Of a DNA stretch of 64,000 nt, positions 1-64,000 are shown in pieces. The translations under genes were made by a program, and so were the position numbers. The stretch comes from Pontibacter lucknowensis (GTDB taxonomy: Bacteria; Bacteroidota; Bacteroidia; Cytophagales; Hymenobacteraceae). Under the pieces are notes generated by a model that was not told the origin of the DNA, did no database searches, and worked only from the letters and a program-made list of their open reading frames with translations. Every line of letters begins with the position of its first letter. Position 1 is the stretch's first letter. The stretch is taken from the NCBI RefSeq assembly GCF_900156415.1, contig NZ_FTNM01000002.1, positions 124,001 through 188,000 on the forward strand. The letters are read 5' to 3'.

Positions 1-57
1 CTGGAGAAAGGGCTGGCACACACACTGAAATGGTATAAAGAAAACAATTGGCTATAA
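1..57 (+). CDS. C-terminal tail of a probable NAD-dependent sugar epimerase/dehydratase (partial)
   Basis: An open frame enters from the left edge and stops with TAA at 55-57. It encodes LEKGLAHTLKWYKENNWL. This ending (a helix, then WYKEN near the stop) is typical of extended short-chain NAD-dependent epimerases/dehydratases that act on nucleotide sugars. Only 18 residues are visible, so the family is a suggestion. It lies about 40 bp before the inositol-phosphate synthase gene on the same strand and may be the first member, or an upstream neighbour, of that operon. Confidence 0.5.
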   Translation: MEKGLAHTLKWYKENNWL

Positions 58-96
58 GTATCTATTTAAAACAGTTTTAGACTTTAAGTGAATAAG

Positions 97-1425
97 ATGG
101 AATATCAAGTAAAACCAGCCGAAGGGCGCTTGGGTATCCTGCTTCCGGGACTGGGAGCAGTTGCCACCACATTTATTGCAGGAGTAGAGGCGATCAGAAA
201 AGGTTTCTCGCAGCCTGTAGGTTCACTTTCTCAGATGGGCAACATCCGCCTGGGTAAGCGTACAGATAACCGCAACCCGCTGATCAAGGACTTTGTGCCA
301 CTGGCAAACCTGAACGACATCGTTTTTGGTGGCTGGGACGTGTATGAAGACAACGTATTCGAGGCTGCCGCAAACGCGAAAGTGCTGGAGCCGATGCTGC
401 TGCACTCGATCAAGCCGGAGCTGGAGGCCATCAAGCCAATGAAAGCGGTGTTTGACAAGGCCTATGCCAAAAACCTGGACGGCACGCACGTGAAAGAGGC
501 CGCAACTAAGTATGAGCTGGCCGAAGCGCTGATGGAAGACATGCGCACTTTCAAAGAAGAGAACGGCTGCGACCGCCTGGTAATCGTATGGTGCGGCTCT
601 ACGGAGGTATACACCGAAGTGAGCGATGTGCACCAGACTGTGGCGGCTTTTGAAGAAGGCCTGCGCAACAACGACCCGCGCATTGCGCCAAGCATGATCT
701 ACGCTTATGCGGCGATTAAAATGGGGGTGCCTTATGCAAACGGTGCCCCTAACCTGACAGTAGACATTCCGGCGCTTGTTGAGCTGGCAAAAGAAAAAGG
801 CGTGGCCATCTCCGGCAAAGACTTCAAAACAGGTCAGACGCTGATGAAAACCATCGTGGCTCCTGGTCTGCAAGCCAGAGCGCTGGGTATCAACGGCTGG
901 TTCTCTTCTAACATCCTGGGTAACCGCGACGGCCTGGTGCTGGACGATCCGGATAACTTCAAAACAAAAGAAGTATCGAAGCTAGGCGTGCTGGAAGACA
1001 TTCTGCACCCGGAGGACAACCCGGAGCTGTACGGCGACCTGTACCACAAAGTACGCATCAACTATTACCCTCCTCACGGCGACAACAAAGAGAGCTGGGA
1101 CAACATCGACATCTTTGGCTGGCTGGGTTACAAGATGCAGATCAAGATCAACTTCCTGTGCCGCGACTCGATTCTGGCTGCACCTATCGTGCTGGATCTG
1201 GCCCTGTTCACCGACCTGGCGCAGCGCTCAGGTATGAGTGGCATACAGGAGTGGCTGTCGTTCTACTACAAGTCGCCGCAGACAGCGGAAGGCCTGCGTC
1301 CGGAGCATGACATCTTCAAGCAACTCATCAAGCTGCAGAATACCCTGCGCCACATCATGGGCGAAGACCTGATCACGCACCTGGGGCTGGACTACTACGA
1401 AGACATGGTAGAAGAGTCGCTGTAA
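97..1425 (+). CDS. ino1: myo-inositol-1-phosphate synthase
   Basis: Converts glucose 6-phosphate to 1L-myo-inositol 1-phosphate using NAD in the cytoplasm; this is the committed step to inositol lipids. The 442-residue product opens with a Rossmann loop (GLGAVATTFIAG) and carries the family segments NPLIKDFVPLANLNDIVFGGWDV near the N terminus and GNRDGLVLDDPDNFKTKEVSK near the middle, where the Asn and Lys contribute to NAD and substrate binding in known synthases. ATG at 97 is preferred; an in-frame GTG at 88 is possible. It heads a tightly spaced gene set ending with an AUR1-like enzyme. Bacteroides thetaiotaomicron has an equivalent cluster (around BT_1526 to BT_1522) for inositol lipids. 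The enzyme call is secure; the end product is inferred from context. Confidence 0.95.
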   Translation: MEYQVKPAEGRLGILLPGLGAVATTFIAGVEAIRKGFSQPVGSLSQMGNIRLGKRTDNRNPLIKDFVPLANLNDIVFGGWDVYEDNVFEAAANAKVLEPMLLHSIKPELEAIKPMKAVFDKAYAKNLDGTHVKEAATKYELAEALMEDMRTFKEENGCDRLVIVWCGSTEVYTEVSDVHQTVAAFEEGLRNNDPRIAPSMIYAYAAIKMGVPYANGAPNLTVDIPALVELAKEKGVAISGKDFKTGQTLMKTIVAPGLQARALGINGWFSSNILGNRDGLVLDDPDNFKTKEVSKLGVLEDILHPEDNPELYGDLYHKVRINYYPPHGDNKESWDNIDIFGWLGYKMQIKINFLCRDSILAAPIVLDLALFTDLAQRSGMSGIQEWLSFYYKSPQTAEGLRPEHDIFKQLIKLQNTLRHIMGEDLITHLGLDYYEDMVEESL

Positions 1426-1434
1426 GCTGAATAT

Positions 1435-1896
1435 ATGCTGAAATTACACAAATTGGTTTCCACCAGCCTGGGCATCGGCTACATAGGCAAGGGGGGCGGT
1501 ACAGTAGCTGCTGTGGCGGTCTGCCTGTGCCTGTATGCGCTGCCGCAGGCAGGTGGGAGCCAGCTTGTTATCTGGCTTCCTGTCATCACCCTGCTGCTCA
1601 CGGTGCTGGGCGTTTGGTCGGCCAACGAAGTGGAGCCGCACTGGGGCAAAGATGATAAGAAAGTAGTGATAGACGAAGTGGCGGGCATGCTGATCACCAT
1701 GCTGTTTATACCTGTGTCGCTCAGCACCCTGCTGGCCGGACTGGTGCTGTTTCGCTTCTTCGATATTGTGAAGCCGCTTTATATCCGAAAGCTGGAGAAA
1801 GTGAGGGGAGGACTGGGCGTGATGCTGGACGACGTAGTGGCGGGTGTTTACGCAAATATTGTTTTACAAATATTGCTTTACCTGAAGCTATTCTAA
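1435..1896 (+). CDS. PgpA-family lipid phosphatase, probable phosphatidylinositol-phosphate phosphatase
   Basis: A 153-residue membrane protein of the phosphatidylglycerophosphatase A family. The N terminus has SLGIGYIGKGGGTVAA and the middle has VVIDEVAGMLIT; the acidic DE pair is the family's metal/active-site signature. About four membrane segments are visible. PgpA normally removes phosphate from phosphatidylglycerol phosphate. Here it lies directly behind inositol-phosphate synthase and upstream of a CDP-alcohol transferase. In the comparable Bacteroides cluster the PgpA-like protein is assigned to dephosphorylating phosphatidylinositol phosphate, and the same role is inferred here. It starts 9 bp after ino1, and its stop codon abuts the next start, indicating co-transcription. 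Confidence 0.85.
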   Translation: MLKLHKLVSTSLGIGYIGKGGGTVAAVAVCLCLYALPQAGGSQLVIWLPVITLLLTVLGVWSANEVEPHWGKDDKKVVIDEVAGMLITMLFIPVSLSTLLAGLVLFRFFDIVKPLYIRKLEKVRGGLGVMLDDVVAGVYANIVLQILLYLKLF

Positions 1897-2268
1897 ATGT
1901 TTACCTTTCTGAAGGCGCAGGCTGCTTCTCTGGTAGCTTCCGCTGTCGACTTTCTGGTCACGGTGCTGGTTGTGGAACTGCTCGGCATTTGGTATGTGGC
2001 AGGCACCGTAATTGGCACTATTTCAGGGGGCATTACACATTTCGCACTCGGCCGAAACTGGGTGTTCCAGGCCGCACATAAAACTGTGCCAACGCAGGCA
2101 GTTAAATATCTGATCATCTGGAAAGGAAGCCTGGTGCTGAACGCATCTGGAGTGTACGTGATAACGCACTATGGTGGTCTGCCTTACCTCTACTCCAAAA
2201 TAATCACTTCGCTGCTTGTCGGCTTTTTCTACAATTACATTTTTCAAAAACGATATGTATTCAGATAG
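1897..2268 (+). CDS. GtrA-family membrane protein
   Basis: A 123-residue protein with four hydrophobic segments and the GtrA pattern: N-terminal FLKAQAASLVASAVDFLVTVLVVELLG, central GGITHFALGRNWVF, and a C-terminal FFYNYIFQKRYVFR basic tail. GtrA proteins are thought to help flip polyprenyl-linked sugars or to support glycosylation of cell-surface polymers. The ATG follows the upstream stop codon with no gap, so translation is probably coupled. Its place inside an inositol-lipid operon suggests a role in moving or modifying the lipid head group, but that is inference. The family call is firm and the substrate is unknown. Confidence 0.82.
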   Translation: MFTFLKAQAASLVASAVDFLVTVLVVELLGIWYVAGTVIGTISGGITHFALGRNWVFQAAHKTVPTQAVKYLIIWKGSLVLNASGVYVITHYGGLPYLYSKIITSLLVGFFYNYIFQKRYVFR

Positions 2269-4858
2269 GAATATGTATAGCGTATACCTATACCGGCTGA
2301 TTTGCTTCATGTTGCTTATGGCGGCAGGAGTACAGGCCACACCAGTGATGGCCCAAGGCCTCACAACGATTAAAGGCACCGTAAAAGACGCTGCCACCAA
2401 CGAGGCGCTCATCGGCGTTTCTGTTTTTATACCTGGCACCAGCACGGGTACCAGCACCGACTACGAAGGGAACTTCCAGATCCGGACAAACCAGATCGTC
2501 AATAAAATACAATTCTCATACCTGGGATACCAGACCGCCTCGATGGCCGTGACGCCGGGGCAGGAGCAGACGCTGCACGTGAAGCTGCAAACCGATGCCA
2601 AAGTGCTGAACGAAGTAGTGGTGGTAGGCAAAAAGCGCAAGGTCAAGTACAGCAACAAGGATAACCCGGCGGTTGACCTGATCAGGCTGATCGTGGACAA
2701 CAAAGCCAGGAACAGGCCGGAAAGCTATGACTACGTGCAGTATGAGCAGTACGAGAAAACGCAGATGTCGCTGGTGAACACACCGGAAAAACTGAAACGC
2801 AATCTCCTGCTGCGTAAATACGACTTCATTACCAACAACATCGACACTACCGTGCTCACGGGAAGGGCGGTGCTTCCTTTCTTCATACAGGAGGAGTTGA
2901 CGGAGCAGTATTACCGCAAGTCTCCGCAGACGCGCAAGACCGTGGTAAAGGCCGAGAAGAAAGTAGACTTTGGCGAGTTTGTCGACAACCAGGGCATCAT
3001 GGCCTACATGCAGCACATGTACCAGGACGTAGACATCTACGACAATAACATTACCATCCTGACCAACCAGTTTCTAAGTCCGATTGCCGACATGGCGCCT
3101 ACGTTCTATAAGTTCTACCTCAAAGACACGGTAAGAACCGATGAGGGACAGCAACTGGCCAGGCTGCAATTTGAGCCGCGTAACCCGGCAGCCTTTATGT
3201 TCACTGGCAGTATGTACGTGACGCTTGACGGCACCTACGCCGTGCAGAGCGTGGACATGGAGGTGAGCAAGGGCGTGAGCATCAACTGGGTGCGCGATCT
3301 GAAGATCAAGCTGGACTTTGAAAAGAACCCGGACGGCCGTTACCACTTGAGCAAAAGCGGCCTTAAAGCCGACTTCGGCCTGACGCAGAACAGCGACATG
3401 GGCTTTTATGGGGAGCGGGTGGTTTCCTTCAGGGACTACAAGGTAAATGAAGCGCAGCCTGCATCGCATTACGAAGGCGAAGCTGTGGTGCGGACGCAAC
3501 CGACCTCCGTGCTGGGCGAGGACTTCTGGCAGGCCAGCCGGCACGACTCGCTTTCGGCCGTGGAGGTGAATACCTATACCAACATCGACAGCCTGGTGAA
3601 CATGAAGTCTTTCAGACGCACCATGGACTGGGGCACCGCCCTGATCGCAGGGTATAAGCGGGCTGGGTCCAAAATCGAAATAGGCCCGATCAACACATTC
3701 TACAGCTTCAATCCGGTGGAGGGCTTCCGGCTGCGCTTTGGTGGACGCACGACAAACAACTTCAGCAAGAAAGTGATGCTGGAGACTTACACTGCTTACG
3801 GTTTCAAAGACGAGCAGTGGAAGTACTACCTTGGCGGCACCTACTCGCTCACAGACCGCTCCATCTGGGAGTTTCCGGTGCGGGCTATCCGGGTAAGTTA
3901 TCAGAAGGACACCAACATACCGGGTCAGGAACTGCAGTTTGTGCAGGAAGACAATTTCCTGCTTTCTTTTAAGCGTGGCGAAAACGACAAGTGGCTATAC
4001 AACGAAACCTACAACATCGATTACCTGCGGGAGTTCGAAAATCACATGTCCTACCGCATCGGCTTCCGGAACTGGAGACAGGCCCCGGCCGGTTCGCTGC
4101 AATACATACCGGTGGGGGATGCCACCGGTGAGGACGAGTCGCAGCCACTTCAGCAACTCACCACCACTGAGGCTTCGATTGAACTGCGCTGGGCTCCGAA
4201 CGAGCAGTTTTTGCAGGGTAAGATCTACCGCACACCGGTGGCTAACCGCCATCCGGTGTTCACGTTGCGCGCAGCTGCTGGTATAAAAGGTACCTTCGGG
4301 GGACAGTTTGAATATCAGAAGGTAGCCCTGAATGTGAGCAAGCGCTTCTACCTGTCACAGCTGGGCTATTCGGATGTGGTAACGGAAGGCGGCTACATTT
4401 TCGGGCAGGTGCCGTTCCCGCTGCTGTCGATTCACCGTGCCAACCAGAGTTACTCATACCAACTGCAGTCATACAACCTGATGAACTTCCTGGAGTTTGT
4501 GAGCGACCAGTATGCCAGCGTGCACATCGACCACGGCTTCAACGGCTTTATCTTTAACAAGCTCCCGTTGATCAAGAAAACAAAGCTGCGGGAGTTTGTC
4601 ACTTTCAAGGCGCTGTATGGCAAAGTGCGCGAAGAGAACATGCCGCACGAAAACCCGGATCTGCTGCGCTTCCCGACAGATGCCAATGGTTTGCCACTCA
4701 CGTATACGCTAGAAAGCAAGCCTTATATGGAGGCGAGCGTAGGTATAGGTAACATTTTTAACTTCTTCAGAATTGACGTAGTGAAGCGTCTGACCTACCT
4801 GGATCATCCAAATGTGTCCGATATAGGTATAAGGGGCAGGTTTAAGTTTGATTTTTAA
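2255..4858 (+). CDS. Large outer-membrane protein: carboxypeptidase regulatory-like domain plus DUF5686 barrel
   Basis: About 867 residues. A hydrophobic leader (YLYRLICFMLLMAAGVQATPVMAQ) precedes a CarboxypepD_reg-like beta-sandwich (TIKGTVKDAATNEALIGVSVFIPGTSTGTSTDYEGNF). Then comes a long beta-rich DUF5686 region ending GIRGRFKFDF, an aromatic C terminus typical of outer-membrane barrels. TonB-dependent receptors share the first domain, but no plug domain was recognised. ATG at 2255 overlaps the end of the GtrA gene by 14 bp; a second ATG at 2273 places the signal peptide better and may be the true start. DUF5686 proteins have no established function. Within this operon it is a candidate outer-membrane partner for inositol lipids. 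Confidence 0.82.
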   Translation: MYSDRNMYSVYLYRLICFMLLMAAGVQATPVMAQGLTTIKGTVKDAATNEALIGVSVFIPGTSTGTSTDYEGNFQIRTNQIVNKIQFSYLGYQTASMAVTPGQEQTLHVKLQTDAKVLNEVVVVGKKRKVKYSNKDNPAVDLIRLIVDNKARNRPESYDYVQYEQYEKTQMSLVNTPEKLKRNLLLRKYDFITNNIDTTVLTGRAVLPFFIQEELTEQYYRKSPQTRKTVVKAEKKVDFGEFVDNQGIMAYMQHMYQDVDIYDNNITILTNQFLSPIADMAPTFYKFYLKDTVRTDEGQQLARLQFEPRNPAAFMFTGSMYVTLDGTYAVQSVDMEVSKGVSINWVRDLKIKLDFEKNPDGRYHLSKSGLKADFGLTQNSDMGFYGERVVSFRDYKVNEAQPASHYEGEAVVRTQPTSVLGEDFWQASRHDSLSAVEVNTYTNIDSLVNMKSFRRTMDWGTALIAGYKRAGSKIEIGPINTFYSFNPVEGFRLRFGGRTTNNFSKKVMLETYTAYGFKDEQWKYYLGGTYSLTDRSIWEFPVRAIRVSYQKDTNIPGQELQFVQEDNFLLSFKRGENDKWLYNETYNIDYLREFENHMSYRIGFRNWRQAPAGSLQYIPVGDATGEDESQPLQQLTTTEASIELRWAPNEQFLQGKIYRTPVANRHPVFTLRAAAGIKGTFGGQFEYQKVALNVSKRFYLSQLGYSDVVTEGGYIFGQVPFPLLSIHRANQSYSYQLQSYNLMNFLEFVSDQYASVHIDHGFNGFIFNKLPLIKKTKLREFVTFKALYGKVREENMPHENPDLLRFPTDANGLPLTYTLESKPYMEASVGIGNIFNFFRIDVVKRLTYLDHPNVSDIGIRGRFKFDF

Positions 4859-4876
4859 TACTTACAACATAGAAGT

Positions 4877-5596
4877 ATGGACATGAAATCAGTGCGCGAC
4901 GCGTTGCAGCAGGGAATCTACACGGTGATCAACCCTTTTGTGCGACTCCTGATCAGGCTGGGCTTCACACCCAACGCTGTTACCACCACCGGGCTTATCC
5001 TGAACATAGGGGTAGCAGCCATCTTTATCTGGGGCGGGGAAATTAGCAACCGGGGTGAGCTCGGATACGTGGGCTGGGCCGGAGCGCTGGTGCTGTTTGC
5101 CGGCGTGTTCGACATGCTCGACGGGCAGGTGGCCAGGCTGGGCAATATGAAGTCCACTTTCGGGGCCATGTACGACTCGGTGCTCGACCGCTACAGTGAA
5201 ATGATCATGTTCATGGGTATCTGCTATTACCTGATTTCGCACCACTATCTACTCAGTTCACTCTTTGCCTTCATCGCCCTGATTGGCTCGATGATGGTGA
5301 GCTATACCCGGGCCCGCGCCGAGGGGCTGGGCGTGGAGTGCAAGGGTGGCCTGATGCAGCGCCCGGAGCGGGTCGTGCTGATCGGGGTATCGGCTATCGC
5401 CTGTGGTATTACCTACTATTTTGTGGGTGCAGATTACAAGGTATACGTGCCGGGCATTCCATTTCATATTTTTGAGACGATGTCGGTGTTCACACTGCCT
5501 ATCACCGTGATGGCGGTGATGACGAACATCACAGCTTATAACAGGCTGATGGACTCCAAAAAAGCCATGGAGCAGAAAGAGATGGCAACCCGCTAA
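4877..5596 (+). CDS. CDP-alcohol phosphatidyltransferase, probable phosphatidylinositol-phosphate synthase
   Basis: A 239-residue integral membrane enzyme of the CDP-alcohol phosphotransferase family. The full catalytic motif DGx2ARx8Gx3Dx3D is present, with D82, G83, R87, G96, D100 and D104 in LDGQVARLGN and the following FGAMYDSVLD. Such enzymes exchange CMP on CDP-diacylglycerol for an alcohol. With ino1 and a PgpA-like phosphatase upstream, the likely acceptor is inositol 1-phosphate, giving phosphatidylinositol phosphate, as in the comparable Bacteroides cluster. Five or six membrane helices are visible. Other acceptors (glycerol phosphate, serine) cannot be excluded from sequence. It begins 18 bp after the outer-membrane protein gene. 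Confidence 0.88.
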   Translation: MDMKSVRDALQQGIYTVINPFVRLLIRLGFTPNAVTTTGLILNIGVAAIFIWGGEISNRGELGYVGWAGALVLFAGVFDMLDGQVARLGNMKSTFGAMYDSVLDRYSEMIMFMGICYYLISHHYLLSSLFAFIALIGSMMVSYTRARAEGLGVECKGGLMQRPERVVLIGVSAIACGITYYFVGADYKVYVPGIPFHIFETMSVFTLPITVMAVMTNITAYNRLMDSKKAMEQKEMATR

Positions 5597-5612
5597 GGAG
5601 AAGCTTAACAAC

Positions 5613-6173
5613 GTGAGAAAAATCTTTTACCCGGCACTCCTTCTGCTTTACACAGGTATAGGAAGTGCCAGCGGCCACAGTCCGGCAGGTATAGCCGAAG
5701 CAAAAGCCGACACACTGCCGGTGCCGAAGGGCATCAAAGAGCTGCTGTTTTATGTGCAGCGCGACCCGAATGCCAACACGGTTGTGTACGAACTGAACCG
5801 GACGACGCAGGGAGCGCTGAACGAAGCGGAGCCGATTCACCCGTTCTGGATCCGGTATGCGGATGGGGGAGAGCAGAAGGAGCTGAATTACATTCAGCGC
5901 AAATTTGCCTACGGTCTGAACACCAAAAAACTGGGCAAAGACCACTATGAGATCAAGTTCGTGAGTTATGGCAAACTGGCGCTATACCTACGCAAGACGG
6001 CCGATGGCAAGTACCGTGTCTATACCACGATAAACAGGGAAGAGGCTATACTGGACCGCGTGTTTGTGCGGATCGAAGGCGGTACATTTTGGGTGCCCAA
6101 TGTGCTGTATGTGGAGCTGAGCGGCCGCGATGCCGCTACCGGGAAGGCAGTAACAGGACGTTTTAAACCTTAG
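5613..6173 (+). CDS. DUF4833 domain secreted protein
   Basis: A 186-residue protein with an N-terminal signal peptide (RKIFYPALLLLYTGIGSASG) followed by a beta-rich domain containing LLFYVQRDPNANTVVYELN and HPFWIRYADGGEQKELNYIQRKFAYGL, which I recognise as DUF4833. No catalytic motif is evident. The start is GTG at 5613, preceded by AAGGAG at 5595-5600, a plausible ribosome-binding site. It sits between the phosphatidyltransferase and the fatty-acid hydroxylase with spacings of 16 and 7 bp, so it belongs to the same operon. Function is unknown. A periplasmic lipid-handling role would fit the context but has no direct support. Confidence 0.72.
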   Translation: MRKIFYPALLLLYTGIGSASGHSPAGIAEAKADTLPVPKGIKELLFYVQRDPNANTVVYELNRTTQGALNEAEPIHPFWIRYADGGEQKELNYIQRKFAYGLNTKKLGKDHYEIKFVSYGKLALYLRKTADGKYRVYTTINREEAILDRVFVRIEGGTFWVPNVLYVELSGRDAATGKAVTGRFKP

Positions 6174-6180
6174 TTTACAG

Positions 6181-6801
6181 ATGAAAAAGAATTTCGTGTC
6201 TAACTCGCAGGAGTCTGTCAGGATGTTCAGGTATGACTGGATGGAAGCGCTGTCCAAAGTGCACTGGACGGTGCCGCTTTACATATACGTGCCGGTCATC
6301 CTCTTCCTGAGCTGGCTGGCGCTATATGTGGAGCAACTGTCGGTGCTTTTCTTTATAGGCTATGCCACACTTGGCCTGTTTGTCTGGACGCTAACCGAGT
6401 ATGTGCTGCACCGCTTCGTGTTTCATTATGTGCCGAAGGCAAAGTGGGCCCTGCGCCTGCACTTTATTTTCCACGGTGTGCACCACGACTACCCGAACGA
6501 TACCAGGCGGCTGGTGATGCCACCATCAGCCAGCATCCCCATGGCTACGGCGCTGTATTTTCTATTTGCATTGCTGCTGTCGGGAGGGGAGCTGTATGCT
6601 TTTTTTGCAGCCTTTCTGTTGGGCTATCTCTTTTATGATATTTCCCATTATGCCCTGCACCACTTCAACTTTAAAGGTGAGTTCTGGAAGAAGCTGAAAA
6701 AGCACCACATGCTGCATCACTACTCCGATGCTACAAAAGGCTACGGCGTGAGTTCTTCTCTCTGGGACAAGATTTTCGGTTCTGATTTTGACAAAAAATA
6801 A
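6181..6801 (+). CDS. Fatty acid/sphingolipid hydroxylase (sterol desaturase superfamily)
   Basis: A 206-residue membrane di-iron enzyme. The histidine clusters are all visible: HRFVFH, HFIFHGVHHDYPND, HYALHH and KKHHMLHHYSD. The pattern and length match the catalytic domain of fatty acid 2-hydroxylase (Scs7/FA2H), which hydroxylates the alpha carbon of the ceramide N-acyl chain using oxygen. No cytochrome b5 domain is fused, so an external electron donor is needed. Four helices surround the His boxes. The stop codon lies only 1 bp before the ATG of the AUR1-like gene, which strongly suggests that it acts on the same lipid. A carotenoid hydroxylase is an alternative, but the HHDYPNDTRRL segment favours FA2H. 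Confidence 0.85.
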   Translation: MKKNFVSNSQESVRMFRYDWMEALSKVHWTVPLYIYVPVILFLSWLALYVEQLSVLFFIGYATLGLFVWTLTEYVLHRFVFHYVPKAKWALRLHFIFHGVHHDYPNDTRRLVMPPSASIPMATALYFLFALLLSGGELYAFFAAFLLGYLFYDISHYALHHFNFKGEFWKKLKKHHMLHHYSDATKGYGVSSSLWDKIFGSDFDKK

Positions 6802-6802
6802 A

Positions 6803-7753
6803 ATGAGTTTAACAACTACGGCAACAGAGGGGAAGGCGAAAGTAACACGGAAGAATGCCCTTGTTGTAGCCGCCCTTTCGATCGGTTATCTGCTGCTCTC
6901 GTACCTGCTGGTGGGGTTCAAGTCTGATCAGCTGGTGCTGGTGGGGCTGGCAAACGCCCTCTACTTTGCAACGCCCATCACCCGTAAGTTCATCACCGGC
7001 TTCTCTATCTTTATCGTGTTCTGGGTGCTCTACGATTACATGAAAGCCTTCCCGAACTACTGGTTCAACACCGTGCACATCGAGGACCTGTACAATACCG
7101 AGAAAGCAGTGTTCGGCATCCGGAATGGCGAAGGTATACTGAGCCCCAATGAATTCTGGCAGCAGCACAGCAACGCCTTTCTGGATGTGATGAGCGGTAT
7201 CTTCTACCTCAGCTGGATACCGGTGCCGCTGGCTTTTGCCGGCTTTCTGTTTTTCTGGAACCGGCAGCAGTTTGTGTACTTTTCGCTCACGTTTCTGCTC
7301 GTCAACCTGCTGGGATTTGTGGTCTACTACCTATACCCGGCTGCGCCGCCCTGGTACGTGCAGCTGCATGGTTTTGAGTTCATCGCCAAAACACCCGGCA
7401 ACACGGCAGGCCTGGTGCGCTTCGATGAGTTTTTTGGTATCACCGTTTTCCATTCGCTCTATGCCAAGGGCTCCAATGTGTTTGCAGCCATGCCTTCGCT
7501 TCATTCCGCTTATCCGCTTATCGTGCTCTATTATGCCTTGAAGAACAGGCTAGGACTGGTAGCAAAAGTATTCTTTACCATCATCACGGTGGGTATCTGG
7601 TTTGCGGCGGTCTATACCTTGCACCACTACGTGCTGGATGTACTGGCAGGTATAGTATGCGCTTCCTGTGGCATCCTCTTGTTCAACTGGCTGGTGGCCA
7701 GAGAAGGTGCTGTGAGCAGAGCCATCGGGCAATTTGTAGCCGCCATCCGCTAA
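6803..7753 (+). CDS. AUR1-like PAP2 enzyme, probable inositol phosphorylceramide synthase
   Basis: A 316-residue polytopic membrane protein of the PAP2/AUR1 class. The catalytic motifs are AAMPSLHSAYPLIVLYY and YTLHHYVLDVLAGI, in which the two histidines and the aspartate correspond to the nucleophile and acid/base residues of phosphotransfer PAP2 enzymes. The yeast relative AUR1 moves phosphoinositol from phosphatidylinositol to ceramide. The gene ends an operon that can make phosphatidylinositol and hydroxylate ceramide, so IPC synthase is the best reading; the comparable Bacteroides cluster ends the same way. The in-frame TTG at 6788 would overlap the hydroxylase gene, so ATG 6803 was chosen. 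Confidence 0.83.
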   Translation: MSLTTTATEGKAKVTRKNALVVAALSIGYLLLSYLLVGFKSDQLVLVGLANALYFATPITRKFITGFSIFIVFWVLYDYMKAFPNYWFNTVHIEDLYNTEKAVFGIRNGEGILSPNEFWQQHSNAFLDVMSGIFYLSWIPVPLAFAGFLFFWNRQQFVYFSLTFLLVNLLGFVVYYLYPAAPPWYVQLHGFEFIAKTPGNTAGLVRFDEFFGITVFHSLYAKGSNVFAAMPSLHSAYPLIVLYYALKNRLGLVAKVFFTIITVGIWFAAVYTLHHYVLDVLAGIVCASCGILLFNWLVAREGAVSRAIGQFVAAIR

Positions 7754-7790
7754 CAAAGCCTGCAACCAGGCAAAAATCAATCTACACAAC

Positions 7791-8420
7791 ATGACAGAAG
7801 ATAACTTCGCCATACAAAACAAGCGGCTCTATGAGCAGCTGCTCAAGCTGACAGCTGGCGACTACCAGGCCTTTCTGTACGACTGCGACGGCACGCTGGC
7901 GGATAACATGCAGGCACACAAAGATACTTACGTAAAGGTGGCTGCCGGTCAGGGCATCACAATCGATCCGGCCATTGTAGACGAGTTTGCCGGACTGCCT
8001 ATACCTGCTGTGGTCGTTGAGATCAACAAGCGATACGGGAGCAGCTTCGATCCGGAGGCATTTGAAAGATCAAAATCAGAGCTGTTCTACCACGAGTTCA
8101 TCTCCGAGACAAAGCCCGTGCAGTTTGTGGTAGACCACCTGGTAGCCCATGCCGGTAAGGTGAGGATCGGCGTGGTATCAGGCGGCTCCAGGAAGATGAT
8201 TCAGAAGACGCTGGAGGTGCTGCAGATCGATCATTTGGTGGAAGTGCTGGTATGTGCCGGTGATACAGGGAAGGGAAAGCCTTTTCCAGACCCGTTTTTG
8301 CTGGCGGCAGAAAAGCTGGGCGTAGCACCCGAACATTGTCTGGTGTTTGAGGACGGGGTGCCCGGCGTGCAGGCTGCTGAGGCTGCTGGTATGCAGTGGA
8401 TCAGGGTAGATCAGGTATAG
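7791..8420 (+). CDS. HAD-superfamily sugar phosphatase/phosphoglucomutase-like hydrolase
   Basis: A 209-residue soluble protein with the four HAD motifs: DCDGT (D31 and D33), VVSGGSRKM, the lysine region GDTGKGKP and FEDGVPGVQAA. The helical cap lies between motifs I and II (residues ~45-105), as in beta-phosphoglucomutase and the YqaB-type fructose-1-phosphatase. It probably dephosphorylates a small sugar phosphate. It follows the AUR1-like gene by 37 bp and precedes a strong terminator, so it may be the last gene of the lipid operon. A role in recycling inositol or another phosphate is only a guess. Confidence 0.8.
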   Translation: MTEDNFAIQNKRLYEQLLKLTAGDYQAFLYDCDGTLADNMQAHKDTYVKVAAGQGITIDPAIVDEFAGLPIPAVVVEINKRYGSSFDPEAFERSKSELFYHEFISETKPVQFVVDHLVAHAGKVRIGVVSGGSRKMIQKTLEVLQIDHLVEVLVCAGDTGKGKPFPDPFLLAAEKLGVAPEHCLVFEDGVPGVQAAEAAGMQWIRVDQV

Positions 8421-8485
8421 GGAACAGGCCTTATACTTAGGCCTTGAGTAAAATCAAGTATAGAGTAATTTTTTAAGATGAAAGT

Positions 8486-8519
8486 AAAACCGCTCCCGCA
8501 TGGCCTGAGCGGTTTTTTT
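8486..8519 (+). terminator. Rho-independent terminator of the inositol lipid operon
   Basis: Perfect 10-bp stem: AAAACCGCTC at 8486-8495 pairs with GAGCGGTTTT at 8507-8516, with an 11-nt loop and a T run through 8519. It lies 65 bp after the HAD gene. Confidence 0.88.
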
Positions 8520-8611
8520 ATGCCTCCGGAAAGGGTAAAGAAAGTTATTGAAATGTAAGGGCAGGCCATAATAGCTCCTCCTCTGGAGGGCAAAATCATA
8601 ACAACCTTCAG

Positions 8612-8677
8612 TTTATCACATCTTTTCGGAGTTTCATCACTTTTAGTTGAAGTCCTGTTTGCTGTTTTCTAATCTTA
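8612..8677 (+). promoter_or_regulatory. Putative LytTR direct-repeat site and promoter for the ABC/M1-peptidase operon
   Basis: Two near-identical half-sites, TTTATCACA (8612-8620) and TTCATCACT (8633-8641), are spaced 21 bp start to start, the period expected for LytTR-domain proteins. GTTG at 8646-8649 and TAATCTTA at 8670-8677 fit a degenerate Bacteroidota -33/-7 pair (20-bp spacer). The distance from the second TCAC (8637) to the -7 box is 33 bp, exactly as in the promoter of the kinase/regulator pair at 13309-13370. Binding is inferred. Confidence 0.5.
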
Positions 8678-8743
8678 CTCCTGTTAAAGGCCTGGTAATC
8701 AGCTGGGCGGGTGCAACAGGAACAAGACTAGACAAAAGAAACG

Positions 8744-9655
8744 ATGGAATTAACGATCCGAAACATCTCCAAAACTTATCCGAATGGGGTGCAGGCCCTG
8801 CACAACGCCAGTCTGACAATTCCCGCAGGTATGTACGGATTGCTGGGACCGAATGGCGCCGGAAAATCCACATTGATGCGCATACTGGCCACCCTGCAGG
8901 AGCCGGACGAGGGACAGATCTTGCTCGGAGACATTGATGTGGTGCGTCAGAAAGCCAAAGTGCGCGAAACGCTGGGTTACCTGCCGCAGGAGTTTGGCGT
9001 GTACCGCAACGTGACGGCCGAGCAACTGCTCTCTCATTTTGCCATCCTGAAAGGAATCACGAGTCGTGCCGACCGCAGCGATCTGGTGCAGCAACTGCTG
9101 CGGCAAACCAACCTCTGGGAAGTGCGCAAACAGAAGCTGGGTGGCTACTCAGGTGGTATGCGGCAGCGCTTTGGTGTGGCAGTCGCCTTGCTCGGCAATC
9201 CGAAACTGCTGATAGTGGATGAACCTACCGCCGGCCTGGACCCTTCGGAGCGGGTAAGGTTTCTGAACCTCCTCTGCGAGCTGGGCGAGAACAGCATCGT
9301 GATTCTTTCAACGCACATTGTGGATGATGTATCTGAACTGTGCACGCACATGGCCATCATCAACAAGGGGGAAATACTCATGGAAGCAGAGCCGCTGCAG
9401 GCAACAAACGCTATGCAGGGGCAGGTATGGCGCAAGGTGATCCGGAAAGAGGAGTTCCCGGAAATAGAACGTGCGCATGTTGTGATCTCCACCAGGTTGC
9501 AGGCTGGGAAGTTTGTGGTGCGTGTCTGCAGCAGTAGTTTACCAGGCATAGGGTTTGAGCCTGTAGAAGCAACGCTGGAGGATGTTTATTTCAGTACCAT
9601 GGCCGGGCTTAGCGGCAAACGACTACTGCAAGCCGGAAAGGAGGTGGTGCTATGA
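8744..9655 (+). CDS. ABC transporter ATP-binding protein
   Basis: A 303-residue ATPase that powers the adjoining permease. Walker A is GPNGAGKST (residues 35-43), the signature is GGYSGGMRQR (~134-143), Walker B is LLIVDEPTAGLD (~156-167), and the H-loop lies in STHIVDD. The extra C-terminal ~80 residues match the CcmA/ABC-2 exporter type. It overlaps the permease/peptidase gene by 4 bp (ATGA), so the two are translationally coupled. Substrate is unknown. It is likely controlled by the LytTR regulator encoded downstream, through the direct repeats ahead of it. Confidence 0.93.
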   Translation: MELTIRNISKTYPNGVQALHNASLTIPAGMYGLLGPNGAGKSTLMRILATLQEPDEGQILLGDIDVVRQKAKVRETLGYLPQEFGVYRNVTAEQLLSHFAILKGITSRADRSDLVQQLLRQTNLWEVRKQKLGGYSGGMRQRFGVAVALLGNPKLLIVDEPTAGLDPSERVRFLNLLCELGENSIVILSTHIVDDVSELCTHMAIINKGEILMEAEPLQATNAMQGQVWRKVIRKEEFPEIERAHVVISTRLQAGKFVVRVCSSSLPGIGFEPVEATLEDVYFSTMAGLSGKRLLQAGKEVVL

Positions 9656-12600
9656 TGTTCTGGGCGATGTTCCGGTTTGAGCTGCGCTACCTGCTGCGCC
9701 GCATTTCCACCTGGATTTACTTCGGCATTTACCTGCTGCTGACCTTTGCGATGGTGCTGAGTTTTACCGACAATGTGTACAGCGGAGATTATTTCCTGAA
9801 TGCCCCGGTTGTGATCGCGGCTATTTCAGCCATTGCCAGTTTGCTGGCACTGCTGGTGATAGCAGCCGTGGCCGGCGAAGCTGCGACACACGACTTGCGG
9901 TCCAGAATAGATCCATTGCTGTATACTACGCCTGTCAGTAAGTTTGCCTACCTGGGTGGTAAACTGATGGGTGCTTTTGCTGTGATCGCCCTCGTTTTGC
10001 TGGCGCTGCCGCTGGGCCTGATGCTGGCGTTGGTGGTGCCAGGTATAGACAGGGCGCTTTTCGGTCCTTTCCAGTTTTCACCCTACCTGAGCTCCTTTCT
10101 GGTGATAGCACTTCCCGCTGCCTTTGTGTCTACGGTCATTTTGTTTTCGCTGGCCTTGCTGAGTCGCCATGCCATGCTGAGCTTTCTGGGAGGCGGACTG
10201 CTGTTTGTGGTGGCGCTGGTGAGCAAGGAGATGCTGGCAGACCACCTGGGGCTCTGGCAACTGGCCAGGCAGCTGGACTTTTCCGGCTTTACGATCGTGA
10301 GTGAGTTCCGGAAAACACAGACGCCCCTCCACATCAACACACAACTGGTGCCAATCGACGGCTGGCTGCTCTGGAACCGGGTACTCTGGCTGCTGATTGC
10401 ATTCGGCTTCATGGCCATCGCCTTCGGTCGCTTTCGATTTGCACACCACGCCATCTCAGGTTGGTGGAGCCGGATCATGAAGCGCAAAGCTGTGGAGGCG
10501 CCTATTGTAGATGCAGTTCCCATTGCCGTTCCAAAAGTTCAGAAAGAGTTCGGACTGAGCTCCAGACTGCATCAGATGGCTGCCATCGCTTTACAAACCT
10601 ACCGCGAGAACATGAAGAGCTGGGGCTGGATTGCTTTGTCAGGTATAGCGGGATTACTACTAATGCTATTGCCGGAGTGGCTGGAGGGGTCGCTCGGAGT
10701 GCCGACCCTTCCTACGACTGCCCGCATTACAGCCATTTACAACCTGTTCATGTTACGCTTGATCATAGTGGCAGTCATGGTCGTATACGCCGGTCAGCTC
10801 GTCTGGCGTGAGCGGGATGCCCGTATCAGTGATATAGCAGATGCTGCCCCCGTGCCCGACTGGGTTTTGCTGCTCAGTAAGCTGAGTAGTCTGATACTGA
10901 TGCTGCTTACGCTGCAAATTGTATTTCTGCTGGCAGGTATAGCCACGCAACTGTCGCAGGGGTATGAGGCGCTGGAGATCGGCCTATACCTGCGAATACT
11001 ATTCGGTCTGCAATTGGTTGACTATCTGTTGTTGGCGGTGCTGGCAATGGCCGTGCATGTGCTGGTGAATCATAAATACCTGGCGCACATCATCACGTTT
11101 GTCGTCTTTCTCTTCGGAGTATTCGCCTCAGAAATGGGTGTGGACAACAGGCTGTGGGTTTACGGTGCAGACCTAGGCTGGTCTTACTCCGAGATGCGTG
11201 GTTTCGGGTCGCAGTTGGCACCCTGGTTTTGGTTTAAGCTATACTGGGCCGCCTGGGCTGGGCTGCTTGCGTTGCTTACTTTCAGGTTTTGGGTGAGAGG
11301 CCGGGAAACAGGTATAGGGCAGCGAATGCGCCTTGCGGTGCTGCACCCGTCAAAACAAATGATACTGGTAGCCGCATGCGGCTTGCTGGCGGTTTTTTCG
11401 CTTGGTGCATTTGTGTTTTACCAGACAGATGTGTTGAGTGAGCAACTTTCAAAAAAGGAACTGATTGAGCGGCGTGCCACTTACGAGCACCTCTACGGAA
11501 AGTATAAGGACATACCTCAACCAACGCTGACAGCCACCAGCCTGCACGTAGAGTTATACCCGGATCTGGGGGAAGCGTGGGTGAGCGGAGTTTATACCCT
11601 TCAGAACAAAAGTGAGGTAACCATTGACAGCATCCACATAGCCACAGCCTTTGGCGTAGATACCAGGTATTTAGAGTTGAGTCGGGCAGCCAAAACTGTG
11701 CTCGAAGATCGGCCGCATCATCATTCCATTTTCATCCTCGAAGAGGCTATGCAACCCGGCGACTCGCTGGAGCTGAGCTTTGATCTGCAGTACAAGCCCA
11801 AAGGCTTTGCCGGGAAAGGGACAGACCATGCCGTGACAGCGAATGGTAGCTATTTTCTGAACCATGCCTGGCTGCCTGCCATCGGCTACCAGGCAAACCG
11901 GGAATTGAGCCTTGCACGTGACCGGCAGGCGCATCAGCTTCCTTCAAAGCCGGCTATTCAGCCACTACAGGAAGGAGAAGGACAGCGTCAGAACGCAGAT
12001 CAGGCACGTATCCGCTTTGAGGCGGTGGTCGGCACTTCTGCAGATCAGACAGCCGTCACAAGCGGGAGCCTGCAGTATACCTGGACAGAGAAGGGGAGAC
12101 GCTACTTTTACTACGTGGCTGACGTGCCCATACGCAACCTCTATACGTTTTACTCTGCTGCGTATGACCTGCGCGAAACCCAGTGGCAGGACGTGCTGAT
12201 CCAGGTGCTTTACCATCCCGCGCATGCCCATCAGGTAGATCGGCTGCTCAAAAGTGCGGAAGCGTCGCTGGAATACTATACCCGTCACTTTGGACCCTAC
12301 CCGCACCGTCAACTCCGGCTGGTGGAGTATCCCGGGGCAGGAAGCGGCGCATCGGCCTATCCGGGCACTATTGCCCTGACGGAAAAATTTTCGATGTTGA
12401 ACCCTGCCGAAGATTGGCGGGATATCGACCTTGTTTTTGCGGTAGGGACACATGAAATAGCGCACCAATGGTGGGCGCATCAGTTGGTACCGGCTGACAT
12501 GGAAGGAGCGGCACTGCTGACCGAGAGTCTCGCCTGGTATAGCGCCCTGGGGGTGGTCGAAGCCACTTATGGTGCCGGTCATCTGGAGAGATTACTTTGG

Positions 12601-13299
12601 GTGATGCGCCAGTCCTACCTCACACCCCGCTCCAAGGCCGATGTGCCGCTGCTGCAGTCCAATGATCCCTTCCTGAGTTACAGAAAAGGACCTTTTGCCA
12701 TGTATGCCATCAAAGAGTACCTGGGAGAAGAGCAGGTGAACCGGGCCTTGCGCAAGTTGCTGCAAAAGTTCGGTTCAGGAGAGCCCTCCTTGCCTACTTC
12801 CCTGCATCTGTACCGCGAACTGCAGGCAGTCACCCCGGATTCCTTGCAGTACCTGTTGGTCGACCTGTTCGAGCAAAACACTTACTGGAATCTGGAAGCA
12901 AAGCAGGCTGTAGCTGTTCCAACAGCAGACGGACAATGGCAAGTGACACTCGATGTACGGGCGCAGAAGTCGGTGGTGGATACCTTAGGCAGGGAAACGG
13001 CTATACCTGTACATGATCTGGTAGAAGTAGGGGTGTATGCTGCTGGTCAGGAAGGTCAGTTGGGAGAGCTGCTATACCTGGAGAAGCACAGGCTGCATGC
13101 AGCGGAACAGCAGATCCAGTTCACCGTTTCCGCCAAACCCGCCCAGGCAGGTATAGACCCGCGCAACCTGCTGATCGACCTGGAAATGATGGACAATGTC
13201 AGAAAGGTGACAATTCAGAAACCAGCTGCGCCTACAAAAGCCCTTTATGTACGGCAGTCAGCGCAACTGATCAATTTCATGCTGGATACCATGTTTTAG
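9652..13299 (+). CDS. ABC-2 type permease fused to an M1-family metallopeptidase
   Basis: A 1215-residue fusion. Residues ~1-260 and ~310-590 are two blocks of about six membrane helices each, matching duplicated ABC-2 permease units. After a last helix near 570-595, the rest is a soluble M1 aminopeptidase-like domain. The zinc motif HEIAHQWWAH begins at residue 934 and the third ligand is probably Glu958 in LTESLAW. An upstream GAGSGASAYPGTIAL segment stands where M1 enzymes have the GxMEN loop, but lacks a clear MEN, so exopeptidase activity is uncertain. The peptidase probably faces the periplasm. The pairing with a LytS/LytTR system recurs in Bacteroidota, but the biological substrate is not known to me. 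Confidence 0.88.
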   Translation: MMFWAMFRFELRYLLRRISTWIYFGIYLLLTFAMVLSFTDNVYSGDYFLNAPVVIAAISAIASLLALLVIAAVAGEAATHDLRSRIDPLLYTTPVSKFAYLGGKLMGAFAVIALVLLALPLGLMLALVVPGIDRALFGPFQFSPYLSSFLVIALPAAFVSTVILFSLALLSRHAMLSFLGGGLLFVVALVSKEMLADHLGLWQLARQLDFSGFTIVSEFRKTQTPLHINTQLVPIDGWLLWNRVLWLLIAFGFMAIAFGRFRFAHHAISGWWSRIMKRKAVEAPIVDAVPIAVPKVQKEFGLSSRLHQMAAIALQTYRENMKSWGWIALSGIAGLLLMLLPEWLEGSLGVPTLPTTARITAIYNLFMLRLIIVAVMVVYAGQLVWRERDARISDIADAAPVPDWVLLLSKLSSLILMLLTLQIVFLLAGIATQLSQGYEALEIGLYLRILFGLQLVDYLLLAVLAMAVHVLVNHKYLAHIITFVVFLFGVFASEMGVDNRLWVYGADLGWSYSEMRGFGSQLAPWFWFKLYWAAWAGLLALLTFRFWVRGRETGIGQRMRLAVLHPSKQMILVAACGLLAVFSLGAFVFYQTDVLSEQLSKKELIERRATYEHLYGKYKDIPQPTLTATSLHVELYPDLGEAWVSGVYTLQNKSEVTIDSIHIATAFGVDTRYLELSRAAKTVLEDRPHHHSIFILEEAMQPGDSLELSFDLQYKPKGFAGKGTDHAVTANGSYFLNHAWLPAIGYQANRELSLARDRQAHQLPSKPAIQPLQEGEGQRQNADQARIRFEAVVGTSADQTAVTSGSLQYTWTEKGRRYFYYVADVPIRNLYTFYSAAYDLRETQWQDVLIQVLYHPAHAHQVDRLLKSAEASLEYYTRHFGPYPHRQLRLVEYPGAGSGASAYPGTIALTEKFSMLNPAEDWRDIDLVFAVGTHEIAHQWWAHQLVPADMEGAALLTESLAWYSALGVVEATYGAGHLERLLWVMRQSYLTPRSKADVPLLQSNDPFLSYRKGPFAMYAIKEYLGEEQVNRALRKLLQKFGSGEPSLPTSLHLYRELQAVTPDSLQYLLVDLFEQNTYWNLEAKQAVAVPTADGQWQVTLDVRAQKSVVDTLGRETAIPVHDLVEVGVYAAGQEGQLGELLYLEKHRLHAAEQQIQFTVSAKPAQAGIDPRNLLIDLEMMDNVRKVTIQKPAAPTKALYVRQSAQLINFMLDTMF

Positions 13300-13304
13300 C
13301 GCCA

Positions 13305-13370
13305 TCCGTCACAAAATCAGCCGCATTCATCACATTTTTTGTTTATACTCAACGCTTTAATTTATCATTG
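13305..13370 (+). promoter_or_regulatory. Putative LytTR direct-repeat site and promoter for the kinase/regulator pair
   Basis: Half-sites CATCCGTCACA (13303-13313) and CATTCATCACA (13324-13334) repeat with a 21-bp period. TTTG at 13338-13341 and TATCATTG at 13363-13370 form a good Bacteroidota -33/-7 pair. The second TCAC (13330) is 33 bp from the -7 box, as at the ABC operon. This suggests autoregulation and co-regulation. Transcription would start almost at the first ATG (13375), so the message may have almost no leader, or translation may start at ATG 13384. Confidence 0.55.
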
Positions 13371-13374
13371 TTCT

Positions 13375-14892
13375 ATGAATGATATGACACTGGACAACCA
13401 CATCGCAAAGCCACTCCAGACGGCTAAAATAGAGTTCTGGGTTGCTACTGCAATTTTTGTTTTTTCGATCTTTTCGCTCTCTACTTCATACGAACCTAAC
13501 CAGTGGTTTTTTGAAAGGGCAGGGATCGAGTATCACTTCTACAAGCATTATTTCTGGCCACAGCTGATCCGCTATACCTTGCTGTACCTGGGATTTCTGT
13601 TCCTCAACTTCAGGATCATACCCAAGCTGATGCAAAAGGAGCATGTGCCGCTTTACTCCCTGCTGCTGCTCGGGCTATACCTGGCCTACTCCTTCGCGGC
13701 GGGCGTGCTTGACACCTATACCAAGAGCTACCTGTTGACCTGGGATGATGGCAGTGAGCAGTACTACGGCCTTATTTTTCAGGACAGCTTCCGCCATGCT
13801 TTGTTCCTGTTACTCCTGGTCGGCATCTATACCTTCATCAAGTACGCCGGGCTTTACCTGATTGCCAATGCTACGGCGATCTCAGCCAGGTACCGGATCA
13901 TCAACCGCGATACGCTGACAGCCTTTATCTTTTGGATGATCAGTGTGTTTTTACTGATGGTGTTTAATATAGAGTTTGAAGTCACCCTGACGCTGGCAGT
14001 CGTTTCACTGTGTGCCTTGCTGCTTTATTGTGGGGCTTACTATTATATCATCCCGAATGCGCTCAAGTCGACACGCCCTTTCAGGAAATACCTTTTCGTG
14101 TCGCTATTAGTAGTTGTACTGGCCTATTTGCCTGTTGCCTTTCTGATCCTAATGTTCATGCATGACGAAGACCATGCTTTCGGACTGAGCTTTTTCAACT
14201 CTTTGTTCCAACTGTTCGTAACGGCGCCTTTTGTCTGGTTTTTGTTCAAACGCCAGATGAAGGGGAAAGAGGAGGTGTTTGTGCTGAAGAAAGAACTGGG
14301 GACGACGAGTGCTAACCTGGACTTCCTTAGGTCGCAGATCAACCCGCACTTCTTATTCAATGCCCTGAACACGCTGTACGGCACCGCCTTGCAGGAGAAC
14401 AGCGAGCGTACCGCGCAAGGTATACAGATGCTGGGCGACATGATGCGTTTTATGCTGCACGAGAATCATCAGCAAAAAATCCTGCTCTCCCGCGAGATCG
14501 AGTACATGCGCAACTACATTGACCTGCAGCTGCTGCGTACCTCCAGTTCACCCAACATCTCCATCGAGACGAAGATAGAGGAGGTGCTGGGCGAAAAGTA
14601 CATCGCACCGATGTTGTTGATTCCTTTTATCGAAAATGCCTTTAAGCACGGTATCAGCCTGAAACACAAATCCTGGATCAGAATCACCTTGCATACGGAT
14701 AAGGATAAGCTTTACTTTGACGTATACAACAGCAAGCAAAAGAAGTCGGAGCAGGATCCGGAAAAAGACAAATCAGGTATTGGGCTGAAGAATGTGAAGC
14801 AGCGCCTCGAGCTTTTGTATTCGGAGAGACATGAACTGATTATCCGCGACACGCCGGAAGAGTTTTTTGTGCACCTTACCCTCCAATTGTAA
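13375..14892 (+). CDS. LytS-type sensor histidine kinase
   Basis: About 505 residues. Seven or so hydrophobic segments fill residues 15-300. The His_kinase domain follows, with SQINPHFLFNALNTLYG (Asn-Pro-His at ~323; this His is the phosphorylation site), and a HATPase domain has PMLLIPFIENAFKHGI (N box) and GIGLKNVKQRLELLY (G box). It should sense a membrane or envelope signal and phosphorylate the LytTR regulator encoded 37 bp downstream. The direct repeats ahead of it match those ahead of the ABC/M1-peptidase operon, which makes that operon its likely target. Confidence 0.9.
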   Translation: MNDMTLDNHIAKPLQTAKIEFWVATAIFVFSIFSLSTSYEPNQWFFERAGIEYHFYKHYFWPQLIRYTLLYLGFLFLNFRIIPKLMQKEHVPLYSLLLLGLYLAYSFAAGVLDTYTKSYLLTWDDGSEQYYGLIFQDSFRHALFLLLLVGIYTFIKYAGLYLIANATAISARYRIINRDTLTAFIFWMISVFLLMVFNIEFEVTLTLAVVSLCALLLYCGAYYYIIPNALKSTRPFRKYLFVSLLVVVLAYLPVAFLILMFMHDEDHAFGLSFFNSLFQLFVTAPFVWFLFKRQMKGKEEVFVLKKELGTTSANLDFLRSQINPHFLFNALNTLYGTALQENSERTAQGIQMLGDMMRFMLHENHQQKILLSREIEYMRNYIDLQLLRTSSSPNISIETKIEEVLGEKYIAPMLLIPFIENAFKHGISLKHKSWIRITLHTDKDKLYFDVYNSKQKKSEQDPEKDKSGIGLKNVKQRLELLYSERHELIIRDTPEEFFVHLTLQL

Positions 14893-14929
14893 GTATAGTT
14901 GATTTCAGAACAGGTATAGAGCAACAAGC

Positions 14930-15607
14930 ATGAAAGCAATAGCAATAGACGATGAACCAATGGCGCTGGAAGTGGTACGGGCACACGCTGCCAAAGTGCC
15001 TTATCTGGAACTGGTTGGTTGTTTTACAGATGCCTTTCAGGCGCTCGAGTTTCTGCAAAACGAACCGATCGACTTGCTGTTCCTGGACATTAAAATGCCG
15101 GATATCTCCGGACTGGAGTTTGTGACAAGTCTTCAGAAAAAGCCGATGGTGATCTTTACGACGGCTTACTCTGAACATGCCGTCACCAGCTTTGAGTTGG
15201 ATGCAGTGGACTACCTCCTGAAGCCTTTCTCGCTGCCCCGATTTATCAAGGCCTGCAACAAGGCACAGGAACTGTTGCAACTGCGCGGCACGACGGCCCC
15301 TGTGAAAGATTATCTGTTTCTCAAAACCGGTTACGAGCAGGTGAAGGTGCACTACGACGAGATCCTATACCTGGAGGCGGCCGGCAATTACGTGACTTTT
15401 GTGCTGGCGGACGGAAAGAAGCTGCTTTCGCGCATGACCATACAGGAGTTGAGTGAGCAGCTGCCTGCCGATAGTTTTGTGCGGGTGCACCGCTCTTATA
15501 TCGTTTCCAAAAAGCAGATCGATAAAATCGAGCGCCACCAGGTATGCATCAAAGGAAATGAAGTGCCGGTCGGGGCTTCCTATATGCAGCAGCTGCACAG
15601 TATCTGA
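14930..15607 (+). CDS. LytTR-family response regulator
   Basis: A 225-residue regulator. The receiver domain (1-~115) has IAIDDEP, the phospho-acceptor in LFLDIKMPD (Asp ~54), TTAYSEHA and the lysine in YLLKPFS. The LytTR DNA-binding domain (~130-225) has ILYLEAAGNYVTF and FVRVHRSYIVSKKQIDKIE. LytTR proteins bind two short direct repeats about 21-22 bp apart, which matches the repeats at 8612 and 13303. It pairs with the preceding kinase and is followed by a strong terminator. Confidence 0.93.
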   Translation: MKAIAIDDEPMALEVVRAHAAKVPYLELVGCFTDAFQALEFLQNEPIDLLFLDIKMPDISGLEFVTSLQKKPMVIFTTAYSEHAVTSFELDAVDYLLKPFSLPRFIKACNKAQELLQLRGTTAPVKDYLFLKTGYEQVKVHYDEILYLEAAGNYVTFVLADGKKLLSRMTIQELSEQLPADSFVRVHRSYIVSKKQIDKIERHQVCIKGNEVPVGASYMQQLHSI

Positions 15608-15643
15608 TGGCTCAATTTGCGTGATCTAATCGCAGGAATATGA

Positions 15644-15680
15644 AAAAGGCGCTCCGGTTAATTCCAGAGCGCCTTTTCTT
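15644..15680. terminator. Bidirectional terminator between the LytTR regulator and purL
   Basis: A perfect 11-bp stem, AAAAGGCGCTC (15644-15654) with GAGCGCCTTTT (15667-15677). T-rich flanks on both strands allow it to serve the two converging genes. Confidence 0.88.
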
Positions 15681-15701
15681 TTATCAGGTTATACCTATTG
15701 A

Positions 15702-18700
15702 CTAGTTACCGTTCGCTTCGAGCCACTTTCTGGCATTCACGAAGGCTTCCATCCAAGGCGACACTTCATCATGACGACCTTTCGGGTAGTGCGCCCACTG
15801 CCACTGCAGGAGCGAACGTTCGATGTGAGGCATCATCACCAGGTGGCGACCTGTTTCATCGCAGATCATGGCGGTGTTGTAGTCGGAGCCGTTCGGACAG
15901 GCCGGGTAGGTTTCGTACGCATACTTCGACACGATCTGGTACTTGTCCTCGGTATGCGGTAAGCTGAAGCGCCCTTCGCCATGCGATACCCAAACCCCCA
16001 GCGTGCTACCAGCCAGGCTCGAAAGCATCACCGATTTGTTTTCCTGGATGGTGAGGGAAGTGAAGATACTCTCGTGCTTCTGACTCACGTTATGCAGCAT
16101 TCTGGCCTTCTGATCGTGCCCCATCGTGATGAAGCCAAGCTCTACAAACAGCTGACAGCCGTTACATATACCTACAGATAAGGTGTCTTCGCGCTTAAAG
16201 AAGTTCTCGATGGCATTCTTCGCTTTCTCGTTGTACATGAAAGCACCGGCCCATCCTTTGGCCGATCCCAGCACGTCGGAGTTAGAGAAACCGCCCACAG
16301 CCCCGATGAAACGGATATCCTCCAGGGTTTCTCTACCGGAGATCAGGTCGGTCATGTGCACGTCCTTCACGTCGAAGCCGGCCAGGTACATGGCATTGGC
16401 CATTTCACGCTCCGAGTTACTTCCCTTCTCACGGATGATGGCTGCCTTGATTCTTGGCTTCGAGCTATCGATAACCGGTTTTTTGCCGTCAAATCCTGCC
16501 GGGAAGGTATAAGTCAGTTCGTGCTTTTTGTAGTTCTCGAAACGTTCTCTGGCGCTATGCGGGCCACTTTGCTTGATATCAAGCAGGTATGAGGTCTTGA
16601 ACCACGTATCACGCAGCTGGGCGATGTCGAAGGTATAGGCATCTGCACCGTTCTTCAGTTCCAATGTTGCGCTTGAAGTGCTTGTTCCTATTTTATGGAA
16701 CGGTACATTACTGGCATTCAGAGTTTCCTCAACGTCTGCCGAAGCCTGGAATACCAGGCCGATATTCTCAGCAAACAGCACTTTGATGCTATCGGCTTCG
16801 CCAAGCGAGGTCAGATCAATGGAAGCACCCAGGTTATTATCTGCAAAGCACATCTCCAGCAGGGTGGTGATCAGACCGCCGCTGCCGATGTCATGACCTG
16901 CGGCAATCTTGCCATCTTTGATCAGCTGCTGCAGCGTGTTGAAGGCTTTGCCGAACAGCTCCGCATCCGTAATGTCTGGTGCTTCGTTGCCAATCTTGTT
17001 GACGATCTGCGCGAAAGAAGAACCGCCGAGCTTGAAGGCATCATTGGACAGGTTGATGTAGTAGATGTTGCCGCCGTCACGCTGCAACACCGGCTCTACC
17101 ACCTGGCGCACGTTGCTGCAATTTCCTGCGGCGGAGATGATCACCGTACCTGGCGCAATTACGTCCTCGTCCTTGTACTTCTGCTTCATTGAAAGCGAGT
17201 CCTTACCGGTCGGAATGTTGATGCCCAGGGCAATCGCGAATTCAGAGCAGGCTTCCACGGCTTTGTACAGACGGGCGTCTTCTCCTTCGTTTTTCGAAGC
17301 CCACATCCAGTTGGCAGAAAGCGAAACGCTCTGCAGACCGTCCTTCAGCGGCGCCCACACGATGTTAGACAGCGACTCGGCAATGGCATTGCGGCTACCA
17401 GCTGCCGGATCGATCAGAGCCGAGATAGGGGAGTGACCGATGGAGGTGGCTATGCCTTCTTTGCCCTGGAAATCCAGCGCCATCACGCCGCAGTTGTTCA
17501 GTGGCAACTGTAGCGGACCAGTGCACTGCTGCTTCGCGACACGTCCGCCTACGCAGCGGTCAACTTTATTGGTAAGCCAGTCTTTGCAGGCTACTGCCTC
17601 TAACTGCAACACCTGCTCCAGGTAGGTATAGAGCTGGTCTTTGTCGTAGGTTACGGGCTGGTATTCACGGGCAACGGTCTGGTCGTTCATTACCACTTTC
17701 GGCGAACTGCCGAACATGTCGCTCAGCTCCAGGTCCATTGGTTTCTGGCCGGTAGAAGCTGACTCAAAAGTAAAGCGGTGATCACCTGTCACGTCGCCTA
17801 CGGTATACATCGGAGCACGTTCACGCTCTGCTATTTTCTGAAGCGTCTCAATATCCTGCTCACCAATCACGAGGCCCATACGCTCCTGCGACTCGTTGCC
17901 GATGATCTCTTTAGCTGAAAGGGTAGGGTCTCCAACCGGCAGTTTATCTAAATCTATTTTACCACCAGTTTCTTCCACCAGTTCAGAGAGGCAGTTCAGG
18001 TGGCCGCCGGCACCGTGGTCGTGGATCGAAACGATCGGGTTGTGCTCGCTTTCCACCATACCACGGATGGCATTGGCAGCACGTTTCTGCATTTCCGGGT
18101 TAGAGCGCTGGATGGCGTTCAGTTCTATGCCTGTGCCGTGCTCACCGGTGTCGGCAGAGGAAACGGCAGCGCCGCCCATGCCGATGCGGTAGTTTTCACC
18201 GCCCAGGATCACAATCTTGTCGCCTGCTTTCGGGTGACCTTTCTGCGCCTGGCTTGCTTTGCCGTAGCCAACGCCACCTGCCAGCATGATCACTTTATCG
18301 TAACCCAGTTTACGAGGAGCTTCGATTGCATCTGCTATCTCGTCGTGCTCGAAGGTCAGAACAGAACCCGTAATCAACGGCTGACCGAATTTGTTACCAA
18401 AGTCCGTCGCACCGTTCGAGGCCTTGATCAGGATATCCATTGGTGTCTGGTATAGCCACTGGCGTTCCTGCGTGGCTTGCTCCCACGGACGGTCTTTTTC
18501 AAGGCGCGACAAGGCAGTCATGTATACCGCTGTACCTGCCAGCGGAAGGGCGCCCTGACCACCAGCCAGACGGTCGCGTATCTCGCCACCTGAACCGGTA
18601 GCGGCACCGTTGAATGGCTCTACCGTCGTCGGGAAGTTGTGTGTTTCTGCTTTGATCGAGATAACCGATTCAAAATCGCTTACCTGGTAGAAATCCGGCA

Positions 18701-19385
18701 CGTCGGCACGTTTCGGGGCGAACTGCTGCACCACCGGCCCTTTAATAAAGGCTACGTTATCTTTGTAAGCCGAAACAATATCGTTCGGGTTCTTTTCGGA
18801 TGTTTTGCGGATCAGCTTGAACAGGGAGCTTTCTTTCTCCTCGCCATCGATCACAAACTTGCCATTAAAGATCTTGTGGCGGCAGTGCTCGGAGTTCACC
18901 TGCGAGAAGCCAAACACTTCGGAATCAGTCAGCGGTCTGCCCAGCCTTTCGGAAAGCTTGTTTAAGTAATCCACTTCCTCTTCGCTCAGCGACAGTCCTT
19001 CCTGCTTGTTATAGGCAGCGATATCCTCTACAGGCTGCACAGGCTCCGGCTGTATGTCAATCGTGTAGATCTCCTGATCCAGGCCCTTATACCTTTGGGA
19101 AAGCATCGGGTCGAAATCCGAGAAATCTTCCGCTACTGTTTTAAACTCTTCGATCCGGATAATTCCCTCGATGCCCATGTTCTGGGTGATCTCTACGGCA
19201 TTGGTACTCCAGGGCGTGATCATGGCTGCACGGGGGCCAACAAAAAAGCCACTCAGCACAGTTTCCTGCTTTAGAGTGGCGTTGCCGAATAACCATTCCA
19301 GTTTTTGAATGTCTGTAGCGCTTAGTTCCCGCTCGGATTGCACGGCGTAAACTGTATCGGGCTGACTAAAAAAGAAGTGAAGCAT
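15702..19385 (-). CDS. purL: Phosphoribosylformylglycinamidine synthase, large single-chain form
   Basis: Catalyses the fourth step of purine synthesis: FGAR plus glutamine plus ATP gives FGAM. At 1227 residues it is the fused, E. coli-type enzyme rather than the split PurL/PurQ/PurS set. Visible parts are the N-terminal PurS-like region, the FGAM synthase core ([48 protein letters not shown]), and the C-terminal glutaminase with the nucleophile Cys in GICNGCQ and the triad His/Glu near PHIERSL. A clear -7 box lies just upstream on the minus strand. It is a single-gene unit bounded by the shared terminator. Confidence 0.97.
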   Translation of the reverse strand: [1227 protein letters not shown]

Positions 19386-19406
19386 GCTTAGTTATTTTTC
19401 TATACG

Positions 19407-19414
19407 CAAAGATA
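19407..19414 (-). promoter_or_regulatory. -7 promoter element of purL
   Basis: On the minus strand the octamer TATCTTTG matches the Bacteroidota TAnnTTTG -7 consensus, 22-29 bp before the purL ATG at 19385. No convincing -33 TTTG is seen at the expected distance. The 5' leader would be short. Confidence 0.5.
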
Positions 19415-19847
19415 CGGTTCAAATTTAGATAATTGGGCAGGAAAGGGCCAAGATTAGCGGCAATTCTATTGCAATTGTATGGCCAGTGCTGGTAGGAGGT
19501 ATGCACTAACCGAGAAAATGATGTGGAGAGAAGATCCCTCTGAATACCGCTCATTTAGATGTGAATTGCCCTGTAAGCCAATTTTCGGCCAAATTAAGGA
19601 TAATTTTTTGAGAAGAGTAGGGGAGAGTGGGGTATAAAGTTTTGTGGTTAAAAAAGGTCGTGCCTGCGCTGGCTGAAGTTTAAGTAAGGTTGCAACAGCA
19701 CGGAAGATGGGTAATAGCATTATTTAGGATTAGTCTCAGTTATAGGAGGCATAAAAGAAAACGCGGCGAAGCATTTCACTTCGTCGCGTTGGTAGGTTTT
19801 AATCATAACGCCTGGCTTACAAGCCTGCTTGTTGAATGAGGTATAGC
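19415..19847. other. Intergenic region without a recognised gene
   Basis: About 430 bp between purL (leftward) and the terminator side of the PadR operon. Short open frames on the minus strand have no recognisable motifs and no ribosome-binding sites. Apart from the hairpin at 19761-19789 I see nothing that can be assigned. Confidence 0.5.
19761..19789 (-). terminator. Terminator of the PadR/membrane protein operon
   Basis: ACGCGGCGAAG (19761-19771) pairs with CTTCGTCGCGT (19779-19789), with one G-T pair and a 7-nt loop. Read on the minus strand the stem is followed by TTTTCTTTTA. It lies about 60 bp after the stop codon of the gene ending at 19848. Confidence 0.7.
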
Positions 19848-20513
19848 TTATGCAAAGGCAGCAGGGTATAACTTCTGGGCTCTCTGCTTGATTTTATCTA
19901 TCGTGTCGATGTAGGCAATGGTCAGGATGAAAGAGATGGTGATGTGTAAGGCATATGGCCAGATGGCTTCGGGGATCAGCTTTTCCAGTACCATGTAGTT
20001 GAGGTACATCGGGAAGTACAGCAGCGGCGTAAACCCATAGGTATACTGCATGATTGACAGCTTTTTGTGTAATTTCTTTTTCAGGAAAACAAACTCCTTT
20101 ACTGCAAAATACAGAATGGCAGCCGTGAGTCCTCCCAGGCTCACCAGTTTCACCATACCTGGATCGAGTGAGGTGAGTGCCAGCTGAAAACCAACGAACA
20201 GTGCTAGGGAAAGCAGCAGGTGAGGCAATTTAAAATAAGCTAAGAATGTCCGTAGCCACAGCAACATGTTCTCTTTCTGGATAGCCGCTATTCGCTTTTC
20301 ATACACATCCATAAAACCGAAAATACCGAAGCTCTTGTAAACTTTCTGAATCGCCTCGTCCAACGTCAGGTCGGGGTTTCCCTCCCATTGCTTCTCAATG
20401 TCAGAAGCCAGGTGGTCTACCAGTTCTGTCTGGATGTCATAGGTGTCTACAAACTTCTTCTGCAGAAAGGTATACAGTTTTTCGATGTCTGTGGCTGTCA
20501 GTTCCTTTTTCAT
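19848..20513 (-). CDS. Membrane protein with N-terminal HAAS-like domain, partner of PadR
   Basis: A 221-residue protein. Residues 1-75 form a charged helical domain (LTATDIEKLYTFLQKKFVDTYDIQTELVDHLASDIE ... LDEAIQKVYKSFG) resembling the HAAS/DUF1700 domain often encoded beside PadR genes. Four or five hydrophobic helices follow (about 90-210). The start codon overlaps the PadR stop by 4 bp. In other systems PadR/HAAS pairs adjust membrane or stress functions; the exact role here is unknown. Confidence 0.72.
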   Translation of the reverse strand: MKKELTATDIEKLYTFLQKKFVDTYDIQTELVDHLASDIEKQWEGNPDLTLDEAIQKVYKSFGIFGFMDVYEKRIAAIQKENMLLWLRTFLAYFKLPHLLLSLALFVGFQLALTSLDPGMVKLVSLGGLTAAILYFAVKEFVFLKKKLHKKLSIMQYTYGFTPLLYFPMYLNYMVLEKLIPEAIWPYALHITISFILTIAYIDTIDKIKQRAQKLYPAAFA

Positions 20514-20857
20514 GCTTTTGAGGGATTAGCTAAGTTCGTATTCATGATCACCTGCATTTGCTCTATAAAGCCTTTCAGTTCGGCCAGCTTGTCCGCTGTT
20601 TCTTTTTTGCCTGCCTCTGTCAACTTGTAGTATTTCCGCATCCGGTTGCCGATATGTACCATCTCTGCCTGCAGCAGCCCTTCGGCCTCAAGTTTGTGAA
20701 GCGAAGGGTATAGGGCGCCTTCTGTAATATTGAGTTCTCCAGCTGTCAGCTCTTTCACCTTTTGGGTGATTTCGTACCCATACATCCTGTCGTTCTCCTC
20801 CAGCAGCTTTAGGATGATGGTCGAGAGACTGCCTTTATAAAGTGAACTGTTTTTCAT
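20510..20857 (-). CDS. PadR-family transcriptional regulator
   Basis: A 115-residue winged-helix protein. The opening SLYKGSLSTIILKLLEENDRMYGYEITQKVKELTAGELNITEGALYPSLHKLEAEGLL is the classic PadR DNA-binding fold; the rest is a dimerisation helix. It probably represses its own operon, and the coupled membrane protein may modulate it. It is divergent from mug, with a 209-bp A/T-rich spacer between them. Confidence 0.92.
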   Translation of the reverse strand: MKNSSLYKGSLSTIILKLLEENDRMYGYEITQKVKELTAGELNITEGALYPSLHKLEAEGLLQAEMVHIGNRMRKYYKLTEAGKKETADKLAELKGFIEQMQVIMNTNLANPSKA

Positions 20858-21066
20858 ACTGCAAATATATAAGAATGTTTTGCATAAGAAAGTTATGTAT
20901 TATTTTTTTGCAAAAAATTCTGGATCTGGTAATTGCTATAAGGCCAGAATTCCTTTTTACTAAATCAAAAAACCTAGATCGTTAAGCTGATGCTTCTTCA
21001 CCTTTTATTGATTACACTGCCAACCAAATTATAACTGTAAGCAACTGGTATTAGTAAAGAACTGGT

Positions 21067-21630
21067 ATGCAACCTCAAAAACGAAGACCCACCAAAGAAG
21101 AGCTGGCGGCGGCTAACAGCAGAACGCTGCCTGATATCATCGCGCCCAACCTCAAAGTCCTTTTCTGCGGCATTAACCCGGGGCTTTACACGGCTGTAGT
21201 TGGGCATAACTTCGCCCGGCCGGGCAACCGCTTCTGGCCGACCCTGCATGCGGCGGGTTTCACGCCCCGGCTATACCTGCCCGAGGAAGAAAGGGGACTG
21301 CTGGACCTTGGTTTTGGGATCACCAACATCGTAGACAGGGCCACTGCCAGCGCCGCTGAGCTCTCGGCCGCAGAACTGAAAGAAGGAGGGGGCAGGCTGG
21401 TGGAGAAAGTGCTGGCGTACCAGCCACAGGTGCTGGCCTTACTGGGGATCTCCGCCTACCGCGTAGCGTTCGGAAAGGCAAATGCAGGTATAGGTATACA
21501 GGAGCAGACCATCGGAAACACCAGGCTGTGGCTGTTGCCTAATCCCAGCGGTCTGAATGCGCATTTCCCGCCACAGAAGCTGGCCAGGGTATACCAGGAG
21601 CTTCGGATTTTTGTCGATATGCTGGAATAG
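21067..21630 (+). CDS. mug: G/U mismatch-specific DNA glycosylase
   Basis: A 187-residue member of the uracil-DNA glycosylase superfamily (Mug/TDG type) that excises uracil or ethenocytosine opposite guanine. Motif 1 is LFCGINPGLYTAVVGHNFARPGNRFWP (the Asn activates water) and motif 2 is LLPNPSGLNAHF (the loop that enters the helix). Length and motif order match E. coli Mug. Starting at 21487 the tandem hexamer GGTATAGGTATA reads Gly-Ile-Gly-Ile. It appears to be a stand-alone gene. Confidence 0.93.
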   Translation: MQPQKRRPTKEELAAANSRTLPDIIAPNLKVLFCGINPGLYTAVVGHNFARPGNRFWPTLHAAGFTPRLYLPEEERGLLDLGFGITNIVDRATASAAELSAAELKEGGGRLVEKVLAYQPQVLALLGISAYRVAFGKANAGIGIQEQTIGNTRLWLLPNPSGLNAHFPPQKLARVYQELRIFVDMLE

Positions 21631-21704
21631 ACAAGCCTGCTCTTTCGGCTATACCTTGCAAAGGCAGGATTTATCAGTGGACCCAAGGTATAACCAGCTA
21701 TTTA

Positions 21705-21735
21705 AGTAAAGACAGCTTGCCACCTGGTCTTTACT
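21705..21735 (+). terminator. Possible terminator after mug
   Basis: AGTAAAGAC (21705-21713) pairs perfectly with GTCTTTACT (21727-21735) across a 13-nt loop. The following bases are only weakly T-rich (TTCCC), so termination is uncertain. A second inverted pair built on CTATACCTTG/CAAGGTATAA lies just upstream at ~21650-21694. Confidence 0.4.
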
Positions 21736-21851
21736 TTCCCATGCCCTTATGTAACCAAGCTGTATAAATATTTGTATTATTACTTGAAACTATTTTCGTT
21801 AAAACATATACCATTAAGTCAAGGCAAATTCAAACTCAGCTGGCATGGAAC

Positions 21852-22271
21852 ATGAATCTACTAAACTTTGAAAAGGCGCTGGAGCAGGATTTCGTGACCA
21901 TACGGCACAGCCCCGAAAATAAAATGCTTTGGAACCAGTGGCGGGGGAGTATACCTTCAGATCCGCTGCGCGAAGCCATGATCTTTGCCTGTGAGTTTAT
22001 CGTCGCCAACGAAATAGAGCTGATACTTGCCGACTATACCAAGATGCAGCCACCTTCCCTGCAGGACCAGAATTGGATCGCTATACATTCGGCGGAGATA
22101 CTGCAGCACAGTAAGTTAAAGCGGGTCGCCAATGTGATGGGCACCGATATTTTTCAGCAGCTGTCCATTGAAACCATCTACCAGATCGCCTCCCAAACCC
22201 CGCTTCCCTGCGAGTCCCGTGACTTCATGTTCAAAGACGACGCCCTGGAGTGGCTATTCAGCACTGAGTAG
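21852..22271 (+). CDS. Small acidic hypothetical protein (STAS-like family)
   Basis: A 139-residue soluble protein I cannot name. It has an alternating helix/strand pattern with VANEIELILADYTKMQPPSLQDQNWIAIHSAEILQHSKLKRVANVMGTD, like the Bacteroidota proteins loosely compared with STAS/SpoIIAA folds. The product encoded at 34546-35001 has the same plan (strand, LLNDCSS/LADYTKM, W before a helix, basic loop, final W), suggesting paralogs. That second copy sits among two-component genes, so a signalling role is possible. Position between mug and DoxX gives no further hint. Confidence 0.6.
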   Translation: MNLLNFEKALEQDFVTIRHSPENKMLWNQWRGSIPSDPLREAMIFACEFIVANEIELILADYTKMQPPSLQDQNWIAIHSAEILQHSKLKRVANVMGTDIFQQLSIETIYQIASQTPLPCESRDFMFKDDALEWLFSTE

Positions 22272-22282
22272 CAGAACTCAGG

Positions 22283-22750
22283 TTAGTCTGCTTGTTCTTC
22301 CTCTGGCTGCCTCTGCCGCAGTACCTTATTGTCGATGGAGTAGCGGCCCGGGCCTTTCACCATGAAGAAGAGGAGCAACGCTGTGACAGTCAGAGACAAA
22401 ACCAGTTCGGCGTTACCCAGACTAATGCCTCCTTGCTGGGGATTCACGATAAGCAAAGCACCTATCAGGATCGGAATCTGGCAGAGCAGAGCCAGTCGCG
22501 TAAGCATGCCAAATGCGATCATCAAACCGCCTACTATGTGTACCATGCTGGTGAGGAAATGGGCCTTGCCAGCAGAGAGAACATCCTGGCTGGAGCTGAA
22601 GATGTAGAATACGTCGGTGGTATGCTCCAGGAAGAGCAGGCCTTTGATAAACAGGAATAGTCCGAGGAGAATTCTCAGGGCGTCCATCCAGACAGGGTTG
22701 TTGGCGCTGTTGATGCGAGGGGTGCGGTGAAGTTCATGTGCAAGTGCCAT
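22283..22750 (-). CDS. DoxX-family membrane protein
   Basis: A 155-residue protein with four hydrophobic segments. DALRILLGLFLFIKGLLFL near the N terminus and MVHIVGGLMIAFGMLTRLALLCQIPILIGALLIV in the middle are typical of DoxX/DoxD proteins. Members take part in quinone-linked or oxidative-stress functions, but most have no assigned reaction. It diverges from the TetR gene at 22947 and could share its control region. Confidence 0.85.
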   Translation of the reverse strand: MALAHELHRTPRINSANNPVWMDALRILLGLFLFIKGLLFLEHTTDVFYIFSSSQDVLSAGKAHFLTSMVHIVGGLMIAFGMLTRLALLCQIPILIGALLIVNPQQGGISLGNAELVLSLTVTALLLFFMVKGPGRYSIDNKVLRQRQPEEEQAD

Positions 22751-22910
22751 GGCAGTAGGTTTTTACGTGAAAAAAGCGCTATATCTATATTTACGTTCAC
22801 AGCCACAATCCCGTTTATTTGCCATGCTTTTGAAGTCGTTTGACCAGAAAATTCAGTTTTTTGGCGGAACAGCTTTCACAATTGTAGCTACAAACGTAGC
22901 TTTGCAGACC

Positions 22911-22922
22911 GAATGAACATTC
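22911..22922. promoter_or_regulatory. Candidate TetR operator
   Basis: GAATGAACATTC is an inverted repeat with perfect 5-bp arms, 24 bp before the TetR ATG at 22947, in the spacer shared with the divergent DoxX gene. Self-repression by the TetR protein is the simplest reading. I did not find the same palindrome ahead of the TolC gene. Confidence 0.35.
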
Positions 22923-22946
22923 AATTGGGATTAAAAGGGGATTTGA

Positions 22947-23522
22947 ATGGAGCCGATTGCAGACAAGAAGAAAGCCATATTCATCAGCACGATGGAGCTG
23001 GTCCGCGATAAAGGCTTTCATGGGACGCCGATGAGTATGGTCGCCAAGCACGCCGGTGTGGCAGCGGGTACCATTTACCATTACTTCGAGAGTAAAGAGC
23101 AGCTCATCACCGAACTGTTCGACTACGCACAGCAGCAGGTTATTGAAGTTGTGGAGCAGGAAACCTGTGCCGCTATACCTTTCAAAGATTGCTTTTTCAA
23201 CCTCTGGGGTGGACTCTATACCTTTTACCAGAACAATCAGAACCTGCTCCGGTTCTTCGAGCAGTTTGTCAACTCTCCTTACAGCACAGCAAGGCCACCG
23301 CTTGAAGAAGACAAGTTTTATACCTTGCTTTTTGCCTTTTTTGAGCGTGGCATACAGGAAGGATTGCTGAAAGAGGTAAGTCCTAAGATATTGGCTACGC
23401 TCACCCACAGCAGTGTGCTTTCCATGGCCAAACTGACAGGCAGCGGCCGACTCCATCTGGATAGAAAAGAACTCGAACAGATACTGCAGCTTATTTGGGA
23501 CGGTATAGCCTTTGACCGTTAG
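22947..23522 (+). CDS. TetR-family regulator of the efflux operon
   Basis: A 191-residue repressor. The N-terminal helix-turn-helix reads FISTMELVRDKGFHGTPMSMVAKHAGVAAGTIYHYFESKEQLITELF; the rest is a variable helical ligand-binding domain. It stands 165 bp before a TolC/adaptor/RND operon on the same strand, the usual place for a TetR that senses the pump's substrates. The ligand cannot be inferred. Confidence 0.9.
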   Translation: MEPIADKKKAIFISTMELVRDKGFHGTPMSMVAKHAGVAAGTIYHYFESKEQLITELFDYAQQQVIEVVEQETCAAIPFKDCFFNLWGGLYTFYQNNQNLLRFFEQFVNSPYSTARPPLEEDKFYTLLFAFFERGIQEGLLKEVSPKILATLTHSSVLSMAKLTGSGRLHLDRKELEQILQLIWDGIAFDR

Positions 23523-23686
23523 CCGCCAACTTTAGCAAATAAAATTATCGTTACACTGATGTTTAAACAATAACAATAAGCCCCGAAATGAAATAAGAAA
23601 GAAAAAACTAAAGCAGTTGCATCACCATCAGTTCCTGCACCTGCACGTTTAATACTCAATCAAAATGCTGAACACCAAAATTATAC

Positions 23687-25021
23687 ATGAAATTAACTAC
23701 TTATTTTAAACAACTGCTGATTGCCTGCCTGCTGGTTCCGGGCGCCCTGATGGCGCAGGACAACACTGGTACAGCCGCGACGGATAGCCTGACCCTGGAG
23801 CAATGCGTGGGGTATGCGCTGGAAAACCGGGCGGCGATGGAGCAGGCACTGATCGACGAGCAGATCGGTGAGCGGGAGATCAGAGCCAGTCTTTCGGGCT
23901 GGTTTCCGCAGATCAATGCCAACTTCGGGAGCACCTACAACATCAAAAGGCCCCAGCAGCCAATCGGAGGGGAGATCATCACCTTCGGACAGAAGTATAA
24001 CTCCAACCTGGCGCTGCAGGCTACCCAAAACATTTTTGACAATAACCTGCTCCTCGCCTCCAGGGCGTCTCGTTCCAGAAAGCTGTTGTTGGATCAGCAG
24101 GTGACCGATACCCGCATTAACACGGTGGTAGAGGTGAGCAAGGCATTTTACAATGTGCTGCTCACGCAGGAGCAGCTGCGCATCCTGGACCAGAACATCT
24201 CGCGCCAGGAAAAGCAGTTCAACGACGCCCGCAGCCGCTACGATGTTGGTCTGGTCGATAAAACCGACTACCAGCGTGCCGCCATTACACTGGCCAACAT
24301 CCGGTCAGACCGCAAGCGGGTGCAGGAGAACATCAAGGCCAGCGTAGCCTACCTGAAACAGCTGATGGGCTACCCGGTGGAACAGCAGCTGAACCTCACC
24401 TACCAGTATGCCCGCATGGAGCAGGAAGTACAGGTAGACACGACTGAGATCATCGCCTTCGACAAACGGGTGGAACTGCAGCAGTTGCAGACACAGCGCG
24501 AACTCCTGAAGCTGAACACAGCTTTTAATCGCTGGAGCTTCCTGCCAACCGTTTCGGCTTTTGCCAACTACAACCTCCTGTACTTCAACAACGAGTTCGC
24601 CAACCTCTACGACCAGCACTTCCCTAACTCATCGGTTGGCCTGCAGGTAGCGCTGCCGATTTTCCAGGGTACCAGAAGACTGCAGAACCTCAAGATCGCA
24701 CAGTTGCAGGAAGACCGCCTGGATGTGCAGATCGAAGACGCTCGACGGGCCATTAACACGGAGTACCAGACGGCGCTGGCGAATTACAAAGGTGATTACA
24801 CGGAATGGCGGACAGTGCAGTCGAACCTGGAGATGGCCGAAGAAGTGTACGAGATCATCAAGCTGCAGTACGACGAGGGCGTGAAAGCCTATGTGGACCT
24901 GATCGTGGCCGAGACTGAGCTGCGCACTACCCAGCTGAATTACTACAATGCTCTTTACAGCGTGCTCTCCAGCAAACTGGACCTGCAGCGTGCCCTTGGA
25001 AACATAGACATCAACCGATAA
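23687..25021 (+). CDS. TolC-family outer-membrane efflux channel
   Basis: A 444-residue outer-membrane protein with a signal peptide (LLIACLLVPGALMAQ). It has two copies of the OEP repeat: the first begins SLTLEQCVGYALENRAAMEQALIDEQI, the second is around residues 260-440 and ends VAETELRTTQLNYYNALYSVLSSKLDLQRALG. It forms the trimeric exit duct for the RND pump encoded next. Adaptor and pump follow at 19- and 36-bp spacing, forming a single operon probably under the upstream TetR. Confidence 0.92.
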   Translation: MKLTTYFKQLLIACLLVPGALMAQDNTGTAATDSLTLEQCVGYALENRAAMEQALIDEQIGEREIRASLSGWFPQINANFGSTYNIKRPQQPIGGEIITFGQKYNSNLALQATQNIFDNNLLLASRASRSRKLLLDQQVTDTRINTVVEVSKAFYNVLLTQEQLRILDQNISRQEKQFNDARSRYDVGLVDKTDYQRAAITLANIRSDRKRVQENIKASVAYLKQLMGYPVEQQLNLTYQYARMEQEVQVDTTEIIAFDKRVELQQLQTQRELLKLNTAFNRWSFLPTVSAFANYNLLYFNNEFANLYDQHFPNSSVGLQVALPIFQGTRRLQNLKIAQLQEDRLDVQIEDARRAINTEYQTALANYKGDYTEWRTVQSNLEMAEEVYEIIKLQYDEGVKAYVDLIVAETELRTTQLNYYNALYSVLSSKLDLQRALGNIDINR

Positions 25022-25039
25022 AATCAGAGAAACAGGATA

Positions 25040-26185
25040 ATGAAAAATAAATACACCTGGCTGTTCGCAGCCATCATCAGCCCGACTATGCTTGTGTCTT
25101 GCGGCGGTGACGATGCCGGACAGCAGCAAATGAATCCTGCAGCCATGGCCGTTCCGGTGAACACGATTCAGGTAAAGCAGCAAAGCGTAACCGGCCGCGA
25201 TACTTACCCGGCCAGGGTGGTGCCGCTGCAGGAAGTAGAGCTGCGTCCGCAGGTATCAGGTTACATCACCAACATTTTTGTGCAGGACGGGCAGCGTGTC
25301 AAAAAGGGGCAGAAACTCTACGAAATAGACCAGAATAAATACCAGGCAGGTATACAGCAGGCGCAGGCCAGTCTTCAGAGCGCCAAAGCCAACCTGGCCC
25401 GCGCAGAGAAGGACCTGGAGCGCTACGAACGCCTGGCCGAACGCGATGCCATCGCCAGGCAACAGGTAGACTACGCCCGCACTGAGGTGCAGACAGCCCG
25501 CGCACAGGTTTCAGCGGCGCAGGCGCAGGTGAGCAGTGCAGGCACCGATCTGAGTTATTCGACCATCACGGCTCCGTTCAGCGGCGTGATTGGTATTTCG
25601 CAGGTTAGGGTAGGAGCGCAGGTATCACCGGGTCAGCCATTACTGAACACGGTGTCGTCTTCTGATCCGATCGCGGTTGATTTCGTGATCAACGAAGCCG
25701 AGCTTGGTCGCTTCAGCAACCTGCGTCAAGGCAACCAGCCGGATTCGCTTTTCACGATTCGTTTTAACAATGGCGAGCAGTACGAGCACAATGGCAAGCT
25801 GGTCGCCATCGACAGAGCCATTGGCCGACAGTCAGGTACTACCACCGTACGTGTGCAGTTCCCGAATCCGGATGAAAGGCTGATACCAGGTATGACCGTG
25901 AGCCTGGACGTGCTGAACCAGGACCTGGGCGACCAGATTGTGATTCCGTTCAAGGCGGTGACAGAGCAGTTGGGTGAGTACTACGTGTATGTGGTGCAGG
26001 GCGACTCTGTGGTACAGCAGAATGTGCAGCTGGGCACCCGCGTGAACGGCAACATTGTGGTGCGCGAAGGCCTGCAGCAGGGGCAGCAGATCGTGACCGA
26101 AGGTATACAGCGTCTGCGCCAGGGAGCCAAGGTACAGTTAGGCGGACCTGAGCAGGGACAGCCACAGGCAGGTGCTGCAAGATAA
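25040..26185 (+). CDS. RND efflux periplasmic adaptor (AcrA/MexA type)
   Basis: A 381-residue membrane-fusion protein. The leader ends in a lipobox (LVSCGGD), so it is likely a lipoprotein. Order: barrel-sandwich/lipoyl half (EVELRPQVSGYITNIFVQDGQRVKKGQKLYEID), an alpha-helical hairpin (~residues 95-165, rich in Q/A/R), the second lipoyl half (ITAPFSGVIGISQVRVGAQVSPGQ), and the beta-barrel/membrane-proximal domains. It bridges the RND pump and the TolC-like channel. Confidence 0.93.
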   Translation: MKNKYTWLFAAIISPTMLVSCGGDDAGQQQMNPAAMAVPVNTIQVKQQSVTGRDTYPARVVPLQEVELRPQVSGYITNIFVQDGQRVKKGQKLYEIDQNKYQAGIQQAQASLQSAKANLARAEKDLERYERLAERDAIARQQVDYARTEVQTARAQVSAAQAQVSSAGTDLSYSTITAPFSGVIGISQVRVGAQVSPGQPLLNTVSSSDPIAVDFVINEAELGRFSNLRQGNQPDSLFTIRFNNGEQYEHNGKLVAIDRAIGRQSGTTTVRVQFPNPDERLIPGMTVSLDVLNQDLGDQIVIPFKAVTEQLGEYYVYVVQGDSVVQQNVQLGTRVNGNIVVREGLQQGQQIVTEGIQRLRQGAKVQLGGPEQGQPQAGAAR

Positions 26186-26220
26186 TTGGAGATAGGTCTT
26201 TCAGAAGATTAACAAGCAAG

Positions 26221-29200
26221 ATGATTTCAGAAGTATTTATAAGAAGGCCCGTCACCGCCATGGTGATCTCGATTGTGATCGTGCTGGTGGGATTGCTGGC
26301 CATGATGAATTTGCCTGTCACGCAATACCCGGATATCTCGCCGCCTACCGTATCGGTGTCGGCCAACTATACCGGCTCTGATGCCCTGACGGTAGAGCAG
26401 TCGGTGGCCACACCGGTGGAGACGCAGATCAACGGTACGCCAGGTATGGCTTACATCACCTCTACCAACACGAGTACCGGCCAGATGAACATGTCGGTTA
26501 CCTTTGAGGTGGGCACCGACATCGACATTGCGACACTTGACGTGCAGAACCGTGCCAGCATCGCGCAGCCGACCCTGCCGGAAGAGGTAAGGCGACTGGG
26601 CGTGACGGTGCGTAAGCGTAACCCGAGTATCATGATGGTAATTGGTATCTACTCGCCAAACCGTACCCATGATATCCAGTTCCTCGACAACTACACCAAC
26701 ATCTATATCAAGGATGCCCTGATGCGTGTAAGCGGGGTGGGAGATATCACCTCCATCGGGCAGGATTTCAGTATGCGCCTTTGGCTGCAGCCAGACAAGC
26801 TGGCGCAGTATAACATTGGGGCAAACGAAATCACAGCAGCCATACAGGAGCAGAACCTGCAGGTAGCAGCTGGTACGGTAGGCGGTGCGCCGCAGTACAA
26901 CACACAGGCTTTCCAGTACCCGATCACGGTAACCGGCCGACTGCAGACGCAGGAGGAGTTCGGCGACATCATCGTGCGCACCAACCAGACGGACGGTTCG
27001 GTAGTATACCTGCGCGATGTGGCCCGCATCGAGTTCGGCCGCTTCGACTATGGCCGTCAGTCCAAGATCAACGGTAACCCGGCTACGATGATGCTCCTAT
27101 ACCAGGCACCGGGCAGTAACGCCCTGGAGACCGCCGAAGGCATCTACGCTGCCCTTGACGAGTTGAAGGCTTCTTTTCCGGCCGATGTGGACTACATCGT
27201 ATCCTTCGAAACAGTGTCAGTAGTGCAGGTGTCGATCAACGAGGTGGTGAAGACGCTGGTGGAGGCCCTGATTCTGGTGATCCTGGTGGTGTTCCTGTTC
27301 CTGCAGAGCTGGCGCGCAACGCTGGTTCCGATCCTGGCTATACCTGTGTCCATCATCGGTACCTTCGTGTTCTTCATCCCGCTGGGCTTCACCATCAACA
27401 CGCTCACACTCTTCGGGTTCGTGCTCTCGATCGGTATTGTGGTGGACGACGCCATCGTGGTGGTGGAGGCCGTACAGCACTACATCGACCATGAAAAGCT
27501 CTCAGCCAGAGAAGCTACCCGCAAGGCCATGAAAGATATCACGGCGCCGGTTATTGCCATTGGTCTGATCCTGGCGGCGGTGTTTATACCTGTGGGCTTT
27601 ATACCTGGTATCGTGGGTAGACTATACCAGCAGTTCGCGATCACGATTGCGATCTCTGTATTGATCTCTGCCTTCGTGGCCCTTACGCTCACGCCGGCAC
27701 TTTGCTCCCTGATGCTGAAGCCGATGAACGTGAACAAAGACTCACGCGGCATCAACAAGTTTTTCTACAACTTCAACAACTGGTTTGCCCGCACCACCGA
27801 GCGTTATTCGGTAGGGGTGCGCAAGAGTATCAAAGCGACACCACTAGTGCTGATCATCCTGATCTGTATCTATGTGGGCACATTCGGGCTATTCGCCACC
27901 AAGCCAACCGGCTTTATACCTACAGAAGATGAAGGGCGAATGTTCGTGTCGGTGGAGCTGCCGGAAGGCGCTTCGATGAGTCGGACTTCGGAGATACTTG
28001 AGGAGATTGGTAACCAGTTGGGTTCTGTGGAAGCGATTCGAAACTATACCTCCATTGCTGGTCTGAATGCGATTAACTTTTCGTTTAAGTCGAACAGCGG
28101 TACCTTCTTTGTGCAGCTGGAGCCCTGGGACCAGCGTAAGGACGAGGCTTCACACCTGAACGGGGTGATGGCTGAAGTGCAGCAGAAGATTGCGGGTATA
28201 AAAGAAGCTAACGTGCGACTGGTAGCGCCTCCGGCTATACCTGGTCTAGGGCAGTCGGGTGGTTTCACCTTCGTGCTGCAGCAGCGTCGGGCAGGGGATG
28301 TGCGTGAACTGGAGCAGGTGATGGGGCAGTTCCTGGCTGCTGCCAATGCCCGCCCAGAGATTGGGATGGCCTACAGCTTCTTCACAGCCAAAACACCGGG
28401 TTACCACATAGATGTAGACCGTGAAAAAGCGAAGCGACTGGGTGTGAACATCGCTGATATTTATTCGACTATGTCCACTTACATGGGTAGCCGTTACGTG
28501 AACGACTTCACACGCTACGGCCGTAACTTTAGGGTAGTGGCCCAGGCCGACACTTCCTACCGCATGGATATCGAAAGCCTGAAGCAGTACTATGTGATGA
28601 ACAGGCAAGGACAGTCTGTGCCGCTCAGTGCGCTGGTGACCTCGCGGGTAGTAGAAAACGCTGCGGTGATCTCACACTACAACCTGTTCCGCTCTGTCGA
28701 TATCAACGGAAACGCGGCTCCGGGCTACAGTAGTGGTCAGGCGCTGGATGCGCTGGAGGAAGTAGCTGCCGAGGTACTCCCCGCCGGTTATGGCTACGAG
28801 TTCACCGGTCTGAGCCGCGAAGAGCGTGCAGCGGGTGCGAGCACGATTTACATCTTCTCGCTCTCGATCCTGCTGGTACTTCTGTTGCTGGCTGCGCTTT
28901 ATGAAAGCTGGTCGGTGCCGTTCTCCATCCTGTTCGCGATTCCGCTGGGTATGTTCGGGGCTATATTGGCACTCACCTTACTGCCTAAGCTGGACAACAA
29001 CGTGTACGCCCAGATCGGTATGATCACGCTGATCGGTTTGGCGGCCAAAAACGCGATCCTGATCGTGGAATTTGCCAAAGAGCGTGTGGACCGGGGTATG
29101 GACCTGATCGAAGCGACCATCGAAGCGGTGAAGCTGCGTCTGCGTCCGATTATTATGACTTCGCTGGCCTTCATTTTGGGTGTGGTTCCGCTGGCGCTGG

Positions 29201-29415
29201 CAGCTGGTGCAGGAGCCGTGTCACGCCAGACCATTGGTTGGGTGGTGATCGGCGGTATGCTGGCCGCGACCTTCCTGGCCATATTCGTGGTGCCGGTGCT
29301 GTATGTGGTGATCACCCGTATCGCCTACGGAAAAAAAGGCCTGGCCGAACTTCGTGCTAAAGGCGGTGATCTGCCGGATAACGATGGCGGTGATCCGGCT
29401 TATGTGAATCCTTAA
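26221..29415 (+). CDS. RND multidrug efflux pump (AcrB/HAE1 family)
   Basis: A 1064-residue proton-driven exporter with twelve membrane helices and two large periplasmic loops. Visible marks are the N-terminal FIRRPVTAMVISIVIVLVGLLAM, GIVVDDAIVVVEAV in TM4 (the Asp pair of the proton relay), and the second-half mirror GLAAKNAILIVEFAKE. Size and motif order match HAE1-class pumps for drugs, bile salts or solvents. It ends the TetR-controlled operon and is followed by a strong terminator. Confidence 0.95.
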   Translation: MISEVFIRRPVTAMVISIVIVLVGLLAMMNLPVTQYPDISPPTVSVSANYTGSDALTVEQSVATPVETQINGTPGMAYITSTNTSTGQMNMSVTFEVGTDIDIATLDVQNRASIAQPTLPEEVRRLGVTVRKRNPSIMMVIGIYSPNRTHDIQFLDNYTNIYIKDALMRVSGVGDITSIGQDFSMRLWLQPDKLAQYNIGANEITAAIQEQNLQVAAGTVGGAPQYNTQAFQYPITVTGRLQTQEEFGDIIVRTNQTDGSVVYLRDVARIEFGRFDYGRQSKINGNPATMMLLYQAPGSNALETAEGIYAALDELKASFPADVDYIVSFETVSVVQVSINEVVKTLVEALILVILVVFLFLQSWRATLVPILAIPVSIIGTFVFFIPLGFTINTLTLFGFVLSIGIVVDDAIVVVEAVQHYIDHEKLSAREATRKAMKDITAPVIAIGLILAAVFIPVGFIPGIVGRLYQQFAITIAISVLISAFVALTLTPALCSLMLKPMNVNKDSRGINKFFYNFNNWFARTTERYSVGVRKSIKATPLVLIILICIYVGTFGLFATKPTGFIPTEDEGRMFVSVELPEGASMSRTSEILEEIGNQLGSVEAIRNYTSIAGLNAINFSFKSNSGTFFVQLEPWDQRKDEASHLNGVMAEVQQKIAGIKEANVRLVAPPAIPGLGQSGGFTFVLQQRRAGDVRELEQVMGQFLAAANARPEIGMAYSFFTAKTPGYHIDVDREKAKRLGVNIADIYSTMSTYMGSRYVNDFTRYGRNFRVVAQADTSYRMDIESLKQYYVMNRQGQSVPLSALVTSRVVENAAVISHYNLFRSVDINGNAAPGYSSGQALDALEEVAAEVLPAGYGYEFTGLSREERAAGASTIYIFSLSILLVLLLLAALYESWSVPFSILFAIPLGMFGAILALTLLPKLDNNVYAQIGMITLIGLAAKNAILIVEFAKERVDRGMDLIEATIEAVKLRLRPIIMTSLAFILGVVPLALAAGAGAVSRQTIGWVVIGGMLAATFLAIFVVPVLYVVITRIAYGKKGLAELRAKGGDLPDNDGGDPAYVNP

Positions 29416-29460
29416 GTTTGAGTAGTAAGATACAGGGCATTTTGATCCTGGTATCAATGA

Positions 29461-29497
29461 AAAGCCCCGGCCATTTGGTCGGGGCTTTTCGTTTTTG
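29461..29497 (+). terminator. Terminator of the RND efflux operon
   Basis: AAAAGCCCCG (29461-29470) pairs with CGGGGCTTTT (29481-29490); the inner bases GCC/GGT extend the stem, and CGTTTTT follows. It is 45 bp after the pump stop codon. Confidence 0.88.
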
Positions 29498-29617
29498 CCT
29501 GAGGCTACACCTATACCTGGAACAGCTTAGCGAAAGCTGCTTTCCTTCTTAATGTCATCCTGAAAGTATCCTGGTAGCGAGTTGTGCCAGCTTTACCTAT
29601 GGGGTAGGGGTCCTTGT

Positions 29618-30157
29618 CTAATTTTCCTTTACCTTCTCCAGCAACCTTTCTAACCAGAAGATCAGGAATAGGGCAACGAGGTTTACGCCGATGAATTTCT
29701 GGCCGAGGTCGGTGCCGATGCTGAAGTGGAAAGAGGAGAGTGCCAGCCTGAATTTAAAGGTCCATCCTGCTAACATGTCCACCCCAACCCCGATACGTAA
29801 GCCCGCTACATACTGGAAGGCGTAGCTGCCGAAGGAGAAGTACACCACCTGCAGCACCTGGTTAATAATGGAGAGCACCAATCCGCGCTTGTGATTGCGG
29901 AATAGCATACGGCCGCAAAGGATGGAAAAGATGTAAAGTCCGCCGGCAAAAAGGCCGATACGCATGGCCATCTGGTCTACCACCATCTCGCCGTTGAATA
30001 GCACCCAAACAGTGAGTGCTATACCTAAAATACCGCCGAAGATCTGGTAAAGCGCAATGGCTTTTATCTGGTTTCTGATCTGCTTATTCAAATTGATTTG
30101 TTGCTTATTCAAGCTGTTCGTTATAGCCTGCAAGTTAGCAAAATTACAGCCGTTCAC
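29618..30157 (-). CDS. Hypothetical four-helix membrane protein
   Basis: A 179-residue protein I do not recognise. A polar, Asn/Gln-rich N terminus (LNKQQINLNKQIRNQIKAIAL) leads into four hydrophobic segments and a basic end (WLERLLEKVKEN). It is a single minus-strand gene between the efflux operon and the kinase region. The exact start is unsure; Met at 30157 gives an 18-residue extension that may not be translated. Confidence 0.55.
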   Translation of the reverse strand: MNGCNFANLQAITNSLNKQQINLNKQIRNQIKAIALYQIFGGILGIALTVWVLFNGEMVVDQMAMRIGLFAGGLYIFSILCGRMLFRNHKRGLVLSIINQVLQVVYFSFGSYAFQYVAGLRIGVGVDMLAGWTFKFRLALSSFHFSIGTDLGQKFIGVNLVALFLIFWLERLLEKVKEN

Positions 30158-30851
30158 CCCTCAGACAGTGGTGGTATTCTATGCTTTTACCACCATCTTC
30201 GGACTCAGGAATTCTTTTACATCGGATGGTACTCCGGATCCACTTTTGAAAAAAAAATTACATCTTAATTACCGGATTTCAGGCAACATGCCAGAAAAGC
30301 AGATGCTGGTTACTACATAGTACTAGACCATTCCTTTTTCTTACTCCTAATAGGGCATCTAGCTCTGTATGAGTAGTTATGGGAGGTTTTGAGAAGTTTT
30401 TATTTTTAATGATTAAGCTAAAGCCCTATAAAATATTGAACTACTTGGCAGGTCTGATATACACCGGTTAGCACATAGTAAAAAGAGGGTTTAAATAGTT
30501 TAAAGGCACTTTTTCTAAAACTGACTTGTTGATAGGTTTTGCTGCTGAGTTTCTTCAGCCTTGAAACCAGCCGAAGTGCTTAAATTTTTAATGTGTTTTT
30601 TTAAGGTTTTGCCTTAGAAAACTTACCAAGCGAATATCTATGCATCAAGCCTTTGCCCATCCATATACAGCAGCTTACCGACCCCTGCATGGGTCTGAAC
30701 AACCTCCACTCTCAAAGGGAATTTATTAGCTGATTTACTTTCAGTTCAGCTGAGCTTAAGTCATTACCTATTTAGCAACCAGTACGAATGCCCTACTGCT
30801 TTACCCACTTCTCCTAACCGAGGGCTGAGGTAAAGCACAAGCTTGAAACTT
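30158..30851. other. A/T-rich intergenic region with a short gene relic
   Basis: Nearly 700 bp with no intact gene, lower in GC than the flanks. It contains the DUF5690-like fragment at 30164-30240. The rest (30250-30840) holds no recognisable motif or hairpin. The promoter of the PAS kinase should lie near the right end, but no confident box was found. Confidence 0.5.
30164..30240 (+). pseudogene. Decayed N-terminal fragment of a DUF5690-family gene
   Basis: Translated on the plus strand this stretch gives TVVVFYAFTTIFGLRNSFT, matching AVVVFFAYTMIFGFRKSFT of the intact DUF5690 gene at 35641-36942 at 13 of 19 positions. The DNA is also similar (both contain CAGTGGTGGTATT). Similarity stops after about 20 codons and the frame then runs into a lysine-rich stretch and a stop at ~30318. 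It looks like a remnant of a duplicated or partly deleted copy. It sits just upstream of the divergent hypothetical gene at 29618-30157. Confidence 0.55.
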
Positions 30852-33521
30852 ATGAATAATATGCCATTTGAAAACCTGCCGGGCAGTACAAGCCCGGAGT
30901 CCGATGCTGTACTTTCTCCCTCTACAGAAAGCGCAAGTGTGCACGCTATACCCTTCCTCCATATTTTTCAATCCCAGAGTGGCTCCAGCTTACTGCTCTC
31001 TCCGCAGTTTGTGGTAGAGGCCGCTACTGACGCGCTCTTAAAAGAGATTTTCATGACACGGGAGGACATTGTAGGCAAGTATCTGTTTGATGCTTTTCCT
31101 GACAATCCCGGCTCCCCTCATGCTTTCGCCACCATTAACCTGAGAGCTTCTTTAGATCAGGTACTGGCGACGGGCAAACCGCACCGGATGGATTTGCAGC
31201 AATATGATATTAGTGACCCTCAGCAGCCTGGCCAGTTTTTGGAGCGTTATTGGAACGTAACCAACATTCCTATTTTCGATGAAGGAGGTAAAGTAGCTTA
31301 CATACTTCATGAAACCACCAACGTATCAGATCAGATCGTTACGGAACGTAAGTTAGCGGAGAGCCTTGTGAGGGAGAAACGGGCCACTGCGCTGGGTGAC
31401 CAACAGCGGTTTCGTTTGGAGCGTTTGTTTGAGCAGGCACCTGCTGCCTTAGCTATACTGGAAGGCCCTGATTTTGTATACAAAGAGATAAATGACAGTT
31501 ACCAAAAGCTGTTTCCAGGGCGTAAGCTGGTAGGGCTGCCACTATTCGAGGCGCTTCCAGAGCTGGAGAATCAACCAATAGCGGGAATCATACGGAATGT
31601 TTACCAGACAGGTGTCACTTTTGAAGGGAAAGAGGTCCTGATTCCGGTAGCGCGCTATGAAGATCAACCGGTTGAAAATATCTATTGGAATTTTATTTAT
31701 CAGGCTATTTACAATACGAAAGGTGAAGTAGATGGCATACTGATTTTTGCGTTGGATGTAACCGAGTTTATTCAGACAAAGCAGGAGTTAGAGCAGAAAT
31801 CCGAATCGCTGCTGGAGTTGAACCGGGAATTGGAAGGACGTGTAAAGACGCGAACCCGCGAACTGCAGCGGGCTGAAGCAGAGGCTGAAAGACAGCGTAA
31901 GCGGCTTGAAAACTTATTCATGAAGGCGCCTGCAGCCATTTGTATTGTCGAAGGACCAGAACTGGTGTATACCTTAGTAAACCCGGTTTACGAAGGGCTC
32001 TTCCCGGAACGGAAACTGCTGGGTAGGCCTATACTGGAAGCACTGCCTGAGATAGAGCATAATCTTGTCTATAAGAGTTTCAGAGAAGTGTATGAACAAG
32101 GCAATACCCACGAGGAGTCTGAACTGCTTATACCTTTCGTGCGGCCTGCGGATGGCGTAATTGAAGACAGATACTTTCGGTTTATACTGCAGGCCAAGTT
32201 TAACGATCAGAAGCAGGTAGACGGTGTGGTCGTCTTCGCGCTTGAAGTAACAGAACAAGTGAAGTCCAGGATAGCGGTGGAGGCAAGTGAGCAGCAACTG
32301 AAACTGATCACTGATTCGCTTCCGGTTCTGATTGGTTACCTGGACCGGGAAGAGCGGTATCGCTTCGCAAATAAAGCCTATGAAAAATGGTTTCTGGTGG
32401 ACTCGCAGGAGCTACTGGGGAAAACAGTCCGGGAGGTAGTAGGGGAGCCATCTTACCATAATGTGAAAGCCAACATACAGAGGGCCCTGGCCGGAGAAAT
32501 GTTGGACTTTGAAGCAACTATGCCCTACAGGGAAGACTTTGTGAAGCACATTCAAGTGAGCTATATACCTGATTGCAGGGGAGGCATGGTACATGGTTTC
32601 TATACCTTGGTAACGGACGTAACAGAGCAGGTGAATGCCCGCAAAGCACTGGAAGAAAGTGAGCAGAAGGCTAAGACGATGGCTGAAAAACTAGCTGTAA
32701 CGAACCATGAACTGAACCTGGCCAACTCAGAACTTGAAGACAACAACCGTGACTTGGAGAATCGTGTGCTGAGTCGAACAGCTGCTTTGCAAAACACGAA
32801 TGAGCTGCTGAAAGAGCATATAAAAGAACGGAAAAAGACGAGTGAGTCCCTTTCCAAATCGCATGAGCAACTACAGGCACTTACCCGTCACTTGCAGGTA
32901 ATGCGGGAAGAGGAGCGCAAGTATATTGCACGTGAATTGCACGATGAACTTGGGCAGGCTTTTACAGCTCTCAAAATTGATGTAACATTGCTGCTTAAAA
33001 CCCTTGCGAAAGGACATGTGAAGCAGGAGGTGTTGCAGGAGGAGTTGCAGTCCATGATGAAAACCATCAATAGCTCGATTGCATCGGTACGAAAGATTGT
33101 AGCGACTCTTCGGCCTGCAGTGCTGGATAACTTTGGCTTGCTATCCGAGCTAGAGTCGCAGGCACAGGACTTCCAGAAGCGTAGCTCCATCCAAATGGAT
33201 GTACTCTCTTATGTGGACTATGTCGAACTGGAAAACGAGAAATCCATCGAGGTATTCCGGATCATGCAGGAATCTATGACGAACATCGTGCGGCACTCCG
33301 GAGCCTCCAAGGCTAGCATTCAGATAGCGAAGACGAACAGCCACTTCTGTTTTACGATTGAAGATAATGGCAAAGGGCTGCAAGATGACAAACTATCCGG
33401 AACACGAACTTTCGGACTTCTGGGAATGCAGGAGAGAGCCGAAAGAATTGGCGCGAGTTTGTCCATAGAATCAAAGCAGAACAAAGGAACACGCTTGACT
33501 CTTGAAGTGCCCTTTGACTGA
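30852..33521 (+). CDS. Multi-PAS sensor histidine kinase (NarX/HisKA_3 type)
   Basis: About 889 residues, no membrane helices, so a cytoplasmic sensor. There are four PAS regions (roughly 45-160, 190-305, 350-465 and 480-595). PAS 2 and 3 are near copies (APAALAILEGPDFVYKEIN versus APAAICIVEGPELVYTLVN; FPGRKLVGLPLFEALPELE versus FPERKLLGRPILEALPEIE). A coiled coil (~600-680) precedes HisKA_3 with the phospho-His in YIARELHDELGQAF and a HATPase domain ending GTRTFGLLGMQERAERIGA. ATG 30852 was chosen over the TTG at 30843. Its partner is the NarL-type regulator 39 bp downstream. The ligand is unknown. Confidence 0.9.
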   Translation: MNNMPFENLPGSTSPESDAVLSPSTESASVHAIPFLHIFQSQSGSSLLLSPQFVVEAATDALLKEIFMTREDIVGKYLFDAFPDNPGSPHAFATINLRASLDQVLATGKPHRMDLQQYDISDPQQPGQFLERYWNVTNIPIFDEGGKVAYILHETTNVSDQIVTERKLAESLVREKRATALGDQQRFRLERLFEQAPAALAILEGPDFVYKEINDSYQKLFPGRKLVGLPLFEALPELENQPIAGIIRNVYQTGVTFEGKEVLIPVARYEDQPVENIYWNFIYQAIYNTKGEVDGILIFALDVTEFIQTKQELEQKSESLLELNRELEGRVKTRTRELQRAEAEAERQRKRLENLFMKAPAAICIVEGPELVYTLVNPVYEGLFPERKLLGRPILEALPEIEHNLVYKSFREVYEQGNTHEESELLIPFVRPADGVIEDRYFRFILQAKFNDQKQVDGVVVFALEVTEQVKSRIAVEASEQQLKLITDSLPVLIGYLDREERYRFANKAYEKWFLVDSQELLGKTVREVVGEPSYHNVKANIQRALAGEMLDFEATMPYREDFVKHIQVSYIPDCRGGMVHGFYTLVTDVTEQVNARKALEESEQKAKTMAEKLAVTNHELNLANSELEDNNRDLENRVLSRTAALQNTNELLKEHIKERKKTSESLSKSHEQLQALTRHLQVMREEERKYIARELHDELGQAFTALKIDVTLLLKTLAKGHVKQEVLQEELQSMMKTINSSIASVRKIVATLRPAVLDNFGLLSELESQAQDFQKRSSIQMDVLSYVDYVELENEKSIEVFRIMQESMTNIVRHSGASKASIQIAKTNSHFCFTIEDNGKGLQDDKLSGTRTFGLLGMQERAERIGASLSIESKQNKGTRLTLEVPFD

Positions 33522-33560
33522 ATAGAATTGTAAACCATCATTTTAAACTTACCTGACAGG

Positions 33561-34193
33561 ATGATTAATTTATTAATCGCGGACGATTATGTGCTGATTC
33601 GGGAGGGACTCAAAAAAGTTCTTAGAAACGAGCCCGATATCACCGTGGTGGCGGAGGCCACCAACGGGGCAGAAGTACTGAAAAAGCTGAAAAAGAGTGA
33701 TGCAAATTTTGTCGTGCTCGACATCAACATGCCCGTGAAAAGCGGCTTGGATGTGTTGTTTGACTTAAAGCGCATGTTTCCTCAATTGCCAGTGCTCATT
33801 CTGAGTATGTACCCCGAAAAAACCTATGCCCTGCGGTCTCTGAAAGCTGGTGCCTCCGGATACTTATGCAAAGAGAGCGCTGCAGAAGAACTGGTCATGG
33901 CAATAAAGAAGGTATGGAACGGCGGTAAGTATATCACAGCCTCCCTTGCTGAACTATTGGCAGATACGCTGGTAGGTGACAATAAACTGCTGGTTTCTCA
34001 TGAAACACTTTCAGACAGAGAGTTTCAAATCATGTGCAAGATAGCGGAAGGAGAATCATTGAAATCTATTTCAGAGAACCTGAGTCTGACTCTGAGTACG
34101 GTAAATACGTACCGAAATCGGATAAACGAAAAAATGAAGTTCTCGTCCAATACGGACCTTATCCGCTACTGCATTCAGAACAAACTTATTTAG
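33561..34193 (+). CDS. NarL/LuxR-family response regulator
   Basis: A 210-residue regulator. The receiver domain has LLIADDYVLIREGL, the phospho-acceptor in VVLDINMPVKSG, LSMYPE and the lysine in GYLCKESA. The C-terminal LuxR helix-turn-helix reads LSDREFQIMCKIAEGESLKSISENLSLTLSTVNTYRNRINEKM. It pairs with the preceding HisKA_3 kinase, the normal partnership for this output domain. Confidence 0.93.
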   Translation: MINLLIADDYVLIREGLKKVLRNEPDITVVAEATNGAEVLKKLKKSDANFVVLDINMPVKSGLDVLFDLKRMFPQLPVLILSMYPEKTYALRSLKAGASGYLCKESAAEELVMAIKKVWNGGKYITASLAELLADTLVGDNKLLVSHETLSDREFQIMCKIAEGESLKSISENLSLTLSTVNTYRNRINEKMKFSSNTDLIRYCIQNKLI

Positions 34194-34545
34194 TCTGCTT
34201 GAAAAAACTTTAGGGCGCCGTTCATAGGTATTCGCAGCACCTTGCCGCCACTTAAGCTTTGTCGTGAAAAATGCGACAAAGCAATCCCCATTTTCGTGAC
34301 ATGTCTTTAGCTATTCAGCCCAACAATCCGGGTATAGGTTAGACTACCTTTGTATATAGTATAGCTTTTCACTTTATAAACGCCAGTGACAGGTAGCCTG
34401 TTTGCCGCGTAAGTGTAGCTCGCAACCAATACCCCTTGTTAGTCCTTTTGCGGGCTGTTCCCCCTGTTTCATTGTTAAGCTATATACTACAATTGTCTTC
34501 AACTAGTGCTTTTCGGAACAAAACATTATCGAAAATCTAAATCAA
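34194..34545. other. Intergenic region with a hairpin and a probable promoter
   Basis: A 352-bp spacer. GCTTTGTCG (34256-34264) and CGACAAAGC (34274-34282) form a perfect 9-bp stem with a 9-nt loop, about 60 bp after the regulator; it lacks a strong T tract. TACCTTTG at 34345-34352 matches the -7 consensus and could start a transcript with a leader of about 190 nt before ATG 34546. No gene is visible. Confidence 0.45.
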
Positions 34546-35001
34546 ATGCCTACTGGTCTGCCCATCAATCTGGAGAAGACTTTTGTAAATGAATTTGGGA
34601 AAACTTACAGTAAAGTTACCCTACACGCAGCACAGCGTGCGCTTGTGATGGAGTGGTATGGCTATACCACAAAACACCAGATAGAAGTAGTGGCAATATG
34701 GGTAGAGTCGCTCATACAGCAAATCCCTTTTGAAAACCTGCTGAATGACTGCAGTTCTCTCATCTCTGTATGGGATGATTCAATTGACTGGTTCTCACAG
34801 GTATGGCTTCTGAGAATGAGGCGCCTGGGAGTGAGTAGCTTCATCCATATAGCCAAGCCCAACAGCTTCGGAGAAAGAATCGGGCGATACTTGTGGCTGA
34901 GGAAGCACCCCGAGATGGAGTTTCTTTTTTTTAGCACCAAACAGGAAATTTCCGCCTGGTTGAAACTGCATGATAAGGAAGATAACATTTCAGTTGATTG
35001 A
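34546..35001 (+). CDS. Small hypothetical protein, paralog of 21852-22271
   Basis: A 151-residue soluble protein of unknown function. Layout resembles the product of 21852-22271: N-terminal strand region, long amphipathic helix (HQIEVVAIWVESLIQQIPFENLLNDCSSLISVWDDSIDWFSQVWLLRMRRLGVSSFIHIAKPNSFGERIGRYLW), and a Trp near the C terminus. It lies between two response-regulator genes, which suggests a link to signalling. No catalytic residues are evident. Confidence 0.6.
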   Translation: MPTGLPINLEKTFVNEFGKTYSKVTLHAAQRALVMEWYGYTTKHQIEVVAIWVESLIQQIPFENLLNDCSSLISVWDDSIDWFSQVWLLRMRRLGVSSFIHIAKPNSFGERIGRYLWLRKHPEMEFLFFSTKQEISAWLKLHDKEDNISVD

Positions 35002-35070
35002 CTGCAGATATCGTTGTATACAGCGCCTGATCAGACTAACAGTAGAAACTAGCATTACTTACTAATTAAC

Positions 35071-35481
35071 ATGAATAAGATTCCCTGCATACTGCTCGTG
35101 GACGATGATGAAACCACGAACTATGTCAATACGCTGATCATAAAAAAGAGTGGAATTGTTGAGGAGATAATGGTTGCTCTCAACGGGCAGCAAGCCCATG
35201 CTATTATCCAGAACCGTTTCAGCACAGGTAACCCCGAATGCAAGTCAGATATTCCTCTGATTGTGCTGCTTGACATCAACATGCCCATCATGGATGGATT
35301 GGAATTCATGGAGTTTTTTGATTCTTTGGAGGACAGAATAAAAGATAAAGTAACTGTATTCGTGCTAACAACCTCCAGTCACCCACACGATCTGGAGAAA
35401 ATGTATGAGTACGGTGTGCAGGGCTTTATTAATAAACCACTGCAACGGGAGGAACTCGAAGAGCTGGCTAATTTACAGTAA
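35071..35481 (+). CDS. Single-domain response regulator (CheY/Rcp-like)
   Basis: A 136-residue stand-alone receiver: LLVDDDETTNYVN (acidic pocket), IVLLDINMPIMDG (phospho-Asp), VFVLTTSSHPHD and the conserved Lys in GFINKPLQ. It has no output domain, so it must act by protein contact, possibly with a hybrid or PAS kinase such as the one at 30852-33521. An isolated -7-like TATCGTTG lies upstream near 35010. Confidence 0.9.
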   Translation: MNKIPCILLVDDDETTNYVNTLIIKKSGIVEEIMVALNGQQAHAIIQNRFSTGNPECKSDIPLIVLLDINMPIMDGLEFMEFFDSLEDRIKDKVTVFVLTTSSHPHDLEKMYEYGVQGFINKPLQREELEELANLQ

Positions 35482-35640
35482 GCAGAAATCAAGTGCTCGA
35501 CCAAGTGACTGAAAAATTGAGATAAGTCTGATCATCAGAAAACCAAAACAAATCTTACCACTTACGCAATAATTTCATCGCTATTGACTACATTCCCAAT
35601 AAGAAGATAAAATCACTATTCTGGAAATGATGGAAAAGGC

Positions 35641-36942
35641 ATGGCAGCATTCATAAATAAGAACAGTAGCCAGATTAAAGTAGGGCTTTACGCTGCAGTG
35701 GTGGTATTTTTTGCTTACACCATGATCTTTGGCTTCAGGAAGTCGTTTACGGTTGCTACTTTCGACGGGATTGAAATTGCCGGCTATAGCTACAAAACGA
35801 TTCTGGTCATCAGCCAAATGCTGGGTTATTTGCTGGCCAAATTCTACGGCATTAAGTACATCGCGGAACTCAGACGAACAGGAAGAGGCACCGTGATTCT
35901 GCTGCTGACAGGTATCGCCTGGCTCAGCTGGCTGTTATTTGCCCTGGTGCCGACACCCTATAACATTGCTTTTCTGTTTATCAATGGTTTCCCGTTAGGC
36001 ATGCTCTGGGGCGTCGTCTTCTCTTATGTCGAGGGGAGGAGAAGCACCGACTTTATCGGAGCAACACTGGCGGTGAGCTTCATCTTCGCCTCTGGTTTTG
36101 TGAAGTCGGTTGGTGCCTGGCTGATGGTGCAGTTTGGCGTATCGGAGTTCTGGGTGCCGTTCTACACCGGTTTAGTGTTTGCCCTCCCACTCTTGCTATT
36201 TGTTTTCCTGATGGAAAGGATTCCGCCACCCAGCGAAGAGGATGTGAGGCTGAGAACCGAGCGGGCTCCTATGACAGAGAATGACCGGAAACGCTTTATC
36301 AAAGAATTTTTGGCCGGTATAGTTGTTTGCGTCATCATCTACTGCTTTGCGACGATCTTCCGGGATATACGCGATAACTTTGGCGCAGAAATGTGGATAG
36401 AGCTCGGGTATATTGATCAGCCTGCCATTTTCTCGAAAACAGAGACGCCGATTACCCTGATCATTCTGGTATTGATCGGCAGTATGGTGTTGATCAAAAA
36501 CAATTACAAAGCACTGCAGACAGCGCATGTTTTTATCTTGCTGGGGTTTGCAATAGCCGGTATTTCCACAGCGCTTTTTGCTGCACAATCACTTGACCCG
36601 GTTTGGTGGATGATGCTGGTCGGGCTGGGCTTATACATGGTGTACATCCCGTTCAATGCCGTCTTTTTCGACCGTCTGATCTCCGCTTTCAGGTATACCG
36701 GTAACGTAGGTTTTTTGATCTACCTGGCCGATTCCTTTGGCTATGTGGGCAGTGTCGGGGTGTTGTTTAGCAAAGAGATCCTGCAGGTACAGCTGAACTG
36801 GGTGACGTTCTTCTCTAACAGTGTGATCGCTCTTTCCGCGATCGGTATCCTGCTCACCGCTTTCTCCATGGTGTATTTTGGAAGGAAGTATGAGAAAATG
36901 AGGATAAGGGAAGTGAGCGAGGCCAAGGCGGTACAAGTATGA
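35641..36942 (+). CDS. DUF5690 family membrane protein (MFS-like)
   Basis: A 433-residue protein with about twelve hydrophobic segments and the DUF5690 hallmarks AAVVVFFAYTMIFGFRKSFTVATFDG and KTILVISQMLGYLLAKFYGIKYI near the N terminus. The family resembles major-facilitator transporters but has no assigned substrate. It stands alone at the end of the signalling region. A relic of a related N terminus lies at 30164-30240. Confidence 0.85.
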   Translation: MAAFINKNSSQIKVGLYAAVVVFFAYTMIFGFRKSFTVATFDGIEIAGYSYKTILVISQMLGYLLAKFYGIKYIAELRRTGRGTVILLLTGIAWLSWLLFALVPTPYNIAFLFINGFPLGMLWGVVFSYVEGRRSTDFIGATLAVSFIFASGFVKSVGAWLMVQFGVSEFWVPFYTGLVFALPLLLFVFLMERIPPPSEEDVRLRTERAPMTENDRKRFIKEFLAGIVVCVIIYCFATIFRDIRDNFGAEMWIELGYIDQPAIFSKTETPITLIILVLIGSMVLIKNNYKALQTAHVFILLGFAIAGISTALFAAQSLDPVWWMMLVGLGLYMVYIPFNAVFFDRLISAFRYTGNVGFLIYLADSFGYVGSVGVLFSKEILQVQLNWVTFFSNSVIALSAIGILLTAFSMVYFGRKYEKMRIREVSEAKAVQV

Positions 36943-36972
36943 TTTGCTGGTTATAAAGATGCACCAGCGCTG

Positions 36973-37344
36973 TTACTTGTTCAAAAACCGGTAGAAGATC
37001 ACACCACCTACCGCGTAAAGTGCCGCGTCCACCCAATCGGAGGTATAGCGGGGCATAAACTTCGGGAAGAACACCTCAAAGGCCAGTGAAAAGTAAACTA
37101 CTGTAAAAGCTACCTGGTACCAGGAGAGGCGCAACCAAGGGCCATAAAAGAAGCGCAGTATAAACAGCGTGACGGTGAGCACCAGCGGCAGGCAAAGCAG
37201 ATCGTCCAGGTAGTGCTGCACCCACCAGGTTCTCGGCAGTTGCAGCCAGCGCCATACCACATGTACCAGGTATACGGCTGCCAATAGCCAGAACAGCGGG
37301 CTGAGGGTGCTCCAGTTTATCCGGCCAGCAATGCGATCAGCCAT
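36973..37344 (-). CDS. Small membrane protein (VanZ-like topology)
   Basis: A 123-residue protein with three or four helices: SPLFWLLAAVYLVHVVWRW, YLDDLLCLPLVLTVTLFILRFF, YQVAFTVVYFSLAFEVFFPKF and VDAALYAVGGVIFYRF. Similar Bacteroidota proteins are sometimes labelled magnesium-citrate secondary transporters, but the short length and absence of transport motifs make that doubtful. Its start overlaps the end of the zinc-ribbon gene by 28 bp, so the two are probably translated from one message. Confidence 0.65.
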   Translation of the reverse strand: MADRIAGRINWSTLSPLFWLLAAVYLVHVVWRWLQLPRTWWVQHYLDDLLCLPLVLTVTLFILRFFYGPWLRLSWYQVAFTVVYFSLAFEVFFPKFMPRYTSDWVDAALYAVGGVIFYRFLNK

Positions 37345-37613
37345 AGGATAAAGGAGATAATGGAGACGAAGGCGATTTGCAGGCCTAGCCCGATTCTCTT
37401 GAAAAACCGCATATACCAGGGGTCATTAGGGTCTATCTCGATCATTTTTATAGAAAAACGCTCATCTTCCTCCTGCCGGCGTTGCTCGCGTGCTTCCTGA
37501 CGGGCAACGGCAACCGGGTCAAGCACACTGTGACAGTGCTCGCATCGGTCAGTGGGGTTTTGGTTCCAGCGGGACCATTTACCGCAGTTAGGACATTTCT
37601 TGCTAGCGCTCAT
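37317..37613 (-). CDS. Zinc-ribbon protein with one C-terminal membrane helix
   Basis: A 98-residue protein. KCPNCGKWSRWNQNPTDRCEHCHSVL supplies a CxxC...CxxC zinc ribbon at residues ~7-28, a charged linker follows, and LGLQIAFVSIISFILWLIALLAG is a tail anchor. Function is unknown. It overlaps the following membrane-protein gene by 28 bp. A perfect 16-bp palindrome sits right upstream of the start codon and could control it. Confidence 0.7.
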   Translation of the reverse strand: MSASKKCPNCGKWSRWNQNPTDRCEHCHSVLDPVAVARQEAREQRRQEEDERFSIKMIEIDPNDPWYMRFFKRIGLGLQIAFVSIISFILWLIALLAG

Positions 37614-37828
37614 AGATATTCAGGTATGTGGCATGCCACATCGGTCAAAATGGGCAACCGTACTTTAGGTTCCGACCCGCTCAACCGGGCCCCTACAAAG
37701 GTAAGGCTTTTCACTGGCTTCAATTGCTCCTGCTTGCTGAGGTTATCAGTAAATCGATTGAAAGCGGATAGGGTGGTCATGCCTGCTACTCCTGTTAAGA
37801 GGGCTTTAATAAACTGTTTTCGTTTCAT
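37610..37828 (-). pseudogene. Leader remnant resembling a DOPA-dioxygenase gene
   Basis: A 72-codon frame. Its first ~35 residues, MKRKQFIKALLTGVAGMTTLSAFNRFTDNLSKQEQL, resemble the leader of Bacteroidota 4,5-DOPA extradiol dioxygenases, which normally continue with a VLFVGHGSPMNAIE segment. Here the sequence degrades into FVGARLSGSEPKVRLP and stops. Most of the enzyme is missing, so a 5' remnant is the likeliest reading. The stop codon overlaps the next ATG, so a small real protein cannot be excluded. Confidence 0.4.
37626..37641. promoter_or_regulatory. 16-bp perfect palindrome before the zinc-ribbon gene
   Basis: ATGTGGCATGCCACAT is its own reverse complement. It lies 13-28 bp upstream of the minus-strand start at 37613, where a bound protein or an mRNA hairpin would block ribosome entry. 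It also falls inside the doubtful frame 37610-37828. Confidence 0.4.
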
Positions 37829-37846
37829 AACAGCTTATATTAGTAA

Positions 37847-37882
37847 AGGTGCTTCCAGGAAGGGGGTATCCCGGAAGCACCT
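37847..37882 (-). terminator. Hairpin downstream of the DoxX gene
   Basis: AGGTGCTTCC (37847-37856) and GGAAGCACCT (37873-37882) form a perfect 10-bp stem with a 16-nt loop, just past the minus-strand DoxX stop. No T tract of note follows on the minus strand, so it may be a weak terminator or an mRNA-stabilising hairpin. Confidence 0.5.
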
Positions 37883-37897
37883 ATTAAAAGCTCATTT

Positions 37898-38350
37898 TTA
37901 CTGGATAGAAAGTGGCCTTACATAAGCCGGGCGAAGCACCTTTTGCATCAGCAGATGATCCAGGGAGTACCTGCCGCTACCCGCTAAAAGCAGCGCAATA
38001 TAGGGCATCAGGTATAGTAGTCCCAGTTCCTGCTTCGCGAACGGATCCGCCCCATGTACCAGTAACACAGCCACCAGCATGGTGATGATCAAGGGGATGG
38101 TAGCGAGCCTCGTGCCCAAACCAACCAGGATCAGCAGCGAGCAAAGCACCTCTGCAAAAACGGCCAGGGCCAGTGAAGCTGTTGCACTCAGGCCGAAGAG
38201 GGCCGGGAACTGAACCGGATCAGCTGAGAAGAGCATCCCCAGTTTGGGCCACCCGTGCGTGAGCATGAGAGCGGACACGCCTACCCGAGTGATCAGCAGC
38301 GCCACATCGATGCTGTTGGCGCTCTGGTGTATGTTAAATAGCTTTTTCAT
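37898..38350 (-). CDS. DoxX-family membrane protein
   Basis: A 150-residue, four-helix protein. DVALLITRVGVSALMLTHGWPKLGMLF is the DoxX opening, and LAVFAEVLCSLLILVGLGTRLATIPLIITMLVAVLLVHG is the central helical pair. It lies 20 bp after a YceI gene on the same strand, a common pairing in Bacteroidota. The reaction is unknown. It belongs to the same family as the product of 22283-22750, but the two are not close copies. Confidence 0.87.
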   Translation of the reverse strand: MKKLFNIHQSANSIDVALLITRVGVSALMLTHGWPKLGMLFSADPVQFPALFGLSATASLALAVFAEVLCSLLILVGLGTRLATIPLIITMLVAVLLVHGADPFAKQELGLLYLMPYIALLLAGSGRYSLDHLLMQKVLRPAYVRPLSIQ

Positions 38351-38370
38351 GGCTGATTCCTGTTTAAAAC

Positions 38371-38943
38371 TTACTGGATAAACTCACCGTCCGCTTTGAT
38401 GCGCACTTCGTCGCTGATCATTGGGGCCGGGAAACCGCTGCCCAGATTAAAGTCAGAGCGCTTGATCGTGCCAGTTACCTGGAAACCAGCCGTCTGCTTT
38501 TTGTTCATGGCGTTCTCTACTGTGCCGTTGTACTTCATGTCCATGGTCACAGGTTTGGTTACACCGTTCAGAGTCAGGTTACCAGTCAGCTTGTAGCTGT
38601 CTTTGCCGGCTTTCTTAATGGAGGTGCTCTTAAAATCCATCGTCGGGTATTTCTCTACATTAAAGAAATCCGGGCTCTTCAGGTGGTTGTCTCTGTCATC
38701 AACACGGGTGTCGATTGAGGCAGTTTTGGCGGTCAATTCTACCACGGCGTCACTGAAATCTGGTTTGGTGGAAGTGATCTTCACATCGAAGTCATTGAAA
38801 GTACCCGATACATCGGCAATGCCCAGGTGTTTCACTGTAAAACCGAGCTGTGAGTGGGCGTCATCGTTTGTCCAAACGGAGCTCAGGGTTGTAAATGCCG
38901 TCAGGGATACAAAAGCTAACAGGATTAAGAATACTCTTTTCAT
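38371..38943 (-). CDS. YceI-family periplasmic lipocalin-like protein
   Basis: A 190-residue secreted protein with signal peptide KRVFLILLAFVSLTAFTTLSS and the YceI barrel: WTNDDAHSQLGFTVKHLGIADVSGTFNDFD, ASIDTRVDDRDNHLKSPDFFNVEKYPTMDFKS and NLTLNGVTKPVTMDMKY. YceI proteins bind polyisoprenoid or other hydrophobic molecules in the periplasm. It probably forms an operon with the DoxX gene. Confidence 0.94.
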   Translation of the reverse strand: MKRVFLILLAFVSLTAFTTLSSVWTNDDAHSQLGFTVKHLGIADVSGTFNDFDVKITSTKPDFSDAVVELTAKTASIDTRVDDRDNHLKSPDFFNVEKYPTMDFKSTSIKKAGKDSYKLTGNLTLNGVTKPVTMDMKYNGTVENAMNKKQTAGFQVTGTIKRSDFNLGSGFPAPMISDEVRIKADGEFIQ

Positions 38944-38991
38944 AAAATGTATGATTTAAATAGTGTTTGAATATAATTGTTAGTGATTTAA

Positions 38992-39654
38992 TTAGTGATG
39001 CAGGATCTTCCAGTCTGCCAGCCAGTTATAGCCATTCTTCATGTTGAGCTGGATCAGCAGCAACTGCATACGCTCCAGCGTGCCGCTCACGGCCAGGCTA
39101 CCTGCTACAATCGGGTTGAAACCAACTGTTTCTACCAGTTCAACCACGGTCTGCAGGGCCTCCTGGTCATCTCCGGCAACGAAGGCGTCGGCCTGTTTCC
39201 CGTCAATGACAGGGGTGGCGAAGTCTGCGGCGAAGGTTGTGTTAAAAGCCTTGACCACTTTGGCGTTCGGCAGCAGCTTTTGCAGTTCCTCCGCAGCACT
39301 GGTATCCGGGGCGGTCACGAGCCCGTCGTATGTGTCGTTCAGCGGATTGGCGATGCTGATCACGATCTTCTGATTGGCTACGGCTTTTATCTTTTCGGCC
39401 ACTTCTCGCTCAGCAGAGTAAGGTACCGCCGCGATGATGATGTCCGCCTCCCAGGAGGCATCCCGGGAGCAGTCCGACACCGCTACTTCGGCGCCTGGGT
39501 GGCTGCTCTTGATCTCCTCGGCTACGGTCTGTACTTTGTCCAGGTCGTTGGCACAAAGCAGCAGCCGGTAGTTGCCTTTGGCCAGGCCTCTGGGAATGGC
39601 TGATCCCATGTTTCCGGAAGCTCCTATAATGGCGATGGTTTGCATTGTCTTCAT
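38992..39654 (-). CDS. NAD(P)-binding oxidoreductase (F420-dependent NADP reductase-like)
   Basis: About 220 residues. The Rossmann opening QTIAIIGASGNMGSAIPRGLAKGNYRLLLCANDLDKV and the later KIVISIANPLNDTYDG ... KVVKAFNTTFAADFATP are the pattern of F420H2:NADP oxidoreductase-like proteins, which in bacteria without F420 act on other substrates. ATG at 39654 gives the best Rossmann start; the frame could begin further upstream. It follows the Crp/Fnr gene on the same strand, and an FNR-type box lies between the two genes, 73-90 bp before this start. Confidence 0.82.
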   Translation of the reverse strand: MKTMQTIAIIGASGNMGSAIPRGLAKGNYRLLLCANDLDKVQTVAEEIKSSHPGAEVAVSDCSRDASWEADIIIAAVPYSAEREVAEKIKAVANQKIVISIANPLNDTYDGLVTAPDTSAAEELQKLLPNAKVVKAFNTTFAADFATPVIDGKQADAFVAGDDQEALQTVVELVETVGFNPIVAGSLAVSGTLERMQLLLIQLNMKNGYNWLADWKILHH

Positions 39655-39726
39655 ACCTTTCATTATTAACAATACAAAGGTACGACCATGCCAGGCCTCG
39701 TCGCATTGAGCCCAGTCAAGAAAGCA

Positions 39727-39744
39727 CATTGATTCAAATCAATG
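39727..39744 (-). promoter_or_regulatory. Consensus FNR/Crp-type binding site
   Basis: CATTGATTCAAATCAATG is an 18-bp inverted repeat (7-bp arms, 4-bp centre) that contains the exact FNR consensus TTGAT-N4-ATCAA. It lies between the Crp/Fnr gene and the reductase gene, so the regulator probably controls its neighbour. Confidence 0.62.
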
Positions 39745-39767
39745 CTTTTGTAAAAGCAGCTATAGGC

Positions 39768-40349
39768 TTATTTAGAGGAGATGCGCTTTCTGATGCGGCT
39801 CAGGGTCTCGGGGGTGAGGCCCATGTATGAGGCGATCATGTGCTGGGGAACCCGCTGCACAATATGCGGGTAGAGGTTGATGAAATCCTGGTAGCGCTCC
39901 TCCACAGAGGCACTGATAATGGAGGTGAGCCGGCGTTGCATGGCCAGGTAGGCTCCCGTGATGTTGAGCCGGGTAAAAGTTTCGTACTTGGGCATGGTTT
40001 GCAGCAGCTCCTCGTGTGCCGATTTGCTGATGAGCACTAGTTCCGAGTCTTCCAGGGCGTCGATGTTGTAGGTGGCCGGTTCGCCTGTCAGGAAGCTGTA
40101 CAGGTCCGAGATCGTCCAGCCCTCCAGACCAAACTGGATGATGTGCTCGTTGCTGTTCTCGTCCACGGAATAAGCACGCAAGGCACCCTTTTCCACAAAA
40201 GCGATCACTTTGCATACATCGCCTTCCTGCAACAGGTATTGCTTTTTGCGGAGCTTCTTCAGAGTCAGGTAACTTTTGATGAGCTCTTGTTCCTCCTCTG
40301 TAAGCCGGACTTTGCTGTTAAAGTGCTGAAAGTATAACGTGTACATCAC
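39768..40349 (-). CDS. Crp/Fnr-family transcriptional regulator
   Basis: A 193-residue regulator. The cyclic-nucleotide-binding-like barrel (residues ~10-115: YLLQEGDVCKVIAFVEKGALRAYSVDENSNEHIIQFGLEGW) lacks the Arg/Ser phosphate-binding set of true CRP and has no Cys cluster of FNR, so the signal is unknown. The C-terminal helix-turn-helix is VPQHMIASYMGLTPETLSRIRKR. The FNR-type palindrome just downstream is its probable target. Confidence 0.9.
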   Translation of the reverse strand: MMYTLYFQHFNSKVRLTEEEQELIKSYLTLKKLRKKQYLLQEGDVCKVIAFVEKGALRAYSVDENSNEHIIQFGLEGWTISDLYSFLTGEPATYNIDALEDSELVLISKSAHEELLQTMPKYETFTRLNITGAYLAMQRRLTSIISASVEERYQDFINLYPHIVQRVPQHMIASYMGLTPETLSRIRKRISSK

Positions 40350-40440
40350 CTAGGCGTTATGGAGTGCGTTCGATCAGTGAAAAAGCGGTCCAGCTATCAC
40401 TGCTGAGCCGGATCTGAAACATGTACCCAATTTAGCTTTT

Positions 40441-41100
40441 TTATTCCACCCGCTCTGTTTCTTTTGTTGGTTTCTCGCCCAGGAACTCCACCCAGGCCTT
40501 TTTGATGCAAGGATAGTGCTTGGAGGCTTCCACCAGGTTCATGAACGACACCAGGTTGTCCTCAAACCGTTTGGCCAGCGTTTTGTCTTTCAGGCCTCCG
40601 TTCTCGTCAAAGGCCTCGTGTGCGGTGGCGAGCGAGAACATGTCGGGGTACACACGGGTGCCGAGGTGCTCCAGCGGTACACGCAGCGCCCAAAGCCCCC
40701 GGTTGCCGCCCGCCATGGAAGGGGAGGCAGACAGCAGCAGGGCGTGGTGCTGGTGAAAAGGCTGCGGTCGGAAACGCGAGGTCCAGTCGATCACATTCTT
40801 GATCACGCCCGGCATAGACCCATTGTATTCAGGGCAGGCGATGATGAAGGCATCGTTGTCCAGGATACGTTTCCTGAATTCCGCGGCCCCTTCCGGATGG
40901 TAGTTGTCCACCTCCAGGTCCTGGTTAAACGAAGGGCAGTCAAAGGCTTCCATGTCGGCAAAATCTACGGTGCCACCGTGCTGTTCGATCACCTTCGCAG
41001 CCAGCTTGGCCAGTTTGGTGTTGAGCGACCCTTTTCGGAGTGAGGCAGAGAAAACGAGGAAACGGGTATGCTCACGATGGCTGGTTTGTTGCTCTTCCAT
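40441..41100 (-). CDS. NADPH-dependent FMN reductase
   Basis: A 219-residue flavodoxin-fold protein. FSASLRKGSLNTKLAKLAAKVI is the FMN phosphate loop and IACPEYNGSMPGVIKNVIDWTSR is the hallmark of the chromate/azo-reductase-like NADPH-FMN reductase family. It reduces FMN or small electrophiles with NADPH in the cytoplasm. It is transcribed toward the Crp/Fnr gene with a 91-bp gap. Confidence 0.93.
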   Translation of the reverse strand: MEEQQTSHREHTRFLVFSASLRKGSLNTKLAKLAAKVIEQHGGTVDFADMEAFDCPSFNQDLEVDNYHPEGAAEFRKRILDNDAFIIACPEYNGSMPGVIKNVIDWTSRFRPQPFHQHHALLLSASPSMAGGNRGLWALRVPLEHLGTRVYPDMFSLATAHEAFDENGGLKDKTLAKRFEDNLVSFMNLVEASKHYPCIKKAWVEFLGEKPTKETERVE

Positions 41101-41519
41101 TGGTTGTCTTTGTTTAGTCTTTAAAACACTGTATACCTTATTGCTGTGCGTAAGCGAGATCGTTTAGCACATCAGTTGCTTCCGCAACCTCCATCTGTTT
41201 AACGGTAATTCAGCAAAAAGTTATTGGTGTGCTACCTGCTACACCTGGGCTTCTCGTGCATTTTCCAATGCAGCAGTAGCACCAGCTATACCTGAGCCAT
41301 GAATGTACATTGCTATCTGCAGATATAACGTCTGATGATCCGGATGCTGGCCAGTTGTAAAGGAGTTTTCTTTCAGATGTTTCCTGATTGTGCAGGGCAG
41401 GTATAGCAAATAAACTGATTCAAGGTTGGTAATTATCATATTGCGGACTTTCCGTATACCTGATTACCAATAAGATGACGATTAAATCAAGCATATTTAA
41501 CTGCATAATCTTAAATAGA
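41101..41519. other. Intergenic region without a convincing gene
   Basis: A 419-bp spacer between divergent genes. A 66-codon minus-strand frame (41239-41439) has no recognisable motif and no good start context. I see no hairpin terminator. The promoters of the FMN reductase and cupin genes must lie here but were not resolved. Confidence 0.45.
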
Positions 41520-41900
41520 ATGAAAACAGATATGGAGGCTTTTGCAATTACCCGGGTGTATTCCGACGAAAACGGAGACAGTCGGTTTGAAGATATTACC
41601 AGGCCGCTTTTTCCGGAGGGGGAGATCGGCTTTCTGTCGGAGTCAGAAGTGGCGGAGCGCGTCATTTTCAGAAAAGTGGTGCCCACCTATGATTATGACT
41701 TCCACAATGCGCCCGACCGGCAGTACATCGTCCTGCTCGACGGCGGCATTGAGATTGAGACCTCTCTCGGGGAAAAACGTACCTTCCGGGAGGGGCAGGT
41801 GCTCTTGCTGGAAGACACCACCGGAAAAGGCCACAAGACCCGCAACCTGAAACCTGTCGTACGCAGTTCGCTTTTTATTACCCTTTCCCAGAAGGTATAG
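41520..41900 (+). CDS. Cupin-fold hypothetical protein
   Basis: About 126 residues. RQYIVLLDGGIEIETSLGEKRTFREGQVLLLEDTTGKGHKTRNL is a double-stranded beta-helix of the cupin type, with only one or two possible metal ligands (H in KGHK). It may bind a small acid or a metal. ATG 41520 is chosen; the frame is open to 41475. It starts a run of small plus-strand genes leading to the AraC gene. Confidence 0.7.
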   Translation: MKTDMEAFAITRVYSDENGDSRFEDITRPLFPEGEIGFLSESEVAERVIFRKVVPTYDYDFHNAPDRQYIVLLDGGIEIETSLGEKRTFREGQVLLLEDTTGKGHKTRNLKPVVRSSLFITLSQKV

Positions 41901-41935
41901 CCGTCCTTTTTGAAACCACACAACGCACTCATTTT

Positions 41936-42244
41936 ATGGAAATAGAAGTGAAAGACAATCCTGCCAAGAACCAGTTTGAGGCGACAATAGACGGCCACAC
42001 CGCTGTGATAGAATACAAACTGCGCCCTGGCGTAATGACTGTGCTGCATACCGATGTACCGGAAGAGATAGGGGGCAGAGGGATAGCGGCCAAAATGACC
42101 AGGCATGTGCTGGAGCACATTGAAGCCAACCAATTGCAGGTGATCCCGCTTTGCCCTTACATGCGCTCTTACCTCAAAAAACACCCCCAGTACCAGCACC
42201 TGGTGCGTGGCAAGGAGGATAAAAGCGAAGGTATAAACCAATAA
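41936..42244 (+). CDS. GNAT-family N-acetyltransferase (YjdJ/YidJ-like)
   Basis: A 102-residue minimal acetyltransferase. VLHTDVPEEIGGRGIAAKMTRHVLEHIEANQLQVIPLCPYMRSYLKKHPQYQHLV is the hallmark of the short Gcn5-related GNAT domain; the GGRGIA loop binds acetyl-CoA pyrophosphate. The substrate is unknown. It follows the cupin gene by 35 bp and precedes the broken 2Fe-2S/cyclase gene. Confidence 0.85.
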   Translation: MEIEVKDNPAKNQFEATIDGHTAVIEYKLRPGVMTVLHTDVPEEIGGRGIAAKMTRHVLEHIEANQLQVIPLCPYMRSYLKKHPQYQHLVRGKEDKSEGINQ

Positions 42245-42252
42245 GAACTCTT

Positions 42253-42899
42253 ATGTCCCATCAGGTAAATTTCAAGGATGATAAAGTCGTGCAGGTAGAG
42301 GAGAGGCAGACCATGTTGCAGGCTTCTCTGGTGGCCGGCATTCCGCATTACCACGCCTGCGGCGGCAAAGGGCAGTGCATCACCTGCCGGGTACTGAAGC
42401 TGGAGGGACAGGACAAACTCACGCCCCCACCAGTTATGAGCGCACTAAAAAGAAAGTAAAAAAGTTTCCGGATAACGTGAGGCTGGCCTGCCAGTCGCAG
42501 GTGACGGGGGAGGGAGTGACCGTGCAGCGCCTGATACGCGACGACACATACCGGCATATGTTTATTGACGGAAAGGAGGAGAATACCATAGGGGAGATCG
42601 GGGAACACCGCAAACTGGCTCTTTTTTTATCGACATCCGCAATTTCACGCCCTTTATCGAGTCCAGTGTTCCTTCGACGTCATCCACATCATGCGAAGGA
42701 TCATTGCGCTTTTCAATAATGCTATCACCTTGTATGATGGTGAGATCATCGACATGGCCCGCGACGGGCTTTACGCCGTGTTCGGGCTGAACACAAGAAT
42801 CAGGCTAGCCGAACCCGAAATTTCGTATGTGGCAGAGGTGTCGCCTACCAACAGGATAGCAGGTTGTTTGGAAATATCCTCCTTAATCGGCATCTTATA
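42253..42899 (+). pseudogene. Frameshifted 2Fe-2S ferredoxin / class III nucleotidyl-cyclase fusion
   Basis: The first frame encodes a ferredoxin with HACGGKGQCITCRVL (Cys ligands of a [2Fe-2S] centre). Restoring one base near 42429 in a C5 run joins it to TSYERTKKKVKKFPDNVRLACQSQVTGEGVTVQRLI, which holds another Cys ligand. One more T near 42622-42628 (T7 run) gives ALFFIDIRNFTPFIES, and one more base near 42672 gives FDVIHIMRRIIALFNNAI and DGEIIDMARDGLYAVFGL, parts of a class III adenylyl/guanylyl cyclase domain. The end (42795-42899) is unrelated and truncated. Three single-base losses in 250 bp plus a missing C terminus indicate a real pseudogene, though homopolymer errors should be checked. 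Confidence 0.8.
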
Positions 42900-42901
42900 G
42901 C

Positions 42902-43789
42902 ATGCACGGAAAAAGGTTTTACAAAGGGCTTTACGGCACCAACACCATCGAATTTGCGAAAGGGCTCATTCATGTCCACCCTTTCGGGGAAATAGGCAAA
43001 CGGCACCAGGGGCAGGTTAAACTGCACGCGCACAACAATTTCCTGCAGATCTTTTTAGTGCAGCATGGGCAAACCGAGTTTCACTACGCAAGCGAGAAGG
43101 TAAGGGTAAACGGCCCGGCTTTTCTGGTTGTTCCAAAAAACATCGAGCACGGCTTTCAGCATCTCACCGATGTTTCCGGCTGGATCATCAACCTGTCTGA
43201 TACCGTACTGGAGCACATGCTGCAACGCGAAGCCGACGTGATCTTCGGTATGGAGGAGATTCATATCGTGTCGGTCTCGCCCGAAGAACCAGCCACCACC
43301 GAGGTGTTCGACACCATGCAGAAGTGTGTGGACGAATACAACAGCCAGTTTCCGGGTCGGCTTCTGATGCTGCAGTACCTGGTGGGGCAGATGCTGGTGC
43401 AGCTCTACCGCATTTCACTGGGCGGCAAGCAGGCATTTTTTTCCTCTTCCAATATCAGCAAGGTATACTTCCGGCGTTTTCAGCAGCTCATGCGGGCTGC
43501 CGATACTTACAAGAAAACCGTGGAAGACTATGCCCATGACCTGTTCATCTCCACCGGCCACCTCAGCCGGATCTGCCGGAGCGTTGCCGGCCAATCACCC
43601 AAGGATATCCTGATCGACTACTTTATCACGAAAGCCCAATTGGCCTTGTCTGATGTGGAAAGTAACATCGCCGATGTATCCTATACGCTGGGCTTTGACG
43701 ACCCCGCCTATTTTGCCAGGCTCTTCAAGAAAAAGACCGGCCTAACCCCACTCGAATTCCGCAAAAAGATCGGCGTGACGCAGAAGTAG
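42902..43789 (+). CDS. AraC-family transcriptional regulator
   Basis: A 295-residue regulator. The N-terminal cupin-like sensor has HVHPFGEIGKRHQGQVKLHAHNNFLQIFLVQHGQTEF. The double helix-turn-helix is at the C terminus: VEDYAHDLFISTGHLSRICRSVAGQSPKDILIDYFITKAQLAL and NIADVSYTLGFDDPAYFARLFKKKTGLTPLEFRK. PobR-like members activate aromatic catabolism; here it lies 148 bp ahead of the catechol operon in the same direction, which makes that operon the likely target. Confidence 0.9.
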   Translation: MHGKRFYKGLYGTNTIEFAKGLIHVHPFGEIGKRHQGQVKLHAHNNFLQIFLVQHGQTEFHYASEKVRVNGPAFLVVPKNIEHGFQHLTDVSGWIINLSDTVLEHMLQREADVIFGMEEIHIVSVSPEEPATTEVFDTMQKCVDEYNSQFPGRLLMLQYLVGQMLVQLYRISLGGKQAFFSSSNISKVYFRRFQQLMRAADTYKKTVEDYAHDLFISTGHLSRICRSVAGQSPKDILIDYFITKAQLALSDVESNIADVSYTLGFDDPAYFARLFKKKTGLTPLEFRKKIGVTQK

Positions 43790-43855
43790 GCGCCTATATG
43801 TTCGATTTGTCTTGTTAAAAGTGCATTTGTCCTATCCGTGAGGAGGGTGAGCGAG

Positions 43856-43932
43856 TACATTTGTAATACTTAGTGAGTGATTACTTTCCAGGGTAAGTAT
43901 GCACTCATTTAAAATAGTATTCGTTCACTTAA
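43856..43932 (+). promoter_or_regulatory. Catechol operon promoter with repeated half-sites
   Basis: TACATTTG at 43856-43863 fits the -7 consensus. Just downstream are three related half-sites: TAGTGAGTGATTAC (43871-43884, plus strand), GTATGCACTCATT (43897-43909, reverse) and GTATTCGTTCACTTAA (43917-43932, reverse). The pattern of inverted GTGA(G/A)-containing halves overlapping the start site suits repression by the TetR protein encoded at the operon's end; activation by AraC is the alternative. Confidence 0.45.
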
Positions 43933-43936
43933 CTAT

Positions 43937-45058
43937 ATGAAAGACATGCAGATAGATCGGATTGAGTCTCTCATTGTGGATCTGCCCACCATACGTCCGC
44001 ACCATCTGTCCATGGCTGTGATGCGCAACCAGGCCATGGTGATCGTGCGCCTGTTCTGCAGCGATGGCATAGAAGGTATAGGAGAGGCGACCACCATTGG
44101 AGGCCTGAGCTATGGGGATGAATCGCCGGAAGGGATGAAGCTGACACTGGACACCTACATCGCCCCTTTGCTGCAAGGGAAACCGGCCGGGAGCATCAAT
44201 GCCATCATGGCTTTGCTGGACGCCCACATCAAAGGAAACAACTTTGTGAAATCGGCTATTGAGACCGCGCTACTGGATGCCCAGGGTAAGCGGTTGGGCG
44301 TTTCGGTGGCCACCCTGCTGGGCGGTGCCATAACGGAAACCCTGCCCGTGCTCTGGACCCTGGCCAGCGGCGACACCGATAAAGATATAGAGGAAGCAAT
44401 GGCGCTTCTGAAAAGCAAACGGCACAACACCTTTAAGCTGAAGATCGGCCGCAACGACTGGAGAACCGACGTGCGGCACGTAACCGCCATAAAAGAAGCC
44501 GTGGGACCAGACGTGAAAGTGACCGTTGACGTGAACCAGGCCTGGTCCGAAAGCACCGCCAAACAAGGTATAGCCCTGCTGCAGGAAGCAGGCATCGACC
44601 TGATCGAACAGCCCATCATCAAATCCAACTTCGACGGACTCGCCCGACTGACGCAGTACTTTCGGGTACCGATCATGGCAGACGAAGCGGCAGGCACGGT
44701 TGCAGATGCGTTTAAGCTCGCCAAAATAGGAGGCGGCAGCGTGTTTGCCCTGAAAATAGCCAAAGCCGGTGGCCTGACCAATATCCAGAAACAGGCTGCC
44801 ATTGCCCAGGCCGCAGGTATCAGCCTGTACGGAGGCACCATGCTGGAAGGCACCGTGGGTACGGTGGCCTCGGCGCATGTTTTCAGCACACTCCCGCACC
44901 TCGACTGGGGCACCGAGCTTTTCGGGCCGCTTCTGCTGACTGAGGACATCGTCAAGACCAGGCTGACCTACGAGAATGGTGTGATGGAAATTCCGCAGGG
45001 CCCTGGCCTGGGTATAGAACTGGACATGCAACAAGTCGAAAAATTCAAAAGAAGATAA
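43937..45058 (+). CDS. catB: Muconate cycloisomerase
   Basis: Converts cis,cis-muconate to muconolactone. The 373-residue product is an enolase-superfamily enzyme: TFKLKIG (the catalytic KxK), DVNQAWSE (first metal Asp), LIEQP and MADEAAGT (Glu and Asp metal ligands), FALKIAKAGG (second catalytic Lys) and TMLEGTVGT. It is the first gene of the ortho-cleavage operon, followed by catC with a 3-bp gap. A dipeptide epimerase is the main alternative, but the neighbours decide the call. Confidence 0.92.
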   Translation: MKDMQIDRIESLIVDLPTIRPHHLSMAVMRNQAMVIVRLFCSDGIEGIGEATTIGGLSYGDESPEGMKLTLDTYIAPLLQGKPAGSINAIMALLDAHIKGNNFVKSAIETALLDAQGKRLGVSVATLLGGAITETLPVLWTLASGDTDKDIEEAMALLKSKRHNTFKLKIGRNDWRTDVRHVTAIKEAVGPDVKVTVDVNQAWSESTAKQGIALLQEAGIDLIEQPIIKSNFDGLARLTQYFRVPIMADEAAGTVADAFKLAKIGGGSVFALKIAKAGGLTNIQKQAAIAQAAGISLYGGTMLEGTVGTVASAHVFSTLPHLDWGTELFGPLLLTEDIVKTRLTYENGVMEIPQGPGLGIELDMQQVEKFKRR

Positions 45059-45061
45059 GCT

Positions 45062-45358
45062 ATGCTATTTCACGTGCACATGACAGTAAACATCCCCCTC
45101 GATCTGGACAAAGACTATGTGGAGGGGCTGAAAACAAAAGAAAAAGCGCTTTCGCAGGAGCTGCAGCGGCAGGGTAAATGGACGCACATCTGGCGCATCG
45201 CCGGCCAATACGCTAACATCAGCATTTTCAACGTGGCCAGCGCCGGCGAACTGCACGACATCCTGATGTCGCTCCCGCTATACCCTTTTATGGACGTGGA
45301 AGTGACCGCACTCTGCCAGCATTACTCCTCAATCAAAAACGAGGAGGAAGCCCACTAA
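45062..45358 (+). CDS. catC: Muconolactone delta-isomerase
   Basis: A 98-residue protein, the normal length of this family. LFHVHMTVNIPLDLDKDYVEGLKTKEKALSQELQRQGKWTHIWRIAGQYANISIFNV and the ending LYPFMDVEVTALCQH are the CatC pattern. It isomerises muconolactone to 3-oxoadipate enol-lactone. It is tightly coupled to catB. Confidence 0.95.
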   Translation: MLFHVHMTVNIPLDLDKDYVEGLKTKEKALSQELQRQGKWTHIWRIAGQYANISIFNVASAGELHDILMSLPLYPFMDVEVTALCQHYSSIKNEEEAH

Positions 45359-45405
45359 AAACCGCCTTAAAACAGATTAACCTTAAACCTTAGCATAAAC
45401 TAACC

Positions 45406-46323
45406 ATGGAAAGACATCAGATAGACGCCGTTGTTGAAAAAATCAAATCAACAGAAGTTCCCGGTCAGGGCTCGGAGCGCATCAAAGAGATTGTGAACCG
45501 CCTCACCACCGACCTTTTTTATGCCATCGAAGACCTGGACATTCAACCGGAGGAGATCTGGAAGGCAGTGGACTGGCTCACGACCACCGGGCGGAACAAT
45601 GAATGGGGCTTGGTAGTGGCAGGTATAGGGCTGGAGCATTTCCTGGATTTGCGCATGGATGAGGCCGAGGCGAAGGCAGGTATAACAGGTGGTACACCCA
45701 GAACGATCGAAGGGCCGCTGTATGTGCCAGGCTCACCCGAGTCGGTAGGCTATGCCGAGCTGGAAACAGAACCTGAAGTGGGAGGCGAGCGCCTGTACAT
45801 GCAGGGCCAGGTACGCGACGAAGACGGCCGGCCGGTGCCCAACGCCAAAGTAGAGGTATGGCATTGCAACCTGAAAGGTATGTACTCGGTATTCGATTCT
45901 TCGCAGCCGCCGTTCAATTTGCGCCGTGCCATCATCACCGACGCAGACGGCAGGTATAAGTTCAAGAGCATTTTGCCGGTCGGCTACAGCTGTCCTCCGG
46001 GCGGCGCGACCGACCAACTGCTCAATGCCATCGGGCGCCACGGCAGCCGGCCGGCCCACATCCACTTCTTTGTAACGGCACCCGGCTACCGCAAGCTCAC
46101 CACCCAGATCAACATTGAGGGCGACCCGCTCATCTGGGACGATTTTGCTTTTGCCTCCCGCGAGGAACTTGTGCCGCACATTACCCGCTATACCGCCGCA
46201 GAGGCCAAAGAGCAGTTTAACATCGACGAGCCTTTTGCTTCCATAGATTTCGATTTTGAGATACACAAAGAGCGGGAAGGCGTGTTTGCAGCCGAGATTG
46301 AACGTACCCACGGACCTCGCTAA
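45406..46323 (+). CDS. catA: Catechol 1,2-dioxygenase (intradiol)
   Basis: Cleaves catechol between its hydroxyls to cis,cis-muconate with non-haem Fe(III). The 305-residue protein has the N-terminal helical dimer domain and the intradiol core: GPLYVPGSPE, PNAKVEVWHCNLKGMYSVFD (first ligand Tyr), GRYKFKSILPVGYS (second Tyr) and GSRPAHIHFFVTAPGY (the two His ligands). It lies between catC and pcaD in one operon. Confidence 0.96.
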   Translation: MERHQIDAVVEKIKSTEVPGQGSERIKEIVNRLTTDLFYAIEDLDIQPEEIWKAVDWLTTTGRNNEWGLVVAGIGLEHFLDLRMDEAEAKAGITGGTPRTIEGPLYVPGSPESVGYAELETEPEVGGERLYMQGQVRDEDGRPVPNAKVEVWHCNLKGMYSVFDSSQPPFNLRRAIITDADGRYKFKSILPVGYSCPPGGATDQLLNAIGRHGSRPAHIHFFVTAPGYRKLTTQINIEGDPLIWDDFAFASREELVPHITRYTAAEAKEQFNIDEPFASIDFDFEIHKEREGVFAAEIERTHGPR

Positions 46324-46342
46324 TAGCTAAACCAAGCACCAG

Positions 46343-47152
46343 ATGCCAACAACAAAAATTGCCGGTAACGACTGTTTCTATACCTATGAAGACCTGGGGC
46401 ACGACGATACCATCGTGTTCTCCAACTCGCTGGGTACAGATCTGAGCATGTGGGACCCTGTGGTGCAACTGCTCAGGCAGCATCTCAACATCCTGCGCTA
46501 CGACACCCGCGGCCATGGCCAAAGCACCATCAGTTCCGATACGGTTACCATCGCCGAATTGGGGCAGGATGTCATTGCCTTGCTCGACTTGTTAGGTATA
46601 GGCAAGGTATACTTCTGCGGATTATCCATGGGAGGGCTGATCGGGCAGTGGCTGGGCATTCACCATCCGGAGCGATTCAAGAAAATGATCGTGGCCAATA
46701 CCGCCGCAAAGATCGGGACAGCCGAGGGCTGGAACGCACGCATTGCGCAGGTCAGGGAACATGGGTTGGAAAGTATACTGCAGGGGACGGCGCAGCGCTG
46801 GTTTACGCCGGCTTTCAGGGAGGCGCACCCCGAGGTGGTCGAGGCCGTGCTGGAGAAGTTTTGCCATACCTCGTTGCAGGGATACATCGCCAACTGCGCT
46901 GCCGTACGCGATGCCGATTTCCGGAAAGAACTGCCGAAGCTGAAAGTGCCGACACTGGTGATCAGTGGCACAGCAGACGAAGTGACCACACCCTTAGATG
47001 GCGAATTTCTGGCGGGCGGCATCCCGCGCTCCCGGCATGTGCAACTAGAGGCCAACCACCTCTCCAGCATGGAACTGCCTGCTGAGTTTGCCAAAAATGT
47101 ACTGTACGCCGCCAAAAATGAGGGCGACTTTTATCTACAAATTTACAATTAA
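46343..47152 (+). CDS. pcaD: 3-oxoadipate enol-lactonase
   Basis: A 269-residue alpha/beta hydrolase that opens the enol-lactone to 3-oxoadipate. IVFSNSLGTDLSMWDPVV is the family opening, the nucleophile elbow is GLSMGG, and the Asp and His of the triad fit SGTADEVTTPLDG and LEANHLSS. The GTDLSMWD segment is typical of PcaD. It follows catA by 19 bp. Confidence 0.92.
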   Translation: MPTTKIAGNDCFYTYEDLGHDDTIVFSNSLGTDLSMWDPVVQLLRQHLNILRYDTRGHGQSTISSDTVTIAELGQDVIALLDLLGIGKVYFCGLSMGGLIGQWLGIHHPERFKKMIVANTAAKIGTAEGWNARIAQVREHGLESILQGTAQRWFTPAFREAHPEVVEAVLEKFCHTSLQGYIANCAAVRDADFRKELPKLKVPTLVISGTADEVTTPLDGEFLAGGIPRSRHVQLEANHLSSMELPAEFAKNVLYAAKNEGDFYLQIYN

Positions 47153-47158
47153 TAGCAT

Positions 47159-48505
47159 ATGAAATCGGTACCACAGATAAGCCTGGAAGAAGCGGTTGCT
47201 TTGGTAAAGGATGGTGATATACTGTTGCAGGGTGGCTTCGGGATGACGGGCAACCCGGTGCACCTGATGCACGCGCTGGCTGAAACCGGAACGAAGAACC
47301 TAACCTTTATTGGCAACAACGTAGGGGAGGCAGGTATAGGCGGCGGCAAACTGCTGCGCAACGGGCAGATCAGGAAAATGATCGGCTCGTTTTTTACCAG
47401 CAACCCGGAGGCTGTGAAAGCTGCGCAGGAGGGCAAAGTGGAGTATGAACTACTGCCGCAGGGCACACTGGCCGAAGCCATACGAGCGGGCGGCGCAGGT
47501 ATAGGTGGTTTCTTCACGCCAACGTCAGCGGGCACCGAACTGGCCAGGGGGCGCGAAACAAAAATGATCCAGGGCAAGGAGCAGGTCTTTATAGAGGGCA
47601 TACGGGGCAATGTGGCCTTCGTGCGCGCCTGGAAGGCCGACACCGCCGGCAACCTGACCTACCGCATGACCGAGCAGAACTTTAACCGTGCCATGGCCAC
47701 TGCCGCTGACCTGGTGATAGCCGAAGTGGAAGAGATTGTGCCTGTGGGCGAGATCGCCCCGGAGCACGTGCACACGCCGGGCTCTTACGTGGACTACCTG
47801 GTAGAGGCGAAACTGACGCTGGAAGACCTTGGCTCCTCTGCCTCCGTGGCCTCGTCCAGAAAAGCAGACGAAACCCGCATGAACATGGCCAGGCGTGCAC
47901 TAAAGGAACTCAAAAAAGGAGATGTGGTAAACCTGGGCATTGGTATACCGACGCTGGTAGCTGACCTGATCACTCCGGAGGACGGCATTGTGATGCACAC
48001 CGAGAACGGGATGCTGGGTGTGGGCCCGTCGCCAAAAGATGGCGGCGGCGCAATGGATTACCCTGTCAACGCCGGCAAAATTCCGGTAACGGCCCTTCCG
48101 GGCTCCAGCTACTTCGACAGTGCCGATTCCTTTGCCATGATCCGCGGGCGCCATGTGGACATTGCCGTGATGGGCGGTCTGGAAGTGGATGAGCAGGCTA
48201 ACCTGGCCAACTGGGCCGTGCCGGGGCAGCCACTACTCGGTGTGGGTGGCGCCATGGACCTGGCCTCGGGTGCCAAAACGCTCATCATCACCATGACCCA
48301 CACGAACAAAGACGGTTCTTCGAAAGTAGTGCCGACCTGCAGCCTGCCTCTCACCGCCCTCAAAGCCGTGGACATGATCATCACCGACCTGGCCGTTTTC
48401 CGCTTCATCGACGGGCAGCTGACCCTCATCGAACTGATGCCGGGTGCTACCCTGGAAGAGGTGCGGGCTAAAACAACGGCCAAATTTATAGAGAAGCTGC
48501 AGTAG
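47159..48505 (+). CDS. pcaIJ: 3-oxoadipate CoA-transferase, fused alpha-beta subunits
   Basis: A 448-residue single chain joining both CoA-transferase subunits. The alpha half (~1-225) has [19 protein letters not shown] and [26 protein letters not shown]. The beta half (~230-448) has [16 protein letters not shown] and the active-site Glu in [13 protein letters not shown]. PcaI and PcaJ are usually separate genes, while fused forms are known for SCOT-type enzymes, so succinyl-CoA:acetoacetate transferase is an alternative. The position between pcaD and pcaF supports 3-oxoadipate as the substrate. Confidence 0.9.
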
Positions 48506-48597
48506 TCGTCCTGTTCAGAGTTTTTTACATTGATACAAATAACAACCTGAACGGCACGGCTTAACAATTGAAATCTATACCTAAAATTACCTTACTG

Positions 48598-49806
48598 ATG
48601 AGCAAAGAAGCCTTTATCATAGATGGAATCAGAACACCGATCGGTAACCTGGGTGGGGCCTTGTCGCCTGTCAGAACCGACGACCTGGCAGCCATGGTCA
48701 TACAAGAGCTGATCATACGGAATCCGGGAATACCAAAAGAGGCCGTTGATGACGTCATATTGGGTTGCCATAACCAGGCCGGTGAAGACAACCGCAACGT
48801 AGCCCGCATGGCGGCGCTGCTGGCCGGGTTGCCGGTAACCGTGCCAGGTGAGACCGTAAACCGGTTGTGCTCCTCGGGTATGTCAGCGATCATGCATGCG
48901 GCGCGGGCTATTAAGGCTGGAGACGGCGATGTGTTCATTGCCGGTGGCGTAGAGCACATGACGCGGGGGCCGCTGGTCATTTCCAAGCCCAGCAAAGCCT
49001 TTGGCACCGATTCGCAGATGTATGACTCGAGTTTCGGCTGGCGCTTCGTGAACCCCAAGATGAAGGAAATGTACGGCGTCGATCCCATGGGCATCACGGC
49101 TGAGAACCTGGCGGAGATGTACCAGATCTCCCGTGAAGATCAGGATAAATTCTCGTACCATTCGCAAATGAAAGCCACCAAAGCACAGCAGAACGGCCAG
49201 TTGGCCGAAGAGATCATGCCGGTTAGCATTCCGCAGCGGAAGGGGGAACCTACTGTGGTGTCGAAAGACGAATTTGTGCGACCCAATACCACCCTGGAAA
49301 CTTTGGCCAAACTGAAGCCGGCTTTCAAGGCCGGTGGTACAGTGACGGCTGGGAACGCCTCTGGCCTGAATGATGGCGCGGCGGCTACCTATGTGGTGTC
49401 AGGAGAAGCTGTGGAGAAGTATAACCTTAAGCCGCTGGCACGCATCGTGAGTTCGGCTGTGGTCGGTGTGGAGCCCCGCATCATGGGTATTGGCCCGGTG
49501 CCTGCCACACAAAAAGCCCTGCAAAAGGCGGGCCTGACCCTGGACGACATGGACGTGATCGAATTGAACGAAGCCTTTGCCGCGCAAAGCCTGGCCTGCA
49601 CCCGAGCGCTTGGATTGGCCGACGACGATGCCCGCGTAAACCCGAATGGAGGAGCCATTGCCCTGGGGCACCCGCTGGGCATGTCCGGTACACGGATCGT
49701 GTACAGTGCCGCACTTTCGCTGAAAAGACAACAGAGACGCTATGCGCTGGCCACCATGTGCGTGGGCGTAGGGCAGGGCTATGCCGTAATCCTGGAAAGG
49801 GTATAA
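48598..49806 (+). CDS. pcaF: 3-oxoadipyl-CoA thiolase
   Basis: A 402-residue thiolase that splits 3-oxoadipyl-CoA to succinyl-CoA and acetyl-CoA. The nucleophilic Cys is in [11 protein letters not shown], the His in [14 protein letters not shown] and the second Cys in [14 protein letters not shown]. The loop [16 protein letters not shown] matches PcaF/PaaJ-type thiolases. ATG 48598 gives the normal N terminus [16 protein letters not shown]. It completes the pathway. Confidence 0.93.
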
Positions 49807-49834
49807 GAGCTTTTGCGTTGATTTATTAGTGAAC

Positions 49835-50368
49835 ATGAATAAGAGGGAAGCGATCCTGGACGCAGCCTTAAAGCTGTTTACGGAAAGTGGCGTCCGCGCC
49901 ACTTCCACAAAATCAATCGCTACGGAGGCAAATACTTCGGAGGCGCTGATCTTCAAGCACTATGGCACAAAGGACCATCTGCTGGAAACCATCATCAAAA
50001 AAGCCTACCAGTCAGCAGCCCTTGAAACAAACCTATACCTTAAGGGGCTCTCGGCGGGCGAGTATGTCAGCAGCATGATTGAACTGCCAATCCTGCTCAC
50101 AAATTCGAATCCCGACTTCTGGCGGATGCAGTACAAGATCATGGCCCTGAACCCGATCTCTTCCCGCTACCACGAAAATTTCATGCGGCCCTGCCAGTTG
50201 CGCCTGATCGAGTGTTTTAAAGATCTGGGGTATAGCGCACCTGAACTGGAAGCAGAGTTACTCTTGATTCACATCGACGGCGTCTGGAAGTACTTTGCAG
50301 CACATCAACCGGATGTTGCCAAAAGAAAGGCATTGGTTTCAGCCATGAGGCAGAAGTATAAGCTGTAG
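49835..50368 (+). CDS. TetR-family regulator at the end of the catechol cluster
   Basis: About 177 residues. The DNA-binding end reads REAILDAALKLFTESGVRATSTKSIATEANTSEALIFKHYGTKDHLLETII; the rest is a helical ligand pocket. The start ATG 49835 is preferred over GTG 49829. It is 28 bp after pcaF, probably co-transcribed, giving feedback control. Half-sites ahead of catB are a candidate target. Confidence 0.88.
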   Translation: MNKREAILDAALKLFTESGVRATSTKSIATEANTSEALIFKHYGTKDHLLETIIKKAYQSAALETNLYLKGLSAGEYVSSMIELPILLTNSNPDFWRMQYKIMALNPISSRYHENFMRPCQLRLIECFKDLGYSAPELEAELLLIHIDGVWKYFAAHQPDVAKRKALVSAMRQKYKL

Positions 50369-50647
50369 CGCACGGCCAGTGATCAGGCCTCTACAAATTG
50401 ACAACGAAGCAAATCAACATAGCTATACCTGAAGTGCAGCGCCCTATACCTGTCCCTGCCTGTAAGCGAAAGGCCTGTCACCAGGCGGCAAGATAACGTA
50501 TCAACCAAGCAGTCAGCAGGACGTACTATAGGTACAAGATCTTTAACTCATTTCCGTTCGCATCCTCACCCACGCGGCGGCACGCGACCCAATGCCTGAT
50601 GCGCTGATTCCTGAAGGTATAAGGTTTTCTTTTTATCTAAAACGAGT
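50369..50647. other. Spacer with no recognised gene
   Basis: A 279-bp spacer with several GGTATA/TATACC copies and no hairpin terminator that I could see. Confidence 0.4.
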
Positions 50648-51904
50648 ATGTCTATGCAGGAAATTATATTCTTACTGATGGCATTTCTGTGTGCTGGCGT
50701 GGTGCAGGCCCAAACCAGGCAAGGCAGCAATGCACGGAAAAACCAGCCAGAGGCAGCCTGGGTAAAGCACATCCCCACAGAAGATCTGATTACATGGCGC
50801 CGCCACATTCACCAACACCCGGAGGTGTCCTTCGAGGAGGAACAAACCAGCAAATATGTGGAGGAAGTCTTGAGCAAGCTGCCTAACGTGGAGGTTATCA
50901 AGCCGGCCAAAACAAGTTTAATTGGGGTACTAAAAGGAGCCAAACCTGGCAGAACCGTCGCTTTTCGGGCAGACATGGACGCCTTACCCATTCAGGAGGA
51001 AACGGGCCTTCCGTATGCCTCGAAAGAGAAGAACGTAAGCCACGCCTGCGGGCACGATGCGCACACCGCCATGCTGCTGGCAACTGCGGCCACCTTGTCT
51101 AAAATGCAGCAGGAGCTAAAGGGAACGGTCTACTTTATCTTCCAGCACGCCGAGGAGCAGCCGCCCGGCGGGGCCATCGACATCGTGGAATCTGGTGAAC
51201 TGAAGGGAGTAGAGGCCTTTTTCGGGATGCACGTTTTGCCCAACTTCCCTGCCGGCCACGTCGGTATACTGCCCGATGGCGCTGCCTCCACCGCGCAGGA
51301 CATCTTTAACCTGAACATCATCGGAAAAGGATCGCATGGCTCCATGCCCCATTTAGGAATTGACCCGATTGTGGTAGGCGCGGCCATCGTCAGCGCCTTG
51401 CAAACGGTTGTGTCCCGAAACGTTGAGCCAGGGGAGATGACGGTGGTGACCATCGGCAAATTTCAGTCCGGAGATGCCTTTAATGTGATTGCAGACAGGG
51501 CCGAACTGGCTGCCAGTATCCGCACTACATCCGATAAGACCAGAAAACAGGTAGAGCAAAGGGTGAAGGAAATAATTGAAAGCATCACCAAAGCCTATGG
51601 AGCTACCTACGAGCTGGATTATATCAATACCTACCCAGCCATACAGAATGATAAAGCGCTCAACGCTCAGGTAAGGAAAAGCGCTGCTGCCATTCTGGGA
51701 AAGGAGCAGGTATTTGATGCCCCTATGATGACAGCCAGCGAGGACTTTGCCTACTACCGAAAAATTGCCCCTGTCAGCTTTATGACGCTCGGCATCGGCG
51801 ACGGTCCGGCAAACCATAACCCCGGGTTCAGGGTGGATGAAAGCGCCCTGCAAAATGGGGTAAAAGCACAGGTGCAGCTCATCCTGGACTATTTAAATAA
51901 ATAA
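50648..51904 (+). CDS. M20-family amidohydrolase/peptidase with signal peptide
   Basis: A 418-residue metalloenzyme. A leader (EIIFLLMAFLCAGVVQA) sends it to the periplasm. The catalytic domain has RRHIHQHPEVSFEEEQTSKYV, AFRADMDALPIQEETG, CGHDAHTAMLL and QHAEEQPPGGA, the zinc/Mn-binding motifs of the M20D (IAA-amino-acid hydrolase/hippuricase) group. The dimerisation insert follows GKGSHGSMPHLGIDPIVV. It probably cleaves N-acyl or aryl amino acid conjugates. If so, it could feed aromatic acids to the catechol cluster, but this is inference. Confidence 0.92.
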   Translation: MSMQEIIFLLMAFLCAGVVQAQTRQGSNARKNQPEAAWVKHIPTEDLITWRRHIHQHPEVSFEEEQTSKYVEEVLSKLPNVEVIKPAKTSLIGVLKGAKPGRTVAFRADMDALPIQEETGLPYASKEKNVSHACGHDAHTAMLLATAATLSKMQQELKGTVYFIFQHAEEQPPGGAIDIVESGELKGVEAFFGMHVLPNFPAGHVGILPDGAASTAQDIFNLNIIGKGSHGSMPHLGIDPIVVGAAIVSALQTVVSRNVEPGEMTVVTIGKFQSGDAFNVIADRAELAASIRTTSDKTRKQVEQRVKEIIESITKAYGATYELDYINTYPAIQNDKALNAQVRKSAAAILGKEQVFDAPMMTASEDFAYYRKIAPVSFMTLGIGDGPANHNPGFRVDESALQNGVKAQVQLILDYLNK

Positions 51905-52131
51905 GGGCTGTCTTTGGAAGGAAGTTCAGGTATAGGTCATCTTCCGGTACTGTCTTTAACGTGTGGCGACAGGGTTTAGGAGCAGTTCCGGCATGAATTG
52001 GGCAAGCCGAAAAAGTGCCAAATACTAAAGAACCAATTATTTAGGTTCCGTTTGTTTTTATGCGATAATATGGGCAGGAATGTATAGCATCGAGTCTGCC
52101 TAGAATGTGGATTGGGTTAAAAAGAATGGGT
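51905..52131. other. Spacer with no recognised gene
   Basis: A 227-bp spacer; no hairpin or gene was recognised. The promoter of the SDR gene is expected here. Confidence 0.4.
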
Positions 52132-52923
52132 ATGAAAAAACTGGAAAATAAGGTCGTCGTCATCACCGGAGCTGCTATGGGCCTGGGTCTTGCTGCGGCA
52201 CATGAAGCCGCAAAACAGGGTGCACAGCTGTCGCTGGTCGATTACAATGAGAAAGCCCTGGGTGAGGCAAAGCAAGCCGTCTTGCAGGAGTACCCGGATA
52301 CAAAAGTAATCACTGTGACGGCAGATGTTTCGGAAGAGGAGGAAGTGAGAAAATACGTTGATGAAACGGTGGAGGCCTTCAACCGCATCGACGGCTTTTA
52401 CAACAACGCCGGCATTGAAGGGAAGCAAGCGCTGATGACGGAGTACGATGTAGCAGTATTCAGAAAAGTGATTGACATTAACCTGATGGGCGTGTTTTAC
52501 GGCATGCGCTACATCATTCCCATCATGCAAAAGCAACAGTACGGTCGGATTGTAAACGTGGCATCGGTGGGCGGTATCAGGGGTGTTCTGAACCAAACCC
52601 CTTATGTGGCCAGCAAGCACGCCGTTTCAGGTATGACCAAAAATGCTGCGTTGGAATTTGGGCGCTACGGCGTCATCACCAATGCCATTGCGCCTGGCGC
52701 CATCTTAACACCCATGGTAGCCGAAGCTTTCCGGCAGGTAAACCCCGACGACCCCAAAGCCGCTGAAACCGAGTACGCAAAAGCCAATCCCACCAAACGC
52801 CTGGGACTGCCTGAGGAAGTGGCGAAAGTTGTTATTTTTCTGCTGAGCGAAGACGCGTCTTACGTAAACGGACAGACCATTGCTATTGACGGTGGCGAGT
52901 CGAATACTTACGGCTTCGTTTAA
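52132..52923 (+). CDS. Short-chain dehydrogenase/reductase
   Basis: About 263 residues. Cofactor loop VVITGAAMGLGLAAAHEA, NNAGIEG, the active-site YVASKHAV (Tyr/Lys) preceded by NVASVGGIRG (Ser), and the ending AIDGGESNTYGFV. The acidic residue after strand 2 (SLVDYNE) indicates NAD preference. The substrate is unknown. The Met at 52132 gives MKKLENKVVVITG; earlier starts at 52105 or 52126 are possible. Confidence 0.92.
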   Translation: MKKLENKVVVITGAAMGLGLAAAHEAAKQGAQLSLVDYNEKALGEAKQAVLQEYPDTKVITVTADVSEEEEVRKYVDETVEAFNRIDGFYNNAGIEGKQALMTEYDVAVFRKVIDINLMGVFYGMRYIIPIMQKQQYGRIVNVASVGGIRGVLNQTPYVASKHAVSGMTKNAALEFGRYGVITNAIAPGAILTPMVAEAFRQVNPDDPKAAETEYAKANPTKRLGLPEEVAKVVIFLLSEDASYVNGQTIAIDGGESNTYGFV

Positions 52924-52983
52924 CAGCCGATTTTCTAACCTTTTTTTCTAATCCCTGGAAAGAGCATCGCACAATTTTTATCT

Positions 52984-53502
52984 ATGTCAGTAACAAACAG
53001 GACTATCTGGACCTTCGGCCACTCCACCAGAAGCCCGGATGAATTTGTGGCGGCGCTGAAATCGTTTCAGATAGAGGTGCTGGTAGACGTGCGCAGATAC
53101 CCCGGTTCGAGAAAATACCCTCATTTCAATGTATCCGCACTGGAGACCTTCCTGCCTGAGGCCGGAATCAGGTATATGCCCGCGCAGGATTTGGGTGGTC
53201 GCAGAAAACCTAGACCCGATTCACCTAACACAGTCTGGAAAAGCGAATCGTTTCGCGGCTATGCCGATTATAGTGAGACGGAGGAATTCGAAGAAGCCAT
53301 CGCGGCAATGACGGAAGTGGCTGCCCGAAAAAAGACGGCTTACATGTGTTCGGAAGCTGTGTGGTGGCGTTGTCACCGCGCCATCATCTCAGACTATCTC
53401 AAAGAAAGAGGCTGGACAGTGCTGCACATCATGGATGAAGGGATTGTCAAAGAACATCCTTATACCTCCGCCTACCTCGAAACACACCCCGACAAGGAAT
53501 AG
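52984..53502 (+). CDS. DUF488 domain protein
   Basis: A 172-residue protein. TFGHSTRSPDEFVAALKSFQIEVLVDVRRYPGSRKYPHFN and the C-terminal MCSEAVWWRCHRAIISDYLKERG (Cys and His pair) are the DUF488 signature. Members are found near DNA repair or stress genes, but the reaction is unknown. Confidence 0.92.
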   Translation: MSVTNRTIWTFGHSTRSPDEFVAALKSFQIEVLVDVRRYPGSRKYPHFNVSALETFLPEAGIRYMPAQDLGGRRKPRPDSPNTVWKSESFRGYADYSETEEFEEAIAAMTEVAARKKTAYMCSEAVWWRCHRAIISDYLKERGWTVLHIMDEGIVKEHPYTSAYLETHPDKE

Positions 53503-53573
53503 CAGCCAAAGGCCGGCTGTCAGGTTTTTGAGAAATTGGCATCTGGCCTATAAGAACATCTAACCCCAGACAA

Positions 53574-53850
53574 ATGCCCAACATTATTGCCACTGCCGAA
53601 GCCGAAAATACAGGTGAAGCCTACACAACTGATGTAACCCGGGAAGGGTGGGAGATTGGGCGGATCAGAGCAAGGGTAAACCTGGTAAAAAACATTGATA
53701 AAGCCTCGGGCAGTAATACGTTTTACTGCAATCTGTCTTTCAGTGAAAAGCTGAAGCAGAGCAATGCGAAAATTGCATAAAATAGCCAAAGCTTGCCCGC
53801 TACACCGACTCCTGAACAAGCCAAGCGACATCATCACGCTTCTGAAATAA
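53574..53850 (+). pseudogene. Truncated and frameshifted OsmC-family peroxiredoxin gene
   Basis: The first 22 codons (MPNIIATAEAENTGEAYTTDVT) are an OsmC-type start. The next codons (REGWEIGRIRARVNLVKNIDKASGSNTFYCNLSFS) belong to the second half of that fold, so about 45-50 codons, including the catalytic Cys region, are deleted. Past 53763 the frame shifts; read in the next frame the DNA continues KIAKACPLHRLLNKPSDIITLLK and stops at 53848-53850, supplying the second Cys region of OsmC. The gene is clearly inactive. It lies between DUF488 and DUF5996 genes. Confidence 0.78.
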
Positions 53851-53875
53851 AAAAGCCATTAGAATATAATTGACT

Positions 53876-54841
53876 ATGAAAACTACCTGGCCAGAACTCT
53901 CCTATGCGGAGGCTCACAAAACATACGAAACGATACACCTCTGGACACAGATCGTGGGGAAGATCAGGCTGGTCAAAACACCCTGGATCAATCATTCCTG
54001 GCACGTCACACTCTATGTAACTCCGAGCGGACTTACCACCTCAGATATTGTGGCCGGGGATAAACATTTTCAGCTAGACTTTGATTTTATAAACCATCAA
54101 CTGCAGCTAAAAACCAGTACAGGAGATACCAGCAGCATTGACCTGAAAAAGCTATCGGTGGCAGGGTGCTATAAGCAGGTACTGGATGCCCTGCGGGAAG
54201 CAGGTATACAGGCAGACATTTACCCTGTACCGAATGAACTGGAAGACCCCATTCCCTTTCATAAAGATGAAACGCATGCCACCTACAAGCCGGAACACGC
54301 AGTGGCTTTGCACCAGGCATTCCTTCGGGTGCACGATATTTTTACCCGGTTCAGGGCAGAATTCAGCGGCAAGAGCAGCCCCGTGCATTTCTTCTGGGGC
54401 AGTTTTGATCTGGCGGTGTCACGCTTTTCCGGTCGTGACGCACCCCGGCACCCCGGGGGCGTACCTAATCTACCCGATTGGATAGCGCAGGAAGCTTATT
54501 CCAAAGAGGTTTGTAGCTGTGGCTTTTGGCCCGGAAGCGAGGCATATCCAACTGCTGCATTCTACAGCTACATTTATCCGGAACCGGAAGGGTATAAAGA
54601 TGCCCGCATAAAACCCGCTCAGGCCTATTACCATCCGGAGTTAAGGGAGTTTATTCTGCCTTATGATGCAGTTCAGGAGGCTGATGATCCGGATTCTGTG
54701 CTGCTGGACTTCCTGCGCAGCACCTACGAGGCGGCAGCTGACCTGGCACGGTGGGATCGAAAAGCACTGGAACAGGAGAACTTCGACAACCAAAGGAAAG
54801 CAAATCGCAGTGCCTACAAGCAGGTGGATAAAGATGCATAG
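53876..54841 (+). CDS. DUF5996 family protein
   Basis: A 321-residue soluble protein. WPELSYAEAHKTYETIHLWTQIVGKIRLVKTPWINHSWHVTLYVTPSGLTT and the later HFFWGSFDLAVSRFSGRDAPRHPGG ... EVCSCGFWPGSEAYPTAAFYSYIYPEP are the DUF5996 hallmarks. Function is unknown. The HCS-like Cys pair and conserved Trp/His suggest binding of a small ligand or metal, but nothing is proven. Confidence 0.85.
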   Translation: MKTTWPELSYAEAHKTYETIHLWTQIVGKIRLVKTPWINHSWHVTLYVTPSGLTTSDIVAGDKHFQLDFDFINHQLQLKTSTGDTSSIDLKKLSVAGCYKQVLDALREAGIQADIYPVPNELEDPIPFHKDETHATYKPEHAVALHQAFLRVHDIFTRFRAEFSGKSSPVHFFWGSFDLAVSRFSGRDAPRHPGGVPNLPDWIAQEAYSKEVCSCGFWPGSEAYPTAAFYSYIYPEPEGYKDARIKPAQAYYHPELREFILPYDAVQEADDPDSVLLDFLRSTYEAAADLARWDRKALEQENFDNQRKANRSAYKQVDKDA

Positions 54842-54963
54842 AGAAACATCTGGAAAACGGTGCCCGCAAGGCCACCTGGATTGGTGAAAGTGATGGACAA
54901 TACCTAGGACCTTTCCCCAAGGGCTTAGCAAAGTATAAAACCTTTTCTGCTACGCTGGAAATG

Positions 54964-54999
54964 AAAAAGCCGCTTAATTTGAGAATTAAGCGGCTTTTT
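54964..54999. terminator. Bidirectional terminator before tRNA-Glu
   Basis: AAAAAGCCGCTTAATT (54964-54979) pairs with AATTAAGCGGCTTTTT (54984-54999), a 16-bp stem with a 4-nt loop. It can end the minus-strand tRNA transcript and any plus-strand transcript from the DUF5996 gene. Confidence 0.88.
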
Positions 55000-55012
55000 A
55001 AGCTTTACTATG

Positions 55013-55084
55013 TAGTCCGTAGGGGAATCGAACCCCTGTTGCCAGAATGAAAATCTGGAGTCCTAACCCCTAGACGAACGGACC
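55013..55084 (-). tRNA. tRNA-Glu (anticodon TTC)
   Basis: On the minus strand a 72-nt cloverleaf begins GGTCCGT and ends ACGGACTA. The D arm has TCTAGGGG, the anticodon stem CCAGA/TCTGG frames TTTTCAT with anticodon TTC, and the T arm is AGGGGTTCGATTCCCCT. CCA is not encoded. The acceptor stem has one terminal G-T pair. Confidence 0.95.
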
Positions 55085-55168
55085 ATTCTGTCGTATTGTG
55101 GTGCAAAGATAAGGCAAAGCACTTACAAGGCAAATATTTTTTTGAGTTTTCAACCATATTTTACGTAA

Positions 55169-56260
<1,092 letters not shown>

Positions 56261-56285
56261 TCACCTGGTTTATACCTCATTCCTG

Positions 56286-56320
56286 CAAAAGCCCGCCATC
56301 CTGGTGGGCTTTTGTGTTTT
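56286..56320 (+). terminator. Terminator of gap
   Basis: CAAAAGCCCGCCA (56286-56298) pairs with TGGTGGGCTTTTG (56302-56314), followed by TGTTTT. It lies 25 bp after the gap stop codon. Confidence 0.85.
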
Positions 56321-56360
56321 AGTGGCGTTTATAAAAGAAAAACACTATATTTCATCAGGA

Positions 56361-56399
56361 ATGACATTTGTCATAGTACAGGCGTATACAGGCCTGTAT
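56361..56399 (+). promoter_or_regulatory. Two palindromes ahead of the universal stress gene
   Basis: ATGACATTTGTCAT (56361-56374) has 6-bp arms around TT and contains TGAC-N4-GTCA, a Crp/Fnr-like pattern. ATACAGGCCTGTAT (56386-56399) is a perfect 14-bp palindrome. Their centres are 25 bp apart. They lie 47-85 bp before ATG 56446 and may be operators for a stress or redox regulator. Confidence 0.45.
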
Positions 56400-56445
56400 T
56401 TTTACATCTGAAATAGAACATAGCATTATAAAACCGCACAAAATT

Positions 56446-57291
56446 ATGAGAAGAATACTTGTACCAACCGACTTTTCCGACCAGGCCCGCAACGCCTTCG
56501 AAGTAGCTGTTGCCATTGCCCGCCAGACAGGTGCTGCCATCAAACTGCTGCATGTGGTCGAAATGCCTTATTCCTACTCTTTCAGTGCAACCGGTGACCT
56601 GGTAGGCGGAAACGGTATGGAGCAGGTATACATGATGAAGCTGCTTGAGAACACCAAGTACCGCATGGCCGAACTGGAGCGCTCTGTGGAGCACGATGGG
56701 GTGGAAGTGGTGCAGGAAGTAGACGCTGATAACGTGATCCGTAAGATCCGCCGCGTGATCAACGATGACAAGGTGGACCTGGTGGTGATGGGCTCGAAAG
56801 GCGCCAGCGGCATGGATGAATTCCTGATCGGATCCAATACCGAGAAAGTGGTGCGTACTGCCGAGTGCCCGGTTCTGACTGTGAAAGGACCGATCCCGAA
56901 CCTGCAGATCCGAAACATTGTGCTGCCTTCTGATTTCAAGCGTGAGATCGGAACGGCTGTAGAGAAGTTCAAGTATTTCCAGCAGATGTTTGGCGCAAAA
57001 CTGCACCTGGTTTACATTAACACACCGGGAGCTTTTGAGTCGAGCAGCAACCTGCGTGCACGCATGCAGAAGGCCGCCGAGCGCTACGGACTGCAGAACT
57101 TCACGATCAATGTCTACAACGACACGATCGAGGAGGACGGCATTCTGCACTTTGCGGAGGAGATAGGTGCTGATTTGGTAATGATGGCAACTCACGGCCG
57201 TACCGGTCTGTCGCACCTGCTGAGCGGCAGCATCGCTGAAGACTTGGTGAACCATTCCGACATACCTGTGCTTACTTTCCATCTGAAGTAA
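56446..57291 (+). CDS. Tandem universal stress protein (UspA type)
   Basis: A 281-residue protein with two Usp domains. The first (1-~145) has RRILVPTDFSDQARNAFEVAVAIARQTGAAIKLLHVVE and the ATP-loop-like VVMGSKGASGMDEFLIGSNTEKVVRTAECPVL. The second (~155-281) has RNIVLPSDFKREIG and MATHGRTGLSHLLSGSIAEDLVNHSDIPVL (GxxG-type nucleotide loops). Tandem Usps help survival in stasis or low oxygen. An FNR-like palindrome lies upstream. Confidence 0.93.
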   Translation: MRRILVPTDFSDQARNAFEVAVAIARQTGAAIKLLHVVEMPYSYSFSATGDLVGGNGMEQVYMMKLLENTKYRMAELERSVEHDGVEVVQEVDADNVIRKIRRVINDDKVDLVVMGSKGASGMDEFLIGSNTEKVVRTAECPVLTVKGPIPNLQIRNIVLPSDFKREIGTAVEKFKYFQQMFGAKLHLVYINTPGAFESSSNLRARMQKAAERYGLQNFTINVYNDTIEEDGILHFAEEIGADLVMMATHGRTGLSHLLSGSIAEDLVNHSDIPVLTFHLK

Positions 57292-57313
57292 GAAACCCAT
57301 AGCTGCATTACAG

Positions 57314-57340
57314 AAAGCCCGGCATCTGCCGGGCTTTTTT
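57314..57340 (+). terminator. Terminator of the universal stress gene
   Basis: AAAGCCCGGC (57314-57323) pairs with GCCGGGCTTT (57328-57337) and is followed by TTT. It lies 23 bp after the stop codon. Confidence 0.86.
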
Positions 57341-57413
57341 ATTCTCCGAAGGAATGGGTTAATTTGCGTAGAATTAACCCAGATAGCAGCGTCTTTGGCC
57401 TGTACGTCCGTAT

Positions 57414-58295
57414 ATGAGCAAACGTCCCCATTTCCGTTTCATCATCAACCCCAAGTCCGGCCCCAGCAGCAAGGTAGATGTAGCCGCCCGTATTAAGCTT
57501 TACCTGGACCACGAAAAGTTTGACCACGACATTGTGTACACGGACTATGCCGGACATGCACCGGAACTGGCCAGGCAGGCGGCAGAGCAGGGCTGTGAGG
57601 TGGTGGTAGCTGTTGGGGGCGACGGTACAGTGAACGAGGTGGCGCAGGGAATCCTGCATACTGAAACGGCCTTAGGCATTATCCCCAGGGGCTCCGGCAA
57701 CGGACTGGCCCGTCACCTGCAGGTACCCTTGACTGTTGATGCCGCTATCCGCTACCTGAACCATGGGCATCGTTCAAAGATAGACAGTGGAACCATAAAC
57801 GGGCGGCCATTTTTCACAACCGCAGGTATAGGCTTTGATGCGTACATTAGTTCGGTGTTTGCAGGGAGTAAGAAGCGCGGCCTTCGGACTTATGTGGAAC
57901 TGATCCTGAAAGAAATGCGCAACTACCGCCATCTTCCTGTGAAGGCCGTTATTAATGGCAAGACCATCGAAACGGAGTTGTTTGTAATGGCCTTTGCAAA
58001 TGCAGCACAGTATGGCAACAATGCCTATATTGCCCCCATGGCTGATATACGGGATGGCATGCTGGACGTGTGCCTAGTGCGTAAACTGGATATGTTTAAG
58101 GCCCTGCAATTGAGCTATGCCATGCTGGCCAACAAGCCGGCGAGTGCAGACAGTGCCGAGTACTTTAAGACAGAGGGCGTCACGGTGCAGACTGACCACG
58201 AAATGATGCACCATGCCGATGGGGAGTATCTGGGAAAAGCCAAAGAGTTTGAGGTACGCATGGTGCCGCAGTCACTGCACGTGGTGGCACGCTAA
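57414..58295 (+). CDS. Diacylglycerol kinase-family lipid kinase
   Basis: A 293-residue kinase of the DagK/YegS/BmrU group: [29 protein letters not shown] (nucleotide loop GGDGT) and the beta-sandwich C-terminal domain with [18 protein letters not shown]. It probably phosphorylates diacylglycerol or a sphingoid lipid. Since this genome encodes a sphingolipid operon, a sphingolipid kinase is possible, but the substrate is open. A SUI1-like gene follows 20 bp downstream. Confidence 0.9.
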
Positions 58296-58315
58296 GGTAT
58301 AGAAAGAACAAGATT

Positions 58316-58663
58316 ATGAGCGACAAGAATAAAAAAGGCAGACAAGGTGTAGTATACTCTACCAGTTCTGATTTCAGTTACCAATACGAGCAGGAGCACG
58401 AAGCCGAGACGCTTCCGCCACAACAGCAGAACCTGAAAGTGATGCTGGATAAGAAAGCCCGTGGAGGCAAGCAGGTAACGCTTGTAGCAGGCTTTGTGGG
58501 AACGGAAGACGATTTGAAAGAGCTGGGCAAACTGTTAAAAAGTAAATGTGGCGTGGGCGGTTCTGCCAAAGACGGAGAGATCCTGATCCAGGGCGATTTC
58601 CGTGACAAAGTGCTGCAGGTACTACAAGCCGCAGGCTATAAGGCAAAGAAGGCGGGAGGGTGA
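58316..58663 (+). CDS. SUI1/eIF1-like translation factor
   Basis: A 115-residue protein. [76 protein letters not shown] is the SUI1 fold (YciH family), which in bacteria is linked to start-site selection. The N terminus ([24 protein letters not shown]) is disordered, as usual for the family. Confidence 0.93.
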
Positions 58664-58675
58664 TTGGAGTTGGGG

Positions 58676-58812
58676 AATTTAGGAGTTAAGAAGTTGAGGA
58701 GGTAGTATACTTGTAGGGACAGGTCGTTACCTGTCCGAATCGTGCAACAAACAATCAGCAATTAACAATTCTGCCCACTTTAAATCCGACTTTAAGCCTT
58801 CTAACTCCTAAA
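58676..58812. repeat. MITE/REP-like intergenic element
   Basis: TTTAGGAGTTAAGAAG (58678-58693) and its near inverse CTTCTAACTCCTAAA (58798-58812) are terminal inverted repeats of about 15 bp with one bulged base. Between them, GGACAGGT-CGTT-ACCTGTCC (58717-58736) is a perfect 8-bp hairpin. The right repeat overlaps the last codon and stop of the minus-strand gene at 58808. No transposase is present. Multi-copy status was not tested. Confidence 0.45.
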
Positions 58813-59233
58813 CTTTCAAACTCTTCAACTTGCTCACCGGCCCCTGCAGGTGGTAAAAGTTGGCTGACTTCTGCACGAACAGACGACCGGCCAGGGCGGG
58901 AGCTTTTGGTGGCCGGGGTTTGTATACCTGCACGGCTCCCTTTTCTTTACCAGGTATACGTTCGTAGCCAATCTCCTCAAGTTTCTGATCGAGCGCTTTG
59001 GGAGAGATGTTCTTCACCGGTATTCTGATTTCCGTGCGCCTGTACCACACCAGCAAGGCAATTGTGAACAGCAGCGAGAAGATGGCTGAGTTCACCAGGA
59101 TCTCATTTATCGCCCCGGTAGCGTCTTCCCCGAACCTGCCGGATATTCCAAACCAGGCCCCAGTCAGCAAAGCATACATCCCGAAAAAGTATAGACTCAG
59201 CTTCACAAATCGCTGCAAGGTGTAGTTTTTCAT
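58808..59233 (-). CDS. Hypothetical two-helix membrane protein
   Basis: A 141-residue protein with two helices (LSLYFFGMYALLTGAWFGISG and ILVNSAIFSLLFTIALLVWY) and a soluble C-terminal domain (ISPKALDQKLEEIGYERIPGKEKGAVQVYKPRPPKAPALAGRLF) that reads like a small strand-rich fold. The last residues (KLKSLKV) are encoded by the flanking repeat, suggesting that the end of the gene was altered by it. Function is unknown. Confidence 0.65.
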   Translation of the reverse strand: MKNYTLQRFVKLSLYFFGMYALLTGAWFGISGRFGEDATGAINEILVNSAIFSLLFTIALLVWYRRTEIRIPVKNISPKALDQKLEEIGYERIPGKEKGAVQVYKPRPPKAPALAGRLFVQKSANFYHLQGPVSKLKSLKV

Positions 59234-59408
59234 GAGTGAGATTGTGTAGTAACTAGGGTTGGATGATTACTGATTTTGTTGCTATGTTGTTTAAATAAGG
59301 GTATGTAATTCAGTGGTTTGTGTATATTTATATTAATTTATAGATTAAGTAATAATTTGCCTGAATGTAGCATCTTTGGCACCCCATCAGTTAATCATTT
59401 TCCTGCAA

Positions 59409-60146
59409 CTATTTACCGTTCCTTACTACCTTCTCCAGATCCTCTGGGGTATCGATGCCGATGGTTTCAAACTCCGTGATTGCGGTGGTAATGCGGAATC
59501 CGTTTTCGAGCCAGCGCAGCTGCTCCAGTGACTCGGCCAATTCAAGGCTGGAAGGAGGCAGCTGCGTGATCTGCTCCAGTATGTCGGTGCGGTAGCCATA
59601 AATGCCGATGTGCTTGTAGTAGGTATGCTGTTTGTGCCAGATATCATTTGGTACGTTTCGGCAATAGGGAATAGGCTGCCGGCTGAAGTACAGAGCTTCC
59701 CCATGGCCGTTTATGACTACCTTTGGCGCATTGACATTAAAGAGCTCCTCCGGGGTGTTGATCTTCTTGACGAGGGTAGCCAGCTGCGTTTGCGGATTAT
59801 TGAAACAGGTGGCCAGCAATTCGATCTGCTCAGGCTTAATGAAAGGTTCGTCGCCCTGGATATTGATTACATACTCAAACGGCTGGTCGTGTAACTGATA
59901 GGCTTCGAAGCAGCGATCGGTGCCGCTCTGGTGGTGGGCAGCTGTCAGTACGGCCTTGCCTCCGAAGCTGTGCACGTGATCTAAAATGCGCTGATCGTCA
60001 GTGGCTATGATCACATCAGTTAAACCAGATGATGAAGCCTGTTCATATACCCGCTGTATCATGCTTTTGCCATTAATGTCGACAAGTGGCTTTCCGGGAA
60101 AACGGGTGGAGGCGTAGCGGGCAGGTATAATGCCGAGTATTTCCAT
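59409..60146 (-). CDS. kdsB: 3-deoxy-manno-octulosonate cytidylyltransferase
   Basis: Activates Kdo as CMP-Kdo for lipopolysaccharide. The 245-residue enzyme has IIPARYASTRFPGKPL (CTP loop), DVIIATDDQRILDHV, SGTDRCFEA and YVINIQGDEPFIKPEQI (metal Asp), all typical. The frame is open 58 codons further upstream, but MEILGIIPARY at 60146 is the family start and the extension is Cys-rich and without homology. A role in lipid A core is standard. Confidence 0.96.
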   Translation of the reverse strand: MEILGIIPARYASTRFPGKPLVDINGKSMIQRVYEQASSSGLTDVIIATDDQRILDHVHSFGGKAVLTAAHHQSGTDRCFEAYQLHDQPFEYVINIQGDEPFIKPEQIELLATCFNNPQTQLATLVKKINTPEELFNVNAPKVVINGHGEALYFSRQPIPYCRNVPNDIWHKQHTYYKHIGIYGYRTDILEQITQLPPSSLELAESLEQLRWLENGFRITTAITEFETIGIDTPEDLEKVVRNGK

Positions 60147-60250
60147 AGGGCAGACGGTTATCTTTGGCCAGCCGTGCAGTGGCAGGCCCCGGCAAGTTAC
60201 GCAACAGACAGGAGTAATGCAGCAGACCGCTGCAAAAAGCAATTTGCCTG

Positions 60251-60595
60251 TTAAGGTCTTTTTTTGACAGAGATGACACGGATGGCATCCATGGCCCTGC
60301 TTTGGGTGGAGAGGCCGCAACGAATATCCAACTGGCGGCCCAACTTCTCAAACTCGATCAGGACGGGCGTTTCACCCTCCACTTTGAATGCCTCATCAAT
60401 ATCCCTTTCGTTCTCGGGCTTGTACCTGTTGCCGTTGATGAGCACTTCAAAACCACAACCGTCCACCATATACTCACCCGACCAGATCAGCATGGCCTCT
60501 TTGGTATCTGCTTCGGTATTTGGGGTATGCTGGCAGGAAATAAGTAAAAGGGAAGATAGGCTGATGAATAGGGTAAGCTGTAGAAACAGTTTCAT
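60251..60595 (-). CDS. Small lipoprotein, paralog of 60640-60978
   Basis: A 114-residue protein with a lipobox leader (LSSLLLISCQ) and a domain WSGEYMVDGCGFEVLINGNRYKPENERDIDEAFK ... IRCGLSTQS ... IRVISVKKRP. The two Cys residues (DGCGF and IRCGL) may pair. The same pattern recurs in the neighbouring gene. Function is unknown; it is likely anchored to the periplasmic or outer leaflet. Confidence 0.7.
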   Translation of the reverse strand: MKLFLQLTLFISLSSLLLISCQHTPNTEADTKEAMLIWSGEYMVDGCGFEVLINGNRYKPENERDIDEAFKVEGETPVLIEFEKLGRQLDIRCGLSTQSRAMDAIRVISVKKRP

Positions 60596-60639
60596 ATAGG
60601 AACAGGATATGTGAGCTTATACAGGTGCTAGAGCCTGAT

Positions 60640-60978
60640 TTATATTTTCTTAATTGAAAGGATACGGATAAACTCCTTTTTAGTGGCTGTAGGAAGCATG
60701 CCGCACTGAAAGTCCCGCTGGCCCAGCTGCACAAATTTCACCTCTACAGGTATAGGATCATATGATTTGAAGGAATCGTCGATATCGACTTCATTTGCCG
60801 GCTTGAAGCGTTTCTCACCTATTTGTACATGGAATCTACAGCCATCCACGGCATAATCGCCTGACCAGGTGATGGCGGCAACTTCTTCCAGCACTTCCAG
60901 GTCCTCGTCCTTGTCGCAGGAGAAGGCAGATATTGTAAATGCTGCCAATAGGAGGGCGTAGCGCAAGATGCTTTTCAT
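60640..60978 (-). CDS. Small lipoprotein, paralog of 60251-60595
   Basis: A 112-residue lipoprotein (leader RYALLLAAFTISAFSC). Its domain WSGDYAVDGCRFHVQIGEKRFKPANEVDIDDSFK ... FQCGMLP ... IRILSIKKI aligns with the downstream gene over its whole length, so the pair arose by tandem duplication. ATG 60978 was chosen; the frame is open to 61053. Function is unknown. Confidence 0.7.
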   Translation of the reverse strand: MKSILRYALLLAAFTISAFSCDKDEDLEVLEEVAAITWSGDYAVDGCRFHVQIGEKRFKPANEVDIDDSFKSYDPIPVEVKFVQLGQRDFQCGMLPTATKKEFIRILSIKKI

Positions 60979-61073
60979 GTAATTATGGTTTGGTTTACTG
61001 GCATGACCCCGAAATACCCTCCAGCGTTGCAAAGGCGGTAAAAAAATGCTCAAACGCCTTAATTCCCCGATCC

Positions 61074-62426
61074 CTAAACTTTCTTCACCCGGAGCGCGAA
61101 GGTACTCTGGTCGATCACCTGCACGGAGTCACCTTTTTCGATGAAGCCGTCGCGGGCCTGGGCGTCATACACGTTATCGTCTATCATCACACGTCCGCTC
61201 GGGGCCATGCGGGTATAGGCAACACCTGTTTTGCCAATCAGGTGCTCAACTGAGTTGCTGGAGCGGTAGCCCTCCTTGCTGGCGAAGGTATTGGCAAGGG
61301 TGACTCGCTGCAGGGCGCGGCTGCCCAGTACGCGGTTCCAGGTCAGTATGACGATGATCACCGCACTGATCATACCCAGCAGCACTGATACCAGGCTTTC
61401 CATCAGGCGCTCAGACGACACGAAGGTAAAGTCAAAGGCCTGGTTGTTGACCATGATCAGGAGCAGCGACAGGAACACCAGTGTGATGCCACTTATGCCT
61501 GTCACACCAAAACCGGGCACTACAAAGACTTCCAGCGCAATGAGCACCAGCCCCACGATGAACAGTAAGATCTCCCAATGCTCAGCCAGTCCGTTGAGGT
61601 AGAAAGGTGTCAGGTAGAGCACACCGGCCACAATAGCGGCCATAAGCGGGAAGCCCACACCCGGCGTCTGTAGCTCAAACCACAGTCCGCCAATGATGAT
61701 CAGGATCAGAATACCGCTGATGACCGGGTTGAGGAAAAAGGAAATGACCTTATTGGTGGTGCTGAGTTCGTAACGGACAATCTCGGCATCCTGCAGATTA
61801 AGCTTTTGCAGCACCTCGTCGATGTTGTTGGCCTGTCCTTCACAGAACCCGTGATGTATGGCTTCGGATGTGGTGAGTGTAAGCACCTGGTCGGCAGACA
61901 AGGTGCTGTCTACGGCGGCGTCAACCATGGCTTCGGCCAGTCTGGGATTGCGTCCGTTTGCCTCGGCAGTGGAGCGCATGATGGAGCGCATGTAGCTCTG
62001 GTACTTGCCTGGTGCGGCCTGCCCGTCGGCACCTACCACCGTAGCCGCCCCGATATTGGCACCAGGTGCCATGTAAATGCTGTCGCAGGCAATGGAGATA
62101 AGTGCCCCGGCTGAGGCAGCGTTTTTATCGATGAAAACATAGATCGGTTTGGGATACTCGAGCAGCCGTAGTCGGATGGCGTCAGCATCGTTTACGGCAC
62201 CGCCATAGGTGTTTAGCTTCAGCAGCACATGGTCGGCCTCCACACGTGTAGCCTCGTCGAGCGCCAGCTGGGTATAGCGGTTGGTGCGCGGATCAATCTC
62301 GGATGTGATCTCCATGATGAACACCTTCTGTCGCTGCTGCTCCTGTGCCAGGGCGGCCGTGAAAGAAAAGAGAAGGGCCAGCAGGAGGAGAGACGGCCAT
62401 TGCCATATTTTTGCGTTAGATTTCAT
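61074..62426 (-). CDS. NfeD-family membrane-bound serine protease
   Basis: A 450-residue protein. After a signal peptide (WPSLLLLALLFSFTAALA), residues ~30-225 form a ClpP-class serine protease (VLLKLNTYGGAVNDADAIRLRLLEYPKPIYVFIDKNAASAGALISIACDSIYMAPGANIGAATVV; the Ser of SAG is the likely nucleophile). Five or so helices follow (~235-370), and a soluble OB-fold NfeD domain ends the chain (LIGKTGVAYTRMAPSGRVMIDDNVYDAQARDGFIEKGDSVQVI). Such proteins cleave membrane partners such as stomatins. No stomatin gene is adjacent here. Confidence 0.93.
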   Translation of the reverse strand: MKSNAKIWQWPSLLLLALLFSFTAALAQEQQRQKVFIMEITSEIDPRTNRYTQLALDEATRVEADHVLLKLNTYGGAVNDADAIRLRLLEYPKPIYVFIDKNAASAGALISIACDSIYMAPGANIGAATVVGADGQAAPGKYQSYMRSIMRSTAEANGRNPRLAEAMVDAAVDSTLSADQVLTLTTSEAIHHGFCEGQANNIDEVLQKLNLQDAEIVRYELSTTNKVISFFLNPVISGILILIIIGGLWFELQTPGVGFPLMAAIVAGVLYLTPFYLNGLAEHWEILLFIVGLVLIALEVFVVPGFGVTGISGITLVFLSLLLIMVNNQAFDFTFVSSERLMESLVSVLLGMISAVIIVILTWNRVLGSRALQRVTLANTFASKEGYRSSNSVEHLIGKTGVAYTRMAPSGRVMIDDNVYDAQARDGFIEKGDSVQVIDQSTFALRVKKV

Positions 62427-62510
62427 ACATTTGAGCTTAATCGGAAATAAGGTACTAAAAAAATCCCGCTTATTCTTTCCCTACTTTTTAAATACGATTT
62501 TGAGGCGCCT

Positions 62511-63281
62511 GTGTGGCGTATTCGTCTGGATGCACCCAATGGCTGGCTGGCACTGGAGGTGCGCGACGCTGACCTGCTGCAGGCCCGCTTCTATACCCTG
62601 CACCTGCCCGATGCGCAGCTGCTCGAGTTAGAGCTTCACGACCTTAACACCTGGTGGCTGGGGCTGGAGGACGTGCACGGCCAGGTCGTATACCTGCACG
62701 GCTATGGCGACCGGAAACTGGGGCAGCACAAAGGTATACGGGCATTTGCGGCGGATACAGGTAAAGCACTTTGGCAGCAGCCGGAGCTGGCTTTTTACGG
62801 AGTAGAGGAGAGGGGCGTGCTGGCCTACAACATTACAGAAGCACCTGGGGAACTGCTTTTGCTGGAAAGCGGTTACGGTAAAACCGTGCAAAACGATATA
62901 GGCCAAAAAGAGGCGGCTGATCGGGTGCAGCGCTACCACGAACACCGCTTTGGTGCTGTGCAGTACCCGCACCTGTACCGGGAAGGCGAAGCTTACTTTG
63001 AGCAGGTGCGTGATTTTCTGGTGCAGGAGCTTGATTGTGAGCCTGTAAGCGCCCTGGAGTACGCCGAAACGGACACCTGCCTGGTCGTAAGTTACTACTG
63101 CAAGTCAGGCGAAAATAAGTTAGATAATTTTCTGGCTGTTTTTGATTTAAATGGTTTTTTGCACTTAAATGAGTTACTTGCAGGTGCAATTGATGGCGTA
63201 GGTTCAGATACTTTTTTTATCTTTATGCGCAATTTGTACTTCGTGCAAAACAAAACAACCTGGAAGGCATATTCTCTTTAA
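62511..63281 (+). CDS. DUF4905 family protein
   Basis: A 256-residue beta-rich protein: VWRIRLDAPNGWLALEVRDADLLQARFYTLHLPDAQLLELELHDLNTWWLGLEDVHGQVVYLHGYGDRKLGQHKGIRAFAADTGKALWQQPELAFYGV is typical of DUF4905. Function is unknown. The first canonical start is GTG 62511, but in-frame codons from 62451 encode KKIPLILSLLFKYDFEAPVWRI, and the KYDFEAPVWRI part looks like a family N terminus; a non-ATG start is possible. Confidence 0.75.
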   Translation: MWRIRLDAPNGWLALEVRDADLLQARFYTLHLPDAQLLELELHDLNTWWLGLEDVHGQVVYLHGYGDRKLGQHKGIRAFAADTGKALWQQPELAFYGVEERGVLAYNITEAPGELLLLESGYGKTVQNDIGQKEAADRVQRYHEHRFGAVQYPHLYREGEAYFEQVRDFLVQELDCEPVSALEYAETDTCLVVSYYCKSGENKLDNFLAVFDLNGFLHLNELLAGAIDGVGSDTFFIFMRNLYFVQNKTTWKAYSL

Positions 63282-63304
63282 ATTTTATAGTTCGACTTTT
63301 AGCT

Positions 63305-64000
63305 ATGATCCGAATTTTACTTATCGCCCTTGTAGCAATGCCGTTGCTTCCTTTTTCGGCTTCAGCCTTCGACATGGTTGCCCTGCGCGACTCTGTAGGT
63401 GTGGAGCGTAAGAACGGAAAGGTATACGTGCAGCACCGTGTGGAGCCAAAAGAAACGCTTTACGCCCTTTCCAGAAAGTATGGCGTGTCTGTTGCCCAGA
63501 TCGTTGATTCAAATCCATCTGTGGAGACGACCATCAACATTGGCCAGGTCGTGCTGATACCTCGCAAGTACGCCGCAGCGCCAGCCGCGATCCAGCAAAC
63601 TGCCACTGCGGGCACAGCCAGCAACCGCACCTTTACGGTAAACAGCCGTGGCGAGAAGCTGCACCAGGTAGAGCCGCAGCAGACGCTGTACTCCATCTCC
63701 CGCATGCACGCCGTGAAAGTAGATGACATCAAGCGTTGGAATAACCTGCCTGATAATACGATCAGCGTTGGCGCTTTTCTGATCGTTGGCAAAGGTCAGC
63801 CGGTTCCTTCCAAGAACCCGATCTACGTGAGCGAGTCAGATGACGAGATTGCAAAAGATAGTGTGACGGAAACAGCCGTGGCTTCTACAGAGCCTGTAGC
63901 TGCCACTACGAACCCGGCCAACACGCATGTCGTGCTGACACCGCAGCCAGCTACGCCGGCACCGGCTACCAGCGTTTCGGATGACGACGAGGAGATGGTA
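63305..64000 (+). CDS. LysM-domain secreted protein (partial, runs off the window)
   Basis: At least 232 residues. A signal peptide (IRILLIALVAMPLLPFSASA) leads to two LysM domains: VQHRVEPKETLYALSRKYGVSVAQIVDSNPSVETTINIGQVVLIP (~42-86) and HQVEPQQTLYSISRMHAVKVDDIKRWNNLPDNTISVGAFLIV (~120-161). A Thr/Ala/Pro-rich linker follows, with SVSDDDEEMV at the edge. LysM binds peptidoglycan N-acetylglucosamine. In Bacteroidota such repeats often precede an amidase or other hydrolase domain, which would lie beyond the window. Confidence 0.88.
   Translation, partial: MIRILLIALVAMPLLPFSASAFDMVALRDSVGVERKNGKVYVQHRVEPKETLYALSRKYGVSVAQIVDSNPSVETTINIGQVVLIPRKYAAAPAAIQQTATAGTASNRTFTVNSRGEKLHQVEPQQTLYSISRMHAVKVDDIKRWNNLPDNTISVGAFLIVGKGQPVPSKNPIYVSESDDEIAKDSVTETAVASTEPVAATTNPANTHVVLTPQPATPAPATSVSDDDEEMV

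Follow-up and report, generated by a model that had tools for sequence, protein, structure and literature searches.

The analyzed window is a 64,000-nucleotide stretch of Pontibacter lucknowensis contig NZ_FTNM01000002.1 (positions 124,001 to 188,000, forward strand). Close to its 5' end lies a tightly spaced run of eight genes, INO1 to PAP2, with the following features in and around it.

1..57, + strand: NAD-epimerase/dehydratase-type gene, 3' end (candidate CerR, 330 aa; Epimerase Pfam 118.6 bits)
97..1425, + strand: INO1, myo-inositol-1-phosphate synthase (PF07994 349 bits, PF01658 109.9 bits)
1435..1896, + strand: PgpA-family phosphatase, candidate PIP phosphatase, in the BT_1525 position (PF04608 131.6 bits, cut-off 28)
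1897..2268, + strand: GtrA-family membrane protein, in the BT_1524 position (PF04138 59.6 bits, cut-off 26.1)
2273..4858, + strand: DUF5686 protein (PF18939 190.3 bits)
4877..5596, + strand: PIPS, CDP-alcohol phosphatidyltransferase, predicted phosphatidylinositol phosphate (PIP) synthase (NF052561 393.9 bits, cut-off 350)
5613..6173, + strand: DUF4833 protein, exported-looking (PF16117 171.3 bits)
6181..6801, + strand: predicted FA2H/Scs7-type fatty acid 2-hydroxylase (PF04116 76.4 bits, cut-off 31)
6803..7753, + strand: PAP2/AUR1-like candidate inositol phosphorylceramide (IPC) synthase (NF052609 338.1 bits, below the cut-off of 480)
7791..8420, + strand: HAD hydrolase, close to the run, 3' of PAP2

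Neighboring genes in the eight-gene run are separated by 9, 0, 4, 18, 16, 7, and 1 bp, values that depend on the start codons chosen for DUF5686 (2273, with an alternative ATG at 2255) and PAP2. The run was confirmed, and the five genes named in the original prediction (ino1, PgpA, CDP-alcohol transferase, FA2H-like, and PAP2) are intact, of the stated families, and tightly spaced on the plus strand. That gene list was incomplete, having omitted GtrA, DUF5686, and DUF4833 inside the run. The run also does not start at ino1: genes for serine palmitoyltransferase (SPT), a GNAT protein, and the NAD-epimerase-type protein lie directly upstream, outside the window except for the 3' end listed above. 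Among 65 FA2H-centered loci collected by similarity, PIPS and PAP2 accompany FA2H in 46, indicating that the cluster is not a chance arrangement, and in 45 of the 46 loci that have all three, the distance from FA2H to a downstream PAP2 is no more than 150 bp. The HAD hydrolase gene was considered as a further operon member and rejected because it occurs near the cluster in only four Pontibacter loci (L002, L005, L006, and L007) among the 65; it is probably outside the conserved operon. Promoter and terminator scans of two stretches gave counts near or slightly above those for shuffled sequence.

The upstream genes were read from positions 9926-14058 of extract L175 (window position equals L175 position minus 14001). 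Upstream of the epimerase-type gene are genes encoding the GNAT protein, SPT, and a TetR regulator. SPT passes NF047600, the model for Bacteroidota serine palmitoyltransferase (709.8 bits, cut-off 640), and matches a solved relative, 3a2b, with an E value of 5.3e-170. The GNAT protein (Pfam GNAT, 25.5 bits) is a candidate ceramide synthase and the epimerase-type protein a candidate CerR, both assigned from family and position only. The SPT, GNAT, and reductase genes are contiguous with ino1 in this genome, and they are present in 37, 33, and 35, respectively, of the 46 similar loci, where some flanks are cut and some absences are real.

The best solved relative of INO1 is 7nwr (582 bits, E 8.8e-174), which we take to be BT_1526. 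In the CDP-alcohol transferase encoded at 4877-5596, the motif DGx2ARx8Gx3Dx3D is intact, as the original prediction had stated. The protein passes NF052561, an NCBI PIP-synthase equivalog model named after BT_1523, and aligns with the solved PIP synthase 6wm5 (E 7.8e-21). The pgsA and pssA models gave only 29.8 and 27.5 bits. These scores disfavor a transferase for glycerol phosphate or serine only, which had been named in advance as counting against an inositol lipid operon, and this reading was rejected. The PgpA protein matches its family (131.6 bits) with no sign of specificity in the sequence, which would also suit an ordinary phosphatidylglycerophosphatase working beside a transferase that makes phosphatidylinositol (PI) directly, or PG or PS. 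We consider this arrangement highly unlikely, since the BT_1523-based model was passed while pgsA and pssA stayed at or below 30 bits, and since the INO1 and PgpA neighbors fit the PIP chemistry shown for BT_1525, a PgpA-type PIP phosphatase (PMC9246714). BT_1524, like the third gene of the run, is GtrA-like (PMC9246714, PMC8791184).

The 316-aa PAP2 protein aligns with AUR1 (9vj3; E 6.5e-16) over residues 59-292. It has PSLH at residue 231 and HYxxD at residue 275, presumably the catalytic motifs of AUR1-like IPC synthases. Against the PI-dihydroceramide synthase equivalog NF052609, it falls short of the cut-off (338.1 versus 480 bits). That cut-off was passed in only three of the 396 genomes of the class sample, in clusters with neither FA2H nor DUF4833 nearby. 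A strong PAP2 match was present in 29 of the 396 genomes, and FA2H adjoins PAP2 in 13 of them. SPT over its cut-off was found in 19 of the 29, including all 13 with adjoining FA2H, and FA2H adjoins PAP2 in none of the remaining 10 (Fisher p 4e-4, a guide only because the genomes are related). In four of these 10 (G412, G476, G501, and G542), an FA2H relative of 52-58% identity is encoded elsewhere in the genome. FA2H appears to be an add-on, as it is absent beside PAP2 in six of the 19 SPT-positive genomes.

In eight of the 29 PAP2 genomes, no SPT-like match scored above 371 bits, suggesting that acceptors other than ceramide may be used within the PAP2 family. The window protein might accordingly deliver its head group, be it phosphoinositol or a different phospho group, to a non-ceramide acceptor, in an operon mainly for PI and another inositol lipid. 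The absence of any SPT, GNAT, or reductase match at loci L105 and L108 of two of the eight genomes (G249 and G670) and the sub-threshold NF052609 score are in keeping with such an acceptor. For the window we nevertheless judge it improbable, because this run also includes the SPT, GNAT, and reductase genes and the AUR1 alignment includes both catalytic motifs. Ceramide is the acceptor that we prefer.

The FA2H protein has 206 aa, and its only solved matches are two Scs7 entries (4zr1, E 6.4e-35), to which it aligns through HGxHHxxPxDxxRLVMPP, a block that we take to mark FA2H and not Sur2. Its histidine motifs are HRFVFH, HFIFHGVHHDYPNDTRRLVMPP, DISHYALHH, and HMLHH. Eukaryotic FA2H/Scs7 members carry a fused cytochrome b5 domain; in the window protein, Pfam finds PF04116 alone and no such fusion. 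PF04116 presumably also includes sterol and long-chain-base hydroxylases, and the enzyme could act on the long-chain base (at C4, like Sur2) or on another lipid rather than at C2 of the N-acyl chain. Sulfonolipids are one such possible substrate, since a probable cysteate fatty acyltransferase is encoded in this genome. In the class sample, 27 genomes have FA2H relatives of 46-58% identity, and only two of these also have SPT over its cut-off, which likewise favors another target. The group of at least 60% identity, however, occurs with SPT over its cut-off in 16 of 17 genomes, and both solved matches are ceramide fatty acid hydroxylases, so that a different target seems unlikely and N-acyl C2 hydroxylation is the favored activity. 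FA2H is not usable as an inositol-lipid marker, as 14 of the 65 loci have neither kind of head-group module. Literature searches on such hydroxylases and sphingolipids in Bacteroidetes brought up no paper seen to concern a bacterial gene; passages of PMC7721639 cover host FA2H and a bacterial P450.

Of 43 readable loci, 19 have DUF4833 and PIP synthase as one fused gene. With the structure model of DUF4833 (pLDDT 85.8) as query, Foldseek found nothing in the PDB at E <= 0.001. The class sample holds 58 DUF4833 matches in 49 of 396 genomes, 27 of them in the neighborhood of PIPS or of the alternative transferase (25 plus 1 plus that of the window). The other 31 are away from both, some on short contig ends and one (L146) in a locus that contains only the flank of its match, and DUF4833 was set aside as a strict inositol-lipid marker for this reason. 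Some of these 31 lie alongside an SDR, a PhyH-type protein, another CDP-alcohol transferase, and GtrA, and others have unrelated surroundings.

The divergent DUF5686 protein has a signal-peptide-like N-terminus, a CarboxypepD_reg domain, and a predicted outer-membrane-type beta-barrel. In its model (pLDDT 75.9, pTM 0.56), the predicted barrel may resemble the 16-strand barrel of BamA, with a Foldseek E value of 5.3e-9 at best. Against isolated BamA barrels, TM scores were 0.51-0.57 by target and 0.25-0.29 by query, with an rmsd of about 7-11. Members of the Omp85/BamA superfamily are recognized by POTRA domains and an RG(F/Y) loop motif; Pfam found no POTRA domain in the DUF5686 protein, and RG[FYW] is absent from the whole protein. 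No paper on DUF4833 or DUF5686 was found in a literature collection made up mainly of open-access papers.

That the run is a Bacteroides-type operon for an inositol (sphingo)lipid, as originally predicted, is supported at the level of sequence by the NF052561 score, the match of INO1 to 7nwr, the PAP2-AUR1 alignment, and the presence of SPT in the run. Given the observed gene identities, order, spacing, conservation, and fusions, we consider it likely that the genes form one operon, with its start upstream of the window, for the de novo synthesis of 2-hydroxylated inositol phosphorylceramide. By analogy with characterized relatives, SPT would join serine and acyl-CoA, after which N-acylation by the GNAT protein and reduction by the epimerase-type reductase would give dihydroceramide. 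INO1 would convert glucose-6-phosphate to inositol phosphate, PIPS would combine this with CDP-diacylglycerol to form PIP, and PgpA would remove a phosphate to leave PI. The FA2H-type di-metal enzyme is predicted to hydroxylate C2 of the ceramide N-acyl chain, and the AUR1-like PAP2 enzyme to use PI as the donor of phosphoinositol for ceramide. The products of GtrA, DUF4833, and DUF5686 may be helpers, most likely in handling the lipid or exporting it at the periplasm and outer membrane. A 2003 study reportedly described a ceramide phosphoinositol from Sphingobacterium that carries 2-hydroxy acyl chains.

The functions of BT_1526-BT_1522 of Bacteroides thetaiotaomicron come from knockouts, and that cluster comprises MIPS, a PgpA-type PIP phosphatase, GtrA, PIP synthase, and an AUR1-like PI-dihydroceramide synthase (PMC9246714, PMC8791184). 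The window has these five families in an unchanged order, MIPS-PgpA-GtrA-PIPS-PAP2, with DUF5686, DUF4833, and the FA2H-type hydroxylase as extra genes among them and with the SPT, GNAT, and reductase genes ahead of ino1. Features that the Bacteroides cluster does not have are FA2H just upstream of PAP2, the linkage to ceramide genes, DUF4833, and the divergent DUF5686. Three clusters of the Bacteroides kind (L177-L179), picked because their PAP2 passes NF052609, share 48-59% PIPS and 43-44% PAP2 identity with the window. The gene order is also found in L177 and L178, and SPT is on another contig of these draft assemblies. Their PIP synthases form a separate small clade in a tree, and the nearest named relatives of the window cluster among the 65 FA2H loci are from Pontibacter and Rufibacter, not from Bacteroides as had been forecast.

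Bacteroides vulgatus and Prevotella have an alternative cluster of NTP transferase, Ptrans, and HAD, with a putative CDP-inositol intermediate (PMC9246714). Its end product is likely the same as that of the window, whereas the head-group enzymes differ, the window having the PIP route. A module of this alternative type, classified by gene content and order rather than by sequence comparison with B. vulgatus, lies between DUF5686 and DUF4833 plus FA2H in Runella and Larkinella (L021, L024, L033, and L045). With fungal AUR1 and Scs7, the window shares the IPC synthase and ceramide fatty acid 2-hydroxylase families; unlike the fungal systems, it has bacterial-type ceramide genes, a hydroxylase without cytochrome b5, and PI expected to arise via PIP. 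Caulobacter CC_0202 is reported to hydroxylate the amide-linked acyl chain of a sphingolipid and is described as a DesA-family desaturase/hydroxylase (PMC11324152). A like reaction is predicted for the window FA2H, but the families (DesA and PF04116), set apart by description, differ.

Two papers on the inositol lipid pathway concern Bacteroides and mostly host-associated kin (PMC9246714, PMC8791184). Here the pathway is joined in a single run to ceramide genes and an acyl hydroxylase of the fungal type, an arrangement seen repeatedly in the genera Pontibacter, Rufibacter, Dyadobacter, Chitinophaga, Pedobacter, and Mucilaginibacter. These genera are usually regarded as environmental. FA2H is a candidate gene for sphingolipid 2-hydroxylation in this phylum, the DUF4833-PIPS gene fusion ties DUF4833 to PI synthesis, and DUF5686 is a barrel candidate for how such lipids reach the outer membrane. 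A broader and rather doubtful idea is that the locus is a unit for making and delivering sphingolipids, in which the ceramide core and FA2H are fixed, the head-group module can be swapped, and DUF4833 and the BamA-like DUF5686 carry the lipid to the outer membrane. If true, such a unit would offer one candidate route by which Bacteroidota export their sphingolipids. Three kinds of head-group module were seen, namely the PIP route, the CDP-inositol type of Runella and Larkinella, and a third CDP-alcohol module in L099.

The window (C8:124001-188000, in a 4.47-Mb genome) carries a run of eight genes on the forward strand, separated by gaps of 9, 0, 4, 18, 16, 7, and 1 bp. The original prediction named five of these genes correctly and omitted the other three. 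The closest named relative is Pontibacter sp. FD36, with a hydroxylase 97% identical and a PIP synthase 98% identical.

Genes of the probable inositol lipid operon (window positions) and the upstream candidate regulator gene (positions in L175, a fetched stretch reaching upstream of the window)
97-1425, +, INO1
1435-1896, +, PgpA
1897-2268, +, GtrA
2273-4858, +, DUF5686
4877-5596, +, CDP-alcohol transferase (PIP synthase, PIPS)
5613-6173, +, DUF4833
6181-6801, +, FA_hydroxylase (FA2H, Scs7 type)
6803-7753, +, PAP2_3 protein (AUR1-like PAP2)
L175 9926-10516, TetR gene, 212 bp upstream of the serine palmitoyltransferase (SPT) gene

The operon extends upstream of the window. In L175, an NAD-epimerase-type gene ends 39 bp ahead of the ino1 ATG and is overlapped by 4 bp by a GNAT gene, whose frame is in turn overlapped by the end of the SPT gene. 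The TetR protein is weakly FadR-like (66 bits, below the cut-off of 200) and could regulate the operon in response to acyl-CoA. The genes present and their arrangement are firmly established, and we infer the chemistry from characterized relatives. The pathway is of a known kind, present here in a fuller form.

INO1 had 7nwr as its top match among solved structures (582 bits). PIPS has an intact CDP-alcohol transferase motif and solved PIP synthases among its relatives, and it exceeded the cut-off of NF052561, the BT_1523 equivalog model (393.9 versus 350), scoring far higher there than against the pgsA (29.8) and pssA (27.5) models. PAP2 is related to AUR1, with both PSLH and HYxxD present; its single NCBIfam match was the PI-dihydroceramide synthase model NF052609, under the cut-off (338.1 versus 480). 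Only 3 of 396 genomes reached that cut-off, so it may have been set for close relatives of BT_1522. The hydroxylase aligned to Scs7 over residues 19-201 (E 6.4e-35) and carries the histidine blocks and RLVMPP; a domain search found no cytochrome b5 domain in it. SPT was over the NCBI SerpalmtaseCFB cut-off (709.8 bits versus 640) and matched the solved serine palmitoyltransferase 3a2b at E 5.3e-170.

According to PMC9246714 and PMC8791184, B. thetaiotaomicron knockouts suggest that BT_1526 encodes MIPS and BT_1525 the PIP phosphatase, with BT_1523 supplying the PIP synthase and BT_1522 the PI-dihydroceramide synthase. The two accounts differ in part: the BT_1525 deletion was not obtained in PMC8791184, at odds with PMC9246714, and losing BT_1524, the GtrA-like gene, had no effect on TLC in PMC9246714 but reduced IPC in PMC8791184. 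The window operon keeps the gene order of this cluster, including GtrA. By description, the GNAT and epimerase-type proteins are of the same enzyme kinds as Caulobacter bCerS, an N-acyltransferase, and CerR, a reductase with NDUFA9 homology (PMC11087976 and PMC11324152). The B. thetaiotaomicron reductase differs, BT_0972 being described in PMC9278070 as an SDR encoded away from SPT.

Three comparison clusters with PAP2 over the NF052609 cut-off (L177, L178, and L179; their "Bacteroides-kind" label is inferred) had no DUF4833, FA2H, or full DUF5686 within about 20 kb, and in these draft genomes SPT was located on another contig than the cluster. Frames in L178 and L177 had weak DUF5686-profile similarity (50.5 and 37.4 bits); that search gave the two operon copies 1331 and 1260 bits. 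PMC9246714 mentions a carboxypeptidase-regulatory-like protein (BT_1527 homolog) near both cluster types; judged from that description, it could be remotely equivalent to DUF5686. Bacteroides cluster members had been expected as best matches, and this did not hold. In the PIPS tree (79 rows), the three Bacteroides-kind sequences formed one clade (100/98), apart from a large group with named environmental genera, in a tree whose root is uncertain given a very long outgroup branch.

Conservation was analyzed in 65 loci; because these were picked by FA2H similarity, they describe the composition of the cluster and not its frequency. PIPS and PAP2 occurred together in 46, an alternative transferase in 5, and neither in 14 (2 with FA2H at ≥60% identity, 12 below). 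The 46 loci contained DUF4833 (45), DUF5686 (39), SPT (37), GtrA (36), reductase (35), PgpA (35), GNAT (33), INO1 (28), and TetR (22; 16 upstream of SPT and 6 downstream of PAP2), with absences due in part to cut flanks and in part real. Among the real absences, INO1 was missing between reductase and PgpA in the six Dyadobacter loci, and four Taibaiella loci (L023, L025, L029, and L038) had no upstream match to SPT, INO1, or PgpA. In 45 of the 46 loci, FA2H preceded PAP2 by no more than 150 bp. Across the class, a strong PAP2 match (≥288 bits) was found in 29 of 396 genomes, with only weak matches in 5 more, and PIPS was over its cut-off in 14 of 395 genomes of a phylum sample; the pathway is thus scattered, not common. 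Both genes were absent from all three sampled genomes of another genus of the same family.

SPT exceeded its cut-off in 18 of the 44 genomes whose FA2H match was strong (>190 bits) and in 1 of 36 whose match was weak or missing; these 36 were picked by hand from the listing, with 7 further such genomes left out. Within the 44, it was found in 16 of the 17 at ≥60% identity and in 2 of the remaining 27. Among the 29 PAP2 genomes, 19 had SPT over the cut-off. FA2H adjoined PAP2 in 13 of the 29, all of them SPT positive, and in none of the other 10, of which two had a 490- to 505-bit SPT match and eight none above 371. Shared ancestry makes the co-occurrence p-values guides only. Against ceramide as the hydroxylase substrate, 4 of these 10 genomes carry an FA2H relative elsewhere, lower-identity relatives are mostly in genomes without SPT, and P. 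lucknowensis itself probably encodes a cysteate acyltransferase of sulfonolipid synthesis (28eh, E 1.3e-184). For the operon-type enzyme, the co-occurrence of FA2H and SPT favors ceramide as the probable substrate.

The likely cysteate C-fatty acyltransferase is at 1372-2607 of locus L164 (G000:C8:448484-449617; 617 bits to 28eh). The eight genomes with inositol clusters and AUR1-like PAP2 that lack a recognizable CFB-type SPT are G249, G670, G501, G542, G654, G621, G525, and G649 (loci L105, L108, L115, L119, L135, L132, L136, and L128).

PIPS and DUF4833 are two genes in the window operon, unlike in 19 of 43 readable loci, where they form a single open frame of 426-451 aa (L017-L020, L022, L023, L025-L029, L037-L042, L048, and L055; located at about 8.6-10.0 kb in most). 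The 43 are the loci of the FA2H-similarity set with an ATG-started frame (6 more lack one) and include four Runella/Larkinella loci without PIPS. A hydrophobic stretch joins the two parts (residues 242-267 in L017). The PIPS family has six helices with both ends inside, and such a linker would place DUF4833 in the periplasm, where we presume the PAP2 active site to be. The DUF4833 structure was predicted confidently (pLDDT 85.8), and Foldseek matched it to no solved fold at E ≤ 0.001.

The operon DUF5686 is divergent, at 190.6 bits versus 864 and 749 for two other copies in the genome, which also has a fourth match split in two pieces. In its model (pLDDT 75.9, pTM 0.56), a group of strands near the C-terminus was matched by Foldseek to BamA and to the mitochondrial SAM barrel, with a best E of 5.3e-9. 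Against isolated BamA barrels, TM was 0.51-0.57 by target and only 0.25-0.29 by query, with an rmsd of about 7-11. Omp85 membership was not assigned because neither POTRA (domain search) nor the RG(F/Y) motif was found.

The accessory genes are independent of any single head-group route, as seen in the Runella and Larkinella loci, L036, and L099; linkage to inositol lipid genes holds for 27 of 58 DUF4833 genes, not all. Loci L021, L024, L033, and L045 from Runella and Larkinella have, in order, reductase, DUF5686, an alternative module, DUF4833, and FA2H (L045 also has a partial GNAT gene at its edge). The module encodes NTP-transferase-like, Pfam-less, CDP-alcohol transferase, flippase-like, HAD-like, and PfkB-like proteins, names assigned by reading the sequences except for one protein scanned against profiles. 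By gene content it fits the putative CDP-inositol cluster of PMC9246714. L036 resembles these loci, with the DUF4833 match absent. L099 (2556-10233) has SPT-GNAT-DUF5686-FA2H-CDP-alcohol transferase (another one)-GtrA-DUF4833, with INO1, PIPS, and PAP2 not found in the locus; it would represent a third head-group type. In L097, DUF5686 and DUF4833 surround a CDP-inositol-type module, and FA2H is absent. By clustering, SDR-PhyH-CDP-alcohol transferase-GtrA runs adjoin DUF4833 in L101, L110, and L140 (Pfam assignments cover just the L101 and L099 members, and the L140 DUF4833 is from tblastn). The product of these runs is perhaps a further hydroxylated lipid, made by an enzyme of PhyH type instead of FA2H.
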